From assembly GCA_018402255.1 (NCBI GenBank), contig JAGYIS010000004.1, forward strand, positions 124,001 through 188,000: a DNA stretch of 64,000 bases, in the 5' to 3' direction. A program made the position numbers and the translations under genes. The notes under the pieces are model-generated. The model saw only the letters and a program-made list of their open reading frames with translations. It was not told where the DNA came from and did not search any database. Shown in pieces: positions 1 through 64,000 of the stretch (position 1 is its first letter; every line of letters begins with the position of its first letter). Source of the DNA: Marinobacter sp. (GTDB lineage: Bacteria; Pseudomonadota; Gammaproteobacteria; Pseudomonadales; Oleiphilaceae).

Positions 1-111
1 CGCCTCTTCATATCTCGGGTTGTTCTCTGAAATAGCAGTGTTTGCAATAAAAAATTGGCTAAGAAAAACGAATGCGATGGTTGGGGCATGTTTCATTGAA
101 AATTCCCAGTC

Positions 112-504
112 TTATTTCAATTGGTCATCTGAGAACGTTTTTGAGCCGATCACAGCTCCTCCCATGTTTTCTTTGAATACGGTAGAGTTCCCATTGATTG
201 TGTAGGTCACGATGCTATCTGCTGTTTTATCCCGCCAGCGTCCCCACTTTCCGTCCATCTTAGTCGCCCAAATCACGACGCCTGGTTTGGGAAACTTGCA
301 TTTCATTTCCCATCTGGATCCATCCGCTGGCCTTGTGTAGGTAACGAAAGCCTCTTCTCCTTGCATGCTCCCTTCAATAATTGAAGGATCTTTATACATC
401 ATGGTAGCGACAGCGCCTTTACATAAGCCTACTGTTGTGGGCTCTGCTACTGCGACAGAAGAAATCATTCCGACGCCAATCATCAACAGTATGGTTTTTC
501 TCAT
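112..504 (-). CDS. hypothetical secreted protein (cargo of integrated element)
   Basis: 130-aa ORF with N-terminal signal peptide (MRKTILLMIGVGMISSVAVAEP); AT-rich context. Confidence 0.6.
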   Translation of the reverse strand: MRKTILLMIGVGMISSVAVAEPTTVGLCKGAVATMMYKDPSIIEGSMQGEEAFVTYTRPADGSRWEMKCKFPKPGVVIWATKMDGKWGRWRDKTADSIVTYTINGNSTVFKENMGGAVIGSKTFSDDQLK

Positions 505-585
505 AGATGCTCCTTGTGCTAATCTAAATTCGTCGCCACGTGCTACAGTTAAGAGGTGTAACCCTCAGATATCAAGGAAAAGTTG

Positions 586-876
586 ATGTTTCGATTGCTT
601 GCTCTACTCGCAACCTCAATCTTCGCGAACGTTGCTACAGGCGCTGATTACGTGCTCAAGTCCGAAACTTTAGTTTGCGATACAGAGAAAACCTATCGCT
701 CGCAGATCAGGCATTTGGTAGAGGGTAATCGTTCTTTGATCAAGGGTTGCGATGTCACGATGGGTGAAGCCTCCGTTAAGTTGGTAGATGCGAATGCTAC
801 CACTCCGTCTAAAGTCGAGTTCACTTTAACAGGTCGTCAAGTTTGGGTCGGAAATAATGGTATTATTTCAAAATAG
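586..876 (+). CDS. hypothetical small secreted protein
   Basis: ORF with signal peptide (MFRLLALLATSIFANVATGADY); divergent from the 112..504 gene. Confidence 0.55.
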   Translation: MFRLLALLATSIFANVATGADYVLKSETLVCDTEKTYRSQIRHLVEGNRSLIKGCDVTMGEASVKLVDANATTPSKVEFTLTGRQVWVGNNGIISK

Positions 877-930
877 CGACTTTGAAGTTGGCTTTTCGGA
901 AGCTGAATTTCCGACTGGTTTTTTGAGCTT

Positions 931-1482
931 CTAGAGTTCAAAGTCAGTGTAGGTGTCTTGAATGTCCTGTTTCTCAATTCCAATATAACGAAGAGTTACA
1001 GAAGGTGTAGAGTGGTTCAGAACTTTACAAATTTTTTCGATCTGAACACCCGCTTTGTACATCTGGAAGCCTCTAGTTTTCCGCATGCTGTGAGTGCCTA
1101 GAGGGATTTTGACTATTTCGCCTATCTCTTTAAACTTTCTTGCAACCGTTGAGCGATCTATAGGTTTGGTTATGGCTGATCTGTTCGCGATTGCTTGGAA
1201 AAGGTAGGTGTGGTCGGGGTAGCTTTGTATACGACGCCTTACAACTTCGAGTGCCTTTGAATTCAGCGTGATATGCCTAGTCTTTCCTGTCTTCGACTCT
1301 CTTAGGATTAACGTCTCAGACTTGAGATTTTCAATTTTGATAGCTAGCAAATCGGAAATCCGTAAAGCTGTGTTAATTCCGAAGATCCAAATATCACTGT
1401 AGATTTCCCCGCCATGCTTTTTGAGAAGGCTGGTAATAGTCTTGATATCATCTAATGATTTTACTGCTTCCACTTCGTTCAT
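931..1482 (-). CDS. compact tyrosine recombinase/integrase (FimB-sized)
   Basis: 183 aa; catalytic signature R (NTALRISDLL), K (ESKTGKTRHI), HxxR (GTHSMRKTRG), H and Y (LNHSTPSVTLRYIGI). Confidence 0.85.
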   Translation of the reverse strand: MNEVEAVKSLDDIKTITSLLKKHGGEIYSDIWIFGINTALRISDLLAIKIENLKSETLILRESKTGKTRHITLNSKALEVVRRRIQSYPDHTYLFQAIANRSAITKPIDRSTVARKFKEIGEIVKIPLGTHSMRKTRGFQMYKAGVQIEKICKVLNHSTPSVTLRYIGIEKQDIQDTYTDFEL

Positions 1483-1496
1483 AGCACGAATCCTAA

Positions 1497-1531
1497 GTCA
1501 CAAAACGTGTTTGCATGCCATAATATGTGAC
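1497..1531. repeat. imperfect palindrome GTCACA...TGTGAC (copy 1)
   Basis: GTCACAAAACGTGTTTGCATGCCATAATATGTGAC in the gap between the two recombinase genes. Confidence 0.6.
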
Positions 1532-1580
1532 ATAGAAAGAGGTGTCAAGCCTAAGGTGCTTCTATCACTGATTTTGCTAG

Positions 1581-1603
1581 GTCACAAAATAACATTGTGT
1601 GAC
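1581..1603. repeat. palindrome GTCACA...TGTGAC (copy 2)
   Basis: GTCACAAAATAACATTGTGTGAC; starts exactly 84 bp after copy 1; overlaps the 3' end of the serine recombinase. Confidence 0.6.
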
Positions 1604-3231
1604 TTAAGATCTTTGAGAGAGTTAATTAAAGCTTGGTCTGATGGAGCTTCAGACAAGATGCCCTCTCGATTGATTGCTATGAAGCTTTCTTGATAATCCC
1701 AGTCCTCAGAAGCAATTGAACCTAACTCTTCAACTGCTGCTGGCAAGCTAAGGTGTCGAGTAATATAACAGGCGTAATTTTGAGATCGTCTGAGCAATTC
1801 GTATTGAAGCGATGCTCCGCCAGCATCCACAGTAGCTATTGAACCGTTAAGGGTGATTCGATACCCAATTTCTTTGAGCGTTGCGTTGAGCATCACGGTG
1901 TCGTCAGTTACCTCAGTTAAGAAGTTGCTCAGAATTGGCCTAGTCTCTTGGTTGGCTAGGGCCTGTATTTCTGTATTCAGTTGATTTTCACTTTTCCTCA
2001 TGTCGATATAGGTAGCTTCTAACTCTCTGTCTTCAGGATATTTTCTGAGGAAACCTACGATGTTTTCTTTTTCCTTCCTCAACTCTTTGAGCTCTTGCTC
2101 TTTAGAAATTAGCTCCTTGTTGGCTACTCTATCGCTATCTATTTCGGAAGCGACCTGGAGGTGATAATTGTTTGTCGAGTCGTGAATATATTTTAGGACT
2201 TCGTAAGGCCACATCCTGTTGTTTGTACAGTGATTTTTGCCTCTTTTCAGATACGTCGAACAGTTTGCATAAATGATTGTGTAGTCTTTGTGCTTTTTTC
2301 GCCGGTAATAAAATGCTCCGCCACATTTTCCACATACGCAAAGGCCCGAAAGTTCATAGGTAGCGGCTTTGCTCATCATTTTTGAGCGGTTTTCTAGCTG
2401 GTTCTGAATTTCATAATAAGTCGCTCGATCGATGAGTGGCGGATAAACATTTTCAATTCTTTCACTTGGGTTGGTTTTTGAGTTGTTGGGATCGTCCTCC
2501 GCCTTGAAGATTTCCCAGTCACCAATCAGGGCCCGGTTTCTGAACCAGCGCATAAGAGTCGTAGGGTGCCTCTCTCTTAAATCTGGATAGCGGGGTTCTA
2601 ACTTCTCCAAGATCTTTCTAGGCCCATAGCCTTTGAGGTAAAGATCTATACAGTCCTTTACCGCTTGAGCTCTTTTGGGAATTAGTTCGCCTTCTGTGGA
2701 AAGCCAGAAGGGCGTTAATCTATTCACTTTCTCGCCTTCATAGGCTTTCTTTCTCTTGGCTTCGTATCCCGCCCGTACTCGCTCTGAAAGTCGTTTAGAG
2801 TATTCGTGTGCTTGCTGTACCTTGCCAGCGAGAATAAACAGTGAGGAGGTGTCGGTGTCTAAAGTTTCTTTAGAATAGACCTTGCCATCCTCTACCGTGA
2901 CTATTGAAACGTCAGATTTCGTAATTCTCAGGATGATGTCAAACATGTCTGTGGGCGGTAGGCGTCCAATACGGTCAACCGCCTCAACTAGAATTGAGTC
3001 TCCTGCTCTAATGTCCTCGGACTCTATAGCGCTGAGAATTTTTCCTAGATCGTATTTTAAGTTCGCGCCCGAGTAGCCTGAGCGGCCCTTGTCTATAAAT
3101 TCCAGTGTTCCCAGTTTGTAGTCTGGGTTCCTATTGAGCCATTCGCTAACGCGTTGTTCTTGGCGAGGTATGCTAGAGCCCTTTGCTTGACTGCCAGAGG
3201 AAAAGCGGAAATAGGTGTAAGCGGTTGGCAT
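1582..3231 (-). CDS. large serine recombinase (resolvase/integrase family)
   Basis: 549 aa; N-terminal YxRxSxxxQ (YTYFRFSSGSQAKGSSIPRQEQ), DxGRSGYSG and DRIGR motifs; recombinase domain (GYGPRKILEKL) and zinc-ribbon CVCGKCGGAFYYRR. Confidence 0.93.
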   Translation of the reverse strand: MPTAYTYFRFSSGSQAKGSSIPRQEQRVSEWLNRNPDYKLGTLEFIDKGRSGYSGANLKYDLGKILSAIESEDIRAGDSILVEAVDRIGRLPPTDMFDIILRITKSDVSIVTVEDGKVYSKETLDTDTSSLFILAGKVQQAHEYSKRLSERVRAGYEAKRKKAYEGEKVNRLTPFWLSTEGELIPKRAQAVKDCIDLYLKGYGPRKILEKLEPRYPDLRERHPTTLMRWFRNRALIGDWEIFKAEDDPNNSKTNPSERIENVYPPLIDRATYYEIQNQLENRSKMMSKAATYELSGLCVCGKCGGAFYYRRKKHKDYTIIYANCSTYLKRGKNHCTNNRMWPYEVLKYIHDSTNNYHLQVASEIDSDRVANKELISKEQELKELRKEKENIVGFLRKYPEDRELEATYIDMRKSENQLNTEIQALANQETRPILSNFLTEVTDDTVMLNATLKEIGYRITLNGSIATVDAGGASLQYELLRRSQNYACYITRHLSLPAAVEELGSIASEDWDYQESFIAINREGILSEAPSDQALINSLKDLKSHNVIL

Positions 3232-3279
3232 TAGTGTACCCCCTGATTAATTTATGATTCATGCTAACATGAAACCATC

Positions 3280-3789
3280 CAGGTCGTGGCCGCCATGAAC
3301 CCCTGCCCCTGCGGTTACAGTGGTCACCCCTCTGTTGAGTGCCAGTGTACACCGCCTCAGATTGTGCGTTACCGATCAAAGATCTCTGGTCCTTTATTAG
3401 ACCGTTTTGACCTGCATGTGGAAGTTCCTGTGCAGTCGGGCACTGTGTTATTGGGCGCCGGTGAGGCGGGGGAACCCAGTGCCGGAGTGCGGGAGCGCGT
3501 GTTGCAGGCCCGGGCCAGGCAGGCGGAGCGGGGTGTTCTGAATGCCGGGCTGTCAGGTCGGGCGTTGGACAACGCCTGTCGGCTTGATGCCGACAGTGAA
3601 CGATTGCTGTCAAACGCCATGGAAAAGCTGGGCCTGTCTGCCCGGGCCTTGCACCGGATTTTGCGGGTTGCCCGAACCCTGGCAGATCTCGAGGGGCAGG
3701 CGGTGCTGGGCCGAAGTCACCTGGTGGAGGCGCTTGGTTATCGGCAACTGGACCGTCAGCATGGCCACAATTCGGCGGTCTCCTCCTGA
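3280..3789 (+). pseudogene. comM: 3' fragment of comM/yifB (Mg-chelatase-like ATPase), truncated by element insertion
   Basis: Begins abruptly at the conserved QVVAAMNPCPCGYSGHP motif and continues to the ComM C-terminus (ISGPLLDRFDLHVEVP...LSARALHRILRVARTLADLEG); the 5' two-thirds is replaced by the recombinase region. Confidence 0.9.
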
Positions 3790-3861
3790 ACCGGCGGACT
3801 CTGGTAAACTGATTGGCAAGATTTCGATAATCAGATCCATATTGACGGTTGAGGACAACAG

Positions 3862-4587
3862 ATGACTGACCAGAACGAGACCCCCGACGCCTCCGGAGAG
3901 AATCCGGTCACGACCCGCCGCGGCGTGCGAAGTTTTGTGCTGCGCCAGGGCAGGATGACCGAGGGTCAGAAGAAAGCTTACGACCGTAGCTGGCCAAAGT
4001 ATGGCCTGAGTCGGGACAACGGCATGATTGACCCCCGGGAAGTGTTCGGTCGGGACAATATGCTCAATCTTGAGATTGGCTTCGGGATGGGCAAGTCGCT
4101 GGCGGATATGGCTGAGGCGGCGCCGGAGCAGGATTTCATCGGCGTTGAGGTGCACCTGCCCGGTGTGGGTGCTCTGCTGAAGGAAGTGGAAGACCGGGGA
4201 CTGGAGAACGTACGCGTATACAGTATTGATGCCAACGACGTCATTGATCTGTGTCTGCCGGATGCCAGCCTGGATCGGGTGATGGTGTTCTTCCCGGATC
4301 CGTGGCACAAAAAGAAGCACAATAAGCGGCGCCTGATCCAGCATGATTTTGTTCAGCGAATCCGTCATAAATTGCGGGTAGGTGGCATCCTGCACCTGGC
4401 AACAGACTGGGAAAATTACGCGGAACATATGATGGAAGTGATGGCAGATTCCGAAGGCTTTGCCAACACCCGGGAAGAAGGTGGTTTCTCGCCGCGCCCG
4501 GATGAGCGCCCGATCACCAAGTTTGAAAAGCGGGGTGAAAACCTGGGCCACGGCGTTTGGGATTTGTTGTTCTACCGCACCAACTGA
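3862..4587 (+). CDS. trmB: tRNA (guanine-N7-)-methyltransferase
   Basis: [15 protein letters not shown] and [15 protein letters not shown] signatures. Confidence 0.96.
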
Positions 4588-4600
4588 GGTTTTGCGCGGT

Positions 4601-4645
4601 CGCCCTCTCAGAGTTAACCGAAGCCGGTCAATGGTTGAGAGGGCG
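4601..4645. terminator. hairpin between convergent trmB and membrane-protein gene
   Basis: 10-bp perfect stem CGCCCTCTCA/TGAGAGGGCG. Confidence 0.5.
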
Positions 4646-5131
4646 CCGTCTGGCAGCACGAATGATCACCAGCCCGGCGATGCCCAGGACAAGGCCGGTG
4701 AGCTTGACCAGAGTCAGGATGGTGGCGGTCACGCTCATGGAGTCCGTGGGCGGGCTCAGGTTGTTCAGCAGCACGATGTTCTCTGCAACATCGCTCACCC
4801 CGGCAATCACGAAAAGCACGCGCACCCAGCGGGCGATCATCCGCTCCCGAATACCTGGCCGGTCTCGGGTAAAGTGTCTGGTTAATTGCAGCAGGGCGGC
4901 GAGGTAGGCCACGATAAACAGAAAATCCACCCACAACGACAGATGTACCCAGATCAGTCCGCCGTCTCGCCAGCTCCGGATGATGGTGTAAGCCTGTTCA
5001 GCCGTGCCGGCCAGCTGGAAGCTGACAATACCCTGTGGCGCAGACCCGGTTTTCAGAGGAAGGTTGATGGCCATCAGTACCAGAAACAGCGCGACGGCCA
5101 CCACAAATGAAATTTTCATGGGCAGGCGCAT
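4628..5131 (-). CDS. conserved hypothetical integral membrane protein
   Basis: 167 aa with several hydrophobic helices. Confidence 0.75.
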   Translation of the reverse strand: MRLPMKISFVVAVALFLVLMAINLPLKTGSAPQGIVSFQLAGTAEQAYTIIRSWRDGGLIWVHLSLWVDFLFIVAYLAALLQLTRHFTRDRPGIRERMIARWVRVLFVIAGVSDVAENIVLLNNLSPPTDSMSVTATILTLVKLTGLVLGIAGLVIIRAARRRPLNH

Positions 5132-5171
5132 GGCGTGATGCCGGGGGCTTGAGACGGCTGAGCTGAGTCCA

Positions 5172-6320
5172 TCACAGAAAGTGTTCCAGCAAACTGTTCA
5201 GATAACGCTGACCCTGGTCCGTCGCCTGAATCCGATCGGGGGTCAACAAGCATTTGTCACGCAACTGTTGAAGTTGTACCGCAACTGACGACAAGGGTAA
5301 ACCTGTACGCATGGAGTACAGGTTTTCCGTGGTGCCCTGTTTCAGTCGCAAAGCGTTCATCATGAACTCCAGTGGCCTTTCGTCCAGCGCAATGGCCTCA
5401 CTGCCGGCGGTTCGTGAGCCAATGCGTTGCAGGTAGGCATCCGGTTGACGGGTTTTCCAGTAGCGTCGGATTTGCCCGTCCGTCAGGCTGACCTTACCGT
5501 GGGCTCCGGCACCCAGGGCCAGATAGTCTCCGAACATCCAGTAATTCAGATTGTGGCGGCTTTCCGAACCGGCCAGGCTCCAGGCCGATACTTCGTAATC
5601 GGTGAAACCTGAGGCTCGCAGTAAGTCACCACCCTGCTGAAAGATGTCCCATAGGCGCTCATCATCGGGCAAGTCCGGAGGTCGCGAGAAAAACTCGGTG
5701 TTCGGCTCGATGGTTAGCTGATACCAGGACAGATGGGCCGGCTGGTGGGCGATGGCTTCACGCAGATCGGCCAGGGCGTGCTCGGATGTCTGGCCGGGCA
5801 GGCCGTGCATCAGGTCAATATTGAAATTATCAAACCCGGCCGAACGTGCCGCGGTAATGGCTTGATGTGCCATGGACTCATCATGAATGCGGCCCAGTGC
5901 TTTGAGCTGTTCAGGCTGGAAGCTTTGCACACCAATTGAGAGCCGATTGATGCCGGCTTCACGAAAGCTGTCAAAGCGCCCGGCCTCCAGTGTGCCGGGG
6001 TTAGCTTCGAGGGTGATTTCGGCGTCGGTTGCAAAGGCCAATCGCTGGCGCAGTTGCTTGAACAGCTGGTGGTAAAAGTTGCCGCTCATCAGTGAGGGCG
6101 TTCCGCCGCCCACAAACACACTTTCAATCGGTCGATCGCGAACAAAACCGAGGTCATGATCAAGATCTTCCAGCAGGGCGTCCAGATAAGCGCTTTCTGG
6201 AATGTCGCCCCGGATGGCGTGGGAGTTGAAGTCGCAGTAGGGGCACTTGCGCACACACCAGGGTACGTGGATGTAGAGGCTTAGCGGCGGAGACACCGGC
6301 GAAAGCGAAGCCGTTGCCAT
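5172..6320 (-). CDS. hemW: radical SAM heme chaperone HemW (HemN-like)
   Basis: LYIHVPWCVRKCPYCDFNSH radical-SAM CxxxCxxC motif; VFVGGGTPSL. Confidence 0.95.
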   Translation of the reverse strand: MATASLSPVSPPLSLYIHVPWCVRKCPYCDFNSHAIRGDIPESAYLDALLEDLDHDLGFVRDRPIESVFVGGGTPSLMSGNFYHQLFKQLRQRLAFATDAEITLEANPGTLEAGRFDSFREAGINRLSIGVQSFQPEQLKALGRIHDESMAHQAITAARSAGFDNFNIDLMHGLPGQTSEHALADLREAIAHQPAHLSWYQLTIEPNTEFFSRPPDLPDDERLWDIFQQGGDLLRASGFTDYEVSAWSLAGSESRHNLNYWMFGDYLALGAGAHGKVSLTDGQIRRYWKTRQPDAYLQRIGSRTAGSEAIALDERPLEFMMNALRLKQGTTENLYSMRTGLPLSSVAVQLQQLRDKCLLTPDRIQATDQGQRYLNSLLEHFL

Positions 6321-6324
6321 GCCC

Positions 6325-6933
6325 TCAGCGCTCCTGCCGGAGCTGTTCCAGCAGGCCGGCCAGGGCGCGCCCGCGGTGGCTGATTTTACCTTTTTGCTGG
6401 CGGGTCAGCTCGGCGGCGCTGCAATTGTATTCCGGTGACAGAAACACCGGATCGTAACCAAAGCCGCCGTCGCCCTGTGGACTGGTCAAAATCTGCCCGG
6501 GCCAGCGGCCGTGGCTGATGATCGGGGTTGGGTCATCAGCGTGTCGAAGATACACCAGGACGCAGTGGAACTGGGCGCCGCGCTGATCTGCGGGCAGCTG
6601 GCGCATGGCGGCCAGCAGGGCCTGAACATTGTCAGCATCGCTGGCGCTGGTGCCAGCGTAGCGAGCCGAGCGCACCCCGGGTTCACCATTCAGGGCATCC
6701 ACAGCAAGTCCACTGTCATCGGCCAGCGCGGGCAGCCCCGTCACTCTTGATGCGTGACGGGCTTTCAGAATGGCATTTTCAATAAAGGTGACCGCGGGCT
6801 CTTCTGCCTCACCGACACCCAGCTCGCCCTGGGGTACAGGCTGCAGACCCAGTGGGCTGAGCAGGTCGTTGAACTCAGCGATCTTGCCCTTGTTGTTGCT
6901 GGCGATAACGAGTTGAGTCATGGCGTCAGTCAT
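6325..6933 (-). CDS. rdgB: XTP/dITP pyrophosphatase
   Basis: [12 protein letters not shown] ... [25 protein letters not shown]. Confidence 0.96.
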
Positions 6934-7372
6934 TGAACAATGTGTGGGAAAACCGGACAGGCAGATCCCGATTGTGGCCGGTGGGGCGGGCTTTGATGTT
7001 GAAGGTCATCAGGTCGGCAGTGCGGTACTGGTACTGGGCAATGAAATAGACCGCATCGCCTTCCTGAATACGCCGGAACGCCAGGAAGTTCACCTGTTGG
7101 ATATCGTTGGCAACCTGGCCCTCAACCTGTCCGCCCACGGGGCGAATCTCGCCATGCTCGCCCTCGGTCATGATCGAAATGTTGATGATGCCGATGCTGC
7201 GACTGCGCTGCAGGTTGTTGGCTCTGGCAACTTCCGGGTCCAGGAAGGTGCTGGGGAAGACGCTCCAGTGCACCTTATATTCGCCAAAATCCTGTTCTCC
7301 GGCATGGGCCTGAGCCAGGATCAGAAGCCCGAAGGCCAGGGTGAGAAACTGTGTGATGGACCGAGCGATCAT
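6926..7372 (-). CDS. DUF4426 family secreted protein
   Basis: Signal peptide [24 protein letters not shown]; internal start inferred at 7372; located next to metW/rdgB. Confidence 0.75.
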
Positions 7373-7974
7373 GATGCGTTCTCCCGTGTGATGCGATAGA
7401 TGGCAATTTCCCCCAACAGGTTTGGCCACAACCTGGCCAGCCAGCTGTTCTGATGCTGGCCATCCACAACCCGACGGCTCTTTACCCGAATGCCTTTTTG
7501 TCGGCACAGCGCTTCAAAATCCTTGAAGGTACACAACCGAATATTGGGGGTGTTGTACCATTTATACGGAAGTGCGTCGGATTCGGGCATACGACCTTTC
7601 AAAGCCAGCCCCCAACGCAAGCGCCAATGGGCAAAGTTCGGGAAGGTGACAATGCCCTCACGGCCAACCCGAAGCATCTCTTCAATGACCTTGTCCGGGC
7701 GACGAACCGCTTGTAATGCCTGGGTCATCAGGACAACGTCGAACATGCCGTCATCAAAATTATCCAGCCCCTGGGTGTCCAGGTTCTGTTCGATAACGCT
7801 GACGCCGCGGCCCATGCAGGTGGTGATGTGGTCCGGGTTGATCTCCAGACCGAAGCCGGTTGCGCCGCGCTCACGCTGCAGGAAATCAAGCAACGTGCCA
7901 TTGCCGCAGCCCAGATCCAGAACATGGTTGCCGGGTTGAACCCACTGCTGAATGATCTCGAGGTCTGGCCTCAT
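7369..7974 (-). CDS. metW: MetW, methionine biosynthesis methyltransferase-like
   Basis: [16 protein letters not shown]; adjacent to metX. Confidence 0.93.
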
Positions 7975-9118
7975 GCGCCCACCTCCCGTGCCACTCGGTC
8001 CAGGTAGGCGGTAAAGATATCCGTGTATCTGGGCGTGGGGATCAAAAACGCATCATGACCCCAGGGGGCGTCTATTTCGGCATAACTGACTTTTTACGGG
8101 CCTGAATCATGGCATTCACCATTTCTTCCGAGCGGGCCGGGGTAAAGCGCCAGTCGGTACTGAATGATAGCACCAGAAATTCGCACTGAGCAGGGGCCAG
8201 TGCTTTGGCAAGATCGCCGCCAGCGGCGTAGGCCGGGTCGAAGTAGTCGAGAGCGCGGGTCATCAGCAAATAGGTATTGGCGTCGAAGATTTCCGAGAAA
8301 CGTTCACCCTGATAGCGCAGGTAGCTTTCAACCTGGAACTCGGCATCAAAGCCGAATTTGTAGGCTTCTTCACGCAGTTCCCGGCCAAACTTTTCACCCA
8401 TCGAGGCGTCCGACAGGTAGGTGATGTGGCCAACCATTCTGGCCAGCATCAAGCCTCGGCGGGGCAGTACACCAAAGTCCTGATAGCGGCCATCATGAAA
8501 TTCACGGTCTGAGGTGATGGCCTGACGTGCCACCTCATTAAAGGCGATGTTCTGTGCGCTGAGTCTGGGCGTGGATGCTATGACCAGCGCGTGGCGCAGG
8601 CGCTCCGGGTAGTCGAGGCTCCATTGCAGGGCTTGCATGCCGCCCAGGGAGCCGCCTATCACAGCGGCCCATTGTTGAATGCCCAGACGGTCGGCCAGGC
8701 GAGCCTGGCTTTTCACCCAGTCGGCCACGGTGATGACCGGGAAGTCAGGGCCGTAAGGTTTGCCGGTGGACGGGTTGATGGAGCTTGGCCCGGTGCTGCC
8801 ATGGCAGCCGCCAAGGTTGTTCAGGCTAACCACGAAAAAACGATGAGTGTCGATGGGCTTGCCGGGGCCGATGCAGCTGTCCCACCAACCGGGTTTTCGC
8901 TCTTCCATGGTGTGATAGCCAGCGGCGTGGTGATGGCCGCTCAAGGCGTGGCAGATCAGCACGGCATTGCTGGCATCGGCATTCAGAGTGCCATAGGTTT
9001 CTACCACCAGATCATAGCGCTCCAGAGACTGGCCGCAGGCCAGCTCGATAGGCTCATCAAAAGGGATGGTTTGCGGGCTTACTAAGCCCACGGAATCCGA
9101 GGGCAGGGAATCAGGCAT
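7971..9118 (-). pseudogene. metX: homoserine O-acyltransferase, apparent -1 frameshift at 8091-8095
   Basis: [23 protein letters not shown]... [20 protein letters not shown]; the ORF stops at 8072 but the next frame continues ...[39 protein letters not shown] and overlaps metW by ATGA. Confidence 0.9.
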
Positions 9119-9253
9119 GGGTGTGATGAGTTCCTGGTCCGGTCCACAAGTGCCTGGCCATAGACCAGGATTTGTGCGGGAGTTCGCGACAACGTTGCAG
9201 TTTAAAGGGGGGTGGGAGTTGCTGCAACCGATGTATGTCCGGCTTCGGGAATT

Positions 9254-9286
9254 CCAGTCCCCGGGCAAGGGTCGCCCGGGGACTGG
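9254..9286. terminator. strong hairpin downstream of dynamin-like gene / upstream of metX
   Basis: 13-bp perfect stem CCAGTCCCCGGGC/GCCCGGGGACTGG; no clear U-tract. Confidence 0.4.
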
Positions 9287-9290
9287 ACGC

Positions 9291-11254
9291 TCAGACAGCG
9301 CCTGAGATATTGACCACTTTTTGTTGAATCATGGTAGGCGCCGGTTTGCGGATTTGTCGCATCATGGCGTCGGCCAGTTCCAGCTGTTTGCGAAGATCGG
9401 TGATCGAATGGTCGAGGCGCTGACGCTCGGCACGACTGTCACGATCACTCCGTACCATGTCGCGCAAGCGCCGGATCTGATGTTCCAGCAGCTGTTTCTG
9501 TTCCATGGAATACTGCATGATCGGCAGCAGGGCCTCTTGCGGCCAACGTTCCACATCCTTGCGCACCCGGCCATGCAGGGTGCGTGCCTCGCCGACCATC
9601 ACGTTGAAGAAACGGCGTACCAGGAGTGACTGCTCGGTAAGCAGGTTCTTCGGGCTGATCCGGAACCGCTTGGCTTTTTGCGAAGCTCGCGGATGGCAAT
9701 CACATGGCGACCGGCTCTTAAGGGGATGGGTTCAAGGTGTCTGGCTCGGGTATCTTCGTTGTAGCGTCGATAAATCGCGCCCACCATTTTTTCCGCCAGC
9801 CGGCCCTCGGCGAGCAGGTTGCTCAGATCGCTCTCCAGTAACTCGAAGAAGTGATCCATGGCCCGGTTCATGCCAGCGGTGGTCCAGCTTTTGGACATCA
9901 TGTGGCGGACTTTGCTGGCGTGATTTTCAAATCGGTCTTCCGCCACCAGCTTGGTCAGCATGTCGCCCTGTGAGTCCATCAGCCGGCGGGAGGAACGAAG
10001 GGTGATCAGCTTTTTGTAGTAAAAGTCATAATCCCTCTGGGCTCGCTCTGCCAGTCGGCTGAGTGCGGGTTTGTCCATGGTGACACCCGCGCAGGCCTGA
10101 CGTTCTTCTTCCAGGCATTCCAGCCGATATTGCATGGCAGCCTGACTGTTCTGCAGCATGCCCAGAAGATCATTGATCAGGTTCTGGGTGATCAGCTGTT
10201 CCTTGTGCATCAGAATGCGTTGAATGATCAGTTGCTCAAGCTGGCCGATATTGGAGCGGCCAAAGAGCGCATCATCCTTGCGTACCCGTGCCAGCAAGCC
10301 TTGCTTGGCTGACAGGGGGATTACATCCTGTTGACGGATGCCCAGGTGATCAGCGGTGTAACTGCGGACCCGTTCGATGGCGTCATTGGTGTGCTGCTCG
10401 CCCTGAAGGTCGTCCCACATCACATCGATTTTGTTCAGCACGGCAAAGCGGCCAGCGCGGTGATCTGCGTGCTCGGTGTCGATATGCTCTTTCCAGATGG
10501 TCATGTCGCTGGCGGTCACGCCGGTGTCTGCGCTCAAGACGAAAATCACGGCATGGGCCCGGGGCAGCATGCTAATGGTCAGCTCTGGCTCTGAGCCCAG
10601 CGCATTCAGGCCTGGTGTGTCGAGAATGCGAAGGCCTCGCTCAAACAGCGGGTGGCGAATACTGATCTGGGCATTGCGCCAGGCCGGTACCAGTACGTGA
10701 CCCGGGTTGTTGCGGTCATGCTCCAGCATGTCCTCGTCGAACCCGAGTTGGCGGGCTTCTTCCGGTGGCACGCTCTTGACGCGAGCGACTTCCGCCAGGA
10801 CCTCTCGCATGATGTCCGGGTTGCGCTCATCAAGGTCGTGTTTGACCCAACGCTCCGGTTGTTTGCGAAGTTGTTGCAGTGACAGCTCGCCGGTGCGGGT
10901 TTCGATCGGCAACAACAGTAAATAATTCTGGTTGGCGCTGCGATCGTAGAACAGTTCGGTCGGGCACATCGTAGTCCGGCCGGCCTGGGATGGCAGCATG
11001 CGCTGACCGTATTCTGAAAAGAACAGGGCATTGATCAGTTCGGTCTTGCCCCGGGAGTACTCGCCGACAAAGGCAATGGTCAGCTCATCTTCGATAAGCA
11101 GCTCCAGGCCATGACGGATGCGGGTACTGACGTCTTCGGAGAATAGATTGTTGTCTTGCAGCCACAACCGATAGCGGCCAATCTGCCGAATCAGTTCTTT
11201 TTTCCAGTTGTGGTAGGCCTCAACCTGCTGCGACAGAGTTCCCTGCTGATTCAT
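9291..11254 (-). pseudogene. dynamin-family GTPase, apparent -1 frameshift near 9673-9678
   Basis: FVGEYSRGKTELINALFF (P-loop), LDTPGLNA, LNKID; the ORF ends at 9599 while the C-terminal frame continues as ORF 9291..9602. Confidence 0.85.
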
Positions 11255-11500
11255 TGGTAATCCTTCTGCGCGACTTCCGGGTGCTGTCCCAGGGAGCGTC
11301 TGGCGTAACCTCTCGCCTCCTGGATTAAATGACGTTAATAATAGCCTGTTTATTCAGGCGTTTGGGGTGAGCCAGTCGGCATTTTCAGGGAAATTTGAGG
11401 CGAAAAGCAAAAAAGACTGCAGAATCAAGTCATTGACGCTGCAGTCCAGGCTGTTTCAAAAAGGTGCGATCTGTAAATTAATGTATATTTGTGATGAAAC

Positions 11501-12085
11501 TTACATTCCGAGCCCGATGGCGCCGAGTCCGGCAGCCAGTTTCATGTGATCTATCATCACCGAAATCACGTTCAGGATCAGGAAGACAATGATCGGTGAC
11601 AGATCCAGTCCGCCCATCGACGGCATCACGCTGCGTACCGGGCGCATCACCGGCTCGGTGATCTGTGCCACCAGCTGAATGGCTGGATGTCCGCTTTGCG
11701 GCGCAATCCAGCTGACCACAACGACGGCAATCACCGACCAGAAGTAGATCTTGACGATCAGACTAACCACATTCAACACAGCCCAGACCAGCAGGGTCAG
11801 CGGATTGATGGCCGGTATGCCGCCGTTGAGCGCAACCAGAATAAGGAAGAAGGTGATCGCCTGGATAATAATGGCGAGCACCAGAGCGGCTCCGTCGATG
11901 CCGCCCAGAACGGGAATAACCCGACGCAGCGGTTGCAAGGGCGGATTGGTGGCCTTTACCACAAATTGGGTGATCGGATTGTAGAAGTCGGCCCGGGCCA
12001 GCTGCAGCAAAAACCGCAACAGAACAATGGTCATGTAAAAGGTGGATGCGATCAGCAAGATCGTAATCACTATATCTGCCAGCAT
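11501..12085 (-). CDS. yggT: YggT family membrane protein
   Basis: Two YggT-type hydrophobic repeats; adjacent to proC and yggS. Confidence 0.92.
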   Translation of the reverse strand: MLADIVITILLIASTFYMTIVLLRFLLQLARADFYNPITQFVVKATNPPLQPLRRVIPVLGGIDGAALVLAIIIQAITFFLILVALNGGIPAINPLTLLVWAVLNVVSLIVKIYFWSVIAVVVVSWIAPQSGHPAIQLVAQITEPVMRPVRSVMPSMGGLDLSPIIVFLILNVISVMIDHMKLAAGLGAIGLGM

Positions 12086-12107
12086 GAAGCTGTATCTCCA
12101 TTATTGA

Positions 12108-12941
12108 TTACTGTTTGTCTGCCAGTTCTTTGGACATCTCTTGTGAGCGTTCAAACGCTGCGCCATAGGCTTGTTTCACCAGGTCCCGCAGGCCGCCGTC
12201 TTCGAATGTGTTGACCGCCCGCTCGGTGGTGCCGCCGGGCGACATCACATTGCGCTTGAGCTGCGCCGGATCCTGATCACTGCGCCCCGCCATTTCAGCA
12301 GCGCCGGCCATGGTCTGAATGGCCAGTGCCCGTGCCGTTTCCGGCTCAATGCCCGCCGCAGTCGCTGCTTCTTCCAGCGCTTCAAGCATCAGGAAAAAAT
12401 AGGCCGGTCCGCTACCTGATAAGGCGGTAACACCGTGCAGCAGGTTTTCATCATCTACCCACAGTGCGGTGCCGATGCTTTCAAACATCGCCTGCACCGC
12501 GTCTTTCTGGGCAGGCTTGACCTGATCGTTGGCGAACAGGCCGGCCGCGCCTTTGCCCACCAGCGATGGAGTGTTCGGCATTACCCGAACCAGTGGCATA
12601 CCGCCACCCAGCCACTGGTCAAGTGTTTCTGCGGTCAAGCCCGCGGCAATCGAGACCATTAACGGGCGGGTGTTTTGTACCATGGGTGCAATATCACTGC
12701 ACACTGATGCCATCACTTGTGGTTTTACCGCCAGTACCACGATGTCTGCTTGCTGTGCGCAGTATCGGTTGTCGGTGGTCACGCTCACGCCAAAGCGTTT
12801 GCGAATGGACTGCAAATGGTCATCGTCAGGGGCGCTGACCCAGATATCGCCGGCCTGGTAGCCGCTGTCCAGCATGCCGCCAATGATGGCGCTGGCCATG
12901 TTGCCGGCACCGATAAAAGAGATCGTGGGTGATTTACTCAA
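12108..12941 (-). CDS. proC: pyrroline-5-carboxylate reductase
   Basis: SFIGAGNMASAIIGGML ... VTALSGSGPAYFFLMLEAL ... VMSPGGTTERAV. Confidence 0.96.
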   Translation of the reverse strand: MSKSPTISFIGAGNMASAIIGGMLDSGYQAGDIWVSAPDDDHLQSIRKRFGVSVTTDNRYCAQQADIVVLAVKPQVMASVCSDIAPMVQNTRPLMVSIAAGLTAETLDQWLGGGMPLVRVMPNTPSLVGKGAAGLFANDQVKPAQKDAVQAMFESIGTALWVDDENLLHGVTALSGSGPAYFFLMLEALEEAATAAGIEPETARALAIQTMAGAAEMAGRSDQDPAQLKRNVMSPGGTTERAVNTFEDGGLRDLVKQAYGAAFERSQEMSKELADKQ

Positions 12942-13003
12942 GATTCACTCCGGGCTTGGGTCGGTTAAAGAATTGAATGGGATCATAGCAGGAACCATCC
13001 GGT

Positions 13004-13717
13004 TCAGCTCTGGCTGTGTTTGGGTGGTCGGCCTCCGAACAGCGCTGTACCTACTCGCACCCAGGTTGCGCCCTCGGCAATGGCGATCTCCAGATCATCC
13101 GACATGCCCATGGACAGCGCATCCAGTGGGCCGGCATCAGGGTGATTCTGTCTCAGTGCGCGCAGAGTGTTGGCCAGCTTGCGAAAGCTGACGCGCAATT
13201 CTGCCTCCGACTGGTCCGGGTCCGGGATGGCCATCAGGCCCCTCAGTTTAATGTTGGGCAGCTCGCCCACGGCCGCCACAAGCTCGGGAAGTTCCTCCAA
13301 TGAACACCCGGATTTGCTTTCTTCTTTATTGATATTTACCTGCAGGCAAAGGTTCAGGGCAGGTAAGGAGGCTGGTCGCTGCTCACTCAAACGCCGGGCG
13401 ATTTTTAGCCGGTCGACGCTGTGCACCCAGGCAAACGTTTCTGCGATTTGCCGGGTTTTGTTGGACTGGATCGGGCCGATGAAATGCCATTCAATCTGGC
13501 TCAGATCACTCAGCGCGGCAATCTTGTCCAGGGCTTCCTGCAGGTAATTCTCACCAAACGCGACTTGCCCGGCCTCGGCCGCCGCGCGGAGCTCTTCGGG
13601 TGTGCGGGTCTTGCTGACTGCCAACAAACGCACACTGCCGGGCTCCCGGCCCGCGTTCAATGTTGCTTTTTGTATGCGTCGGGTTACGCTCCCGATGTTG
13701 TCTGCTATGCTGCTCAT
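13004..13717 (-). CDS. yggS: PLP homeostasis protein (YggS/PROSC family)
   Basis: LLAVSKTRTPEELRAAAEAGQVAFGENYLQEAL; internal start inferred at 13717. Confidence 0.93.
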   Translation of the reverse strand: MSSIADNIGSVTRRIQKATLNAGREPGSVRLLAVSKTRTPEELRAAAEAGQVAFGENYLQEALDKIAALSDLSQIEWHFIGPIQSNKTRQIAETFAWVHSVDRLKIARRLSEQRPASLPALNLCLQVNINKEESKSGCSLEELPELVAAVGELPNIKLRGLMAIPDPDQSEAELRVSFRKLANTLRALRQNHPDAGPLDALSMGMSDDLEIAIAEGATWVRVGTALFGGRPPKHSQS

Positions 13718-13769
13718 AGTGTGAGTTTGCCGCTTCTGGACTAAAAGAAAAAGCCTTCCGAGGAATCCT

Positions 13770-14804
13770 ATGGATATTACTGAACTGCTTGCCTTTTCGG
13801 CCAAACAGGGTGCGTCGGATTTGCACCTGTCTGCCGGTCTGCCACCCATGATTCGTGTTGATGGCGATGTCCGTCGTATCAACCTTCCGCCCATGGAACA
13901 CAAAGAAGTACACGGGCTGATCTACGACATCATGAACGACAAGCAGCGTAAGGACTACGAAGAATTCCTCGAAACCGACTTCTCGTTTGAAGTGCCCGGC
14001 GTGGCCCGTTTCCGGGTCAACGCCTTCAACCAGAACCGCGGTGCCGGTGCAGTCTTCCGGACCATTCCTTCGAAGGTTTTGACTATGGAAGATCTGGGCA
14101 TGGGCCAGGTTTTCAAGGACGTGTCTTCGGTTCCTCGTGGACTGGTGTTGGTCACGGGGCCGACCGGTTCCGGTAAGTCCACAACCCTGGCGGCGATGAT
14201 CGATTACATCAACGATACCCGCTACGAACACGTCCTCACCATTGAAGACCCCATCGAATTCGTACACGAATCCAAAAAGTGCCTGGTTAACCAGCGCGAG
14301 GTGCACCGGGATACCCTGGGCTTTAACGAGGCCCTGCGCTCGGCCCTGCGGGAAGATCCTGACATCATTCTGGTGGGCGAGTTGCGGGATCTGGAAACCA
14401 TTCGTCTGGCGCTGACCGCCGCCGAAACCGGCCACCTGGTGTTTGGCACCCTGCACACCACCTCCGCCGCCAAGACCATCGACCGGGTGGTCGACGTGTT
14501 CCCGGCCGAAGAAAAGTCCATGGTCCGGTCCATGTTGTCGGAATCCCTGCAGGCGGTTATCTCCCAGACCCTGATGAAGAAGATGGGCGGTGGCCGGATT
14601 GCCGCGCATGAAATCATGATTGGTACCTCCGCGATCCGTAACCTGATCCGGGAAGACAAAATCGCCCAGATGTACTCGTCGATCCAGACCGGTGCGTCTC
14701 TTGGAATGCAGACCCTGGATCAGTGTCTGGAGAAGCTGTTGCAGAAAGGTCTGATTTCTCGCGAAGCGGCGCGGATGAAGGCGAAGATGCCGGATAACTT
14801 TTAA
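13770..14804 (+). CDS. pilT: type IV pilus retraction ATPase PilT
   Basis: GASDLHLSAGLPPMIRVDG, Walker A GPTGSGKSTTLA; complete. Confidence 0.97.
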   Translation: MDITELLAFSAKQGASDLHLSAGLPPMIRVDGDVRRINLPPMEHKEVHGLIYDIMNDKQRKDYEEFLETDFSFEVPGVARFRVNAFNQNRGAGAVFRTIPSKVLTMEDLGMGQVFKDVSSVPRGLVLVTGPTGSGKSTTLAAMIDYINDTRYEHVLTIEDPIEFVHESKKCLVNQREVHRDTLGFNEALRSALREDPDIILVGELRDLETIRLALTAAETGHLVFGTLHTTSAAKTIDRVVDVFPAEEKSMVRSMLSESLQAVISQTLMKKMGGGRIAAHEIMIGTSAIRNLIREDKIAQMYSSIQTGASLGMQTLDQCLEKLLQKGLISREAARMKAKMPDNF

Positions 14805-14840
14805 ATGCCATGCTCCAAAAAATGAAAACTGGGTAGAAAA

Positions 14841-15961
14841 ATGGAATTCGAAAAACTGTTACGGCTGATGGTAGAGAAAGGCGGATCGGACCTGTTTATT
14901 ACCGCAGGGGTACCGCCGAGCATGAAAGTGAACGGGAAAGTGTTGCCGGTCACCAAGAATGCGCTGACGCCGGAGCAAACGAGAGAGTTTGTCTACGGTG
15001 CCATGAACGACAAGCAGCGCGCCGAATTCGATGAAACTCACGAGTGCAACTTTGCCATCAGTGCACGGGGTATTGGTCGGTTCCGGGTCAGTGCGTTTTT
15101 CCAGCGCAACCTGTGCGGCATGGTGTTGCGTCGGATTGAAGTAAAAATCCCCAGATTGACGAATTGTCCCTGCCGGAAGTGATCAAGGAACTGGCAATGA
15201 CCAAGCGGGGCCTGATCATGTTTGTGGGCGCCACGGGTACCGGTAAGTCCACCTCGCTGGCGGCCATGCTCGGGCATCGGAATCGCAACAGTCGCGGTCA
15301 CATTATCTCCATCGAAGACCCGATCGAGTTCGTGCACCAGCATCAGGGCTGTATCGTGACCCAGCGTGAAGTAGGCATTGATACCGAAAACTTCGAGGTC
15401 GCCCTGAAGAACACGCTTCGGCAGGCGCCCGACGTTATCCTGATTGGTGAGGTCCGTACCCGCCAGACCATGGAGTACTCGGTGCAGTTCGCGGAAACCG
15501 GCCACTTGTGCCTGGCTACCCTGCACGCCAACAACGCCAACCAGGCGCTGGACCGGATTATCCAGTTCTTCCCGCCGGAGCAGCACAACCAGATCTGGAT
15601 GGATTTGTCCCTGAACCTGCGGGCGATTGTGGCGCAGCAACTGATACCGACGCCTGATGGCAACGGCCGAAAGGCGGTTATCGAAGTGTTGATCAACACT
15701 CCGTTGGTGGCCGATATCATTCGTAAAGGCGACGTGCACAAGCTTAAAGAGCTGATGGCGAAGTCCAACGAATCTGGCATGCAGACCTTCGATCAGGCCC
15801 TGTACAGGCTCTACGCAGAAGGCTCGATTACCTACGAGGATGCTCTGGCCCACGCGGACTCTGCCAATGACCTGCGCCTGATGATCAAGCTGGGTGCAGA
15901 TGCCCAGGGTGCAGACAAGCTGTCATCTTCCGTGGATAAGCTGACCATCCAGGGCGATTAA
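14841..15961 (+). pseudogene. pilU: type IV pilus ATPase PilU, apparent -1 frameshift near 15151-15155
   Basis: Split as ORFs 14841..15182 and 15164..15961; adding one C to ATCCCCAG restores KIPQIDELSLPEVIKELAMTKRGLIMFVGATGTGKST. Confidence 0.92.
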
Positions 15962-15977
15962 GTTTTCCCTCTTTGAT

Positions 15978-16003
15978 CAGCGACCCCTGTCCGGGGGTCG
16001 CTG
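15978..16003 (+). terminator. hairpin after pilU
   Basis: 10-bp stem CAGCGACCCC/GGGGTCGCTG; weak U-tract. Confidence 0.45.
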
Positions 16004-16110
16004 TCATACCAAAGTCGTACTTTGTTAGCTAAAACAACCAGTAGTTATGGCATTTGAGGCCAATGCTTTGTGCTGCGTATACTCCCCGCGCGACCCACAA
16101 AGGAGATACC

Positions 16111-17586
16111 ATGCACAAGAATACCAACACTCTCGTAAAGGCCATTCGCCTCGCAAGCCTGGCAGTCGTTACTGCACCCGTCAGTGTGATGGCGGGCGGT
16201 TTTGCCCTCAATGAGCAGAGCGCCAGTGCAATGGGTACCGCCAATGCCGGTGCCGCCGCCAACCCCGAGAATGCCACCACTGTATTCTTCAACCCTGCCG
16301 GGATGAGCCAGTTGTCTGGTACCAATATTTCATTTGGTGCGGCTGTTCTGGATATTGATGCCGAGGCAAAAAGTGCAGAAGCTCGTCGAAATTTACCGGG
16401 GCCTGCACCGATCATGGCCAGCGGCTCTCGCGGCGGCGATATAGCTGATCCAGCAGTGCTGCCTAATTTCTATATGACGCACGAAGTTAACGATTCAATC
16501 GATGTTGGCTTTGGCGTTCACGCGCCCTTCGGTCTGGCGGCTGACTATGACGACGATTTTGTGGGTCGCTTTTTTGCGGATGAGACCGAGCTGACGGCAA
16601 TCGCCTTTACCCCGTCGATTGCGATTAACAATGGCGAAGGTCTGTCAATGGGCCTTGGCCTGAACGTGATTTATGCTGAGGGTCGACTGACGCGGTACCA
16701 GGATCTCGCAGGCTCGGTCTATCAGCAAGCCTTTGCACAGGCTACGACTGGAGGTGCGGATCCTGCCACCGCCGATCAAATTGCTCGCCAGTCTGTGCAG
16801 GCCGGGCCAGAGCCATACGCCGATATCGAGGGTGATGATATTGGCGTAACGTTTCGAGTTGGTTTTCTTTACGAGCTGTCCGAGAAGACACAATTTGGCC
16901 TGAGCGCACAAACAGGCACTGAACTTAACCTCAAGGGTGACATGAAGCTTACAGATTTCCCTGCTTCTATGTCTCCGAATGGGACATCGACGCTTTCAGA
17001 GAAGGTTGAAGTGCCACTCGCGATTCCTGAAAGCATTACCTTTGGTGCACGTCATAAATTAACAGATGATGTGACCGTTCTTGCTGGCGTAACTTATGCC
17101 CGGTGGAGCCGTTTTGAGGAGCTGGACATCAACAGCAGAGAGGGTGATGCGGGGGAAATCTCTCAAGTCAGTGGTCGTACTGGCGATACACCCATCAACC
17201 ATGTGACTGAAAAGTGGAAGAATACCTGGCAGTTCAACGTGGGTGGTATCTGGCAGGCGACGCCGGATTGGGCCTTCAAAGCTGGTTATGCCTTCGATGA
17301 GTCTCCTGTTGATCAATATGTCACTGCACGTATCCCATCAACGGATCGTCATTGGCTCACACTTGGGGCTCAGTGGAAGCATGCCGCCAGTGGTTGGACG
17401 GTCGATGCAGCGGTTGGTACTTTGATTTTTGACGGTAACGCCAAGGTCAACGAGCGCAACTATTCTCACGAAAACCCCGAGCAAGTTGCAGACCTGCAGC
17501 CGGGTGTTGAAGATCCCAGCTACTACCAGGCCGAATACGAGCTCAGCGCCTGGAGCGCCGCTATCGAGTTCAGCAAGGCGTTCTGA
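16111..17586 (+). CDS. fadL: OmpP1/FadL-family outer membrane transporter
   Basis: GGFALNEQSASAMGTANAGAAANPENATTVFFNPAGMSQLSGT; RBS AAGGAG before ATG at 16111. Confidence 0.92.
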   Translation: MHKNTNTLVKAIRLASLAVVTAPVSVMAGGFALNEQSASAMGTANAGAAANPENATTVFFNPAGMSQLSGTNISFGAAVLDIDAEAKSAEARRNLPGPAPIMASGSRGGDIADPAVLPNFYMTHEVNDSIDVGFGVHAPFGLAADYDDDFVGRFFADETELTAIAFTPSIAINNGEGLSMGLGLNVIYAEGRLTRYQDLAGSVYQQAFAQATTGGADPATADQIARQSVQAGPEPYADIEGDDIGVTFRVGFLYELSEKTQFGLSAQTGTELNLKGDMKLTDFPASMSPNGTSTLSEKVEVPLAIPESITFGARHKLTDDVTVLAGVTYARWSRFEELDINSREGDAGEISQVSGRTGDTPINHVTEKWKNTWQFNVGGIWQATPDWAFKAGYAFDESPVDQYVTARIPSTDRHWLTLGAQWKHAASGWTVDAAVGTLIFDGNAKVNERNYSHENPEQVADLQPGVEDPSYYQAEYELSAWSAAIEFSKAF

Positions 17587-17631
17587 CGGAGCCGCTGACC
17601 TCCCCCGAGCGGCTGGCCCGGCATGTCCGGG

Positions 17632-17997
17632 TCAGCCCACTACCTGGCCGCGGTAGATGACTTGTGTCCTCCGTGGCCGGGCCTCCGCCCCGCTTTCACT
17701 CTGCGTGTCTCTTGATTCGTTGCTTGCAATGACCTGACCGCGGTACGTTTTTTCCCCGCTGTTTTCAAGTTCCACTTCGCTGAGCCTCGGCACCCTTTGT
17801 TTCAGGGCTTCCCAGGTATGTACCAGATGCTGCGATCGGGTTTTGCCTGCGTACTCCGCCAGATGCTCAGCCAGATGATCTTCATTCAGGTGGAGTTTTA
17901 CGCCGAATTCCGACTGAATCAGTCGGCGGCACTGCTGCACCAGTTTCAGGTGGGATGGGTCGAATAACCAGTCGCGTTCATTCGCTACGGAATTCAT
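17632..17997 (-). CDS. conserved hypothetical protein with two YRGQV motifs at C-terminus
   Basis: 121-aa ORF between fadL and polA; KTYRGQVIA and VIYRGQVVG. Confidence 0.55.
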   Translation of the reverse strand: MNSVANERDWLFDPSHLKLVQQCRRLIQSEFGVKLHLNEDHLAEHLAEYAGKTRSQHLVHTWEALKQRVPRLSEVELENSGEKTYRGQVIASNESRDTQSESGAEARPRRTQVIYRGQVVG

Positions 17998-18195
17998 GAG
18001 TTAGGCCTCGTATCGATGTCACTGCATTGGGCATGAATGCGCCCAGACAGTGAATAACGAAGCAGAATTCGTGCCGTTGTCACGCAGGCTGGGTTTGCGG
18101 AGTTGGTGGCCGCCATAGAGGAAATCGCTGCCCTGTTTCTGTGCCATCTTGCTGAAAATGAACAAAAACAGGGCGATACTCTGGGGGCTGAACGG

Positions 18196-20952
18196 TCAGT
18201 GCGCCTGATCCCAGTTGTCACCGGTACCGGCTTCCACCAGCAGCGGCACATCCAGCTTGGCGGCCGCAGACATGCGTTTGACCAGGCCGTCGCGGACGGT
18301 GTTCAGCATGTCTTCGCGCACTTCGATGATCAGTTCGTCGTGCACCTGCATGGTCATGCAGGCATGATCGGCGTGCTCTGTGTGCAGCCAGTGGTCTACA
18401 TCAATCATCGCTCGTTTGATAATGTCGGCAGCGGTGCCTTGCATCGGCGCGTTAATGGCGGTGCGCTCGGCGGCCTGCTGCATCTGCTTGTTGCGGGCGT
18501 TGATCTCTGGCAGGTACAGGCGGCGCCCATACAGGGTTTCGACATAGCCGTCGTCATGGGCCTGCTTGCGGATGTTGTCCATGTATTTGAGCACGCCCGG
18601 GTAACGCTCAAAATAGCGGTCGATGTATTCCTGAGCTACCTTGCGCTCCACCCCCAGTTGGCGAGCCAGGCCAAAGGCCGACATGCCGTAGATCAGGCCA
18701 AAGTTGATGGCCTTGGCGCTGCGGCGCTGGTCGGAGCTGACCTCAATCAGGCTGACCCCGAACACTTCCGCGGCGGTCGCCTTGTGGATGTCTTCGCCGT
18801 GCTCAAATGCTTTCAGCAGGCCCTTGTCGCCAGACAGGTGCGCCATGATCCGGAGCTCAATCTGGGAGTAATCTGCAGCCAACAGTTTGTAGCCCTTCGG
18901 CGCAATAAACGCCTGACGAATACGACGGCCTTCCGGGGTGCGGATGGGGATGTTCTGCAGGTTGGGCTCGGACGACGACAGTCGGCCTGTCGCGGTGACC
19001 GCCTGGTGATACGACGTGTGCACTCGGCCGGTCCGATGATGAATCAGTTCGGGCAGGGTGTCGGTGTAGGTGGATTTGAGCTTGCTCAGGCTGCGGTGTT
19101 CCACGATCAGCCGGGGCAGTTCATGTTCGTGGGCCAGTTCCTGCAGCACCGGTTCGGCGGTGGAGGGCGCACCTTTCGGGGTTTTCTTGATCACTCGCAA
19201 GCCGAATTTGTCGTAAAGAATGACCTGCAATTGTTTGGGGGAGCCCAGGTTGAAGGCTTCGCCGGCCACTTCATGGGCCTCTTTTTCCAGCTCCGCCATG
19301 CGCTCAGCCAGCTCCTGGCTATGCTGGCGCAAGGTGCTGGCGTTGATCAGGGTGCCTCTTTGCTCCATACGTGACAATACAGGCACCAGAGGCAGATCGA
19401 TGTCCCGGTACACGGATTCCAGCTGTCCGGTTTCCTTCAGTTTCGGGCTCAGGGCCTGATGCAGGCGCAGGGTAATGTCGGCGTCCTCGGCGGCGTAGGG
19501 GCCGGCCTTTTCCAGATCAATCTGGTTGAAGGTGAGCTGTTTGGCGCCTTTGCCTGCGATGGATTCAAAGCTAATCGTCTGCTCGCCCAGGTATTCCCGG
19601 GCCAGGCTGTCCATGTCGTGGCGGGTGGCTACCGAATTGAGTACGTAGGATTCCACCATGGTGTCGTCGCTGATGCCTTCCAGGTGAATACCGTGGTTGG
19701 CCAGCACGTTTTTATCGTACTTCAGGTTCTGGCCGATCTTGTTCAGCTTTGGGTCTTCCAGCAGCGGTTTTAGCTGACTTAGTACCTGGTCCCGGTCGAG
19801 CTGATCCGGTGCGCCCATGTAATCATGGCCCAGGGGCACGTAAGCGGCTTCACCGGGTTCGATGGCGAAGGAGACGCCGACAACTTCGGCGTCCATGTAG
19901 CGCAGGCTGGTGGTTTCGGTGTCGAATGCAAAACGGTCGGCCGTGCTCAGGCGCTTTAGCCATTGATCCAGCTCAGCCTGATCGGTAATGACCGAATATT
20001 CTTTTTTGGGAGCTGCGGGCGCGGTATCCGGGGTGGGCGCAGCGGCCTCGGCTGAGGCGCTGTTAGCTGCCGGTTTGCTCTGGCTGGTGCCTGTATTTTC
20101 CAACTCGTTGATCCAGCCCCGGAACTCGTATTCGCGGAACAGTTCGAGCAACGAGGTGTGGTCTTGCTCACGTTCCTGCAGATCCTCCAGACCAAAATCC
20201 AGGTCAACGTCCAGGCGGATGGTGGCCAGCTCCCGGCTCAAGGGCAGGGTGTCGGTGGCTTCACGCAGGTATTCGCCGATCTTGCCTTTGATCTCGTTGG
20301 CATGTTCGATCAGGTTGTCCAGGTTGTTGTAGGTCTCGAGCCATTTTACCGCGGTTTTCGGGCCGCACTTGTTCACGCCCGGGATGTTGTCGACCTTGTC
20401 GCCTACCAGCGCCAGGTAATCGATGATCTGCTCCGGTGTTACGCCAAACTTTTCCAGCACGCCGTCCCGGTCCATGGCGGTTTCAGTCATGGTGTTGATC
20501 AGGGTGACGTGGTCGCTTACCAGCTGGGCCATGTCCTTGTCGCCAGTGGATACCACCACGTCAATGCCTTTGCTGGTGGCTTCATGGGCCAGGGTGCCGA
20601 TCACATCGTCGGCCTCAACGCCCGGCACGATCAATAACGGCAGGCCCATGGCGCGGACAATCTGGTGAATCGGATCGATCTGTATGGCCAGATCTTCCGG
20701 CATGGGAGGTCGGTTGGCTTTGTATGCTTCATACATGTCATGACGGAAGGTTTTGCCCTTGGCGTCGAACACCACCACTACTTTGGAGCCCGGAAAGTCC
20801 TGATCCAGCCTGCGTAGCATGCTGATAACGCCTTTGATGGCGCCGGTGGGGTGATTTTTGCTGGTGGTCAGGGGCGGCAGTGCGTGGTAGGCACGGAACA
20901 GGTAAGAGGAGCCGTCTACCAGCACCACGGGTGGGGTCTTTTTCTCAGTCAT
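18196..20952 (-). CDS. polA: DNA polymerase I
   Basis: 5'-3' exo (LVDGSSYLFRAYHALPPL), 3'-5' exo and polymerase motifs (LLAADYSQIELRIMAHLSGD, RRSAKAINFGLIYGM, VHDELIIEV); start inferred at 20952. Confidence 0.97.
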   Translation of the reverse strand: MTEKKTPPVVLVDGSSYLFRAYHALPPLTTSKNHPTGAIKGVISMLRRLDQDFPGSKVVVVFDAKGKTFRHDMYEAYKANRPPMPEDLAIQIDPIHQIVRAMGLPLLIVPGVEADDVIGTLAHEATSKGIDVVVSTGDKDMAQLVSDHVTLINTMTETAMDRDGVLEKFGVTPEQIIDYLALVGDKVDNIPGVNKCGPKTAVKWLETYNNLDNLIEHANEIKGKIGEYLREATDTLPLSRELATIRLDVDLDFGLEDLQEREQDHTSLLELFREYEFRGWINELENTGTSQSKPAANSASAEAAAPTPDTAPAAPKKEYSVITDQAELDQWLKRLSTADRFAFDTETTSLRYMDAEVVGVSFAIEPGEAAYVPLGHDYMGAPDQLDRDQVLSQLKPLLEDPKLNKIGQNLKYDKNVLANHGIHLEGISDDTMVESYVLNSVATRHDMDSLAREYLGEQTISFESIAGKGAKQLTFNQIDLEKAGPYAAEDADITLRLHQALSPKLKETGQLESVYRDIDLPLVPVLSRMEQRGTLINASTLRQHSQELAERMAELEKEAHEVAGEAFNLGSPKQLQVILYDKFGLRVIKKTPKGAPSTAEPVLQELAHEHELPRLIVEHRSLSKLKSTYTDTLPELIHHRTGRVHTSYHQAVTATGRLSSSEPNLQNIPIRTPEGRRIRQAFIAPKGYKLLAADYSQIELRIMAHLSGDKGLLKAFEHGEDIHKATAAEVFGVSLIEVSSDQRRSAKAINFGLIYGMSAFGLARQLGVERKVAQEYIDRYFERYPGVLKYMDNIRKQAHDDGYVETLYGRRLYLPEINARNKQMQQAAERTAINAPMQGTAADIIKRAMIDVDHWLHTEHADHACMTMQVHDELIIEVREDMLNTVRDGLVKRMSAAAKLDVPLLVEAGTGDNWDQAH

Positions 20953-21058
20953 GTCAAAGCAGGTCCGGAATCTGATTGAAGCGTGGGTTGGCTTGTGCAA
21001 CTCTTTAACGAACGAATCATTCTGAAGCCAAAAATATGAATCAAAGGGTACCACGAAA

Positions 21059-21394
21059 ATGAAACGAATCGTCTGTTCTGCCCTGCTGGCGGGGTTTGTG
21101 TCAGCGCCGGTCATAGCTCAGCAAGAGGGGGCGCTGGACGCGACGCCGGTGGTAACGCCTCAAGAGCCTGTGGTTATCTCGGACTACCAGCCAGCGGCAG
21201 GCGGTCCGGAAATTGTGATACGGCCGGGTGACAATGAGGTGTTTTATGAGTATCGGGTAAACGGTCAGCTGATGGAGATCAAAGTTGTGCCAGAAGTCGG
21301 TCCCGAGTATTACCTGGTGCCTTCGGATGGTGGCTGGATTCAGGATTCTGAGTCAGACCTGCTGGTTCCGAGCTGGGTTATTTTTCGCTGGTAA
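21059..21394 (+). CDS. DUF2782 family protein
   Basis: Signal peptide; conserved IVIRPGDNEVFYEYRVNGQLMEIKVVPEVGPEYYLVPSDG; divergent from polA. Confidence 0.8.
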   Translation: MKRIVCSALLAGFVSAPVIAQQEGALDATPVVTPQEPVVISDYQPAAGGPEIVIRPGDNEVFYEYRVNGQLMEIKVVPEVGPEYYLVPSDGGWIQDSESDLLVPSWVIFRW

Positions 21395-21406
21395 CCGACC
21401 GGGTTG

Positions 21407-21922
21407 TCAGATCAAGTTGACTTCTACAGGGTCTGAGCGCCGGCTTTCCAGGCCGTCGACGTCAACCGTGCTGATCGAAAACTCATAGGCCCCGGGCGGC
21501 ATGCCCTCGAGAGGATAGCGCGTGGTGTTTGCATCGTTCAGCGAAATAATATCGAAGGTGTCTTTATGCTTCAGTCGGAAGTAAATCCGGTAGCCTGAGA
21601 TCTGGCCGGGGGCCAGTGACGAGCCGTCCTCACGAGTCATAGGTGCGCTCCAGGCAAGGGTGCGTGGAGCGACGCTGGCGTCTTCTTGCTCACTCTTGGC
21701 CTTCGGTTCGCTCTGTCCGAGCGTTGCCAGCAGATTGGACTGCGCCTGCTTTAATCGGGCATCGGCAACATCGGAGGCGCGCTGCGAATCGAGCTTGCTG
21801 GCGCGCTTGTCTTCCTGACATCCTGAGAGCAAGCCGGCCATGCCAAAAACAAAAGCACACATCATGGCGGGCACAAGCAGGCGGGCCTTGAGGCCTGTCG
21901 GTCTGGGCAAAGAAATCATCAT
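21407..21922 (-). CDS. fibronectin type III-like lipoprotein
   Basis: Lipobox LLSGC; C-terminal FN3-like fold (SGYRIYFRLKHKD...YEFSISTVDVDGLESRRSDPVEV). Confidence 0.7.
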   Translation of the reverse strand: MMISLPRPTGLKARLLVPAMMCAFVFGMAGLLSGCQEDKRASKLDSQRASDVADARLKQAQSNLLATLGQSEPKAKSEQEDASVAPRTLAWSAPMTREDGSSLAPGQISGYRIYFRLKHKDTFDIISLNDANTTRYPLEGMPPGAYEFSISTVDVDGLESRRSDPVEVNLI

Positions 21923-22187
21923 GGCGTACTCGCATACGGGGCCGTTGACAGGCCTTCTGTTTCTTTCGTATCGAGCCTGAATAAAACCGGGAGACGGGCT
22001 GCGTAAATCAGTCGGACGGATTATGCCAGCCCTTGCCTTTCGATCAAGTGAACTATCCGTAAAATCCGCAATAAAGTTTTAGTATGAACATTCTAATTTT
22101 TATCCGTACCTTGGCAGGTGAAAGTTACCAAAGGCGAACCGAATTATCGCAACGCCAACACGATCCGAACGATCAAGGAGATATACC

Positions 22188-22586
22188 ATGGGTAAGCTGA
22201 AATCCTACCAGGAACAACTGCAAGACATCGTTGAGAAAGGCATCAATGCCGCTGAAGAGCAGCAGAAGAAGCTGGCCGCCAAGCCTTTCGATTACGCTGA
22301 AAAGCTGGAAACAGAAGTTCGTGAATACAGCGTGAAAGGTCTGCGTAAGCGTTACACTGGCTACTCCGAGAACCTGTTCGGACAGTTGCGCACCCTGAAC
22401 AGCCGTTTCGGTAACTTCGCTGCCGAGCTGGTTGCCAAGCTGGAAAAAGAAGCTGCGGAAGGCGCCGATGCGGTTTCTGATGCCGCTCAGGATGCCAAGA
22501 AATCTGTAACAGCGAAGAAGCCTGCCGCTCGCAAGACCACTGCTCGTAAAGCTTCTGCCGCAAAGACTGAAACCGCTTCTGCCTGA
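22188..22586 (+). CDS. phasin-like protein with histone H1-like Lys/Ala-rich tail
   Basis: Helical N-terminus plus TAKKPAARKTTARKASAAKTETASA tail; strong RBS AAGGAGATATACC. Confidence 0.7.
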   Translation: MGKLKSYQEQLQDIVEKGINAAEEQQKKLAAKPFDYAEKLETEVREYSVKGLRKRYTGYSENLFGQLRTLNSRFGNFAAELVAKLEKEAAEGADAVSDAAQDAKKSVTAKKPAARKTTARKASAAKTETASA

Positions 22587-22611
22587 AGTTCAGGTTGATG
22601 GGTTGTTAAAC

Positions 22612-22640
22612 AAAAAGGGCGCTCATTGAGCGCCCTTTTT
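22612..22640 (+). terminator. rho-independent terminator
   Basis: AAAAAGGGCGCTCATTGAGCGCCCTTTTT. Confidence 0.93.
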
Positions 22641-22651
22641 GTTACCGAAAA

Positions 22652-23302
22652 TCAGCGACTTTCATCCGGATCGAGGGGCAGTGTCCGCTCTTCACCGGTG
22701 ATCGTCTCGAGGCGTTCGATATCAACCTCAAAGGCTTTCTTCATGGCGCTGATGTCCTGCCTTTGGGCGGCAATTTCCCGCTCGACATCGCGAACTTGCG
22801 ATTCCAGCCTGCGGATTCGCTCCAGCGTGGCCTCAGGAATGTCGCGGCCGGCGCGTTCCAGGTCTGCGGCACGGCTTTGTTCTGTATCCAGCTGGCTGGA
22901 AATAACAGAAATATTGCCTCGCTTCAGCTGAATAACACCTTCCAGTTCCCGGGTTTTCCGGTGCATGGCGCGCACGGCCTGGTCGGGGTGGCTGTAGCGT
23001 TTTAACAGCTCACGGTCCTGAGAATGCTGCAGCTCCAGTTGCCGCTGCCGCTCTTTCTCGGCTTCCCGGCCTGCAATCTCCTCCGCAGTGGGGGCGGGAG
23101 CGATGGTTTCCATTACCCGCCCATTGGTGCTGAGAATCTCATAGCCGCGTTTGGTGGCTTCTTGCGGAATGGTATTGCTGATCACCAGCTGACCGTTTTC
23201 GTCCGTGTAACGATACATGGTGGCCTGTGCGTTGGCAGCAAACAGCATTCCGGCTGCCGCCAGGCTGGCAATGATCGTTGATTTGGTCACACGGTGTGGC
23301 AT
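22652..23302 (-). CDS. DUF4124 domain coiled-coil periplasmic protein
   Basis: ATMYRYTDENGQLVISNTIP motif; signal peptide; start inferred at 23302. Confidence 0.8.
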   Translation of the reverse strand: MPHRVTKSTIIASLAAAGMLFAANAQATMYRYTDENGQLVISNTIPQEATKRGYEILSTNGRVMETIAPAPTAEEIAGREAEKERQRQLELQHSQDRELLKRYSHPDQAVRAMHRKTRELEGVIQLKRGNISVISSQLDTEQSRAADLERAGRDIPEATLERIRRLESQVRDVEREIAAQRQDISAMKKAFEVDIERLETITGEERTLPLDPDESR

Positions 23303-23306
23303 GGGG

Positions 23307-23945
23307 TCAGACTCCGTAACGGTCCCGGTAGCTGGCCACGGCTTCCGCGTGGTCGGCAAACTCCGGATTGGACTTCAGGTAGTCCAGCACCTGTTCAAGG
23401 CAAATAATACTGACAACGGGAATACCAAACTCCTGTTCCACTTCCTGGATGGCAGAACGTTCGCCGTTGCCTTTTTCCTGTCGGTCCAGGGCGATCAGCA
23501 CGCCAGCGGGCTCGGCGCCCGCCGCGCGGATGATGTCTATGGATTCCCGGATCGCGGTCCCGGCGGTAATAACATCATCAACGATCAACACCTTGCCGTG
23601 CAAAGGGGCGCCCACAATGTTGCCGCCCTCACCATGATCTTTCTTTTCTTTGCGGTTAAAGGCAAAGGGTTTGCTGTTACCGTCTGTTGCCAGTGCCATG
23701 GCGGTCACCGTGGCCAACGGAATGCCCTTATAGGCGGGGCCGAAAATAATGTCATAATTCAGGCCGCTGCGCTCTATTGCTGCAGCGTAGGCCTTGCTTA
23801 GTTGTAGCAGGTCGTTTCCGGTATTGAACAGCCCGGCATTGAAAAAATATGGGCTTGTGCGCCCGGATTTGAGTGTAAATTCGCCAAAACGCAGAACATT
23901 CCGGTCAATGGCAAATTCGATAAATTTTTGCTGATAGTCGTGCAT
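23307..23945 (-). CDS. pyrE: orotate phosphoribosyltransferase
   Basis: [35 protein letters not shown] loop. Confidence 0.97.
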
Positions 23946-24026
23946 GGCAAGGCTTCTGGCGGGGTTTGATCTTTAATTAAAGTGTAAAACCGGTATCATA
24001 CACACAAACCGAATCAGGGAACACGT

Positions 24027-24833
24027 ATGCGGGTAGTATCAATCAGCGTCAACGGTCTTGAACAGGCTGTTGAAAAAGGCTTTTTCGACTGGCTGGCCGA
24101 GCAGGACGCTGACGTCGTCTGTGTGCAGGACCACCGCATGCGCGCCTACGAGATTGAGGACAAAAACCTGATCCCGGACGGCTACGAGGCTTACTTTATT
24201 GATGGTGAGCTGAATGAGCACGGTGGCGTGGGCATTTTCACCCGGCATTTCCCGAAGGCGATCATGTATGGCTTTGCCAATGAGCAGGCGGATCGTGAGG
24301 GCCGGTTTATTCAGGCCGACTTTGATAAAGTTTCCGTGGCGTGTGTGCTCGCCCCGAACGCGCTAGGGCGCGAAGAAGAGTTGACCGGTGACGATGATCT
24401 GACCGTTCTGGACCACAAGGACGAGTTCATGGAAGCGTTTGGTCTGCACATGCAGAAGACCCTGCGCAAGCGTCGGCAGTTTATTATCTGTGCCAACCTG
24501 CAGACGGCCCATCACGTTACGGATGCCAGCCCGCTTTATCACAAGCTCGACTTTTCTGGCTTCCTGCCCCACGAGCGCGCCTGGCTTGATCGCTTGTTTG
24601 ATGAAATGGGCTGTATTGACGGTTTCCGCGAGATCAACAAGCAGAGCAATCAGTTTACCTGGTGGCCGGAGGGAGCTGAAGGCTCCCGCAAGAAAGCCGG
24701 CATCCGGGTCGATTACCAGTTGCTGACGCCTGGCATCCGTAAAACCATCAGTGATGGCTGGATTGATGACGCGACTCGGTTCTCTGATCACGCACCGGTG
24801 ATCATGGATTACGACATCGAAATCGGGCTCTGA
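24027..24833 (+). CDS. crc: catabolite repression control protein Crc (ExoIII/EEP family, catalytically degenerate)
   Basis: RVVSISVNGLEQAVEKGFFDWLAEQDADVVCVQD, GRFIQADFDKVSVA, QFTWWPEG...RVDYQLLTPGIR resemble Pseudomonas Crc from memory; divergent from pyrE and near rph as in Pseudomonas; ExoIII GDxN motif replaced by CANL. Confidence 0.85.
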   Translation: MRVVSISVNGLEQAVEKGFFDWLAEQDADVVCVQDHRMRAYEIEDKNLIPDGYEAYFIDGELNEHGGVGIFTRHFPKAIMYGFANEQADREGRFIQADFDKVSVACVLAPNALGREEELTGDDDLTVLDHKDEFMEAFGLHMQKTLRKRRQFIICANLQTAHHVTDASPLYHKLDFSGFLPHERAWLDRLFDEMGCIDGFREINKQSNQFTWWPEGAEGSRKKAGIRVDYQLLTPGIRKTISDGWIDDATRFSDHAPVIMDYDIEIGL

Positions 24834-24862
24834 GCTGGGCGGATACTCCACTAAACAGCGGG

Positions 24863-24970
24863 TTCGGAAGGGGAGACCTTTCCGGGACCCTCTCCGGCCA
24901 GGGATGGCCGGAGCGGAGCGCACATGGATGTGCTTGTAGCGTGTCCCGGAAAGGTCTCCCCCTCCGGACA
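24863..24970. repeat. multi-stem hairpin element (likely dispersed intergenic repeat / bidirectional terminator)
   Basis: 18-bp perfect outer stem GGGGAGACCTTTCCGGGA (24870-24887) / TCCCGGAAAGGTCTCCCC (24944-24961) enclosing CTCCGGCC/GGCCGGAG and GCACAT/ATGTGC. Confidence 0.75.
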
Positions 24971-24984
24971 CGCGGGCGTCTGAC

Positions 24985-25701
24985 TTACTCAGCCAGCGCC
25001 GCTTTCTGAAGTTCAAACAACTGATCAATCGCCTTCCGCGCAAGCGCCAGCATAGAATCCAGTTCTGACTGCTCAAACGGCGCGCCTTCCGCAGTTCCCT
25101 GAATTTCGATGAAGCCACCCTGGTCGGTCATGATAACGTTCATGTCGGTTTCGGCTTCGGAATCTTCCGGGTAGTCCAGATCGGCTACCGGAATGCCTTT
25201 GTAGACACCCACAGATACCGCTGCGACCATCTGCTTGAGCGGTGATTTCTTCAGGCGTTTGGTGGCGACCAGGTGGTTCAGGGCATCAACCAGGGCCACG
25301 CAGCCGCCGGTGATCGCTGCAGTGCGGGTGCCGCCGTCGGCCTGGATGACGTCACAGTCGATGGTGATGGAGTGTTCACCCAGAGCGGTCAGGTCAACTG
25401 CGGCACGCAGGCTGCGGCCGATCAGGCGCTGAATTTCGACGGTGCGGCCACCCTGTTTGCCACGGGCGGCTTCACGGCCCATACGGCTGCCGGTGGAGCG
25501 GGGCAGCATGCCGTACTCAGCCGTAATCCAGCCTTTGCCTTCACCGCGCAGGAACGGCGGTACCTTGTTTTCCACCGAGGCGGTGCAGATCACCTTGGTA
25601 TCGCCGAACTCAACCAGCACCGAGCCTTCAGCATGGCGAGTGTAGTTGCGGGTGATACGGACGTCTCTGGGTTGCTCTGGCGTTCTGCCACTTGGTCGCA
25701 T
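24985..25701 (-). CDS. rph: ribonuclease PH
   Basis: [36 protein letters not shown]. Confidence 0.97.
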
Positions 25702-25886
25702 GATGTGTCCTGTTTATGAAGGATAAATGTCCGGCACGATGCCGGTCGGGATCTGTGAAAGGTCGACGAGTATAACACGGCGATGCAACAGGGCGGGATG
25801 GAGGTCTGTGATCTTTGGTCGGGTTCGCCGCCCGGGGGAGTACCCTGCTAAACTCGGTGAATCTGTCTACCCGTAATGGAGCCAAT

Positions 25887-26753
25887 ATGATTCGCAGCAT
25901 GACTGCTTTTGCCCGCAAGGATACCCGGGGTGACTGGGGAACCCTGACCTGTGAGATCCGGACGGTCAATCACCGATATCTGGAACCTTCATTTCGCTTG
26001 CCGGAGGCCTTCCGAGAACTGGAAAACCGTTTTCGGGAGGAGCTGCGCAGGGGGCTGAAGCGGGGCAAGGTGGATGTGTCGATGCGCCTGCAGTCGGCGG
26101 AAAACGAAGTGCAGAGCTTTGAAATCAGCGATGAAATGGCGAAGGCGGTAAACGAGGCTGCCAACCACATTAATCGAATGCTGGATAACCCGGCCCATAT
26201 CAATGCCCTGGATATTCTGCGCTGGCCCGGCGTGCTGTCGGTGCCGGAAACAGACTACAGCGCCGCCAAAGAAGCGGCCGCCAACCTGTTTGCGGATACC
26301 GTTGCAGAGCTGGTGAGCGTGAGAGAGCGGGAGGGCGACCGCCTGCGACCGTTATTCGAAGATCGCCTGGCCACCATGAGCCGACTGGTCGCCGAGGTGC
26401 GCGAGCGGATGCCGGATTTGCTGGCGGCACAGGAAGCTAACCTGCGTGAGCGGTTTGCCAAGGCAAAAGTCGAGCTTGATGCAGACCGCGTCGCTCAGGA
26501 AATGGTGATGCTGGCGCAGAAAAGTGACGTTGCTGAAGAACTCGATCGCCTGGATGCCCACGTCAGTGAAGTGACCGAAACCCTGCAAAGCGACGATGCC
26601 ATCGGCCGTCGACTGGACTTTCTGATGCAGGAGCTGAACCGCGAAGCCAATACTCTGAGCAGCAAGAGTATCGATGCCGCAGTTACTCGCGCGGCGGTCG
26701 ATCTGAAGGTGCTGATCGAGCAGATGCGCGAGCAGGTGCAGAACCTGGAGTAA
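25887..26753 (+). CDS. yicC: YicC family endoribonuclease
   Basis: MIRSMTAFARKDTRGDWGTLTCEIRTVNHRYLEPSFRLPE. Confidence 0.93.
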   Translation: MIRSMTAFARKDTRGDWGTLTCEIRTVNHRYLEPSFRLPEAFRELENRFREELRRGLKRGKVDVSMRLQSAENEVQSFEISDEMAKAVNEAANHINRMLDNPAHINALDILRWPGVLSVPETDYSAAKEAAANLFADTVAELVSVREREGDRLRPLFEDRLATMSRLVAEVRERMPDLLAAQEANLRERFAKAKVELDADRVAQEMVMLAQKSDVAEELDRLDAHVSEVTETLQSDDAIGRRLDFLMQELNREANTLSSKSIDAAVTRAAVDLKVLIEQMREQVQNLE

Positions 26754-26765
26754 GTCGCCATTCGC

Positions 26766-27644
26766 TCACTCTGCTGGCTTGACTGCCAACAGGTCGGTAC
26801 GCAGGTGCGTCAGAACTTTCTCCGCGGTATTACCGATCACTCGGGCGGCGAGTCCGGTTTTGCCAGTGGTGCCGATCACCAGCATATCGGCCTTGATGGT
26901 GTTGGCGACGCTGGGTATGACCTTCTGGGCTGGGCCGGAAACGATGTGTACGTGCTCAGGCTGGATCTGCCAGGTGTGGCAGAGGTGCTCGATTTTGGGT
27001 TTTAGCGATTCTTCGCGTTTTTGAGCCTGGGCGACCGGGTCAATGATCTCCAGATCGGCCAGCACCACCGAGGTGTGTAGTGCATGAATCAGATGCAGGT
27101 CTGTGCCCATGGCTTTGGCCAGATGCCAGGCTTGATCGATAATCCGGTTGTTCAGTGCTTTTTTAACCGGCTTGTCTGAGCTCAGATCAACTGCCGCCAG
27201 AATCGGGTGGGCTTTGTTCCACTTGTTGGCGGCGACCAGCATCACCGGGGCCGGGCAGTCGCGAATGAGATGCCAGTCGGTCGGTGTGTACAGAAAGGTT
27301 TCCGATCGATTGCCGGTTTTTACCACCGCGCTGATGGCCTCCTGCTGACAGTGGGCGCTGATCCAGCGATGTATGTGTTTTTCCCAAACGGTGTTGGCCT
27401 GGATGTTCAGATCGCCGGCATCGGTCAGGGCCAGCATTTGTTCAAGCCACTGTTGCCTATGTTCAATCAGCGCCTCTTTGGCGGTGCGTTGAATTGATGG
27501 GTCTTGGGGCAGGGCGTCGAGATATTCATGCACGAACGCTACCACCTCAAGATCAGCACCGGTTACCCGGGCTAGTTCAATTCCCCGGGTGAGTGCAGTC
27601 TGGTGCTTGTGCTTGGGGTCCATGATGATCAGAAGGTTGTTCAT
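26766..27644 (-). CDS. tandem universal stress protein (UspE-like)
   Basis: Two Usp domains; GTTGKTGLAARVIGNTAEKVLTH; start inferred at 27644. Confidence 0.88.
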   Translation of the reverse strand: MNNLLIIMDPKHKHQTALTRGIELARVTGADLEVVAFVHEYLDALPQDPSIQRTAKEALIEHRQQWLEQMLALTDAGDLNIQANTVWEKHIHRWISAHCQQEAISAVVKTGNRSETFLYTPTDWHLIRDCPAPVMLVAANKWNKAHPILAAVDLSSDKPVKKALNNRIIDQAWHLAKAMGTDLHLIHALHTSVVLADLEIIDPVAQAQKREESLKPKIEHLCHTWQIQPEHVHIVSGPAQKVIPSVANTIKADMLVIGTTGKTGLAARVIGNTAEKVLTHLRTDLLAVKPAE

Positions 27645-27715
27645 GCTGCGCATCCATCGGTTTTGGTCATTTCGGTAATATTATCAGCTCAGGATTGTGC
27701 GGGATGCGCAGATAG

Positions 27716-28423
<708 letters not shown>

Positions 28424-28510
28424 TCGTGGTTTTGCCTGTATACAAAATGAGCCGGGGGCAGTAGACTACGCGGTCTGCTAAATCAGTGATTCTTTTTGTC
28501 GGGGAAGATA

Positions 28511-28723
28511 ATGGCACGAGTTACCGTTGAAGATTGTCTGGAACACGTTGATAACCGTTTCCAGCTGGTTATGCTGGCCACCAAGCGGGCGCGCCAGATT
28601 GCCACCAAGGGTTCAGAGCCAATGGTGCCGGAAGAAAATGATAAGCCGACGGTGATCGCCCTGCGTGAAATTGCCGAAGGTCTGGTCAGTCGCGATCTTC
28701 TGAAGGAAGATCTCGACGATTAG
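28511..28723 (+). CDS. rpoZ: RNA polymerase omega subunit
   Basis: [29 protein letters not shown]. Confidence 0.97.
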
Positions 28724-28834
28724 AAAAATCGCCGGCAGGAATGCGTACATTTACCTGTCAGTGATCAAGGACCATTGAAATCTGTCTCAGCAGTTTATAG
28801 TGTATCTATAGAAACCTGCTGGAAGGACAATGGA

Positions 28835-28866
28835 AAGCCCGGATGCATGCATTCGGGCTTTTTTGT
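28835..28866 (+). terminator. rho-independent terminator between rpoZ and spoT
   Basis: AAGCCCGGATGCATGCATTCGGGCTTTTTTG. Confidence 0.88.
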
Positions 28867-28897
28867 CTCTGGCTTATAGAAAAATGGTGGAGGCGCG

Positions 28898-31039
28898 GTG
28901 TCGGTAGAGGCAACGGTTGAAGAGCTCGCCCAGGAGCTCAGTTCATATCTGGATACCAATCGCATCAATCAGGTGCGACGGGCCTACTATTACGCCGATC
29001 AAGCCCATGAAGGGCAGATGCGCAAAAGCGGTGACCGGTACATCACCCACCCACTCGCCGTCGCCCATATTCTGGCGGAGCTGAGGCTGGACCATCAAAG
29101 CCTGATGGCGGCCATGCTCCACGATGTCATTGAAGACACCGGCATTCCGAAAGACGCGCTATCCGAGCAATTTGGTGAGGATGTGGCGGAGCTGGTGGAT
29201 GGCGTGTCCAAGCTCACCCAGATTGAGTTTCGCTCCCGTGCTGAAGCCCAGGCTGAGAATTTTCAGAAAATGACCCTGGCCATGGCCAAGGACATCCGGG
29301 TGATTCTGGTCAAGCTGGCCGACCGGCTGCACAACATGCGTACCCTGGGGCCCATGCCCTATGAAAAGCGCCAACGCATCGCCACTGAAACCCTCGATAT
29401 TTACGCTCCGATCGCCAATCGTCTTGGTATGCACTCGATTTCCACCGAGCTGGAAGACCTGGGCTTCTGCTCGCTTTACCCGATGCGTTCCAAATACATA
29501 TCCAAGGCGGTGGAACAGCTGAGGGGCAGTCACCGGGAAATCATTGACGACATTCGCAGCAAGCTACAGGAAAAGCTGGAAGAGCGAGGCCTGCCCGGGC
29601 GCATTCTGGGCCGTGAGAAACACCTGAATTCCATCTACAACAAGATGAAGTTCAAGCAGAAATCCTTCCATGAAATCATGGATGTTTATGCTTTCCGCAT
29701 CATCACCGACACCGAAGATGACTGCTATCGCATTCTCGGCGCCGTCCATAGCCTCTACAAACCATTGCCTGGTCGTTTCAAAGATTACATCGCCATGCCC
29801 AAGGCCAATGGCTATCAGTCGTTGCACACCACGCTGTTCGGCATGCACGTGAATATTGAAATCCAGATCCGCACGGAGGAAATGGAGCACATTGCCAACA
29901 ACGGTATTGCGGCCCACTGGATGTACAAGCATGAGGAGCCTGGCGTTACCAACATCAACCAGTCCAGAGTCGATCGCTGGGTGGAAGGGTTGATGGAAAT
30001 GCGCGAGCGGGCAGACGACTCGATGGAGTTCATCGAGCATGTGAAAGTCGACCTGTTCCCGGATGAGATCTACGTGTTCACCCCCAAAGGTCGAATCATG
30101 GAGTTGCCAAGGGGCGCGACCCCTGTCGATTTCGCCTACGCCATCCACACCGACATAGGCAACGCCTCGGTTGCTTGTCGCATTAATCGCAATCTGGCGT
30201 CCCTGAGCCAGCCGCTGCAAAGCGGTCAGACGGTGGAGGTTATTACCGCCCCCGGTGCGAAACCCAATCCGGCCTGGCTCAGCTTTGTGGTGACCGGCAA
30301 GGCCCGCAGCAGCATCCGCCATGTATTGAAAACCCGCAAGCGGGCAGAATCCATGGAGCTCGGGCGTGCTCTGCTCAAGAAGTCCCTGAAAGGCTTCGGG
30401 GCCAAACTGGCGGATATCAGCGATGCCCAGAAACAATCGGTGGTCAATCACAACCAGGTCAACAGCTTTGATGATTTGATCAGCGATATTGGTCTCGGCA
30501 ATCGCATGGCCTACCTGGTGGCTCGCCAACTGGTGTCGGGTAACGAGGCCCTGGATGCGCCCGCCAGCCTGGAAACGGTGCCTGGCAGCAAGCAGGGCGC
30601 GGTGACGATCCGGGGAACCGAAGGCTTGCTGGTCAAGTTCGCCAATTGCTGCAAGCCGATCCCCGGGGATCCAGTGCTGGGTGTGATGGATTCCGGAAAT
30701 GGCATGGTGATTCACTCAGACACCTGTTCCCGGTTGCCGGAAGACAGTGAAAGCCGTGCACGGCTAACCCATCTGAAGTGGGCCAAAGACATTACTGACG
30801 AGTTCTCTGTTGAGCTGCGGGTTGAGCTTGAGCGCCAGCGTGGTGTGATTGCTGAAGTCGCCAATGCAGTGGCCATGGCCGATGGCAACATCGAGCGGAT
30901 CGGCGTGGAAGATCAGAATGCCAAGTTTGGCGTCGTCAGCCTGGTGGTGCACGTGCATGGCCGCAGGCATCTGGCCAGAGTGATGCGCCGGGTTCGGAAC
31001 ATCCGGGCGGTCACTCACATCAGTCGTGTTCGCCACTGA
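28898..31039 (+). CDS. spoT: bifunctional (p)ppGpp synthetase/hydrolase
   Basis: HD domain (HPLAVAHILAELRLDHQSLMAAMLHDVIEDT), synthetase, TGS and ACT domains. Confidence 0.97.
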   Translation: MSVEATVEELAQELSSYLDTNRINQVRRAYYYADQAHEGQMRKSGDRYITHPLAVAHILAELRLDHQSLMAAMLHDVIEDTGIPKDALSEQFGEDVAELVDGVSKLTQIEFRSRAEAQAENFQKMTLAMAKDIRVILVKLADRLHNMRTLGPMPYEKRQRIATETLDIYAPIANRLGMHSISTELEDLGFCSLYPMRSKYISKAVEQLRGSHREIIDDIRSKLQEKLEERGLPGRILGREKHLNSIYNKMKFKQKSFHEIMDVYAFRIITDTEDDCYRILGAVHSLYKPLPGRFKDYIAMPKANGYQSLHTTLFGMHVNIEIQIRTEEMEHIANNGIAAHWMYKHEEPGVTNINQSRVDRWVEGLMEMRERADDSMEFIEHVKVDLFPDEIYVFTPKGRIMELPRGATPVDFAYAIHTDIGNASVACRINRNLASLSQPLQSGQTVEVITAPGAKPNPAWLSFVVTGKARSSIRHVLKTRKRAESMELGRALLKKSLKGFGAKLADISDAQKQSVVNHNQVNSFDDLISDIGLGNRMAYLVARQLVSGNEALDAPASLETVPGSKQGAVTIRGTEGLLVKFANCCKPIPGDPVLGVMDSGNGMVIHSDTCSRLPEDSESRARLTHLKWAKDITDEFSVELRVELERQRGVIAEVANAVAMADGNIERIGVEDQNAKFGVVSLVVHVHGRRHLARVMRRVRNIRAVTHISRVRH

Positions 31040-31116
31040 GCAGAGCCAGGTATTGTTGACAGGTGTGGCAGCCAGGGGTGACGATTGGCGTTTTGAACGA
31101 AAGGAAATTGCACGTC

Positions 31117-31503
31117 ATGACCAATAAATCGATTATCCAGACCGAAAACGCTCCTCAGGCGATCGGTACCTACTCCCAGGCGGTAAAAGCGGGAGACACG
31201 GTGTATCTGTCTGGCCAGATCCCACTGGACCCGGCAACCATGGAGGTGGTGCCCGGAGATTTTGCGGCCAAAACGCGTCAGGTATTCGAAAACCTCAAGG
31301 CCGTGTGCGAAGCCGCCGGCGGTGAGCTCAAGGATATCGTCAAACTGAATATTTACATGACCGACCTGGCTAACTTTGCCACGGTTAACGAAATCATGGC
31401 GACCTATTTTCAGGAGCCATACCCGGCTCGGGCTGCGGTTGGTGTCGCAGCGCTGCCCAAGGGTGTGCCTGTCGAGATGGAAGCGGTGATGGTGCTCAGC
31501 TAA
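31117..31503 (+). CDS. ridA: RidA family enamine/imine deaminase
   Basis: [25 protein letters not shown]; start inferred at 31117. Confidence 0.95.
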
Positions 31504-32377
31504 GTCCGTCGATCATGTCCCGGTACCCTGCGCGATAGTCGGGGTACCGGAACTCAAACCCGCTATTCAGCAATCGCTGATTGCTGCACCGCTTGCTTCC
31601 CGCACGTCCTCCTTTTCTGGCATCTGCCACCGGCGCTTTGCACGCAATCTGCTGCCTGACCCACTCAACAACCTGATCCAGCCTGACCGGCTCACAATCA
31701 GTGGCAATGTACAGATTCTCTATCGCGTTGCCCGCCAACGCCCGCTCACTCAGCCAGGCGATCACCCGGGCTGCATCCTGCTCATGAACCCGGTTGCTGA
31801 AAGGTGCTGGCGGTTGTGGGTTCATTCGTCCTTCGATCACCTCTTCCAGAAAACGCTGTCGGGTGGGGCCATAAATGCCACTGAAGCGCACCACGGTGGC
31901 CGGATGAATGCTGTCGAGGGCGGTTTGTTCTCCCCTGAGGATGATCTGGCCGGTGAACCGGTCCGGTTCGGCAGGACTGGTTTCATCCACCCAGCGGTCA
32001 TCGTCCTGGGCGTACACGCTGGTGCTGCTGATAAAGATCAACCGGGTCAGGGGCGTGTCGCCGAGGGCATCGAGCAGGTTCTGCAGGCCCGCAACATAGG
32101 CATTGTGATAACCCTGTTCATCATAGCTGGTTGGTGTCAGGCAATAGATCACGATGTCCAGCTGCTCCGGCAGCTTGCCGGCCAGGGTTTCTGGCCGGGT
32201 CAGGTCGGCGCCAATTCCGGTGATGCCCGCGGGCACCCGGTCCGGATTGCGGCGCAAGCCGTACACTTCCGCGGTTGCTGACAGTGTTTTGGCGATGTCG
32301 CCGCCTAATTTGCCACAACCAGCCACCAGAATTCGTGCAGATTGCTTGTGATCGGTCATTGCCATAGACAATTTCAA
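31496..32377 (-). CDS. NAD(P)-dependent epimerase/dehydratase (YeeZ-like SDR)
   Basis: [28 protein letters not shown]. Confidence 0.85.
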
Positions 32378-32441
32378 TCCTTATGCTTTCGCTGATAAAG
32401 TATGTGAAAGTTTGACCCGCCCTTACTGACCGGAGCTCACC

Positions 32442-33401
32442 ATGACACTCACGGAGTTACGATACGTCGTTACGCTTGCCCGGGAAAGGCATTTTGGCCG
32501 TGCGGCGGAGCGCTGTCACGTCAGCCAGCCCACCCTGAGTGTGGCGGTAAAGAAGCTGGAGGAAGAGCTTGGTATACCGCTGTTTGAGCGAAGTAAAAGC
32601 AGCATCCGGGTTACCGAAGTAGGCCAGCGCATCATTGAGCAGTCCCAGCGGGTGCTGGACCAGGTGGGTGTCATCAAAGATATGGCCCAGGACGGCAAAA
32701 ATCAGCTCAACTCGCCGTTGAAAGTCGGGGCTATCTACACCATCGGACCTTATCTGTTCCCGCATCTGTTGCCGGAATTGCGGCGTGCGGCGCCGGCCAT
32801 GCCGTTGTACATCGAAGAGAACTACACCGCCAGCCTGCGCCAGAAGCTCAGGCACTCGGATCTCGACGCGATCATCATCGCGCTGCCGTTTGAAGAACCG
32901 GAAGTCGTTACCCTGCCGCTCTACGACGAACCCTTCGTGGTCTTGTTGCCGGCGGATCATGCCTTGGCGAAGAACGATCAGATCACACCCGAGGAGTTGT
33001 CCAGAGAGCAGTTGCTGTTGCTGGGGCCGGGGCACTGTTTCCGGGATCAGGTACTGGAGTCCTGCCCGCCTTTAGTGGATGCCATCACGCGCCGGGTTGA
33101 TCAGGGCACACCGGAGCTGGTGACCGAGGGCAGTTCGCTGGAAACCATTCGTCACATGGTGGCATCGGGCCTTGGTATCACCGTACTGCCTTTGTCTGCT
33201 GCGACCGGCATGAAATATCAGGAAGATATTCTGGTGGTGCGCCCGTTTGCCGCTCCAGTGCCGTTCCGAACGGTTGCTCTGGCCTGGCGGGTGACCTTCC
33301 CGCGCCCGAAAGCGATTGATGTATTGTCGCTGGCGGCCAGCCAGTGTCGGGTGATAGAACGGGCAAAAACCGAAACGCCGGTGGCTGCCGAGCGCGCCTG
33401 A
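32442..33401 (+). CDS. oxyR: hydrogen-peroxide-sensing LysR regulator OxyR
   Basis: LysR HTH MTLTELRYVVTLARERHFGRAAERCHVSQPTLSVAVKKLEEELG; redox Cys in GPGHCFRDQVLESCP. Confidence 0.95.
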   Translation: MTLTELRYVVTLARERHFGRAAERCHVSQPTLSVAVKKLEEELGIPLFERSKSSIRVTEVGQRIIEQSQRVLDQVGVIKDMAQDGKNQLNSPLKVGAIYTIGPYLFPHLLPELRRAAPAMPLYIEENYTASLRQKLRHSDLDAIIIALPFEEPEVVTLPLYDEPFVVLLPADHALAKNDQITPEELSREQLLLLGPGHCFRDQVLESCPPLVDAITRRVDQGTPELVTEGSSLETIRHMVASGLGITVLPLSAATGMKYQEDILVVRPFAAPVPFRTVALAWRVTFPRPKAIDVLSLAASQCRVIERAKTETPVAAERA

Positions 33402-33409
33402 GGGCTGTT

Positions 33410-35485
33410 ATGACGTCACTGGACGACATTCCGGTTACCCAGCTCAAGGGCGTAGGCAGCGCCCTGGCAGATACGCTTGCCAAATTGGGTATCCATTCTG
33501 TACAGGACCTGCTGTTTCACCTTCCCCATCGTTATGAAGACCGTACCCGCGTTGTGCCCATGGGCAGTCTGCGCATCGGCGACGTTGCGGTGGCCGAAGG
33601 TGAGGTGATGAAAACCGATCTGGTGATGGGGCGTCGTCGCTCGCTTCAGGTGACCTTGCGGGATGACAGCGGATTTCTGGTGATGCGTTTTTTCCACTTC
33701 AACGCTGCGCAGAAAAACCAGCTCGCTGAAGGCGCCAGAGTCCGATGCTTTGGTGAGGTTCGCCCTGGCCGGGCCGGCTATGAATTTTACCATCCGGAAT
33801 ACCAGATCAACCCGTCGCCCATGCCAGCGGCCGAAGAGGCGACCCTGACCCCGGTGTATCCATTGACCGAGGGCATTCAGCAGCCCAGAGTGCGAAGCCT
33901 GTGCCAGCAGGCGCTGGGTTATCTGGAGCGATTCCCGATCAAAGACTGGTTGCCGCCGGAGCTGTTGGCGGACTTCCAATTGCCAGGCATCAGTGATGCC
34001 GTAAAACTGGTGCACTCACCACCGGCCGGTTCACCGGTACACTCGCTGCTGGAGGGCCGTCATCCGGCCCAGCAGCGGTTGGTTATGGAAGAATTACTGG
34101 CGCATCAGCTCAGCCTGTTGCGGGTTCGTCAGCAAATACAGGCGCGGCAGGCGTTGCCCCTGCTACCGACCGGGGATTTGCCAGAACAGTTTCTGGAGCA
34201 ACTGCCCTTCAGTCTGACCGGTGCTCAAAAGCACGTGGTGCAGGACATCCGGCAGGATCTCAGCCAACCGATACCGATGCTGCGGTTGGTGCAGGGTGAT
34301 GTCGGCTCCGGTAAGACGGTTGTTGCGGCCCTTGCGGCCATCCAGGCCCTTGGCTCCGGCGCGCAGGTCGCCTTGATGGCGCCCACCGAGATCCTGGCAG
34401 AACAACACTACCGGAATTTTGCAGGCTGGCTTGAGCCACTGGGTGTTCGACTTGCCTGGATATCGGGCAAGGTCAAAGGCAAGGCCCGGCAAGAGGCGTT
34501 GGCGGCAGTCGCCGAAGGTGACGCGCAGGTGGCCATCGGCACCCATGCGCTGTTCCAGGACGAGGTTAAATTCCAGCGGCTGGCACTGGTCATTGTCGAT
34601 GAGCAACACCGCTTTGGCGTGCATCAGCGGCTTGCTCTGCGGGAAAAAGGCGTCGGCGGCAGTCTGGCACCACACCAACTGATCATGACCGCCACTCCCA
34701 TTCCCAGAACCCTGGCCATGAGCGCCTATGCCGACCTTGATACTTCGGTGATTGACGAGTTGCCCCCGGGCCGCAAGCCCATCGAAACCATCGTGCTGCC
34801 GGACAGCCGCAGGGACGACATCGTTGAGCGGGTGCGTAACGCTTGTCAGGATGGCCGTCAGGCCTATTGGGTGTGTACGTTGATTGAAGAGTCCGAAGCC
34901 CTGCAATGCCAGGCAGCAGAGGTGACGGCGCAAGAGCTGTCAGAACGACTGGCTGATCTGAAAGTGGGTCTGGTGCACGGTCGCCTGAAAGCCCAGCAAA
35001 AAGCCGATGTGATGGAGCGTTTCAAAAACGGTGAGCTGGACCTGTTGGTTGCGACCACGGTTATCGAAGTGGGTGTGGATGTGCCCAATGCGTCACTGAT
35101 CATAATTGAAAACCCGGAGCGTCTTGGACTGGCCCAGTTGCACCAGCTGCGGGGCAGGGTCGGTAGAGGCCATCAGGCGAGTTTTTGCGTATTGATGTAC
35201 CACCCGCCACTGTCCAATAATGGCAAGGCTCGACTGCAAGCGTTGAGAGACAGCCAGGACGGTTTCTTTATTGCGGAAAAAGACCTTGAAATCCGGGGCC
35301 CGGGGGAAGTTCTCGGGACCCGTCAAACCGGCTTGATGCAGTTCCGGTTGGCGGAGTTTGAGCGGGACAAAGGCTGGATCGAACCGGTCAAGGAGATGGC
35401 CCCAGCGCTGATGAAACAGCCCAGAGTGGTTGACGCCCTGATTCGCCGCTGGCTGGGCGCCAATATCCGTTATGGTGAGGTGTAA
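33410..35485 (+). CDS. recG: ATP-dependent DNA helicase RecG
   Basis: VTQLKGVGSALADTLAKLGI; RLVQGDVGSGKTVVA; DEQHRFG; start inferred at 33410. Confidence 0.97.
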   Translation: MTSLDDIPVTQLKGVGSALADTLAKLGIHSVQDLLFHLPHRYEDRTRVVPMGSLRIGDVAVAEGEVMKTDLVMGRRRSLQVTLRDDSGFLVMRFFHFNAAQKNQLAEGARVRCFGEVRPGRAGYEFYHPEYQINPSPMPAAEEATLTPVYPLTEGIQQPRVRSLCQQALGYLERFPIKDWLPPELLADFQLPGISDAVKLVHSPPAGSPVHSLLEGRHPAQQRLVMEELLAHQLSLLRVRQQIQARQALPLLPTGDLPEQFLEQLPFSLTGAQKHVVQDIRQDLSQPIPMLRLVQGDVGSGKTVVAALAAIQALGSGAQVALMAPTEILAEQHYRNFAGWLEPLGVRLAWISGKVKGKARQEALAAVAEGDAQVAIGTHALFQDEVKFQRLALVIVDEQHRFGVHQRLALREKGVGGSLAPHQLIMTATPIPRTLAMSAYADLDTSVIDELPPGRKPIETIVLPDSRRDDIVERVRNACQDGRQAYWVCTLIEESEALQCQAAEVTAQELSERLADLKVGLVHGRLKAQQKADVMERFKNGELDLLVATTVIEVGVDVPNASLIIIENPERLGLAQLHQLRGRVGRGHQASFCVLMYHPPLSNNGKARLQALRDSQDGFFIAEKDLEIRGPGEVLGTRQTGLMQFRLAEFERDKGWIEPVKEMAPALMKQPRVVDALIRRWLGANIRYGEV

Positions 35486-35608
35486 TTTGTCATGCCATGC
35501 CATGATGGCCAAAGGGTGTGCTCTGGGCCACTAATTCTCAGTCGTTGTCTTGATAATGCCTGCAAAATGCAGCCAAATAGAGTTTTGAACGTCAATTCGG
35601 AGATCGAT

Positions 35609-36976
35609 ATGGAACTGCCTGTCGTGGTTCAACAAGCTCTTGGCGACAATGCCGCTGGCGTGTCTTTACGGAGCGTGAGCCAGGTTCAAGCGAATCACCT
35701 GTTGAGGATGGTGTTGCTGAACGACAGCGAGGGTAACCTGCAGGCCATTTGCCGGCGGGACGACATGCTTGACCTTGAGGCACTGAACAAGCGCCTGGGT
35801 CGCGACTTGAGAATGATGCAGCGCCGTGAACAGGTGAGAGTGCGCCAGCGGTCCGGCTTGCAGGAATTACCGGCGCTGCCTTCCCTGACGGGCTGGCCTA
35901 CGGTGGTGGACAAGAGTGTTGACCACTTGGAGTCGGTGGCCCTGGAACTGACCGATCAGAAGCTGGCGATCGTCATGCCAGCGGAAGACTTTGTTCAGTT
36001 GACCAGCAAAGCGGATCGTTTTGATTTCGCCGTCGACACTTGCACCATCTCAGTCAACCTGAATAACCATGGGGCGGATCGGGACGAATTACATTCCGCT
36101 CTTAAAAGATTCACAGGCTTGCGCATTCAGCAACGCCTCGAAGACACTCTGGAGCTGCCTCCGTTACCGGAAACCGCCCAGCGGATCATTCACCTCCGGG
36201 TAAACCCGAATGCCGTGATGGGTGACCTCGTCGATGTGGTGGAGAGTGATCCCAGCCTGGCGGCGCAGGTGGTCAGTTGGGCATCCTCTTCCTTTTATGC
36301 GGCGGCGGGGCAGGTGCGTTCGGTGCACGATGCGGTGTCACGGGTACTGGGCTTTGATCTGGTGATGAACCTGGCGATGGGCCTGGCTCTGGGCCGTGCG
36401 CTGAAGCATCCGAAGGATCACCCCGATGGCTACGTGGATTATTGGCAGCAGGCCATCTGGCAGGCTCAGTCTGCGGGTATCCTTGCCAGCATGATGCCCC
36501 GGGGCAAGCGGCCGATGTTTGGCCTTGCCTATCTGGCAGGGTTGCTGCACAACTTCGGTCACCTGGTTCTGGCTCAGGTATTCCCGCCTCACTTCAAACT
36601 GGTGTGCCGGTCCCTGGAGGTTAATCCGCAGATCGATTCAAGCGTCATTGAACATTACCTGTTGGGGATTACCCGTGAGCAGATTGCGGCGCAGTTGATG
36701 GAAAACTGGGGCATGCCGGATGAGGTGACCCTGGCGATCCGTTACCAGAAAAACCCGGTCTACGACGGCCCGCACAATGTCTATGCCCGACTACTTTGGT
36801 TAGGGCGGCAGCTGCTGACCGAACGGGGTGTTGCCCTGGGCGCCGGCGAACCCGTCGATCAGTCGGTGTTTGATGAGCTGGGCCTGGACAGAGAGTCTGT
36901 TGAGGAGCAGTTTGATGAACTGGTCAACAGTAAAGACAGCATTATGGCGATGGCCGGGATGATGGGGCAAAACTGA
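35609..36976 (+). CDS. YbaK/ProRS-like domain + HDOD domain protein
   Basis: N-terminal YbaK-like region; HDOD core LPPLPETAQRIIHLRVNPNAVMGDLVDVVESDPSLAAQVVSWASS. Confidence 0.82.
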   Translation: MELPVVVQQALGDNAAGVSLRSVSQVQANHLLRMVLLNDSEGNLQAICRRDDMLDLEALNKRLGRDLRMMQRREQVRVRQRSGLQELPALPSLTGWPTVVDKSVDHLESVALELTDQKLAIVMPAEDFVQLTSKADRFDFAVDTCTISVNLNNHGADRDELHSALKRFTGLRIQQRLEDTLELPPLPETAQRIIHLRVNPNAVMGDLVDVVESDPSLAAQVVSWASSSFYAAAGQVRSVHDAVSRVLGFDLVMNLAMGLALGRALKHPKDHPDGYVDYWQQAIWQAQSAGILASMMPRGKRPMFGLAYLAGLLHNFGHLVLAQVFPPHFKLVCRSLEVNPQIDSSVIEHYLLGITREQIAAQLMENWGMPDEVTLAIRYQKNPVYDGPHNVYARLLWLGRQLLTERGVALGAGEPVDQSVFDELGLDRESVEEQFDELVNSKDSIMAMAGMMGQN

Positions 36977-36983
36977 CGAAAAA

Positions 36984-37006
36984 AGGCCGGCACGTGTGGC
37001 CGGCAA
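36984..37006 (-). terminator. rho-independent terminator, minus strand orientation
   Basis: GCCGGC...GCCGGC stem followed on the minus strand by TTTTTT. Confidence 0.65.
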
Positions 37007-37254
37007 ATTCACCCGCTTGTTGCAGAGTCGTCCAAACCTGAGGAGAAACAACGCGAGCCACTGCCCGGATGAAGTGGGCAGTGCCTGTCTATAAACTTAG
37101 ACAAGCTTGATCAAAAGAAAAGCAGGATATGCCATCGAACGAGAAATGAGCGCAGTGTCATATTTCTTGAATAGCAAAAGCTATTGATTTGCTTTGCTAT
37201 ATTTTGTGAGTGTTGCCGCCCCATGTTACAAAAAATTACACAAAGGCAGCCTGA

Positions 37255-37713
37255 TCAATCGAAGCGGTAGTGCCGGATCGCGGTTGCTGCCCTGCGAACT
37301 TCATCAGCATGTTCCTTTTCTACCGCAAGTCGCTCTTTATCCATCTTCTGGACGAATTTGGTTTCGGTACTCTGCCGCGCGCGGTGCGTGGGCATATGCT
37401 GAATCTTGTCGTGAACCGTCTGGAACACGTAAAACGGTGACTTCTCCAGCAGCTCTGGCGCAATGTAGTCCAGTAAACCCTTGAGCCTAAGACAGGCTTC
37501 GGAGTATTCCACCTGGTCCTCCTCCACCGCCATGGCAATGATGCGAATACTCTCGATCATCTCGTCACGGCGCTTGGCCTGGAATTCTTCCGTCTTCCTT
37601 TGGCGCTGGCGGTGTTCAGCGATGGCCCTGCTCTGGCGCCAGATGTAGTAGAGCAACACCGCGATGGCGATCAGGCCAAGGGCTATGATGACCAGTTGCA
37701 GTCCTCTGGGCAT
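37255..37713 (-). CDS. DUF2489 family membrane protein
   Basis: N-terminal TM then soluble domain; 152 aa. Confidence 0.8.
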   Translation of the reverse strand: MPRGLQLVIIALGLIAIAVLLYYIWRQSRAIAEHRQRQRKTEEFQAKRRDEMIESIRIIAMAVEEDQVEYSEACLRLKGLLDYIAPELLEKSPFYVFQTVHDKIQHMPTHRARQSTETKFVQKMDKERLAVEKEHADEVRRAATAIRHYRFD

Positions 37714-37738
37714 GTTGGGTCTCCTGAATCAGAATGAG

Positions 37739-40033
37739 TCACGCTTGTTTGCGTTGGGCCTCAGTTTGCCAGACTTTGACCTGCACTACCTGCCCGTTGA
37801 GTACGGAAGTGCCGGAAACCGGATCAACCTCGGCGTCATCCAGCACATCATTGATGCTTGCACCGGCATGGGCGGTCGCAACCGATTGGCCGGTGCCCGG
37901 CCGGCTGTGTCCCCAGCCATGGGGTATCGAGACAACGCCGGGCATGATGTCTTCGGTAATTTCGACGGGTAACACCACCGAACGGTCGCCGGAGCCGATC
38001 TGCGCCTGCTGACCGTCCACAAGGCCACGGTTTGTGGCATCCTGCGGATGCATCATCAGGGTGCAGCGATTCTTGCCTTTCACCAGGCGCTGACTGTTGT
38101 GCATCCATGAGTTGTTGCTGCGTACGTGGCGGCGGCCGATCAGTTGTAATTGGTCGCCCGATGGCTGCTCCAGCAGGGCTCTCAGACGTTCAACATCCGC
38201 CAGGTAGCGGCGCGGTGCAAGCTGGATCTTGCCATCCCGGGTGAACAGCCGGTCTGGCAGGCTGGGTTGTAACGAGCCGAGATCAACGCCGCTTGGGTAA
38301 TCCTTCAAGGCTGACAATGACAGCCCTTTGGGCAAATCCTGCCAGCGCCGGTTCAGCGGGCTGAGTTTGGCCAAGCTCTTCAGAGGGTGGCGCTTGGGCA
38401 GTATGTCCATAACCAGATCCAGCGCTGGCTGAACAAGCTTGCCAGCCTTGCCCAGGCTGGCGCCGTAAGGGCCGGTGCGCAGCATCATATCCAGAATCGG
38501 GTCTGGCCCCAAACGCTTGAAGGCGCGCCAGCCAAGCTCTGCACGCCACGGCAGGCCGCCGCCCTTGCGTTGTTTTTCCAGGCGGTGGGCCAACTCCAGA
38601 AGAATCTGCCAGTCATGACGGGCATCGGGGCCCGGATCGAACAGAGCTTCGCTGTACTTGGCGACGTTGCGAACGGCAAACATGCTGAAGATCAGATCGT
38701 AATGGCTGCGCTCCAGGGCTGCCGTTGGGGGCAGAATCACGTCGGCATGTCGGGTGGTTTCATTCAGGTAGTAATCTACCGACACCATGAACTCCAGCCC
38801 GCCCAGGGCTTGCTCCAAACGCGGGCCATTGGGGCTGGAAAGCACCGGGTTACCGGCCACTGAGACAAACGCATGGATCTGGCCTTCGCCCGGGGTCAGA
38901 ATCTCATCCGCCATGGTGCTGGCGGGGTATTCGCCAGCAAACTCTGGCAGCTTTTTCACCCGGCTGTAACGTTTGCCGAAGTGGCCGTTCTGGCCAGACA
39001 TTGCGCCGAGTGCAACCAGGTCCACCGCCGGTTGAGTGAACAGAACACCCCCCGGGATGTCCAGTTTGCCGGTAAGAATGTTCAGGCAGTAGGCCAGCCA
39101 GGTGGTTGTGCCGCCAAACGCCTGGGTGCTGGTGCCCATGCGGGTATACAGCGCGGCTTTGCGGGTGCCGGCCAAGTCCCGGGCCAGCTGGCGGATTGCC
39201 TCGGCAGACAGGCCGGTGTGGCCAGCAACGGATTCGGGCGCAAAGCTCAGGCAGGCCAGGTGCAGCAGGTCAATATCTTTGATCAGGCGCTCAGCTGCGC
39301 CGACATTGACCAGTTTCTCGTCAAATAACGTGTACACCATGGCCATCAGCAGTAACGCATCTGTGCCGGGGCGAACAAAGTGAAAATCGTCCGCCAGCTT
39401 GGCCGTTTCAGTGCGGCGGGGGTCGATGACCACCAGTTTGCCGCCCCGCTGTTTGAGAGCTTTCAGCCGCCCACGCACATCCGGCACTGTCATAAGGCTG
39501 CCATTGGAAGCCATCGGGTTTGCCCCAATGCAGATAAAAAGATCGGTATTGTCTATGTCCGGGATCGGGAAAAGAATCTGGTGCCCGAACATCTCCAGGC
39601 TCGCCAGCATATGTGGCAACTGGTCATTGGAGGTGGCCGAGAACCGGTTCTGAGTGCCGATGGCCCGCAGGAACGGCATGGTGGTCATCAGAGCGCCGTG
39701 ATTATGTACATTAGGGTTGCCCAGATATACCCCGACACTGTTTTTGCCGTGCTTGCTGCGTACTTCATGCAAGCGCCGGGCGACCAGGTCGAATGCCTCA
39801 TCCCAGGACATTTCCTGCCAGCCATTGGCGGTTTTACGAACCGGTTTGCGCAGGCGCTCCGGGTCTTCATGCAAATCCTGCAACGCCACCGCCTTGGGGC
39901 AGATATGGCCCTGGCTGAGGGGATCCTGCTCATCACCTTTGATGGAGGAGATCTTGCCGTTCTGAACCTCAATGGCAACGCCACACATGGCTTCGCAGAG
40001 GTGACAGGTGCGGTAGTGAGTGCCGTTTTCCAT
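37739..40033 (-). CDS. molybdopterin-dependent oxidoreductase (orphan, formate dehydrogenase-like)
   Basis: N-terminal [4Fe-4S] CHLCEAMCGVAIEV...GHICPKA; ICIGANPMASNGSLMTVPD; no partner subunits adjacent. Confidence 0.92.
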   Translation of the reverse strand: MENGTHYRTCHLCEAMCGVAIEVQNGKISSIKGDEQDPLSQGHICPKAVALQDLHEDPERLRKPVRKTANGWQEMSWDEAFDLVARRLHEVRSKHGKNSVGVYLGNPNVHNHGALMTTMPFLRAIGTQNRFSATSNDQLPHMLASLEMFGHQILFPIPDIDNTDLFICIGANPMASNGSLMTVPDVRGRLKALKQRGGKLVVIDPRRTETAKLADDFHFVRPGTDALLLMAMVYTLFDEKLVNVGAAERLIKDIDLLHLACLSFAPESVAGHTGLSAEAIRQLARDLAGTRKAALYTRMGTSTQAFGGTTTWLAYCLNILTGKLDIPGGVLFTQPAVDLVALGAMSGQNGHFGKRYSRVKKLPEFAGEYPASTMADEILTPGEGQIHAFVSVAGNPVLSSPNGPRLEQALGGLEFMVSVDYYLNETTRHADVILPPTAALERSHYDLIFSMFAVRNVAKYSEALFDPGPDARHDWQILLELAHRLEKQRKGGGLPWRAELGWRAFKRLGPDPILDMMLRTGPYGASLGKAGKLVQPALDLVMDILPKRHPLKSLAKLSPLNRRWQDLPKGLSLSALKDYPSGVDLGSLQPSLPDRLFTRDGKIQLAPRRYLADVERLRALLEQPSGDQLQLIGRRHVRSNNSWMHNSQRLVKGKNRCTLMMHPQDATNRGLVDGQQAQIGSGDRSVVLPVEITEDIMPGVVSIPHGWGHSRPGTGQSVATAHAGASINDVLDDAEVDPVSGTSVLNGQVVQVKVWQTEAQRKQA

Positions 40034-40142
40034 GGGAGCTCCCGAATTGTTTTTATGCTGGATCAGGTTGTCGTGGTTTCAAAGTGCAACCAGATTAGCA
40101 GGAAATGGGGAATGAATGAAATTGTCGACTGAGGGAAAAGTG

Positions 40143-40164
40143 AAGGCCGGCAAATGCCGGCCTT
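40143..40164 (-). terminator. hairpin downstream of Ig-like lipoprotein gene
   Basis: AAGGCCGGC/GCCGGCCTT stem. Confidence 0.6.
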
Positions 40165-40169
40165 GGATT

Positions 40170-43100
40170 TTACTGTTGAGTGGATGGCGATAGATAGTTC
40201 AGGTACAGCTGCCGTTCGGGTATTGTCAGTGCCAGAGAGGTGCGGGGCCCTAAGCCGAGGAAGTTGCCTAAACCTCCCAGGGTGTTCCCGTCAATGACAA
40301 TATTCGGCAGTCCAACGGTTGCGGTGTTTCTTTGCAGAATTTGCATGCGCCCATCATCCAGAAAGGTAACGGGCCCCGATAGCTTGAGGTTGTTAATCGG
40401 AAAACTCCGCATATTATGGTCGAGCTCCGTCAGAGGGATTTCTGGTTTCAGATAAGGTGCGTCCATATACAGGTCCAGCTCGGTTTCAAACGTAAGTACG
40501 CCCTCAGCATTGGTAAATAGATAGCCGCTGATCAACTCGTTTCTTTCGTCCCCTTCATATCGCATGCGCATCAGCATGGGTCCAGTCTTTATGCTGTGAT
40601 GTTTCCCGACAAGCCAGGCCACCAGATCGGAAATGCTGACATTGACATCAAGTTCTGAGGTATACAGCACTGACGGGTGCAGCTTCACCGGAACTCTCCC
40701 CAGATCATCTGGTTGGCCGATTACCGCAACATCCAGCATTGCCGTCAGGTAAATGAATTTGTCTTGTTCGCAAGTCTGGCCAACGCGGCACCCAATATTC
40801 GCATTGTCGACCAGCGTGCTGTTCACACTGCCGGGCTGGTAGCGAACCTGACCTGAGTTTTCGATAGCGGCATAGGAGCCTGATTCGTCAGGCTGAACCT
40901 TTTGTTCCGGATTGGCGATCTGAAAATCACTGTTAACGTCTGCTGTTGGTAGGTTTCGCAGCGGAGCTAAAACTCCCGGACTCTCTGGGTCGCCGCCAAT
41001 GAAGTAATTCTCCATGGTCGGGCCGCCAAAGGTTCGAACAGGGTTGCGAATGGATTGGCTAAGAACCTGAGTCTGAAGTGGAAGATTGGCGATGGATTTA
41101 ATGCCATTTGCTCCAGATGTCAGGCGATAACGGTAGTGCGTGCCGGATTGCCAGCGCTCATTAGGAATGATCTTGATTTCTTGCGAGCTGACCTCCACGA
41201 CAAAGTCGGTGAATGCCTGCCACGCGCCGTCCTTGAATTCCTCCATTCGTACGGTGTCACCAGCGATGATTGAGTCGCTCTTCATAACCTGCGAGAAACG
41301 CACGACTACAGGTTGGTGGCCAGGATGCGCATGAATTGGCAGTAAATCGTCTGTACTTTTGCCTCCGGCACAACGGCCCTGATTGCCAGCTTCTGGATTG
41401 GTTGGAACGCTAACCTTCGCACATGGGTAACCAGGCAATGAGGTTAAGACCACGGGAGACTGATTGGTGGGGGTGTCCTCATTAGTGCGCGGTCGGGCGA
41501 ACACTTTTTCAGTCGGCGTCAGCGCATGGCCTGCGATATCGGTAATGCTACCCGAAAGTGACAGTCGGTACTCCCTTCCCCCTTCAAGCGGGGATTCCGG
41601 CGCGACTGACAGTGCCGAACCGTTGAGTGTAAGTTTAACCGGCGTTGGATCGTTTGGGTTGTCCGCGGGATACAACGTGACTGAGCTGCTTGTTACGGTG
41701 CTTGGGAGCAGAGGCTCAGAGAAGAACACCGTAAGGGGATCGCCGGGAAGCAGTTTGTCTACATCGGCAGTCTCAGGGGACCAACTCTTAACAAACGGAG
41801 CCTCTTGGTCCGCAAACTGCTCTGGCGAAGGCGCGTCCTTCTCAAAACGGAAGCCTTCAAGCCGGAATGAGATCAGCCCTGAGGCCTGGTCTACGCCCAT
41901 CACCTCGGGTTCAATAACGCCAACCGCCTCTATGGTCAGTGTGCCGTCTTCAACGATCGCTGTTCCGACCAGCTGCACGTGCATCAGCTGTTGAGCGAAG
42001 GCTGCGTTTGCAACCGAATTATCGGCGTTCAGCGCCATGTCGATGTACAGCTCGACCAGTCGAGGGGCATCCTCGGCGTCGGTGTACGGGTTGGGCATCA
42101 AGAACCCGTTGGCATCGGAGATGAATCGAACGCTCACATCTTCGGATTCGAAACCGGCCGGTACCGCTCCGGCAACATTAATCACGACGCTGGAGCCAGT
42201 CATTAACGATCCGCGGCTGATGGCCAAAGGTACGCTTTTGCCAACACGCTCAAATCGGGGAATGTATCCGAGCTCCGCGAAAACAACCCCGCCGGCGGTG
42301 GTCGGATTGTTGTCGCCAAGCAGCTTTGATTGCAGGTTCACCGTATTGAAGTCGGCACCGGAAATGGCAACCTGGCCCGCGCTGTCCGCTGCTTTTTGTG
42401 CAGCGAACTGACGCTCCCCGTTAGGGGATCGGGTATCCATCGGCTGAAAGGTCCAGGGGGCTTCCGCTGGCACGGTCAGGTTGGCGCCAAGAATGTCACT
42501 CTGGATGCCGTCGGTCACGTCAATTGAATAGGTTTGCGTCGGGTCCAGGTAATCATTCGGATCGACGGTCAGGCGGTGCCCGCGCAGGTAGACTTCTGCG
42601 GGCACCAGTTCGCCTTCGCTGTCGAGCAGGCTGAAGGTTTCGCCGTAGACAACCGTTGAGGCTTTGACCGGCTCAGTGAATTGAACTCGCAAGACTGACA
42701 GGTCGGTTGCAGGATAGCGGTCGTCACCCAATGGGATCAGCCGTGCAACGCGGAAGTCGACACCTTCAGTCTGGCTCAGTAGAGGGCCACTGGTTGACGG
42801 CTCAGTCTTGAACACTATGCCGTCGTCTGTGAGGGCCACGGCTTGCCCGGCCACTTCCAGCCCGTCTGCCGTCAGTGTGTAGACCCGGCCTGGAGACAAG
42901 GTCTCAGCAGGCTTTACCGCCAAGCCCTTATCGCCGGCGGTGAGCATCGCCGCTTCCAGCGCGACGATATTGCCCTGATCATCTTTCAGGATCAGAGCGT
43001 CCGCGATATCGCTTTCGGGCGTAGTAATCCGGTCGGTAAAGCGCAGAAAAACAGGCGCACTCACCGGCACGGCGGTGGTGAACATGTGCTGCCCGTCAGC

Positions 43101-43235
43101 CATGACCGGGGTGTCTGCCGGATAGGCAAAATAGAGCTCCGGTGCAGCCGCTGACTTGCTTACCGTCTGCGTATCGCCACCGCAACCCACTAGACCGAGA
43201 CCCGCAGTTGCGAGTGCAATCATTGTTTTTTTCAT
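40170..43235 (-). CDS. large Ig-like (Big_5-type) surface lipoprotein
   Basis: Lipobox GLVGCGGD; repeated PVSAPVFLRFTDRI / DPLTVFFSEPLLPSTVTSSSV / HQPVVVRFSQVMKSDSI Ig-like motifs; 1021 aa. Confidence 0.85.
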   Translation of the reverse strand: MKKTMIALATAGLGLVGCGGDTQTVSKSAAAPELYFAYPADTPVMADGQHMFTTAVPVSAPVFLRFTDRITTPESDIADALILKDDQGNIVALEAAMLTAGDKGLAVKPAETLSPGRVYTLTADGLEVAGQAVALTDDGIVFKTEPSTSGPLLSQTEGVDFRVARLIPLGDDRYPATDLSVLRVQFTEPVKASTVVYGETFSLLDSEGELVPAEVYLRGHRLTVDPNDYLDPTQTYSIDVTDGIQSDILGANLTVPAEAPWTFQPMDTRSPNGERQFAAQKAADSAGQVAISGADFNTVNLQSKLLGDNNPTTAGGVVFAELGYIPRFERVGKSVPLAISRGSLMTGSSVVINVAGAVPAGFESEDVSVRFISDANGFLMPNPYTDAEDAPRLVELYIDMALNADNSVANAAFAQQLMHVQLVGTAIVEDGTLTIEAVGVIEPEVMGVDQASGLISFRLEGFRFEKDAPSPEQFADQEAPFVKSWSPETADVDKLLPGDPLTVFFSEPLLPSTVTSSSVTLYPADNPNDPTPVKLTLNGSALSVAPESPLEGGREYRLSLSGSITDIAGHALTPTEKVFARPRTNEDTPTNQSPVVLTSLPGYPCAKVSVPTNPEAGNQGRCAGGKSTDDLLPIHAHPGHQPVVVRFSQVMKSDSIIAGDTVRMEEFKDGAWQAFTDFVVEVSSQEIKIIPNERWQSGTHYRYRLTSGANGIKSIANLPLQTQVLSQSIRNPVRTFGGPTMENYFIGGDPESPGVLAPLRNLPTADVNSDFQIANPEQKVQPDESGSYAAIENSGQVRYQPGSVNSTLVDNANIGCRVGQTCEQDKFIYLTAMLDVAVIGQPDDLGRVPVKLHPSVLYTSELDVNVSISDLVAWLVGKHHSIKTGPMLMRMRYEGDERNELISGYLFTNAEGVLTFETELDLYMDAPYLKPEIPLTELDHNMRSFPINNLKLSGPVTFLDDGRMQILQRNTATVGLPNIVIDGNTLGGLGNFLGLGPRTSLALTIPERQLYLNYLSPSTQQ

Positions 43236-43245
43236 GATGAGCCTC

Positions 43246-44583
43246 TCAGAACTTCAGGGTGACTGAGCCACTGACAACGTGGATGTCGCCGTCGGCCGTT
43301 ACCGCTTCTTCGTTGCCATTGAAGTCAACAATCGTGAAATCGCGTTCCTGCAGTTGCTGGTACTGGTAGCCGATATCAAAGCGAACCGGGTAAGCCAGTA
43401 ACCGGGTCCGGTTGTAGGTGGCACTCAGGCCCAGGCCAAGCACAATCTTGTCGGTGTCGAGATAGTTAACCTCAGGATTGCGGGTCGATTTGAGCGGCGA
43501 CTCCTCGTAGGCAATGCCAGCCCTCAGAGCAAAGTTCTCGTTCAAAGTGTATTCGCCACCCAGGCGAGGCACCAGAATGTCGTCGAACTTCATCCGACTG
43601 GCCGGTGCAACATCGCCCTGATCTTTGATGCTGTCGCGGGCGAAGATACGCTCCAGCTCCGACCAGTTTTGCTGCTCCAGGCTGCCGCCAATCCGCCAGC
43701 CTTCACCCCGATACTGGGTGCCGATGCTGAGGGTTTCCGGCTGGAAGGAGTCGATGGTGGAGACCGCCAGGCTCAAGCCCGGATCAGGAATGGTCTGGCT
43801 CACGATCACGTTGGACGAAATGGTGGTCGATGAGGTGGACTTGGTGCGATAGGCAATGGCCGTTTCCCAGCCACTGAGGAAGCAGTTGCTCTCAGGGCAG
43901 AAGGTTTCACCGTGATCAATATTGACGCTGAGGATGCTTTTCAGCGATGGCTTGGCGTTAACGCTGAGTTTTTCCTTCTCGGTGTCGCCGGCCAGGTTGG
44001 AGGTCGCGATCAGCTCCGCTTCGGCTTCCAGGGTGATTCGAGCCGACACGCCCGCGTCTATTCCGCGCCAGATACGGGTTGCGCCACCCAGATTCAGGAA
44101 TAGCGGCTCTTTTCCGTACTGCAGAAACTGACCGGTTTCGGAGGTCTCGGATGAGAACGCGAGCATCTCCTTACCGTACTTTTCCACGCCGGCAATAAAG
44201 CCAAGATACAGCGGATGGCCGAAGCGAGTGAGTGATCCCAGGTTGGTCTTCATGCCGACCAGAACGTGCTGGCTCGGGGAGCTGGAGACCACATCGCCGT
44301 CGCGATTCGGGCCGGATGCGCGCAGTTCCTGTTCGGCATGCAGCAGGCCGGTGGTCAGCTCACCCCGTGGGTCTTTGGTCAAATAGGCAGGGTTGTAGTA
44401 GGTGGCTGAAACCTGATCGTTAAACATCGACAAGGACTGGGCGGTCGCCACATCAACAGGCATCACGCCATAGCTGGTGCCCAGATTGCCCATGCTGGCA
44501 CTCACAGGGATAGCAAAGGTGGTGGATACAGCTGCAACAGCCAGGGACACCGCCCGTACCGAAAATCGGGGGGAAAGAACCAT
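43246..44583 (-). CDS. FadL-like outer membrane protein (second FadL homolog)
   Basis: SMGNLGTSYGVMPVDVATAQSLSMFNDQVSATYYNPAYL; terminal aromatic KF; 10-bp gap to lipoprotein gene. Confidence 0.85.
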   Translation of the reverse strand: MVLSPRFSVRAVSLAVAAVSTTFAIPVSASMGNLGTSYGVMPVDVATAQSLSMFNDQVSATYYNPAYLTKDPRGELTTGLLHAEQELRASGPNRDGDVVSSSPSQHVLVGMKTNLGSLTRFGHPLYLGFIAGVEKYGKEMLAFSSETSETGQFLQYGKEPLFLNLGGATRIWRGIDAGVSARITLEAEAELIATSNLAGDTEKEKLSVNAKPSLKSILSVNIDHGETFCPESNCFLSGWETAIAYRTKSTSSTTISSNVIVSQTIPDPGLSLAVSTIDSFQPETLSIGTQYRGEGWRIGGSLEQQNWSELERIFARDSIKDQGDVAPASRMKFDDILVPRLGGEYTLNENFALRAGIAYEESPLKSTRNPEVNYLDTDKIVLGLGLSATYNRTRLLAYPVRFDIGYQYQQLQERDFTIVDFNGNEEAVTADGDIHVVSGSVTLKF

Positions 44584-44826
44584 TGATACACTCCATTCGC
44601 ACTATTGTTTTTGTCGTAAGCCCTGTGAATTGGCAATTCAGGCAGGACGGGTACGTTTTTCAGGTTTAAGTGTATTGGGCTTGTCTGATCGGGACGTTGG
44701 CTTCTGTGACGAAAATCAGTGTCTGCAAAACCACGTCAAGGTCATCGTTGTTCAAAATTACCTACTATTCATAGGCATAACAGGCCATGCGTGTGTATTT
44801 TTGTTGCGGATTATTTCTGCGGATAT

Positions 44827-44850
44827 AAAAAAGCTCCCGGAGGGAGCTTT
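44827..44850 (-). terminator. rho-independent terminator downstream of PEP-CTERM gene
   Basis: AAAGCTCCC GGA GGGAGCTTT with minus-strand T-tract. Confidence 0.8.
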
Positions 44851-44876
44851 GGAGGTTATGTAAGAAAAGTCGACAG

Positions 44877-45479
44877 TCAGGCCGGGCGGTGCAGTTTTCT
44901 GCGCAGAGTGGCCAACCCCAGAATGCCCAGGCCTAGCAAGCCGAGCGTGCCTGGCTCGGGAACCTTGGCGATATCCTTGTAATAGAGGTTGACGTGGGAC
45001 AGGCCACCACCCTTCGGTTTATCAAAGCTCGAACCGTGGAAAAACGCCCATGAGCCGGAACTTACGCCATCAGCGAGAGAAAACACAAACCATTCATCTG
45101 GCTGGTTGCCAGTACCAAACTTGAAGCCAAGGGCAGCATGGGCGTAGTTGTCCCAGAAGCTGCTGTCGAAGCTCCAGGTCCCTGTGCTGCCATTCTGGGC
45201 GTAGTGAATGTTGAATGGATTGGCACCGCCGGTTTTGCCGGCACTGAGATAACCCACACCGGTGCCACCGTTGTTGATAAACAGGTCGTTGTGATTGGCG
45301 CCGGTGATGTTGCCTGAGCCGGAAGCCAGGCAAGCAGAGGCTTCTGTATCACTGATCTGCATGTAATTGATGGTCGGGTTGGTGTTGCAGGAGATGACAG
45401 CCGCCTGGGTGTATGGCGCCGCCAACAGCAGGACACTGAGGCCGAAAAATAGTCTAGAAATGCTTTTTTGTGCGGTCAT
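44877..45479 (-). CDS. PEP-CTERM sorting domain protein
   Basis: C-terminal VPEPGTLGLLGLGILGLATLRRKLHRPA preceded by secreted domain with signal peptide. Confidence 0.92.
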   Translation of the reverse strand: MTAQKSISRLFFGLSVLLLAAPYTQAAVISCNTNPTINYMQISDTEASACLASGSGNITGANHNDLFINNGGTGVGYLSAGKTGGANPFNIHYAQNGSTGTWSFDSSFWDNYAHAALGFKFGTGNQPDEWFVFSLADGVSSGSWAFFHGSSFDKPKGGGLSHVNLYYKDIAKVPEPGTLGLLGLGILGLATLRRKLHRPA

Positions 45480-45685
45480 GATGGGCCTCCTTTGGCGACA
45501 TGCTTAACCCTGTTCACGTTAAGCAGGGGCTATGCCAAGAGGAGAAAGTCGATTTTTCACAATAAGATGGGTGTTTGGAGCAAAGCCGGCAGGCGTCCAA
45601 CTGTAAAGAAAGTCAACATGTGCCAGGTCTGCCGTCAGTCCAAAAATGACAAAGCCCGCTCGATCGCGGGCCAAGTGCTTTGATG

Positions 45686-45762
45686 TGGTGGGCCCACCTG
45701 GACTCGAACCAGGGACCAAAGGATTATGAGTCCTCTGCTCTAACCAACTGAGCTATAGGCCC
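45686..45762 (-). tRNA. tRNA with CAU anticodon (likely Ile2, possibly Met)
   Basis: GGGCCTATAGCTCAGTTGGTTAGAGCAGAGGACTCATAATCCTTTGGTCCCTGGTTCGAGTCCAGGTGGGCCCACCA; CCA encoded; cloverleaf foldable. Confidence 0.95.
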
Positions 45763-45824
45763 TTAAACAAAGCGGGCGCCATTATACCCATGGGGGTTGG
45801 CGCCCGCTACTGTGTTTGTTGCTT

Positions 45825-47681
45825 TTAGCTGTTGCCCTGGTCGTCAATAAAGCCGCGCAGGTGATCGGAGCGGGAAGGGTGGCGCAGTTTGCGCAGTGCC
45901 TTGGCTTCGATCTGCCGGATACGCTCACGGGTAACATCGAACTGCTTGCCGACTTCCTCGAGGGTATGATCGGTGTTCATTTCAATGCCGAAGCGCATGC
46001 GCAGTACTTTCGATTCGCGAGCGGTCAGGCCGGCGAGCACGGAGCGGGTCGCTTCGCGCAGGCCTTCGGCAGTGGCAGAGTCCACCGGCGACAGGGCCTG
46101 GATATCTTCGATAAAGTCGCCCAGATGGCTGTCTTCGTCGTCACCGATCGGTGTTTCCATGGAGATCGGCTCTTTGGCGATCTTCAGTACCTTGCGGATC
46201 TTGTCTTCCGGCATTTCCATGCGCTCGCCAAGCTCTTCGGGCGTGGGCTCGCGGCCCATTTCCTGCAGCATCTGACGGGAGATGCGATTGAGCTTGTTGA
46301 TGGTCTCAATCATGTGCACCGGAATCCGGATGGTCCGGGCCTGGTCCGCGATGGAGCGGGTGATGGCCTGACGAATCCACCAGGTGGCGTAGGTAGAGAA
46401 TTTGTAGCCGCGACGGTATTCAAACTTGTCCACCGCTTTCATCAGGCCGATGTTGCCTTCCTGAATCAGGTCGAGGAATTGCAGACCGCGGTTGGTGTAT
46501 TTCTTGGCGATGGAGATAACCAGTCGCAGGTTGGCCTCGACCATTTCTTTCTTGGCACGGCGGGCCTTGGCTTCGCCAATAGACACACGACGGTTGATCT
46601 CTTTGATATCAACCACGTCCAGATCCACTTCGGTCTGTACGTTATGGATGCGCTTTTGCAGACGGATGATTTCGTCGAGGCGCTCGCCAATAGCAGCGCC
46701 GTAAGCCTTTTTGCTTTTAGCAATCTGCGGTGCCCAGTCCAGGTCAACTTCGTTGCCCGGGAACACCTTGATGAAATCCTTACGGGGCATTTTGCAGTCG
46801 CGAATACAGATCTGCATGATGGCCCGTTCGTTTTCACGTACCAGGTCGTTGGTGGAGCGAACGACTCTGACCAGCTCATCAAAGGCCTTGTTGCCGAGCT
46901 TGAAGGGCGCGAATACCTGGCCCAGTTCGTTCAGTGCTTCCTGGGTTTTCTTGTGGCTGCGACCATGTTTGGCCAGCGCTGCGTTGGCGGCTTCCAGCTT
47001 TTCTTTCAGCAGCTCGAAGCGCAGGCGAGTCTCTTCGGGATCCGGACCGCTCTCTTTCTCTTCTTCGTCAGCGTCGTCATCGTCGTCGACATCGTTGTTG
47101 TCGCTGTCATCAGCGGAGGTATCTTCACTGGTGTCTTCGCCCATGAACGGTTCAGCGTCGTCCGGATCGAGGAAACCGGTCACGATGTCGCTGATGCGGC
47201 CTTCGTTCTCGATGATGCGGTCGTAAGCCTGGATAACGGTGCCAGCAGTACCCGGAAAGTGCGCAACCGCCGCCATAACATCGCGGATACCTTCTTCGAT
47301 CCGCTTGGCAATAACGATTTCGCCTTCACGGGTCAGCAGCTCAACCGTGCCCATTTCACGCATGTACATGCGTACGGGATCGGTGGTGCGTCCGGCGTCG
47401 GTTTCAACCGCGGCGAGGGCTGCAGCAGCTTCAGCGGCGGCAGCTTCGTCAGCGGTGGAATCACCTTCGGTCATCAGCAGGGTATCGGCGTCCGGTGTTT
47501 CTTCGCACACCTGGATGCCCATGTCGTTAATCATCCGGATGATGTCTTCAACCTGATCCGGATCTGCGATATCTTCTGGCAGGTGGTCATTGACCTCAGC
47601 GTAAGTCAGGTAACCTTGTTCCTTGCCTCGTGCGATGAGGTCTTTTAAACGTGATTTCTGCGAATTGCCTGACATAGACAC
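45825..47681 (-). CDS. rpoD: RNA polymerase sigma-70 factor RpoD
   Basis: [67 protein letters not shown]. Confidence 0.98.
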
Positions 47682-47791
47682 CCTGTGAACTCGCTTTTGA
47701 AGAGGAAAAAGTTAAACAGCCATTATAGCTGTCGCATATCTGGTCTGCCACCGATGGTTAGATGGTGATCAATTGCTATAGTTTCAAGTGC

Positions 47792-49546
47792 TCAGTCGTC
47801 AGCATTCGGATTTAACGTGCCGGCACTGAGGGTTCTCAGCTCATCCCGTTGTTCCGGGGTGAGCGTTGCCAGGTTCCGGAGCAGGGTGGCCAGTCTTTGC
47901 TGGCGCGCGGCTTCTTCGTTCGGGCTCAATAGCTCTCTGGCGGCTGCCAGTGTACTGTCCCGTGCCGGTATGTGCTCCAGTCCGTCGAACAGGTTGTAAA
48001 ACCTGTCTCGGGCCTGTTTGTCGGTCGCCAGTCCCGCCACTAATGCCTTGCGGGTCCGGATGTCCTGTTCCAGTAGCCAGCGGGCAAATCGCCCCGCTTG
48101 CTCCAGTTGTCTCGTGCTGTCGGCCAGTGCTTTGACTTCGGTAGCCAGCTCTGGCGTTTCCAGCAAAGCCAGACACAGCGTGCTGTCTTTGCTCAGCTTT
48201 ACGTCAATTCGCTCTTCCGTTGGCCGGTTCTGGCGTTCGCCTCGCCAGCCTCTGGCTTTGTATTTCTGGTCGCCCTGCTGGCGGTTCTGCCACTGATTTC
48301 GGCTCCCGCACAAACGCAGCATTTCCTGCCACATGGCGTCCCGCAGTGTGCTGCGGGGCATTTTGTTCAGCAGGGGCTCGGCTCTGGCTCTCAGTTCGCC
48401 CCGATGTTCCGGTTGCTGAAGGTCAAGGCCCTCACTCTGGCGATCAAAAAGATACCGCGAGAGGGGGGTGGCGCCTTCAATGCGCTTCTGGAAAGCGCTG
48501 GCGCCCTCCTTGCGGACCAGTGTGTCTGGGTCCTCACCCTGCGGCAGCATCAAAAATTGAAGATGCAGGCCGTCTGCCATCAGTTCCAGGGCGTTTTCCA
48601 TGGCGCGGTCTGCTGCCCGGAAGCCGGCCTGGTCGCCGTCAAAGCAAAATACAATGTGCCTAACCTGCCTGAGTAAGGCGGTCAGGTTGTCCTGATTGGT
48701 CGCTGTGCCCAGGGTCGCAACGGCGTAATGTATGCCGTGCTGGGCCAGTGCGATCACGTCCATGTAGCCTTCTACCACCAGCAACTTGTCGAGCTGGCGA
48801 ATGGCTTGCCGGGCTTCGTGCAGGCCATAGATCTCGCGGCTTTTATGGAATACGTCTGATTCCGGCGAGTTGATGTACTTGGCCTTGTCGTCGCCCAGTG
48901 TGCGTCCACCGAAGGCGACGGTTTTGCCACGGCTGTTCCGGATCGGGAACATTACCCGGTTGCGAAACAGGTCTCTTGGCCTGCCGTACTGATCGGAAAC
49001 CGTCTTGGTTTCCAGCAGCGGCGCTTTCAAATCCTTGGGCGCGGCGTCAAACAGGGCCGTGCCGGTGCCGGGTGCAAAGCCAACCTGGTACTGCTCGATA
49101 ATGGCGTCGTCCAGGCCGCGCTGCTTCAGATAATCTCTTGCGTAAGCGCCTTGCTGGCTGGCCAGGGCAGAATGGTAGAACCTGCCGGCGAAATCCAGAG
49201 CATCGGTCAGTGTCCGGGCCTGCTGCATTTCCTGTTTGGCGGCCTGGTCATAAGGCACTTCCATGCCGGCACGTTTGGCCAGTTCCTCCACGGCTTCCGT
49301 AAAGCCAAGCCCCTCAAATTCACGGATGAAGCTGATGGCATCGCCGTGAGCGCCGCAGCCAAAACAGTGATAAAAGCCTTTATCTGGCCGAACATTGAAT
49401 GAGGGTGTCTTCTCATCATGAAACGGGCAGCAGGCTTTATAGTTGGCACCGGCTTTCTTGAGAGTAATGCGGGATCCGATCAGCTCCCCCAGATCAATAC
49501 GATCCAGCAGGTCTTCAACAAATCGTTGAGGGATCAGTCCGCTCAT
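47792..49546 (-). CDS. dnaG: DNA primase
   Basis: YKACCPFHDEKTPSFNVRPDKGFYHCFGCGAHGDAISF. Confidence 0.97.
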   Translation of the reverse strand: MSGLIPQRFVEDLLDRIDLGELIGSRITLKKAGANYKACCPFHDEKTPSFNVRPDKGFYHCFGCGAHGDAISFIREFEGLGFTEAVEELAKRAGMEVPYDQAAKQEMQQARTLTDALDFAGRFYHSALASQQGAYARDYLKQRGLDDAIIEQYQVGFAPGTGTALFDAAPKDLKAPLLETKTVSDQYGRPRDLFRNRVMFPIRNSRGKTVAFGGRTLGDDKAKYINSPESDVFHKSREIYGLHEARQAIRQLDKLLVVEGYMDVIALAQHGIHYAVATLGTATNQDNLTALLRQVRHIVFCFDGDQAGFRAADRAMENALELMADGLHLQFLMLPQGEDPDTLVRKEGASAFQKRIEGATPLSRYLFDRQSEGLDLQQPEHRGELRARAEPLLNKMPRSTLRDAMWQEMLRLCGSRNQWQNRQQGDQKYKARGWRGERQNRPTEERIDVKLSKDSTLCLALLETPELATEVKALADSTRQLEQAGRFARWLLEQDIRTRKALVAGLATDKQARDRFYNLFDGLEHIPARDSTLAAARELLSPNEEAARQQRLATLLRNLATLTPEQRDELRTLSAGTLNPNADD

Positions 49547-49598
49547 GGTGGCTCCACTTCATCCGGAATGCCGGATACAAACGTTATTCACCATAGCC

Positions 49599-49634
49599 AA
49601 AAATGCCGCCGAAGCCAGGCCTCGGCGGCATTTT
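49599..49634. terminator. bidirectional terminator/attenuator between rpsU and dnaG
   Basis: AAAATGCCGCCGA...TCGGCGGCATTTT; the rpsU-dnaG gap of macromolecular synthesis operons is known to contain a terminator. Confidence 0.85.
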
Positions 49635-49698
49635 CAGTTTGCCGGATAAGGCGAAACGCCGTTCCGGCAATCAGTCGTGCTGTCGATACGATCTGAAC

Positions 49699-49914
49699 TC
49701 AGTACAGACGCTCGAACTTGCGCTGCTCACGCTGAAGCTTCTTGAGATGACGCTTAACGGCTGCAGCTGCTTTGCGCTTACGTACGGAAGTTGGCTTCTC
49801 GTAGTGCTCACGACGACGTACTTCAGACAGTACACCGGCCTTCTCGCAGGAACGCTTGAAGCGACGCAGTGCTACATCAAACGGCTCATTCTCTTTCACT
49901 TTAACAGCTGGCAT
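49699..49914 (-). CDS. rpsU: 30S ribosomal protein S21
   Basis: [48 protein letters not shown]. Confidence 0.98.
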
Positions 49915-50152
49915 TCGAAAATCACCTACCTGATAGATTCGGTTTCAATTTATTCGGCCGGAAAGTTGCGTCCGGTCGGCTCGATCCCTGGTCAGATTGG
50001 CTAAAACTCGACCAGTGCATAATTTAGGGCGGCAATGATAGCCCCTGGATATGTTCAGGTCAATGACTGTTCAACGAATCTGCCTGAGCCTTTCGGGTTT
50101 CTGCTAAAATGCCGTCAGTTTTCAACGACCCTTTTCGGACGCGACCCTGATT

Positions 50153-51238
50153 ATGCTGATTCTTGGTATCGAAACCTCCTGCGATGAAACCGGCGTAGCC
50201 CTGTTTGACGATGAACAGGGCCTGCTGGCCCATGTGTTGTTCAGTCAGATCGATATGCATGCGGATTACGGTGGTGTGGTGCCAGAACTGGCATCCCGCG
50301 ACCACGTTCGTAAACTGTTGCCGCTGTGTGAGCAGGTGCTGGCCAGTGCCGGCAAAACCCGCGCAGACCTTGAGGGCATCGCCTACACCGCAGGACCGGG
50401 TTTGGTGGGTGCGCTGATGGTGGGCGGATCGGTTGCCCACGCGCTCGGGTTCGCCCTGGGTATTCCTGTGCTGGGGGTGCACCATATGGAAGGTCATCTG
50501 CTGGCGCCGATGCTGGAGGACAATCCGCCGGCATTCCCATTTGTAGCTCTATTGGTGTCGGGCGGTCACACCCAACTGGTCAGGGTGGACGGTATAGGTG
50601 AATACCAGATGCTGGGTGAGTCGGTGGATGATGCCGCTGGTGAGGCGTTCGACAAGACTGCCAAAATGCTGGGTCTGGACTATCCCGGAGGGCCCAGGGT
50701 CGCTGCGCTGGCCGAGAAGGGCCGGGAGGGGCAATATCGATTCCCGCGCCCGATGACAGATCGGCCTGGGCTGGATTTCAGTTTCAGTGGTCTGAAAACC
50801 TTCACTCTGAACACGGTGAATGCCGCCCGTGATAATGGCCAGCTGGATGATCAGGTTCGGGCGGATATTGCACTGGCCTTTGAGTCAGCCGTGGTAGACA
50901 CGCTGACCATTAAATGCCGTCGGGCGCTGGAACAGACTGGCTGCAAACGCCTGGTCATTGCCGGCGGTGTAAGCGCAAACAAACGCCTGCGGGCGGGGTT
51001 AGAGAAAATGACCGCGAAAGTCGGTGGCTCGGTGTTTTACGCACGCCCGGAGTTTTGTACCGATAACGGTGCGATGATTGCCTATGCCGGTGCCCAGCGC
51101 CTGAGAGCCGGGCAGCAGGATGGCGAGAGGATCGTGTCTGTGCCGCGCTGGCCGATGAACACCTTGCCGCCGGTGCATGAGCCCCGAGCGAATGGCCTGG
51201 TGGACGGACCGGGTTACAAGCCGGTTTCCCGCCCCTGA
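50153..51238 (+). CDS. tsaD: tRNA N6-adenosine threonylcarbamoyltransferase
   Basis: [32 protein letters not shown]. Confidence 0.98.
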
Positions 51239-51807
51239 GCCAGGCGGATCAGGTTGTTGCGGTGACGCACCACAATGAGCAGAGTCAGCAGACCAAACAG
51301 CGGCAAGGTGTCGGGTTCAATAAAGGCGCTGATGATCGGGCCGCTGATGATGGCTACCAGGGAAGCCACGGCCGAAATGCGCCAGCGCCACATAACCAGT
51401 AACCAGAGTGTCGCCATGATAAAGGTGGTGGCGGGCGCCAATGCCAGTCCGGCGCCGAGGGCGGTTGCGACGCCTTTGCCTCCTTTGAAACGGTAGAACA
51501 GCGGGATCATGTGGCCGGTGACGGCGCACAGGGCGACCATTGCCTGCACCAGGATCGACATGCCAGCCAGGTGCGCCAGCCACACCGGCAACCATCCCTT
51601 GAAGGCATCCAGTGCCAAGGTGATCAGCGCTGGCTGCCAGCCGCCCGCCCGATACACGTTGGTGGCTCCCGGGTTGCCGGAGCCCTGGGCCCGCGGATCT
51701 GGCAGATGCCACAGACGGCAAACCGGCAACGCGAACAACACCGAACCGGCCAGGTAGGCGCCGAAGCAGAGTATGACGATTAGGATCGGGTTGCTGGTCA
51801 GGTCCAT
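51214..51807 (-). CDS. plsY: acyl-phosphate glycerol-3-phosphate acyltransferase
   Basis: [34 protein letters not shown]; start inferred at 51807. Confidence 0.95.
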
Positions 51808-51952
51808 GGTTGCATCGCAGGCGCGCAGACGTCGCCGGGTATTCTGTGAGAAAATGCCCGTTTGGTCGTTCAACAAGCAGGTAAGTGATTACAGTATCGG
51901 TTGCCTGCACATTATTCAATCAGCCTTGAGTGCAACACACTGGGAGTCCGGT

Positions 51953-52321
51953 TTGGCAGAGCGTAGCGTAGACACGGTGCTCATTGAGGGCCTGGCGGTC
52001 GAAACCGTCGTGGGTGTTTATGATTGGGAACGGGAGGTTACCCAGCGGCTGCTGGTTGATCTGGAGATGGCCTGGGACATCCGTATACCCGGTGCCAGTG
52101 ACGATGTCGCCGACGCATTGGATTACGCGGCAGTCAGCGAGCGGGTTAGCCAGTGCCTGCAGATCATGAAGCCTCAGCTGATCGAACGCGCGGCAGAGGA
52201 ACTTGCCGCGATGCTGCAATCCGAGTTTGGCGTGCCGTGGCTGAGGCTGGCCTTACACAAACCGGGCGCTGTGCCGGCTGCGCGTTCGGTGGGCGTGCGG
52301 ATTGAACGTGGAGTGCGCTAA
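51953..52321 (+). CDS. folB: dihydroneopterin aldolase
   Basis: VDTVLIEGLAVETVVGVYDWEREVTQRLLVDLEM; TTG start inferred. Confidence 0.88.
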   Translation: MAERSVDTVLIEGLAVETVVGVYDWEREVTQRLLVDLEMAWDIRIPGASDDVADALDYAAVSERVSQCLQIMKPQLIERAAEELAAMLQSEFGVPWLRLALHKPGAVPAARSVGVRIERGVR

Positions 52322-52839
52322 TGAGTCGGGTCTATATCAGCATTGGCAGTAATATCGAGCGTTACCGGCACGTAACGGCCGCACTGGATGCGCTACACGC
52401 ATGGTTTGGCGAGCTGATCATCTCGCCCGTGTATGAGAGCGAATCGGTGGGCTTTGAAGGCTCCGACTTTCTGAACCTGGTGGTAGCTATCGAAACCGAG
52501 CTGACGGTCGGTGAATTATCGCGGCGCTTTAAACAACTGGAGGCGGAGAATGGCCGAACCCGATCTGCGCCAAAATTCAGCCCCCGAACGCTGGATCTGG
52601 ATATCCTGACCTACGATGATGCCAAGGGCGTGGTCGACAGCGTTGAACTGCCACGGGCAGAAATTCTGAAGAATGCCTTTGTGTTGCGGCCGATGGCGGA
52701 TATCGCCGGCGATGAGCTGCACCCGGTATGCGGGCAGTCATATGGTCAGCTATGGCAGGACTATCAGCGTGACCAGAAACTCTGGCCAGTTGATTTCAGC
52801 TGGCAGGGCCGGTGGGTGTCACGGGCGCTTGTGGGCTGA
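52321..52839 (+). CDS. folK: HPPK (FolK), copy linked to folB
   Basis: VYISIGSNIERYRHV ... RSAPKFSPRTLDLDIL. Confidence 0.85.
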   Translation: MSRVYISIGSNIERYRHVTAALDALHAWFGELIISPVYESESVGFEGSDFLNLVVAIETELTVGELSRRFKQLEAENGRTRSAPKFSPRTLDLDILTYDDAKGVVDSVELPRAEILKNAFVLRPMADIAGDELHPVCGQSYGQLWQDYQRDQKLWPVDFSWQGRWVSRALVG

Positions 52840-52873
52840 TCGGAATCGCCGAATCAGGTTGTCGGTGGCACTG

Positions 52874-54484
52874 TCACCGGCGCTGCCTGCTTGTTCCGTC
52901 GTTCAGCAGTCGGGGCAGTATCTCGTTGCCAATCTGCTTGCCGAGTTCAACTCCCCACTGATCAAAGCAGTCCAGATTCCAGATCACGCTCTGTACAAAG
53001 GTGCGATGCTCATACAGCGCAATCAATGCGCCCAGAGTCTCCGGTGTGAGCTTATCCATCATCAGGATATTGCTGGGCTGGTTGCCGGGGATCGCTTTGT
53101 GGGGCGCCAGGTTTTCTGCCGTGGCGGCATCCACGCCGTCTTCGATCAGCTCCTGCTCGGCTTCTGCCCGGGTTTTACCCGCCATCATGGCTCTGGCCTG
53201 GCTAAGGCAGTTGGCAAACAGGGTGGCGTGGTGATGTGCCACCGGGTTGTGGGATAGCAGCGGAATAATGAAATCAGCCGGGATCAGCCGGGTACCCTGA
53301 TGAATAAGCTGGTGATAAGCGTGCTGGCCATTGGCTCCAACCCCGCCCCAGAGAACCGGCCCGGTTTGATAATCCACTGCCCGACCATTCTGGGTGACGC
53401 GTTTGCCGTTGCTCTCCATATCGAGCTGCTGCAGGTGTTCCGGCAGATGCTTGAGGTATTCGTCGTAAGGCAACACCGCATGGCTTTCGGCGCCCCAGAA
53501 GTTGTTGTACCAAACGCTCAGCATGGCCATGACGATCGGTAGATTGCGGTCGCCGGGTTGATCCCGGAAGTGGCAGTCCATGGCATGGGCACCGTTCAAC
53601 AACGCCCGGAAGTGATCCATGCCCAGGGTCAGGGCGATCGGTAGCCCGATCGCTGACCACAGCGAGTAACGACCGCCAACCCAGTCCCACATCGGGAAGA
53701 TGTTGTCACGATTAATTCCGAAGCGTGTAGCCTCGGCAACGTTGGCCGTTACCGCCAAAAAGTGCGCGCTGACGGCGGCGTCTGTTGCGCCGTTATCAAC
53801 AAACCACTGTCTGGCAACCTGACTGTTTTCAAGGGTTTCCTGAGTGCGAAAGGATTTCGACTGAACCAGGAAGACCGTTGTCTCAGGATCGAGCTCAGAC
53901 AGGGTCTCGGTGATGTTGGTGCCGTCAATATTGGCCACGAAATGGCATCGAATGTTGCCCTGCCAATAGGGCTTGAGGGCCTCAACCACCAACTTGGGGC
54001 CAAGGAAGGAGCCGCCGATGCCAATGCTGACCAGATCGGTAAACGCTTTGCCGGTATAGCCTGAGTGACTGCCCGAGTGCACGGCAGAGACCAGCCGGTC
54101 CATACGCTCCAGGGTCTGATGAATTTCCGGAATGATGTTTTTGCCGTCAACCCGGACGTCCTGGTCGGCGGGCTGCCGCAAGGCGGTGTGCAAAGCAGGG
54201 CGGTTTTCGGTGGGATTGACGATCTCACCCGCGAACAGGGCGGTCCGACGCTGGTCAAGGCCGCAGGCATCGGAAAGCGCCATCAGGGCGTCGAGAATCT
54301 CATCGGTCAGGCGGTTGCGCGAGAAATCGAGAGCCAGTCCGGCAGCTTCGATCAGGTAGCGGCTGGCCCGTTCCGAATCCTGCGCAAACAGGTCCCGCAT
54401 GGACGTTGCCGCCAGTTGATTCCGGAGTTGGGTCAGCGCTTGCCACTGCGCAAGGTCGGTGGGTGTTGCAGGTTGCTCAGCCAT
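52874..54484 (-). CDS. pgi: glucose-6-phosphate isomerase
   Basis: TDLVSIGIGGSFLGPKLVVEAL; VGGRYSLWSAIGLPIAL. Confidence 0.97.
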   Translation of the reverse strand: MAEQPATPTDLAQWQALTQLRNQLAATSMRDLFAQDSERASRYLIEAAGLALDFSRNRLTDEILDALMALSDACGLDQRRTALFAGEIVNPTENRPALHTALRQPADQDVRVDGKNIIPEIHQTLERMDRLVSAVHSGSHSGYTGKAFTDLVSIGIGGSFLGPKLVVEALKPYWQGNIRCHFVANIDGTNITETLSELDPETTVFLVQSKSFRTQETLENSQVARQWFVDNGATDAAVSAHFLAVTANVAEATRFGINRDNIFPMWDWVGGRYSLWSAIGLPIALTLGMDHFRALLNGAHAMDCHFRDQPGDRNLPIVMAMLSVWYNNFWGAESHAVLPYDEYLKHLPEHLQQLDMESNGKRVTQNGRAVDYQTGPVLWGGVGANGQHAYHQLIHQGTRLIPADFIIPLLSHNPVAHHHATLFANCLSQARAMMAGKTRAEAEQELIEDGVDAATAENLAPHKAIPGNQPSNILMMDKLTPETLGALIALYEHRTFVQSVIWNLDCFDQWGVELGKQIGNEILPRLLNDGTSRQRR

Positions 54485-54537
54485 CAGAGATTCCTTTCTG
54501 TGTGCCGCGCCCGCGGCGGACGCGGCGGTTCCGGACG

Positions 54538-55386
54538 CTATCGGGTAACGCAGAGGTTATCAATCAGCCGTGTTGTGCCCAAAAAGGCCGCGACCAGCAG
54601 CGTGATCTCCTGATCAGCCGGCGATGCCGGCTTCAGGGTATGGCTGTTTACGATGTTGAAATAATCCGGTCGCAATCCGGCCTGAGTCAGGGCTTGCCGT
54701 GCCTCCCGCTCCAGCTCGTTGTGATCGGTGCGGCCCTGTTGCAGCTGTTCGGCAACGTTGGTCAGGGTTTGGTACACCACCGGCGCCACGGCTCTTTCCT
54801 GCTTTGACAAATAGCCATTGCGGGAGCTCTTGGCCAGGCCATCGTCTTCACGCACGGTGGGCGCGCCAACGATTTCGGTCGGTATCAGCAGGTCGCGAGT
54901 AAGTTTGCGAATCACCGCCAGCTGCTGGAAATCTTTCTCCCCGAACACGGCAATATCCGGCTGGACCATGTTGAGCAGCATGGTGACGACGGTAGCCACG
55001 CCTTCAAAGTGCCCCGGTCGGCTGGCGCCGCAATGGCCTTCGCTGACTTCCGGCACGATGACTTTGGTTTGTCGGGCCAGCCCCTCCGGGTAGATTTCGT
55101 CTGCCGAGGGCGCAAACACCAGAGTGTTACCGGCTTCGGCCAGCAAGTCCTGATCTTCTGCCAGGGTGCGTGGGTATGTGTCCAGGTCTTCACCGGCACC
55201 GAACTGCATCGGATTGACAAAGATGCTGGTGACCACAACGTCGGCTGCTTCCGCTGCTTTGCGTACCAGTGAAATGTGGCCCTCATGCAGATTGCCCATG
55301 GTGGGGACCAGGCCGATGGTTTTGCCCTGCTGCCGCAAGCTACGCAGAATGGACCTTAGTTCTTTGAGTGAATGTACAGTTCTCAT
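54538..55386 (-). CDS. panC: pantothenate synthetase
   Basis: [37 protein letters not shown]. Confidence 0.97.
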
Positions 55387-56177
55387 GCCTTGAACGTATG
55401 CTCCGCGGCCGGGAATGAGCGTTGTTTCACTGCCGTGGCGTAGGCGGCAATCGCTTCAGGAATCGAGTTGGTCTCAGCCAGAAAGTTTTTCACGAAGCGC
55501 GGTTTGCGACCGGTGGTGATGCCCAGCATGTCGTGCAGTACCAGTACTTGGCCATCGGTATCGCAGCCGGCACCAATGCCGATAACCGGGGCCCGAACGG
55601 CCTGGGTAATGCGCGCTGCCAGGGGCGCCGGAACGCATTCAAGCAGAATCACATCGGCACCTGCCGCTTCGAGCTCACAGGCGTGTTCGATCATCGCTTC
55701 GGCGGCTTTCTCATCGCGGCCCTGAACCTTGTAACCACCAAATTTATTGACGAACTGGGGTGTGAGTCCCAGGTGTGCGCACACCGGCACACCCCGTTCG
55801 CTCAGCGCCTCAATGGTGTCTCTCATCCAGTCAGTGCCTTCCAGCTTCACCATATGCGCCCCGGCCCGCATCAGCTCGGCGGCGTTGTCGAGGGCATCGG
55901 TGACGGTGCCGTATGACATGAACGGCATGTCGGCCATGATCAGTGAGCCGGTGTTACCTTTGGCAACGCAGCTGGTGTGATAGATCATCTGCTCCATGGT
56001 GACCGGCAAGGTGCTGTCATGGCCCTGAAGAACCATGCCCAGGGAGTCACCAATCAGGATAACGTCTACGCCTGCTTCGCTCACCACGTGTGCGAAGATT
56101 GCATCGTAGGAAGTCAGGGCAGAAAAGGCTTCGCCCTTTTGCTTGTATTCCCGCAGGGTATTGATGGTAACTGCCAT
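55383..56177 (-). CDS. panB: 3-methyl-2-oxobutanoate hydroxymethyltransferase
   Basis: [27 protein letters not shown]. Confidence 0.97.
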
Positions 56178-56297
56178 AAGATCCTTGCCTTTTGGGTAGA
56201 TGGACCAGCTCTGCCTCGGGGTCTGCCGAGCTCAAAGCGTTAGATTAATGCCGGGTTATATAAGACACAAGAGTAGCACGGAGAGTCGGGCGGGTAT

Positions 56298-56798
56298 TCA
56301 GTGGCTTGCGGGCTGGGCTGGTAACCGTCGCAACTGGTTGTCCGGACACTGACGCCGCAAGGATTGAATGCGCTGGCCATCCGGTAAGGTCAGCCCTGGA
56401 TTCAGATCGAGCAACGGTTGCAGCACAAAATCCCGGCCGGGAAGTTCGGCGTGGGGCACTGTGAGGCGCTCGTCATGAATGGTTTCATTGCCGTACATCA
56501 GCAGGTCGAGATCCAGCGTGCGCGGGCCCCAGTGCTGCTTGCGTTCCCGGCCATGGGCCTGCTCAATGGATTGCAGGTGGTCCAGTAGCTGGTGGGCCGT
56601 CAATGTGGTGGCCAGTTCAACCGCTCCGTTCACAAAGTCTGGTTGGTCCTGGGGGCCAACGGGCCGACTGGCGTAAAACGGTGACTGCGCCTGCAGCGTT
56701 GTGCCGGGCAGGCCGGCCAGCTCAGCGACCGCCCGGGCCAGTTGTGCCGCCGGGTTCTCCAGGTTGCTGCCCAGCCCGATGTAGGCCAGTACGGTCAT
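56298..56798 (-). CDS. folK: 2-amino-4-hydroxy-6-hydroxymethyldihydropteridine pyrophosphokinase (second FolK copy)
   Basis: AYIGLGSNLENPAAQL; HWGPRTLDLDLLMYG. Confidence 0.95.
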   Translation of the reverse strand: MTVLAYIGLGSNLENPAAQLARAVAELAGLPGTTLQAQSPFYASRPVGPQDQPDFVNGAVELATTLTAHQLLDHLQSIEQAHGRERKQHWGPRTLDLDLLMYGNETIHDERLTVPHAELPGRDFVLQPLLDLNPGLTLPDGQRIQSLRRQCPDNQLRRLPAQPASH

Positions 56799-58165
56799 GC
56801 CTGCGGCGGCCTCGTTACTGGACTGCGCTTGCGGCGACGCTTGCGGGGGGCCGTCGCAGAGCCCAGCTCTGACAGCATTTTCTCCTGCGCCCGTTCGTCA
56901 ACACGCTGGAAGTCGGTCCACCATTTCCCGAGCCCCGGCTCGATTTCGCCCGCTGATTCCCGCACCAGCAGGAAGTCGTAGGCGGCCCGAAAACGTGGGT
57001 GTGTCAGCGTTGCAAAGGCGCGTTTGCCCTGGCGGCGGGGCAAGCGTATCTGCAGTTCCCAGATTTCTTTCATGGGGCCCGAGAAGCGCTTGGGAATAGC
57101 TGTTGCCTGCACCTGGCGGCCGATGACTTTGCCTATGGCGCCATGCAACGCAGGTTGTACCGGATCGCCATTGTCTTGTCGGTGGTGCCATTCTGCCTGC
57201 AATGCCGGCCACAGCATGGCGGCAAACAGGAAGTAGGGAGTAACGGATTTGCCCTGGGCAATCCGGGCATCGGTGTTGCGCAGCGCCTGGCGAATAAGTT
57301 CGTCGGATTCGCCTGCCTCGATGGCTCGGGCGGTTTCAGGAAACAACGGTTCCAGCAAACCGTAGTCGAGCAGTAAATTGTAAGTGGCTTCGCCATGGCC
57401 GGCGGAAAACAGTTTGAGCACTTCGTCAAACAGCCTGGCTGATGGAATGTGAGTCAGCAATGGCGCGAGTTTGCGAATCGGCGCCTCGGTTTCCCGCTCA
57501 ATATCAAAACCGAGCTTGGCGGCAAACCGTATGGCCCTGAGCATGCGCACAGGGTCTTCCCGATAACGGGTTTCGGGGTCGCCGATCAGTCGGATTTGCC
57601 GGTTGTTCAGGTCCTGAACCCCGTTGGCATAGTCAATGATGGTGAAGTTGCGAATGCAGTAATACAGGGCGTTGATCGTGAAGTCCCGGCGCAGGGCGTC
57701 GTCCTCCATGTTGCCATAGACGTTATCGCGCAACAGCAGCCCGTGTTCGCTGGTTCTGTGCTCGTCGTCGGCGACTTCCTCTTCAGCGTCCCGGGCATTG
57801 CCGCGGAAGGTGGTGACCTCGATCACTTCGCGCCCGAACACCACGTGCACAATCCGGAAGCGCCGGCCGATCAGCCGTGAGTTCCGGAACAGGTCGTGCA
57901 CTTCTTCCGGCGTTGCGTCGGTGGCGATATCGAAGTCTTTGGGCTGGCCGCCGAGCAGAATGTCTCTTACGCCGCCGCCGACAAGGTAGGCTTCGTAGCC
58001 CGACTTGTTCAGCCGGTGCAGTACTTTTCTGGCCTGCTCGCTGATCATGGAGCGCGAGACAGTGTGCTGATCTCGCGGGATCTCCTGTCGCTGGTAGCGT
58101 CGGACTTTCTTTTTCCCGTTGCCGGGCATGAAGGAGCGTAGTTTGTCTACAAGTCTATTAGGCAT
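56795..58165 (-). CDS. pcnB: poly(A) polymerase
   Basis: AYLVGGGVRDILLGGQPKDFDIATDATPEEV; basic C-terminus. Confidence 0.96.
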   Translation of the reverse strand: MPNRLVDKLRSFMPGNGKKKVRRYQRQEIPRDQHTVSRSMISEQARKVLHRLNKSGYEAYLVGGGVRDILLGGQPKDFDIATDATPEEVHDLFRNSRLIGRRFRIVHVVFGREVIEVTTFRGNARDAEEEVADDEHRTSEHGLLLRDNVYGNMEDDALRRDFTINALYYCIRNFTIIDYANGVQDLNNRQIRLIGDPETRYREDPVRMLRAIRFAAKLGFDIERETEAPIRKLAPLLTHIPSARLFDEVLKLFSAGHGEATYNLLLDYGLLEPLFPETARAIEAGESDELIRQALRNTDARIAQGKSVTPYFLFAAMLWPALQAEWHHRQDNGDPVQPALHGAIGKVIGRQVQATAIPKRFSGPMKEIWELQIRLPRRQGKRAFATLTHPRFRAAYDFLLVRESAGEIEPGLGKWWTDFQRVDERAQEKMLSELGSATAPRKRRRKRSPVTRPPQA

Positions 58166-58310
58166 GGAATTCCGTGTTTGCGGTGCGCAAAAACAGGGAT
58201 TTTAACGGTTTGAGCAGGAATTGCACACGTTTAGGCAGTTTTCGTGCCCAGAAAGATAATACAGAGAGGGTGTTTTTTCGGCTGCGGCCCTTTTCAGGAG
58301 CCAAATAATC

Positions 58311-58340
58311 AAAAGGCGGATCCGTTTTCACGAATCCGCC
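58311..58340 (-). terminator. rho-independent terminator of crcZ-like RNA
   Basis: Minus strand GGCGGATTCG TGAAAA CGGATCCGCC TTTT. Confidence 0.85.
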
Positions 58341-58692
58341 CTCAAAGCGTTGACGATCTGCATTGTTTTTGTTGTTGTCGGGATTCTTTTTGATTTTTTA
58401 CCCCACCGTGTGTCCTAAAGATAAGGACAATAAGCAACGCAAACGGAAAGCTTTGAATACATAGAGCAGTCAGGAGCATGGTGCGGGTGATTGGAGTAGC
58501 TGCAGTGCCGTTTCTGGAACGATTCTTCTCTACATCTACAACTCGCACATGCCTGGGGACCACTAAAAAGCAAAGTACCCAAAACACTCAGTTCGCTTGC
58601 GTCCAGTTTTTGTTTTTGTTGGTGGACGCTCGTGTAGCTTTTTGTTTTTGTTTTATCGCTACGTTGTCACTTTTGTTTTTGTTGTTGTGCGC
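58311..58692 (-). ncRNA. crcZ: CrcZ-like Hfq/Crc-sequestering small RNA
   Basis: Between cbrB and pcnB; sigma-54 promoter at 58702-58717; minus-strand A-rich CA motifs CAACAACAAAAACAAAA (58671-58687), AAAACAAAAACAAAAA (58639-58654), AACAAAAACAAAAA (58607-58620), AAAAATCAAAAAGAA (58384-58398), CAACAACAAAAACAA (58363-58377); ends at a terminator hairpin. Confidence 0.85.
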
Positions 58693-58701
58693 CATATAGA
58701 G

Positions 58702-58717
58702 TGCAGAGCTCGTGCCA
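58702..58717 (-). promoter_or_regulatory. sigma-54 (RpoN) -24/-12 promoter
   Basis: Minus strand TGGCACGAGCTCTGCA: GG-N10-GC, near-consensus TGGCACG-N4-TTGCA. Confidence 0.85.
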
Positions 58718-58748
58718 GTTTTTAAAAACTCTATATTAACAGCGGGTT

Positions 58749-58850
58749 AAGTGTTTTACAGAAATAAGTGTTACCCCGTATTCGGCTTAAGTGTTACCTG
58801 TCAGGCCTTGGGATTTCGGGAAGTGTTACCGTGAGGAACGTTCGGTAACA
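58749..58850 (-). promoter_or_regulatory. putative CbrB upstream activating sequences
   Basis: + strand AAGTGTTACC at 58766, 58789 and 58821, degenerate AAGTGTTTTAC at 58749, and dyad TGTTAC-N15-GTAACA at 58824-58850. Confidence 0.7.
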
Positions 58851-58870
58851 AATGATTCCTCGTTCATTTT

Positions 58871-60265
58871 TTAGCTTTTCTTGCGCGGGATGCCCAGGCG
58901 TTGCCGTCGCTCCCAAAGTGATTTTCGGCTGATGCCCAGTTTTTGGGCCAGTTCGGTTTCACTCATCCGGTCCTGATTTTCCAGCACAAAATGCTGGAAG
59001 TAATCCTCCAGTGACAAGTCGTTGGCAGAATCGGTCTCACGGGTACGGGTCTGTTCATTGTTGCCCTCTACCAGGGTTTCCGGGATGTAGTCATCGCCGA
59101 AATCGTTGTCCAGATCGAGCACGCCCGGTGTGATCACGTCGCCGTCGGTCAGAATGGATGCTCGCTCAATGGCGTTTTCAAGTTCCCGGACGTTGCCAGG
59201 CCAGCGGCAACGTTCAAGAGCCTGCATGGCCTCCGGGCTGAGGCTGAGCTCGGGCCTGCCCAGTCTTTCCGCCTGCCGCTTCAGGAAGCGACGGGCCAGG
59301 CCCAGAATGTCGGACCGACGCTCCCGCAAGGGTGGAATCCGGATTTGCATCACGTTCAGGCGGTAATACAGATCCTCCCGAAACTCACCAGTGCGGGTCA
59401 TGGCTTTCAGGTTTCGGTGGGTGGCGGCAATCATTCGTACGTCTACGGTGCGGCTCTGGGTGGAGCCTACTTTGCGTATTTCGCTTTCCTGCAACACCCG
59501 CAGCAGCCGCGCCTGGGCTTCGGCCGGCAATTCACCAATTTCGTCCAGAAACAGGCTGCCGCCATCAGCGGCTTCGATCAAACCCGTCCGGGCAGACACA
59601 GCCCCGGTAAAGGCGCCCTTTTCGTGGCCGAACAGTTCAGACTCAATCAGGCTTTCGGGGATGGCTGCGCAGTTGACTGAAATCATCGGTTTGGTGGCAC
59701 GTGGGCTAAGCAGATGCAGCGCTCTGGCGGCCAGTTCCTTACCGGTGCCGGATTCACCCTGGATCAGCACCGTCGTTTCTGTGGGCGCGACTTTGCGAAT
59801 CAGTGTGAAGACTTTCTGCATGGGCTCACACTGGCCGAACATGATGGCCGAGGGGTCGGATGCCTCCGCACTGTGCTCCCCGGAAGAATCATCACTGGCC
59901 AGATTGCCCATGTCGGTGTTTTTGCGGGCCAGAATGTTTTCGACCGCCGCCAGCATCTCGTCGTGATCAAAAGGTTTGGCAATGTAGTCGACGGCGCCCA
60001 TTTTCATGGAGTCGACGGCAGAGCGCAGGCTGGCGTAACTGGTCATGATCAACACCGGGGTGTTCGGGGCGCGATTGATCATCTCGGTACCGGCAGCACC
60101 GGGCAGCCGAAGATCGGTGATCACCAGGTCGAAGCTGTCTGGCTCAAGCAGGTCTGCTTCTTCGACGGAGACGGCATCAGCTACCTCGTAGCCGGCATGC
60201 TGAAGCAGTTTTCGCACTGCAGATCGAATAATGTCTTCATCTTCAACAATCAGAATGCGGGGCAT
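58871..60265 (-). CDS. cbrB: sigma-54-dependent response regulator CbrB (NtrC family)
   Basis: Receiver + AAA+ (GESGTGKELAARALH, GHEKGAFTGAVSARTG) + Fis HTH; adjacent to cbrA and pcnB. Confidence 0.93.
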   Translation of the reverse strand: MPRILIVEDEDIIRSAVRKLLQHAGYEVADAVSVEEADLLEPDSFDLVITDLRLPGAAGTEMINRAPNTPVLIMTSYASLRSAVDSMKMGAVDYIAKPFDHDEMLAAVENILARKNTDMGNLASDDSSGEHSAEASDPSAIMFGQCEPMQKVFTLIRKVAPTETTVLIQGESGTGKELAARALHLLSPRATKPMISVNCAAIPESLIESELFGHEKGAFTGAVSARTGLIEAADGGSLFLDEIGELPAEAQARLLRVLQESEIRKVGSTQSRTVDVRMIAATHRNLKAMTRTGEFREDLYYRLNVMQIRIPPLRERRSDILGLARRFLKRQAERLGRPELSLSPEAMQALERCRWPGNVRELENAIERASILTDGDVITPGVLDLDNDFGDDYIPETLVEGNNEQTRTRETDSANDLSLEDYFQHFVLENQDRMSETELAQKLGISRKSLWERRQRLGIPRKKS

Positions 60266-60272
60266 ATCGCGT

Positions 60273-63236
60273 TCACGACCTTTGGTTCGGGGAGCTGTTG
60301 CCGGTATCGGTTTCTGGCTCGTAGGCGGGCAAGCGCAGTCTCATGCAGGTTCCGCGACCGGTTTCATTGCTGGCCGGGCTTTCCACTTGCACGTTGCCAT
60401 AGTGTTCTTCAACGATGCTGTACACCAGTGACAGACCAAGGCCAGTGCCTTTGTTCGGAGCCTTGGTGGTGTAAAACGGCTCAAAAATATGATCCAGCTG
60501 GTCGGCCGGAATGCCGGAGCCTTCATCGACCACTTCGATGATAGCGGAGTAGCCGTCGCGGTTTCCACTGACCCGCACCACGCCGCCGTCGGGGGAGGCG
60601 TCGCGGGCGTTAGCCAGCAAGTTCACAAACACCTGGACCAGGCGCTGCTCGTCGCCCAGTACTTGCAGGTCTTGCGGGCAATCGTTCAGGTAGCGAATGC
60701 CCATGTCTCTGTCACTCAGCGACAGCAGGTTAATGGATTCTTCGACGCAGCGATAAATACTGACCGGCTCATAGCGGTTGGCGTGGGCGTGATTGCCGGT
60801 GCGGGCAAAGTTCATCAATGACTGCAGGATGTTGGAAATCCGTCGGGTTTGTTGCTGAATCTGTTCGGCGGTTTCCAGAATGGCAGGGTTGTCGGTTTCC
60901 AGTTTCAGATTTTGTGCCAGTGATGAAATGCCGGTCACCGGGTTGCCAATTTCATGGGCCACGCCCGCAGCCAGCCGGCCCACCGAGGCCAGCCGTTCGC
61001 TGTGCATCAATTCGTCTTCCAGCAAGCGGGTTTCGGTTTGGTCCTCGACCAGAATAATGGAGCCACCCTCGGCGTGATCGGGACCACTGAGGGCTGCTTT
61101 ATGCAGGTTCAGCCAGTGTGGTTTGCCACGGAGATCCAGCCGATGCTTGTATCGGTGCAGGTCGTCACCGCCGTTGAAATCCTCCAGCAACGCATGCCAG
61201 CGATCGGGTAAGGCGAGCAGCTTGGCGCCGACCACTTCGTCAGCAGAAATGCCGGTTAGTGATTCCATGGCGTGGTTCCACATCAGGATCTCGCCGTCCT
61301 CGCCTACTGAGCAGGCGGGTATCGGAAGGTTTTGCAGCGTCTGGCGATAGTGTCGGCGCAAGTTGTCCAGCTCACCGGCCAGTCCGGTCAGCTGATTCTG
61401 GTAGTCGCCCAGAGCCCGCTCCACATAACGGATGTCCTGACCGGTGCCACCGTGGGTGAGTGGCTTGAAACCCAGGTGACGTTTGACGATATCCCGGGCC
61501 ACCGATGGCCCGAGCAAACCCGACAGGTTCACTTCGACCTGGTCGCGCAACCGGCGCAGTTGATAGGGACGGAATTCCACATTGGGTAGTTTGAGCTGCT
61601 CCAGACCCCGGTCCACTTCCCGGCGGGCAACGCTCATGCCGAGCGGGTCGGCCAGTTGCTGAATGAAATCGTTTGAGGAGGCGGCCAGTAGCTCCCGGCG
61701 CTGGGGTCGGGACAGCGCCCCGACCGAACAGGCCTGGGCGGCACTGTTCTCCTCCGCTGAGGCCGGGCTCAGAATAGACACCAGCGCGAACATGCAAATG
61801 TTGGCAGTCAGGCTGACGAAGGTGAACAGGTGCCAGTTGTCGTAACCCGGCGTAACCGGAAGGTTCATCCAGCTCAACAGATCGGTGGTGTGGGAGAACG
61901 GCAGCACAAGCGTGACCAGCCAGATCAACAGCCCGGTCATCAAACCTGCAATCAGCCCGCGCCGATTGCCCTCCGGCCAGTAGATAACGCCCAGGGCCCC
62001 AGGCAAAAGCTGCAGCGTGCCCGACAGCGAGATAGCCCCCAGAATGGAGAGGTCCAGATGCTGGCCAATGGTTTCATGAAACAGCAAGGCCAGGAACAGA
62101 ATCACAGCGATCAGCAGGCGCTTGACCCATTGCAACCAGCGATAGATGTCGCCCTGATCCTTCGGTGTTTTCAGCGGTAGCACCACGTGGTTCAGCACCA
62201 TGCCGGCCAGCGACAGGGTGCTTACGATCATGAGTCCGCTGGCCGCTGACAGGCCGGCAATGTACATCATTAGCGTCAGTGCCGGGCTGCCCAGCGCCTG
62301 TGCCACGCCAATGCTGAAAAAGGCCGCCGGCACACCAACGTCCAGCGCCTGGCCGGCCCAGACAATCAAGGGCACCGGCAGGCCGAGCAGCAACAGGTAC
62401 AGCGGCAGGCCCCAGCTGGCTTTTGCCAGTGCCCGGGGCGAGGGGTTCTCACTGAAGGTCATGTGGTACATATGCGGCAGTACCAGTGCAGCGGCAAATG
62501 ACATGAGCAGTAACGCCCGCCAGCTTCCGTCATCAATCGCCGCAGCCATGGTGACTTCCGGGTGGGAGGCCTGGGCCAGCCATTGCTCCAGGCCGTTGGT
62601 GCCGCCGAAGACGCCAAACAGGATCACCCCGCCAAGCACCAGCAGAGCCACCACTTTGACCAGAGAATCAAAAGCAATGGCCAGTACCAGGCCCTGATGA
62701 TTGCCGGTGTTCTGATGGTGGCGGGCGCCAAACAGCACGGTGAACAACACAACAATCAGGCTGAACATCACGCTGATGGCTTTGGGTGAGGTGTCGGGCG
62801 CCAGCAAGCTGGCGGATACCGCGACCGCCTGAATCTGCATGCTCAGCAGGGCAAGTATGGCGGCAGCGGAACACAAGGTGACCAGAGTGCCGGCCCACTG
62901 GCTGCGATAGCGGTAGGCAAAAAGATCCGCCAGGGATGTCAGTTGATAGGCCCGGCCAATACGAAGAATCGGGTTGAGCAAGACGGGGGCCAGCAGGAAC
63001 GCCCCGGAGATGCCCAGGTAGTAAGCCAGAAAGCCATAGCCGGACTCGGCCGCCATGCCGATAGCGCCGTAGACTGCCCAGATGCCGGCATAGACCCCCA
63101 GGCTGAGGGTGTAAACAAGCGGATGGCGAACCCAGCGGCGCAACACTGTGCCGCGCTCGGTTCCCCAGGCGATACCGAACAGTAGAATCAGATACAGCAG
63201 GCTGGCCAGTAGCAGGCCGGTTGCGCTAAAACTCAT
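60273..63236 (-). CDS. cbrA: sensor kinase CbrA (SSS/SLC5-like transporter domain + PAS + HisKA/HATPase)
   Basis: Multi-TM N-terminus; HisKA SVGRLAAGVAHEIGNPVTGISSLAQNL; N-, G1- and G2-box; start inferred at 63236. Confidence 0.93.
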   Translation of the reverse strand: MSFSATGLLLASLLYLILLFGIAWGTERGTVLRRWVRHPLVYTLSLGVYAGIWAVYGAIGMAAESGYGFLAYYLGISGAFLLAPVLLNPILRIGRAYQLTSLADLFAYRYRSQWAGTLVTLCSAAAILALLSMQIQAVAVSASLLAPDTSPKAISVMFSLIVVLFTVLFGARHHQNTGNHQGLVLAIAFDSLVKVVALLVLGGVILFGVFGGTNGLEQWLAQASHPEVTMAAAIDDGSWRALLLMSFAAALVLPHMYHMTFSENPSPRALAKASWGLPLYLLLLGLPVPLIVWAGQALDVGVPAAFFSIGVAQALGSPALTLMMYIAGLSAASGLMIVSTLSLAGMVLNHVVLPLKTPKDQGDIYRWLQWVKRLLIAVILFLALLFHETIGQHLDLSILGAISLSGTLQLLPGALGVIYWPEGNRRGLIAGLMTGLLIWLVTLVLPFSHTTDLLSWMNLPVTPGYDNWHLFTFVSLTANICMFALVSILSPASAEENSAAQACSVGALSRPQRRELLAASSNDFIQQLADPLGMSVARREVDRGLEQLKLPNVEFRPYQLRRLRDQVEVNLSGLLGPSVARDIVKRHLGFKPLTHGGTGQDIRYVERALGDYQNQLTGLAGELDNLRRHYRQTLQNLPIPACSVGEDGEILMWNHAMESLTGISADEVVGAKLLALPDRWHALLEDFNGGDDLHRYKHRLDLRGKPHWLNLHKAALSGPDHAEGGSIILVEDQTETRLLEDELMHSERLASVGRLAAGVAHEIGNPVTGISSLAQNLKLETDNPAILETAEQIQQQTRRISNILQSLMNFARTGNHAHANRYEPVSIYRCVEESINLLSLSDRDMGIRYLNDCPQDLQVLGDEQRLVQVFVNLLANARDASPDGGVVRVSGNRDGYSAIIEVVDEGSGIPADQLDHIFEPFYTTKAPNKGTGLGLSLVYSIVEEHYGNVQVESPASNETGRGTCMRLRLPAYEPETDTGNSSPNQRS

Positions 63237-63402
63237 TGGGATCTCGCCGCCATTCCAGCCAGAAACCAATGGCAATCAGGCCGCCCCAGATCACATAGGG
63301 GCTGTACCAGGCATTTTCTGGTGAGGTCCACCAATCCAGTATGTTCGGGGAGAAAATGTAAATGGCCAGTACCAGCAAAAAGACCAGGCGGTAGATATAC
63401 AT
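63226..63402 (-). CDS. small membrane protein between gluQ and cbrA (CbrX-like)
   Basis: 58-aa ORF MYIYRLVFLLVLAIYIFSPNILDWWTSPENAWYSPYVIWGGLIAIGFWLEWRRDPNEF*, below the ORF-track cutoff; overlaps the cbrA start. Confidence 0.75.
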   Translation of the reverse strand: MYIYRLVFLLVLAIYIFSPNILDWWTSPENAWYSPYVIWGGLIAIGFWLEWRRDPNEF

Positions 63403-63406
63403 GGGC

Positions 63407-64000
63407 TTAATGGTCCGGAGGCAAGTGTGTGACTGGGTTTATACCATGTGCCTGCCGGGATGTCAGGGCAATGGCTTGCCGGCGCCAGTTGCAGCGGCCC
63501 CAGGCCAGTACATCCTCCACGCAGGCCGTTTGCAGTGTCGGGGGCGGCTTATGGCCCAGTGCCTCAAGGGCCATGAACAGATTGCCGGCGGGCTGGCGGT
63601 CATTGAGCGCGGGTGCATGGGTCTGTTTGCTCAGCTTCTGGCCCTGCTCGTTAACAATCACCGGGATGTGCAACCACGCCGGCGGCCGAGCGCCAAGGGC
63701 TCTGAAAATCTGTTGTTGCTGGGCGGTCATGTCGAGCAGGTCTGAACCACGGACAACGTGAGTAATACCCTGATCAATGTCATCGACCACCACGGCCAGT
63801 TGGTAGGCGTAGAAGCCTTCTTTGCGCAGAATGACCGGGTCGTCCAGTTCTGCCCGCACCTGTTGCTGTTGAGGGCCGAGCAGGAGATCGTGCCAGTGTC
63901 CGGCTTCGTCGTTCAAGGCAAAGCGGATGGCATAGGGCGTGTCACCGGCCGCTGGCTCGCCGTTCCGGCAGTGCGCCGGGTGATAGCCGCCGTGTTGCTG
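63407..64000 (-). CDS. gluQ: glutamyl-Q tRNA(Asp) synthetase (5' end outside window)
   Basis: YAIRFALNDEAGH...DDPVILRKEGFYAYQLAVVVDDIDQGITHVVRGSDLLDMTAQQ; frame open to window edge. Confidence 0.95.
   Translation of the reverse strand, partial: QQHGGYHPAHCRNGEPAAGDTPYAIRFALNDEAGHWHDLLLGPQQQQVRAELDDPVILRKEGFYAYQLAVVVDDIDQGITHVVRGSDLLDMTAQQQQIFRALGARPPAWLHIPVIVNEQGQKLSKQTHAPALNDRQPAGNLFMALEALGHKPPPTLQTACVEDVLAWGRCNWRRQAIALTSRQAHGINPVTHLPPDH

Follow-up and report, generated by a model that had tools for sequence, protein, structure and literature searches.

A Marinobacter Crc ortholog with a decayed AP-endonuclease active site, and the range of the CbrAB–CrcZ–Crc circuit across its order

Introduction

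In Pseudomonas, Crc aids the RNA chaperone Hfq in silencing genes for less-preferred foods. Marinobacter is a genus studied for hydrocarbon degradation, and an open reading frame (ORF) of the ExoIII family beside pyrE in a Marinobacter sp. raises the question of whether it encodes a repair nuclease or a Crc. The distinction matters, as a repair-nuclease label in the databases would hide catabolite-repression control in Marinobacter. The analysis covers a window of 64,000 nucleotides, the whole stretch taken from contig JAGYIS010000004.1 of assembly GCA_018402255.1, together with homologs from the same GTDB order. We conclude with high confidence that the ORF is the Marinobacter crc, encoding a protein with the AP-endonuclease/ExoIII fold that has very likely lost catalysis and would act as an Hfq co-repressor. 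The features of the window are collected in Table 1.

Table 1. Features of the crc and cbrAB–pcnB regions of the window; f-numbers are codes for families of the GTDB order, and Pa denotes P. aeruginosa numbering.
Feature	Position	Strand	Basis or remark
pyrE, divergent neighbor of crc	23307..23945	-	TIGR00336
crc	24027..24833	+	268-aa EEP-fold protein, Crc ortholog, decayed AP-endonuclease active site
Codon 35: Asp replacing ExoIII Glu34	24129..24131	+	Alignment; invariant in 35 Marinobacter
Codon 77: Lys in the basic patch that faces Hfq/RNA (Pa K77)	24255..24257	+	54 K, 3 R among 57 decayed Crc
Codons 144-150, KTLRKRR: RNA-clamp patch (Pa K135, R138-R141)	24456..24476	+	Alignment
Codons 157-159, N-L-Q replacing D151-x-N153	24495..24503	+	Alignment; N157 and Q159 invariant in 35 Marinobacter
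Codon 229: Asp229 equivalent kept	24711..24713	+	Kept in 57/57 decayed Crc
Codons 254-255: Asp258-His259 kept (SDHAP, residues 253-257)	24786..24791	+	Alignment
rph (RNase PH), convergent neighbor of crc	24985..25701	-	TIGR01966
pcnB; as in Pseudomonas, downstream of the CrcZ-like gene	56795..58165	-	TIGR01942; synteny
CrcZ-like RNA (predicted ends)	58303..58691	-	RF01675, 47.8 bits, E 3e-11
Sigma-54 promoter TGGCACGAGCTCTGC (predicted)	58703..58717	-	One of two TGGCAC-N6-TGC sites in the window
CbrB-type subsites (predicted)	58769..58850	-	TGTTAC 58850-58845; GTAACA 58829-58824, 58797-58792, 58774-58769
cbrB: receiver + sigma-54 AAA activator	58871..60265	-	Pfam; ~64% to CbrB of f22
cbrA: 1000-aa sensor kinase, PAS + HisKA + HATPase	60273..63275	-	Pfam

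Identity of the crc ORF

A first-pass annotation made from the letters alone had read the pyrE-adjacent ORF as Crc and expected it to be auto-annotated as exodeoxyribonuclease III, and both readings hold, as does the adjacency. The top PDB match by phmmer is P. aeruginosa Crc (4jg3/4f1r, E 6e-70 to 9e-70), followed by 2myi, entitled P. syringae Crc (E 8e-67), and more weakly by NApe (E ~3e-41) and E. coli ExoIII (E 2e-13). The NCBIfam model TIGR00633 (xth) gives a score of 175, well over its cut-off (99), so that the NCBIfam name for the ORF is likely to be exodeoxyribonuclease III. As a protein, Marinobacter Crc belongs to an already known family. Its dN/dS of 0.03–0.06 against ten Marinobacter orthologs indicates strong purifying selection and is not a product of chance.

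A tree was made from 93 homologs belonging to 39 families of the order, together with the Marinobacter protein and P. aeruginosa Crc, the sequence of the latter being taken from the phmmer alignment. All seven catalytic residues are intact in 38 of these proteins; the other 57, among them the Marinobacter protein and P. aeruginosa Crc, have a decayed set. In the full tree, all 57 fall together across a single branch (100/100). When the seven catalytic columns are removed, the branch persists (SH-aLRT 98) with one change, a value as low as which none of 500 shuffles gave. The Marinobacter protein stands beside P. aeruginosa Crc, and no clustering with active ExoIII/Xth enzymes, the outcome contrary to a Crc, was seen. 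The type of decay varies among lineages, always affecting Glu34 and/or Asp151. Marinobacter crc is linked to pyrE, and so are 54 of 55 further decayed homologs whose flanks were retrieved.

The proposed comparison of a structural model with Pseudomonas Crc gave a divided result. The AlphaFold2 model, made with 35 Marinobacter sequences, is poor (pLDDT 60.4). Crc entries come first by Foldseek E-value, but the TM-scores of 0.67–0.69 fail to separate Crc from NApe, and the structural comparison therefore adds little.

Active site and RNA clamp

The catalytic set N-E-D-N-D-D-H reads N-D-N-Q-D-D-H in Marinobacter Crc, with three of the seven residues replaced (E34D, D151N and N153Q), and by alignment the complete ExoIII/NApe active site is absent. 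The replacement of Glu34 by Asp in VCVQD and the retention of SDHAP, both claimed in the first pass, were found at D35 and at residues 253–257. The loss of the GDxN motif also stood, but its register, given as CANL, was off by one: C-G-D-L-N has become C-A-N-L-Q. Residues D35, N157, Q159, D229, D254 and H255 are invariant among 35 Marinobacter Crc sequences. Across the decayed proteins the Asp229 equivalent is invariant and that of His259 is found in 52 of 57, and the N of SVNG is also kept in Marinobacter Crc.

All three are conservative replacements (E to D, D to N, N to Q). Since Asp229, Asp258 and His259 are kept as well, more of the active site survives than in P. aeruginosa Crc, which showed no DNase activity and has Ser148 and Tyr150 at the D151 and N153 positions (PMC3662782). 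In Marinobacter Crc, the equivalents of APE1 Asp210 and Asn212 are lost (D151N, N153Q) in addition to E34D. According to the title of PDB entry 5dfj, human APE1 mutated at the equivalent Glu and Asp positions (E96Q/D210N) was used for a substrate complex. On account of these changes, nuclease activity has very likely been lost.

In P. aeruginosa, the RNA held on Hfq is contacted by a Crc patch made up of K77, K135 and residues 138–141 (PMC6422490, PMC9890229), and R140 is essential, the R140E mutation abolishing repression (PMC6422490). The equivalents of K135, K139, R140 and R141 are present in all 57 decayed Crc. Among 22 intact NApe-type homologs, by comparison, K135 occurs in 4, K139 in 8, R140 in 8, R141 in 16 and K77 in 2. 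Catalytic loss and fixation of the clamp thus go together.

The residues that form the P. aeruginosa dimer and its second RNA contact are altered in Marinobacter (E142Q, K155V, W161L, R162Y, F231T and R233S). At the dimer positions, R229 is kept, next to R230K, E142Q and F231T, and these positions are poorly conserved across Crc generally. Since they are not conserved across the order, the details of assembly probably vary, and the Marinobacter Hfq–Crc assembly may differ from that of P. aeruginosa, where several permissive Crc dimer interfaces are already used (PMC9890229).

The cbrAB–CrcZ region and hfq

The first-pass annotation placed cbrA, cbrB and a CrcZ-like RNA 34–39 kb from crc; the interval is about 33–38 kb. 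The N-terminal region of CbrA aligns end to end with that of CbrA from other families (full-length homologs, 47–54%). Pfam gave no match to an SSS domain, and the SLC5 domain was recognized only through alignment of full-length CbrA homologs. The pair consists of an N-terminally extended PAS-HisKA-HATPase sensor and an adjoining sigma-54 regulator, and is linked to a CrcZ–pcnB block.

The spacer framed by cbrA/cbrB and pcnB is 705 nt long and holds the hexamers, the sigma-54 site and the RF01675 match. The hexamers are of the F1/R1/R2 kind, known as CbrB subsites from P. putida (PMC6296734). The other sigma-54-like site in the window, TGGCACTCTGAATGC, is at 8993 (-). At the Rfam gathering threshold (95 bits) the RNA is missed. 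It is classed here as CrcZ-like, a positional ortholog, having a predicted sigma-54 promoter, predicted CbrB sites and predicted unpaired ARN stretches between cbrB and pcnB. The predicted layout consists of three A-rich stretches within unpaired regions, a conserved core, one more A-rich stretch and a terminator hairpin, the unit ending in the hairpin plus a T-rich tail. Alignment of five Marinobacter shows conservation of the promoter, the A-rich stretches, the core and the terminator.

The spacer contains 13 AANAANAA motifs where 2.7 would be expected, and its opposite strand has none. They lie within 400 nt, and the next best 400-nt stretch on either strand of the window has two, so chance is not the explanation. 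In the predicted RNA, the mean unpaired probability of the motifs is 0.94, compared with 0.38 elsewhere. Two ORFs resembling HPPK (FolK) were also seen in the window, one at 52321–52839 (+) beside a folB-like ORF and one at 56298–56798 (-) beside pcnB.

As the first pass had proposed, hfq is the sole circuit member absent from the window. It is on another contig, and with it the gene set of the circuit is complete. The Sm core of Hfq is present and near-identical to that of the P. aeruginosa Hfq in the Hfq–Crc cryo-EM entry 6o1k. The same genome also encodes an Xth of the E. coli type, a separate protein in which none of the seven catalytic residues is replaced. A-rich motifs occur just upstream of ATG 114 times in this genome, against 76 in a reversed-pattern control (1.5-fold), and in this genome-wide search only a small share of the sites checked had a plausible start after them. 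With so mild an excess and so few plausible starts, no list of Crc/Hfq targets is given.

The mechanism proposed for Marinobacter is transferred from Pseudomonas. Target mRNAs would be held by their A-rich (ARN) stretches on the distal face of Hfq, and the RNA backbone left exposed there would be clamped by Crc through K77, K144 (Pa K135) and R147-K148-R149-R150, stabilizing the assembly so that ribosomes would be unable to start. Once the preferred carbon source is exhausted, CbrA would activate CbrB, which, at the TGTTAC/GTAACA sites, would drive expression of the CrcZ-like RNA, located between cbrB and pcnB, from its sigma-54 promoter. The four ARN stretches of this RNA would then titrate Hfq and lift the repression. 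DNA repair would be covered by the separate intact Xth.

Alternative explanations

The crc ORF could instead encode a working AP endonuclease or exonuclease of the NApe or Xth type, as the TIGR00633 score above cut-off, the NApe-type matches in the PDB and the retention of Asp229, Asp258, His259 and the N of SVNG would have it. This is very improbable: N-E-D-N-D-D-H is complete in all 38 intact-side homologs, whereas the Marinobacter protein, with three of seven replaced, groups with Crc, and the genome has its separate intact Xth. Unlikely, but deserving more weight, is a protein of Crc ancestry that works differently, for example as an Hfq partner without a Crc–Crc dimer or with a retained metal site. 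The P. aeruginosa dimer and second-RNA-contact residues are indeed unconserved in Marinobacter and across the order, and the invariance of Asp229, with His259 in 52 of 57 decayed Crc, would suit a metal site. However, there is no variation in the RNA patch, where mutation abolishes repression, and P. aeruginosa assemblies already employ several permissive dimer interfaces (PMC9890229).

As for the RNA, the CrcZ-like segment could be mere A-rich spacer DNA and no circuit RNA at all, given that its RF01675 score is half of the gathering threshold and that the Rfam model weakly matches unrelated control genomes by chance at a loose E-value. Yet the match (E 3e-11) falls exactly between cbrB and pcnB, behind a sigma-54 promoter and hexamers; the 13 motifs all lie on one strand, far above expectation; and the elements are conserved in five Marinobacter, with the same layout in 27 families. 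We give the spacer explanation hardly any credence and retain the reading as a CrcZ-like RNA.

Range across the order

CbrAB was called unique to Pseudomonadaceae in a 2022 review, and the review PMC8871633 treats the system from that family only. No report of the circuit in Marinobacter was found in the open-access literature. Among 118 genomes from the order, 90, belonging to 37 families, have matches of the CbrA type (460 bits or more), mostly full length. In 27 families, the spacer between cbrB and pcnB carries a sigma-54-like site and five or more AANAANAA motifs. The exceptions are f20 (no enrichment), f43 (an 88-nt spacer), f11 and f42 (two motifs each), f44 (motifs without promoter) and f9 (a weak promoter). 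With P. aeruginosa Crc nested inside it and CrcZ matches above 300 bits, family f22 is regarded as Pseudomonadaceae. Judged by its genes and predicted RNA, the CbrAB–CrcZ–Crc circuit is found across most of the order and is not family-specific, which contradicts the published view of CbrAB as exclusive to Pseudomonadaceae.

In f8, four genomes, G043 (L033), G084 (L133), G113 (L129) and G137, have a decayed Crc or a high-scoring match without a CbrA-type match; these are possibly Acinetobacter-like. An A-rich RNA resembling CrcZ, sRNA99, has been reported in Acinetobacter (PMC12802169). The f15 genome G140 (L083/L216) has cbrB, a CrcZ-like RNA and pcnB in order and no CbrA match, so another sensor may feed CbrB there.

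Order of events

A tree of RpoB and RpoC was rooted with 15 genomes of other orders, and Crc labels were assigned by family. Family f20, in which a decayed Crc is present in one genome (8% contamination) and absent from another, was left out. The order divides into two strongly supported clades: clade A, with 12 genomes of 9 families and no decayed Crc, and clade B, with 33 genomes, 27 of them labeled as having a decayed Crc. CbrA is found in both. The CrcZ-like block is present in clade A families f19, f23, f28 and f36, and likewise in f26, which groups with them in a CbrB+PcnB tree. In f28, 10 of 11 genomes have no Crc-like gene beyond the Xth level; six of these, plus the eleventh (G063), have a cbrB-linked spacer with 21–56 motifs and a promoter. 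The f28 loci L201, L202, L405–L407, L409, L412 and L416, with a CrcZ-like RNA and 21–56 A-rich motifs, represent natural circuits without Crc. Hfq was found in all 16 genomes checked, most of them Crc-lacking. In clade B, f45 has a CrcZ-like RNA without a decayed Crc. A sister clade with CbrAB, CrcZ-like RNA and Hfq but no Crc would imply that the RNA–Hfq switch can work alone.

The homologs at pyrE and/or rph in clade A or f26 are all intact (f23, f26, f28 G063, f33 and f36) and apparently represent the ancestral state of crc. Loci L036 (G058), L169 (G061), L175 (G063) and L184 (G071) show a complete AP-endonuclease active site in this position, and in the G058 protein KRR is already present while K77 and K135 are absent.

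On balance we favor, though not firmly, an order of events in which CbrAB–CrcZ–Hfq goes back to the ancestor of the whole order and Crc joined it later, a single time, in the clade holding Marinobacter and Pseudomonas, when a pyrE–rph-linked AP endonuclease lost catalysis and fixed the RNA-clamp patch. Most simply read, the ancestor of clade B would have gained Crc when the pyrE-linked enzyme was converted in place, an active copy being retained elsewhere in many families. Alternatively, Crc may have been lost in clade A. Crc loss inside the order, drawn from a midpoint-rooted CbrB+PcnB tree, was superseded by the outgroup-rooted RpoBC tree.

The wider value of the locus is that it points to a circuit that spans the order, not one family, and that probably predates Crc. 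The contribution of Crc to Hfq could be tested by a comparison of natural lineages: those in which Hfq and the CrcZ-like RNA occur without Crc, and those in which the enzyme at the crc locus is still intact.

Comparison with known systems

Marinobacter Crc shares with P. aeruginosa Crc (PDB 4jg3, 6o1k-m, 8bvh/j/m) its fold family, length and pyrE neighborhood, the loss of E34 and D151-x-N153, the K77/K135/RKRR patch and the retention of Asp229 and His259. It differs in sequence (~40–44% identity), in having D151N/N153Q in place of Ser/Tyr, in keeping Asp258 where P. aeruginosa has Gln, in its dimer and second RNA-contact residues and in nine extra residues near 111–125. The CbrA/CbrB–CrcZ module of Pseudomonas and Azotobacter has the same order, cbrA-cbrB-RNA-pcnB, with a sigma-54 promoter, TGTTAC/GTAACA sites and ARN stretches, but the Marinobacter RNA has diverged past the Rfam gathering score.

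The NApe-type AP endonucleases (N. meningitidis, PDB 2jc5/4b5f) have the same fold and are the nearest catalytically intact relatives of Crc. However, their active site is complete, the K77/K135 patch is mostly missing in the intact homologs of the order, and they fall on the opposite side of the 100/100 branch. Xth, or E. coli exonuclease III (PDB 1ako), belongs to the same EEP superfamily but has only ~25% identity and corresponds to the separate intact gene in the Marinobacter genome.
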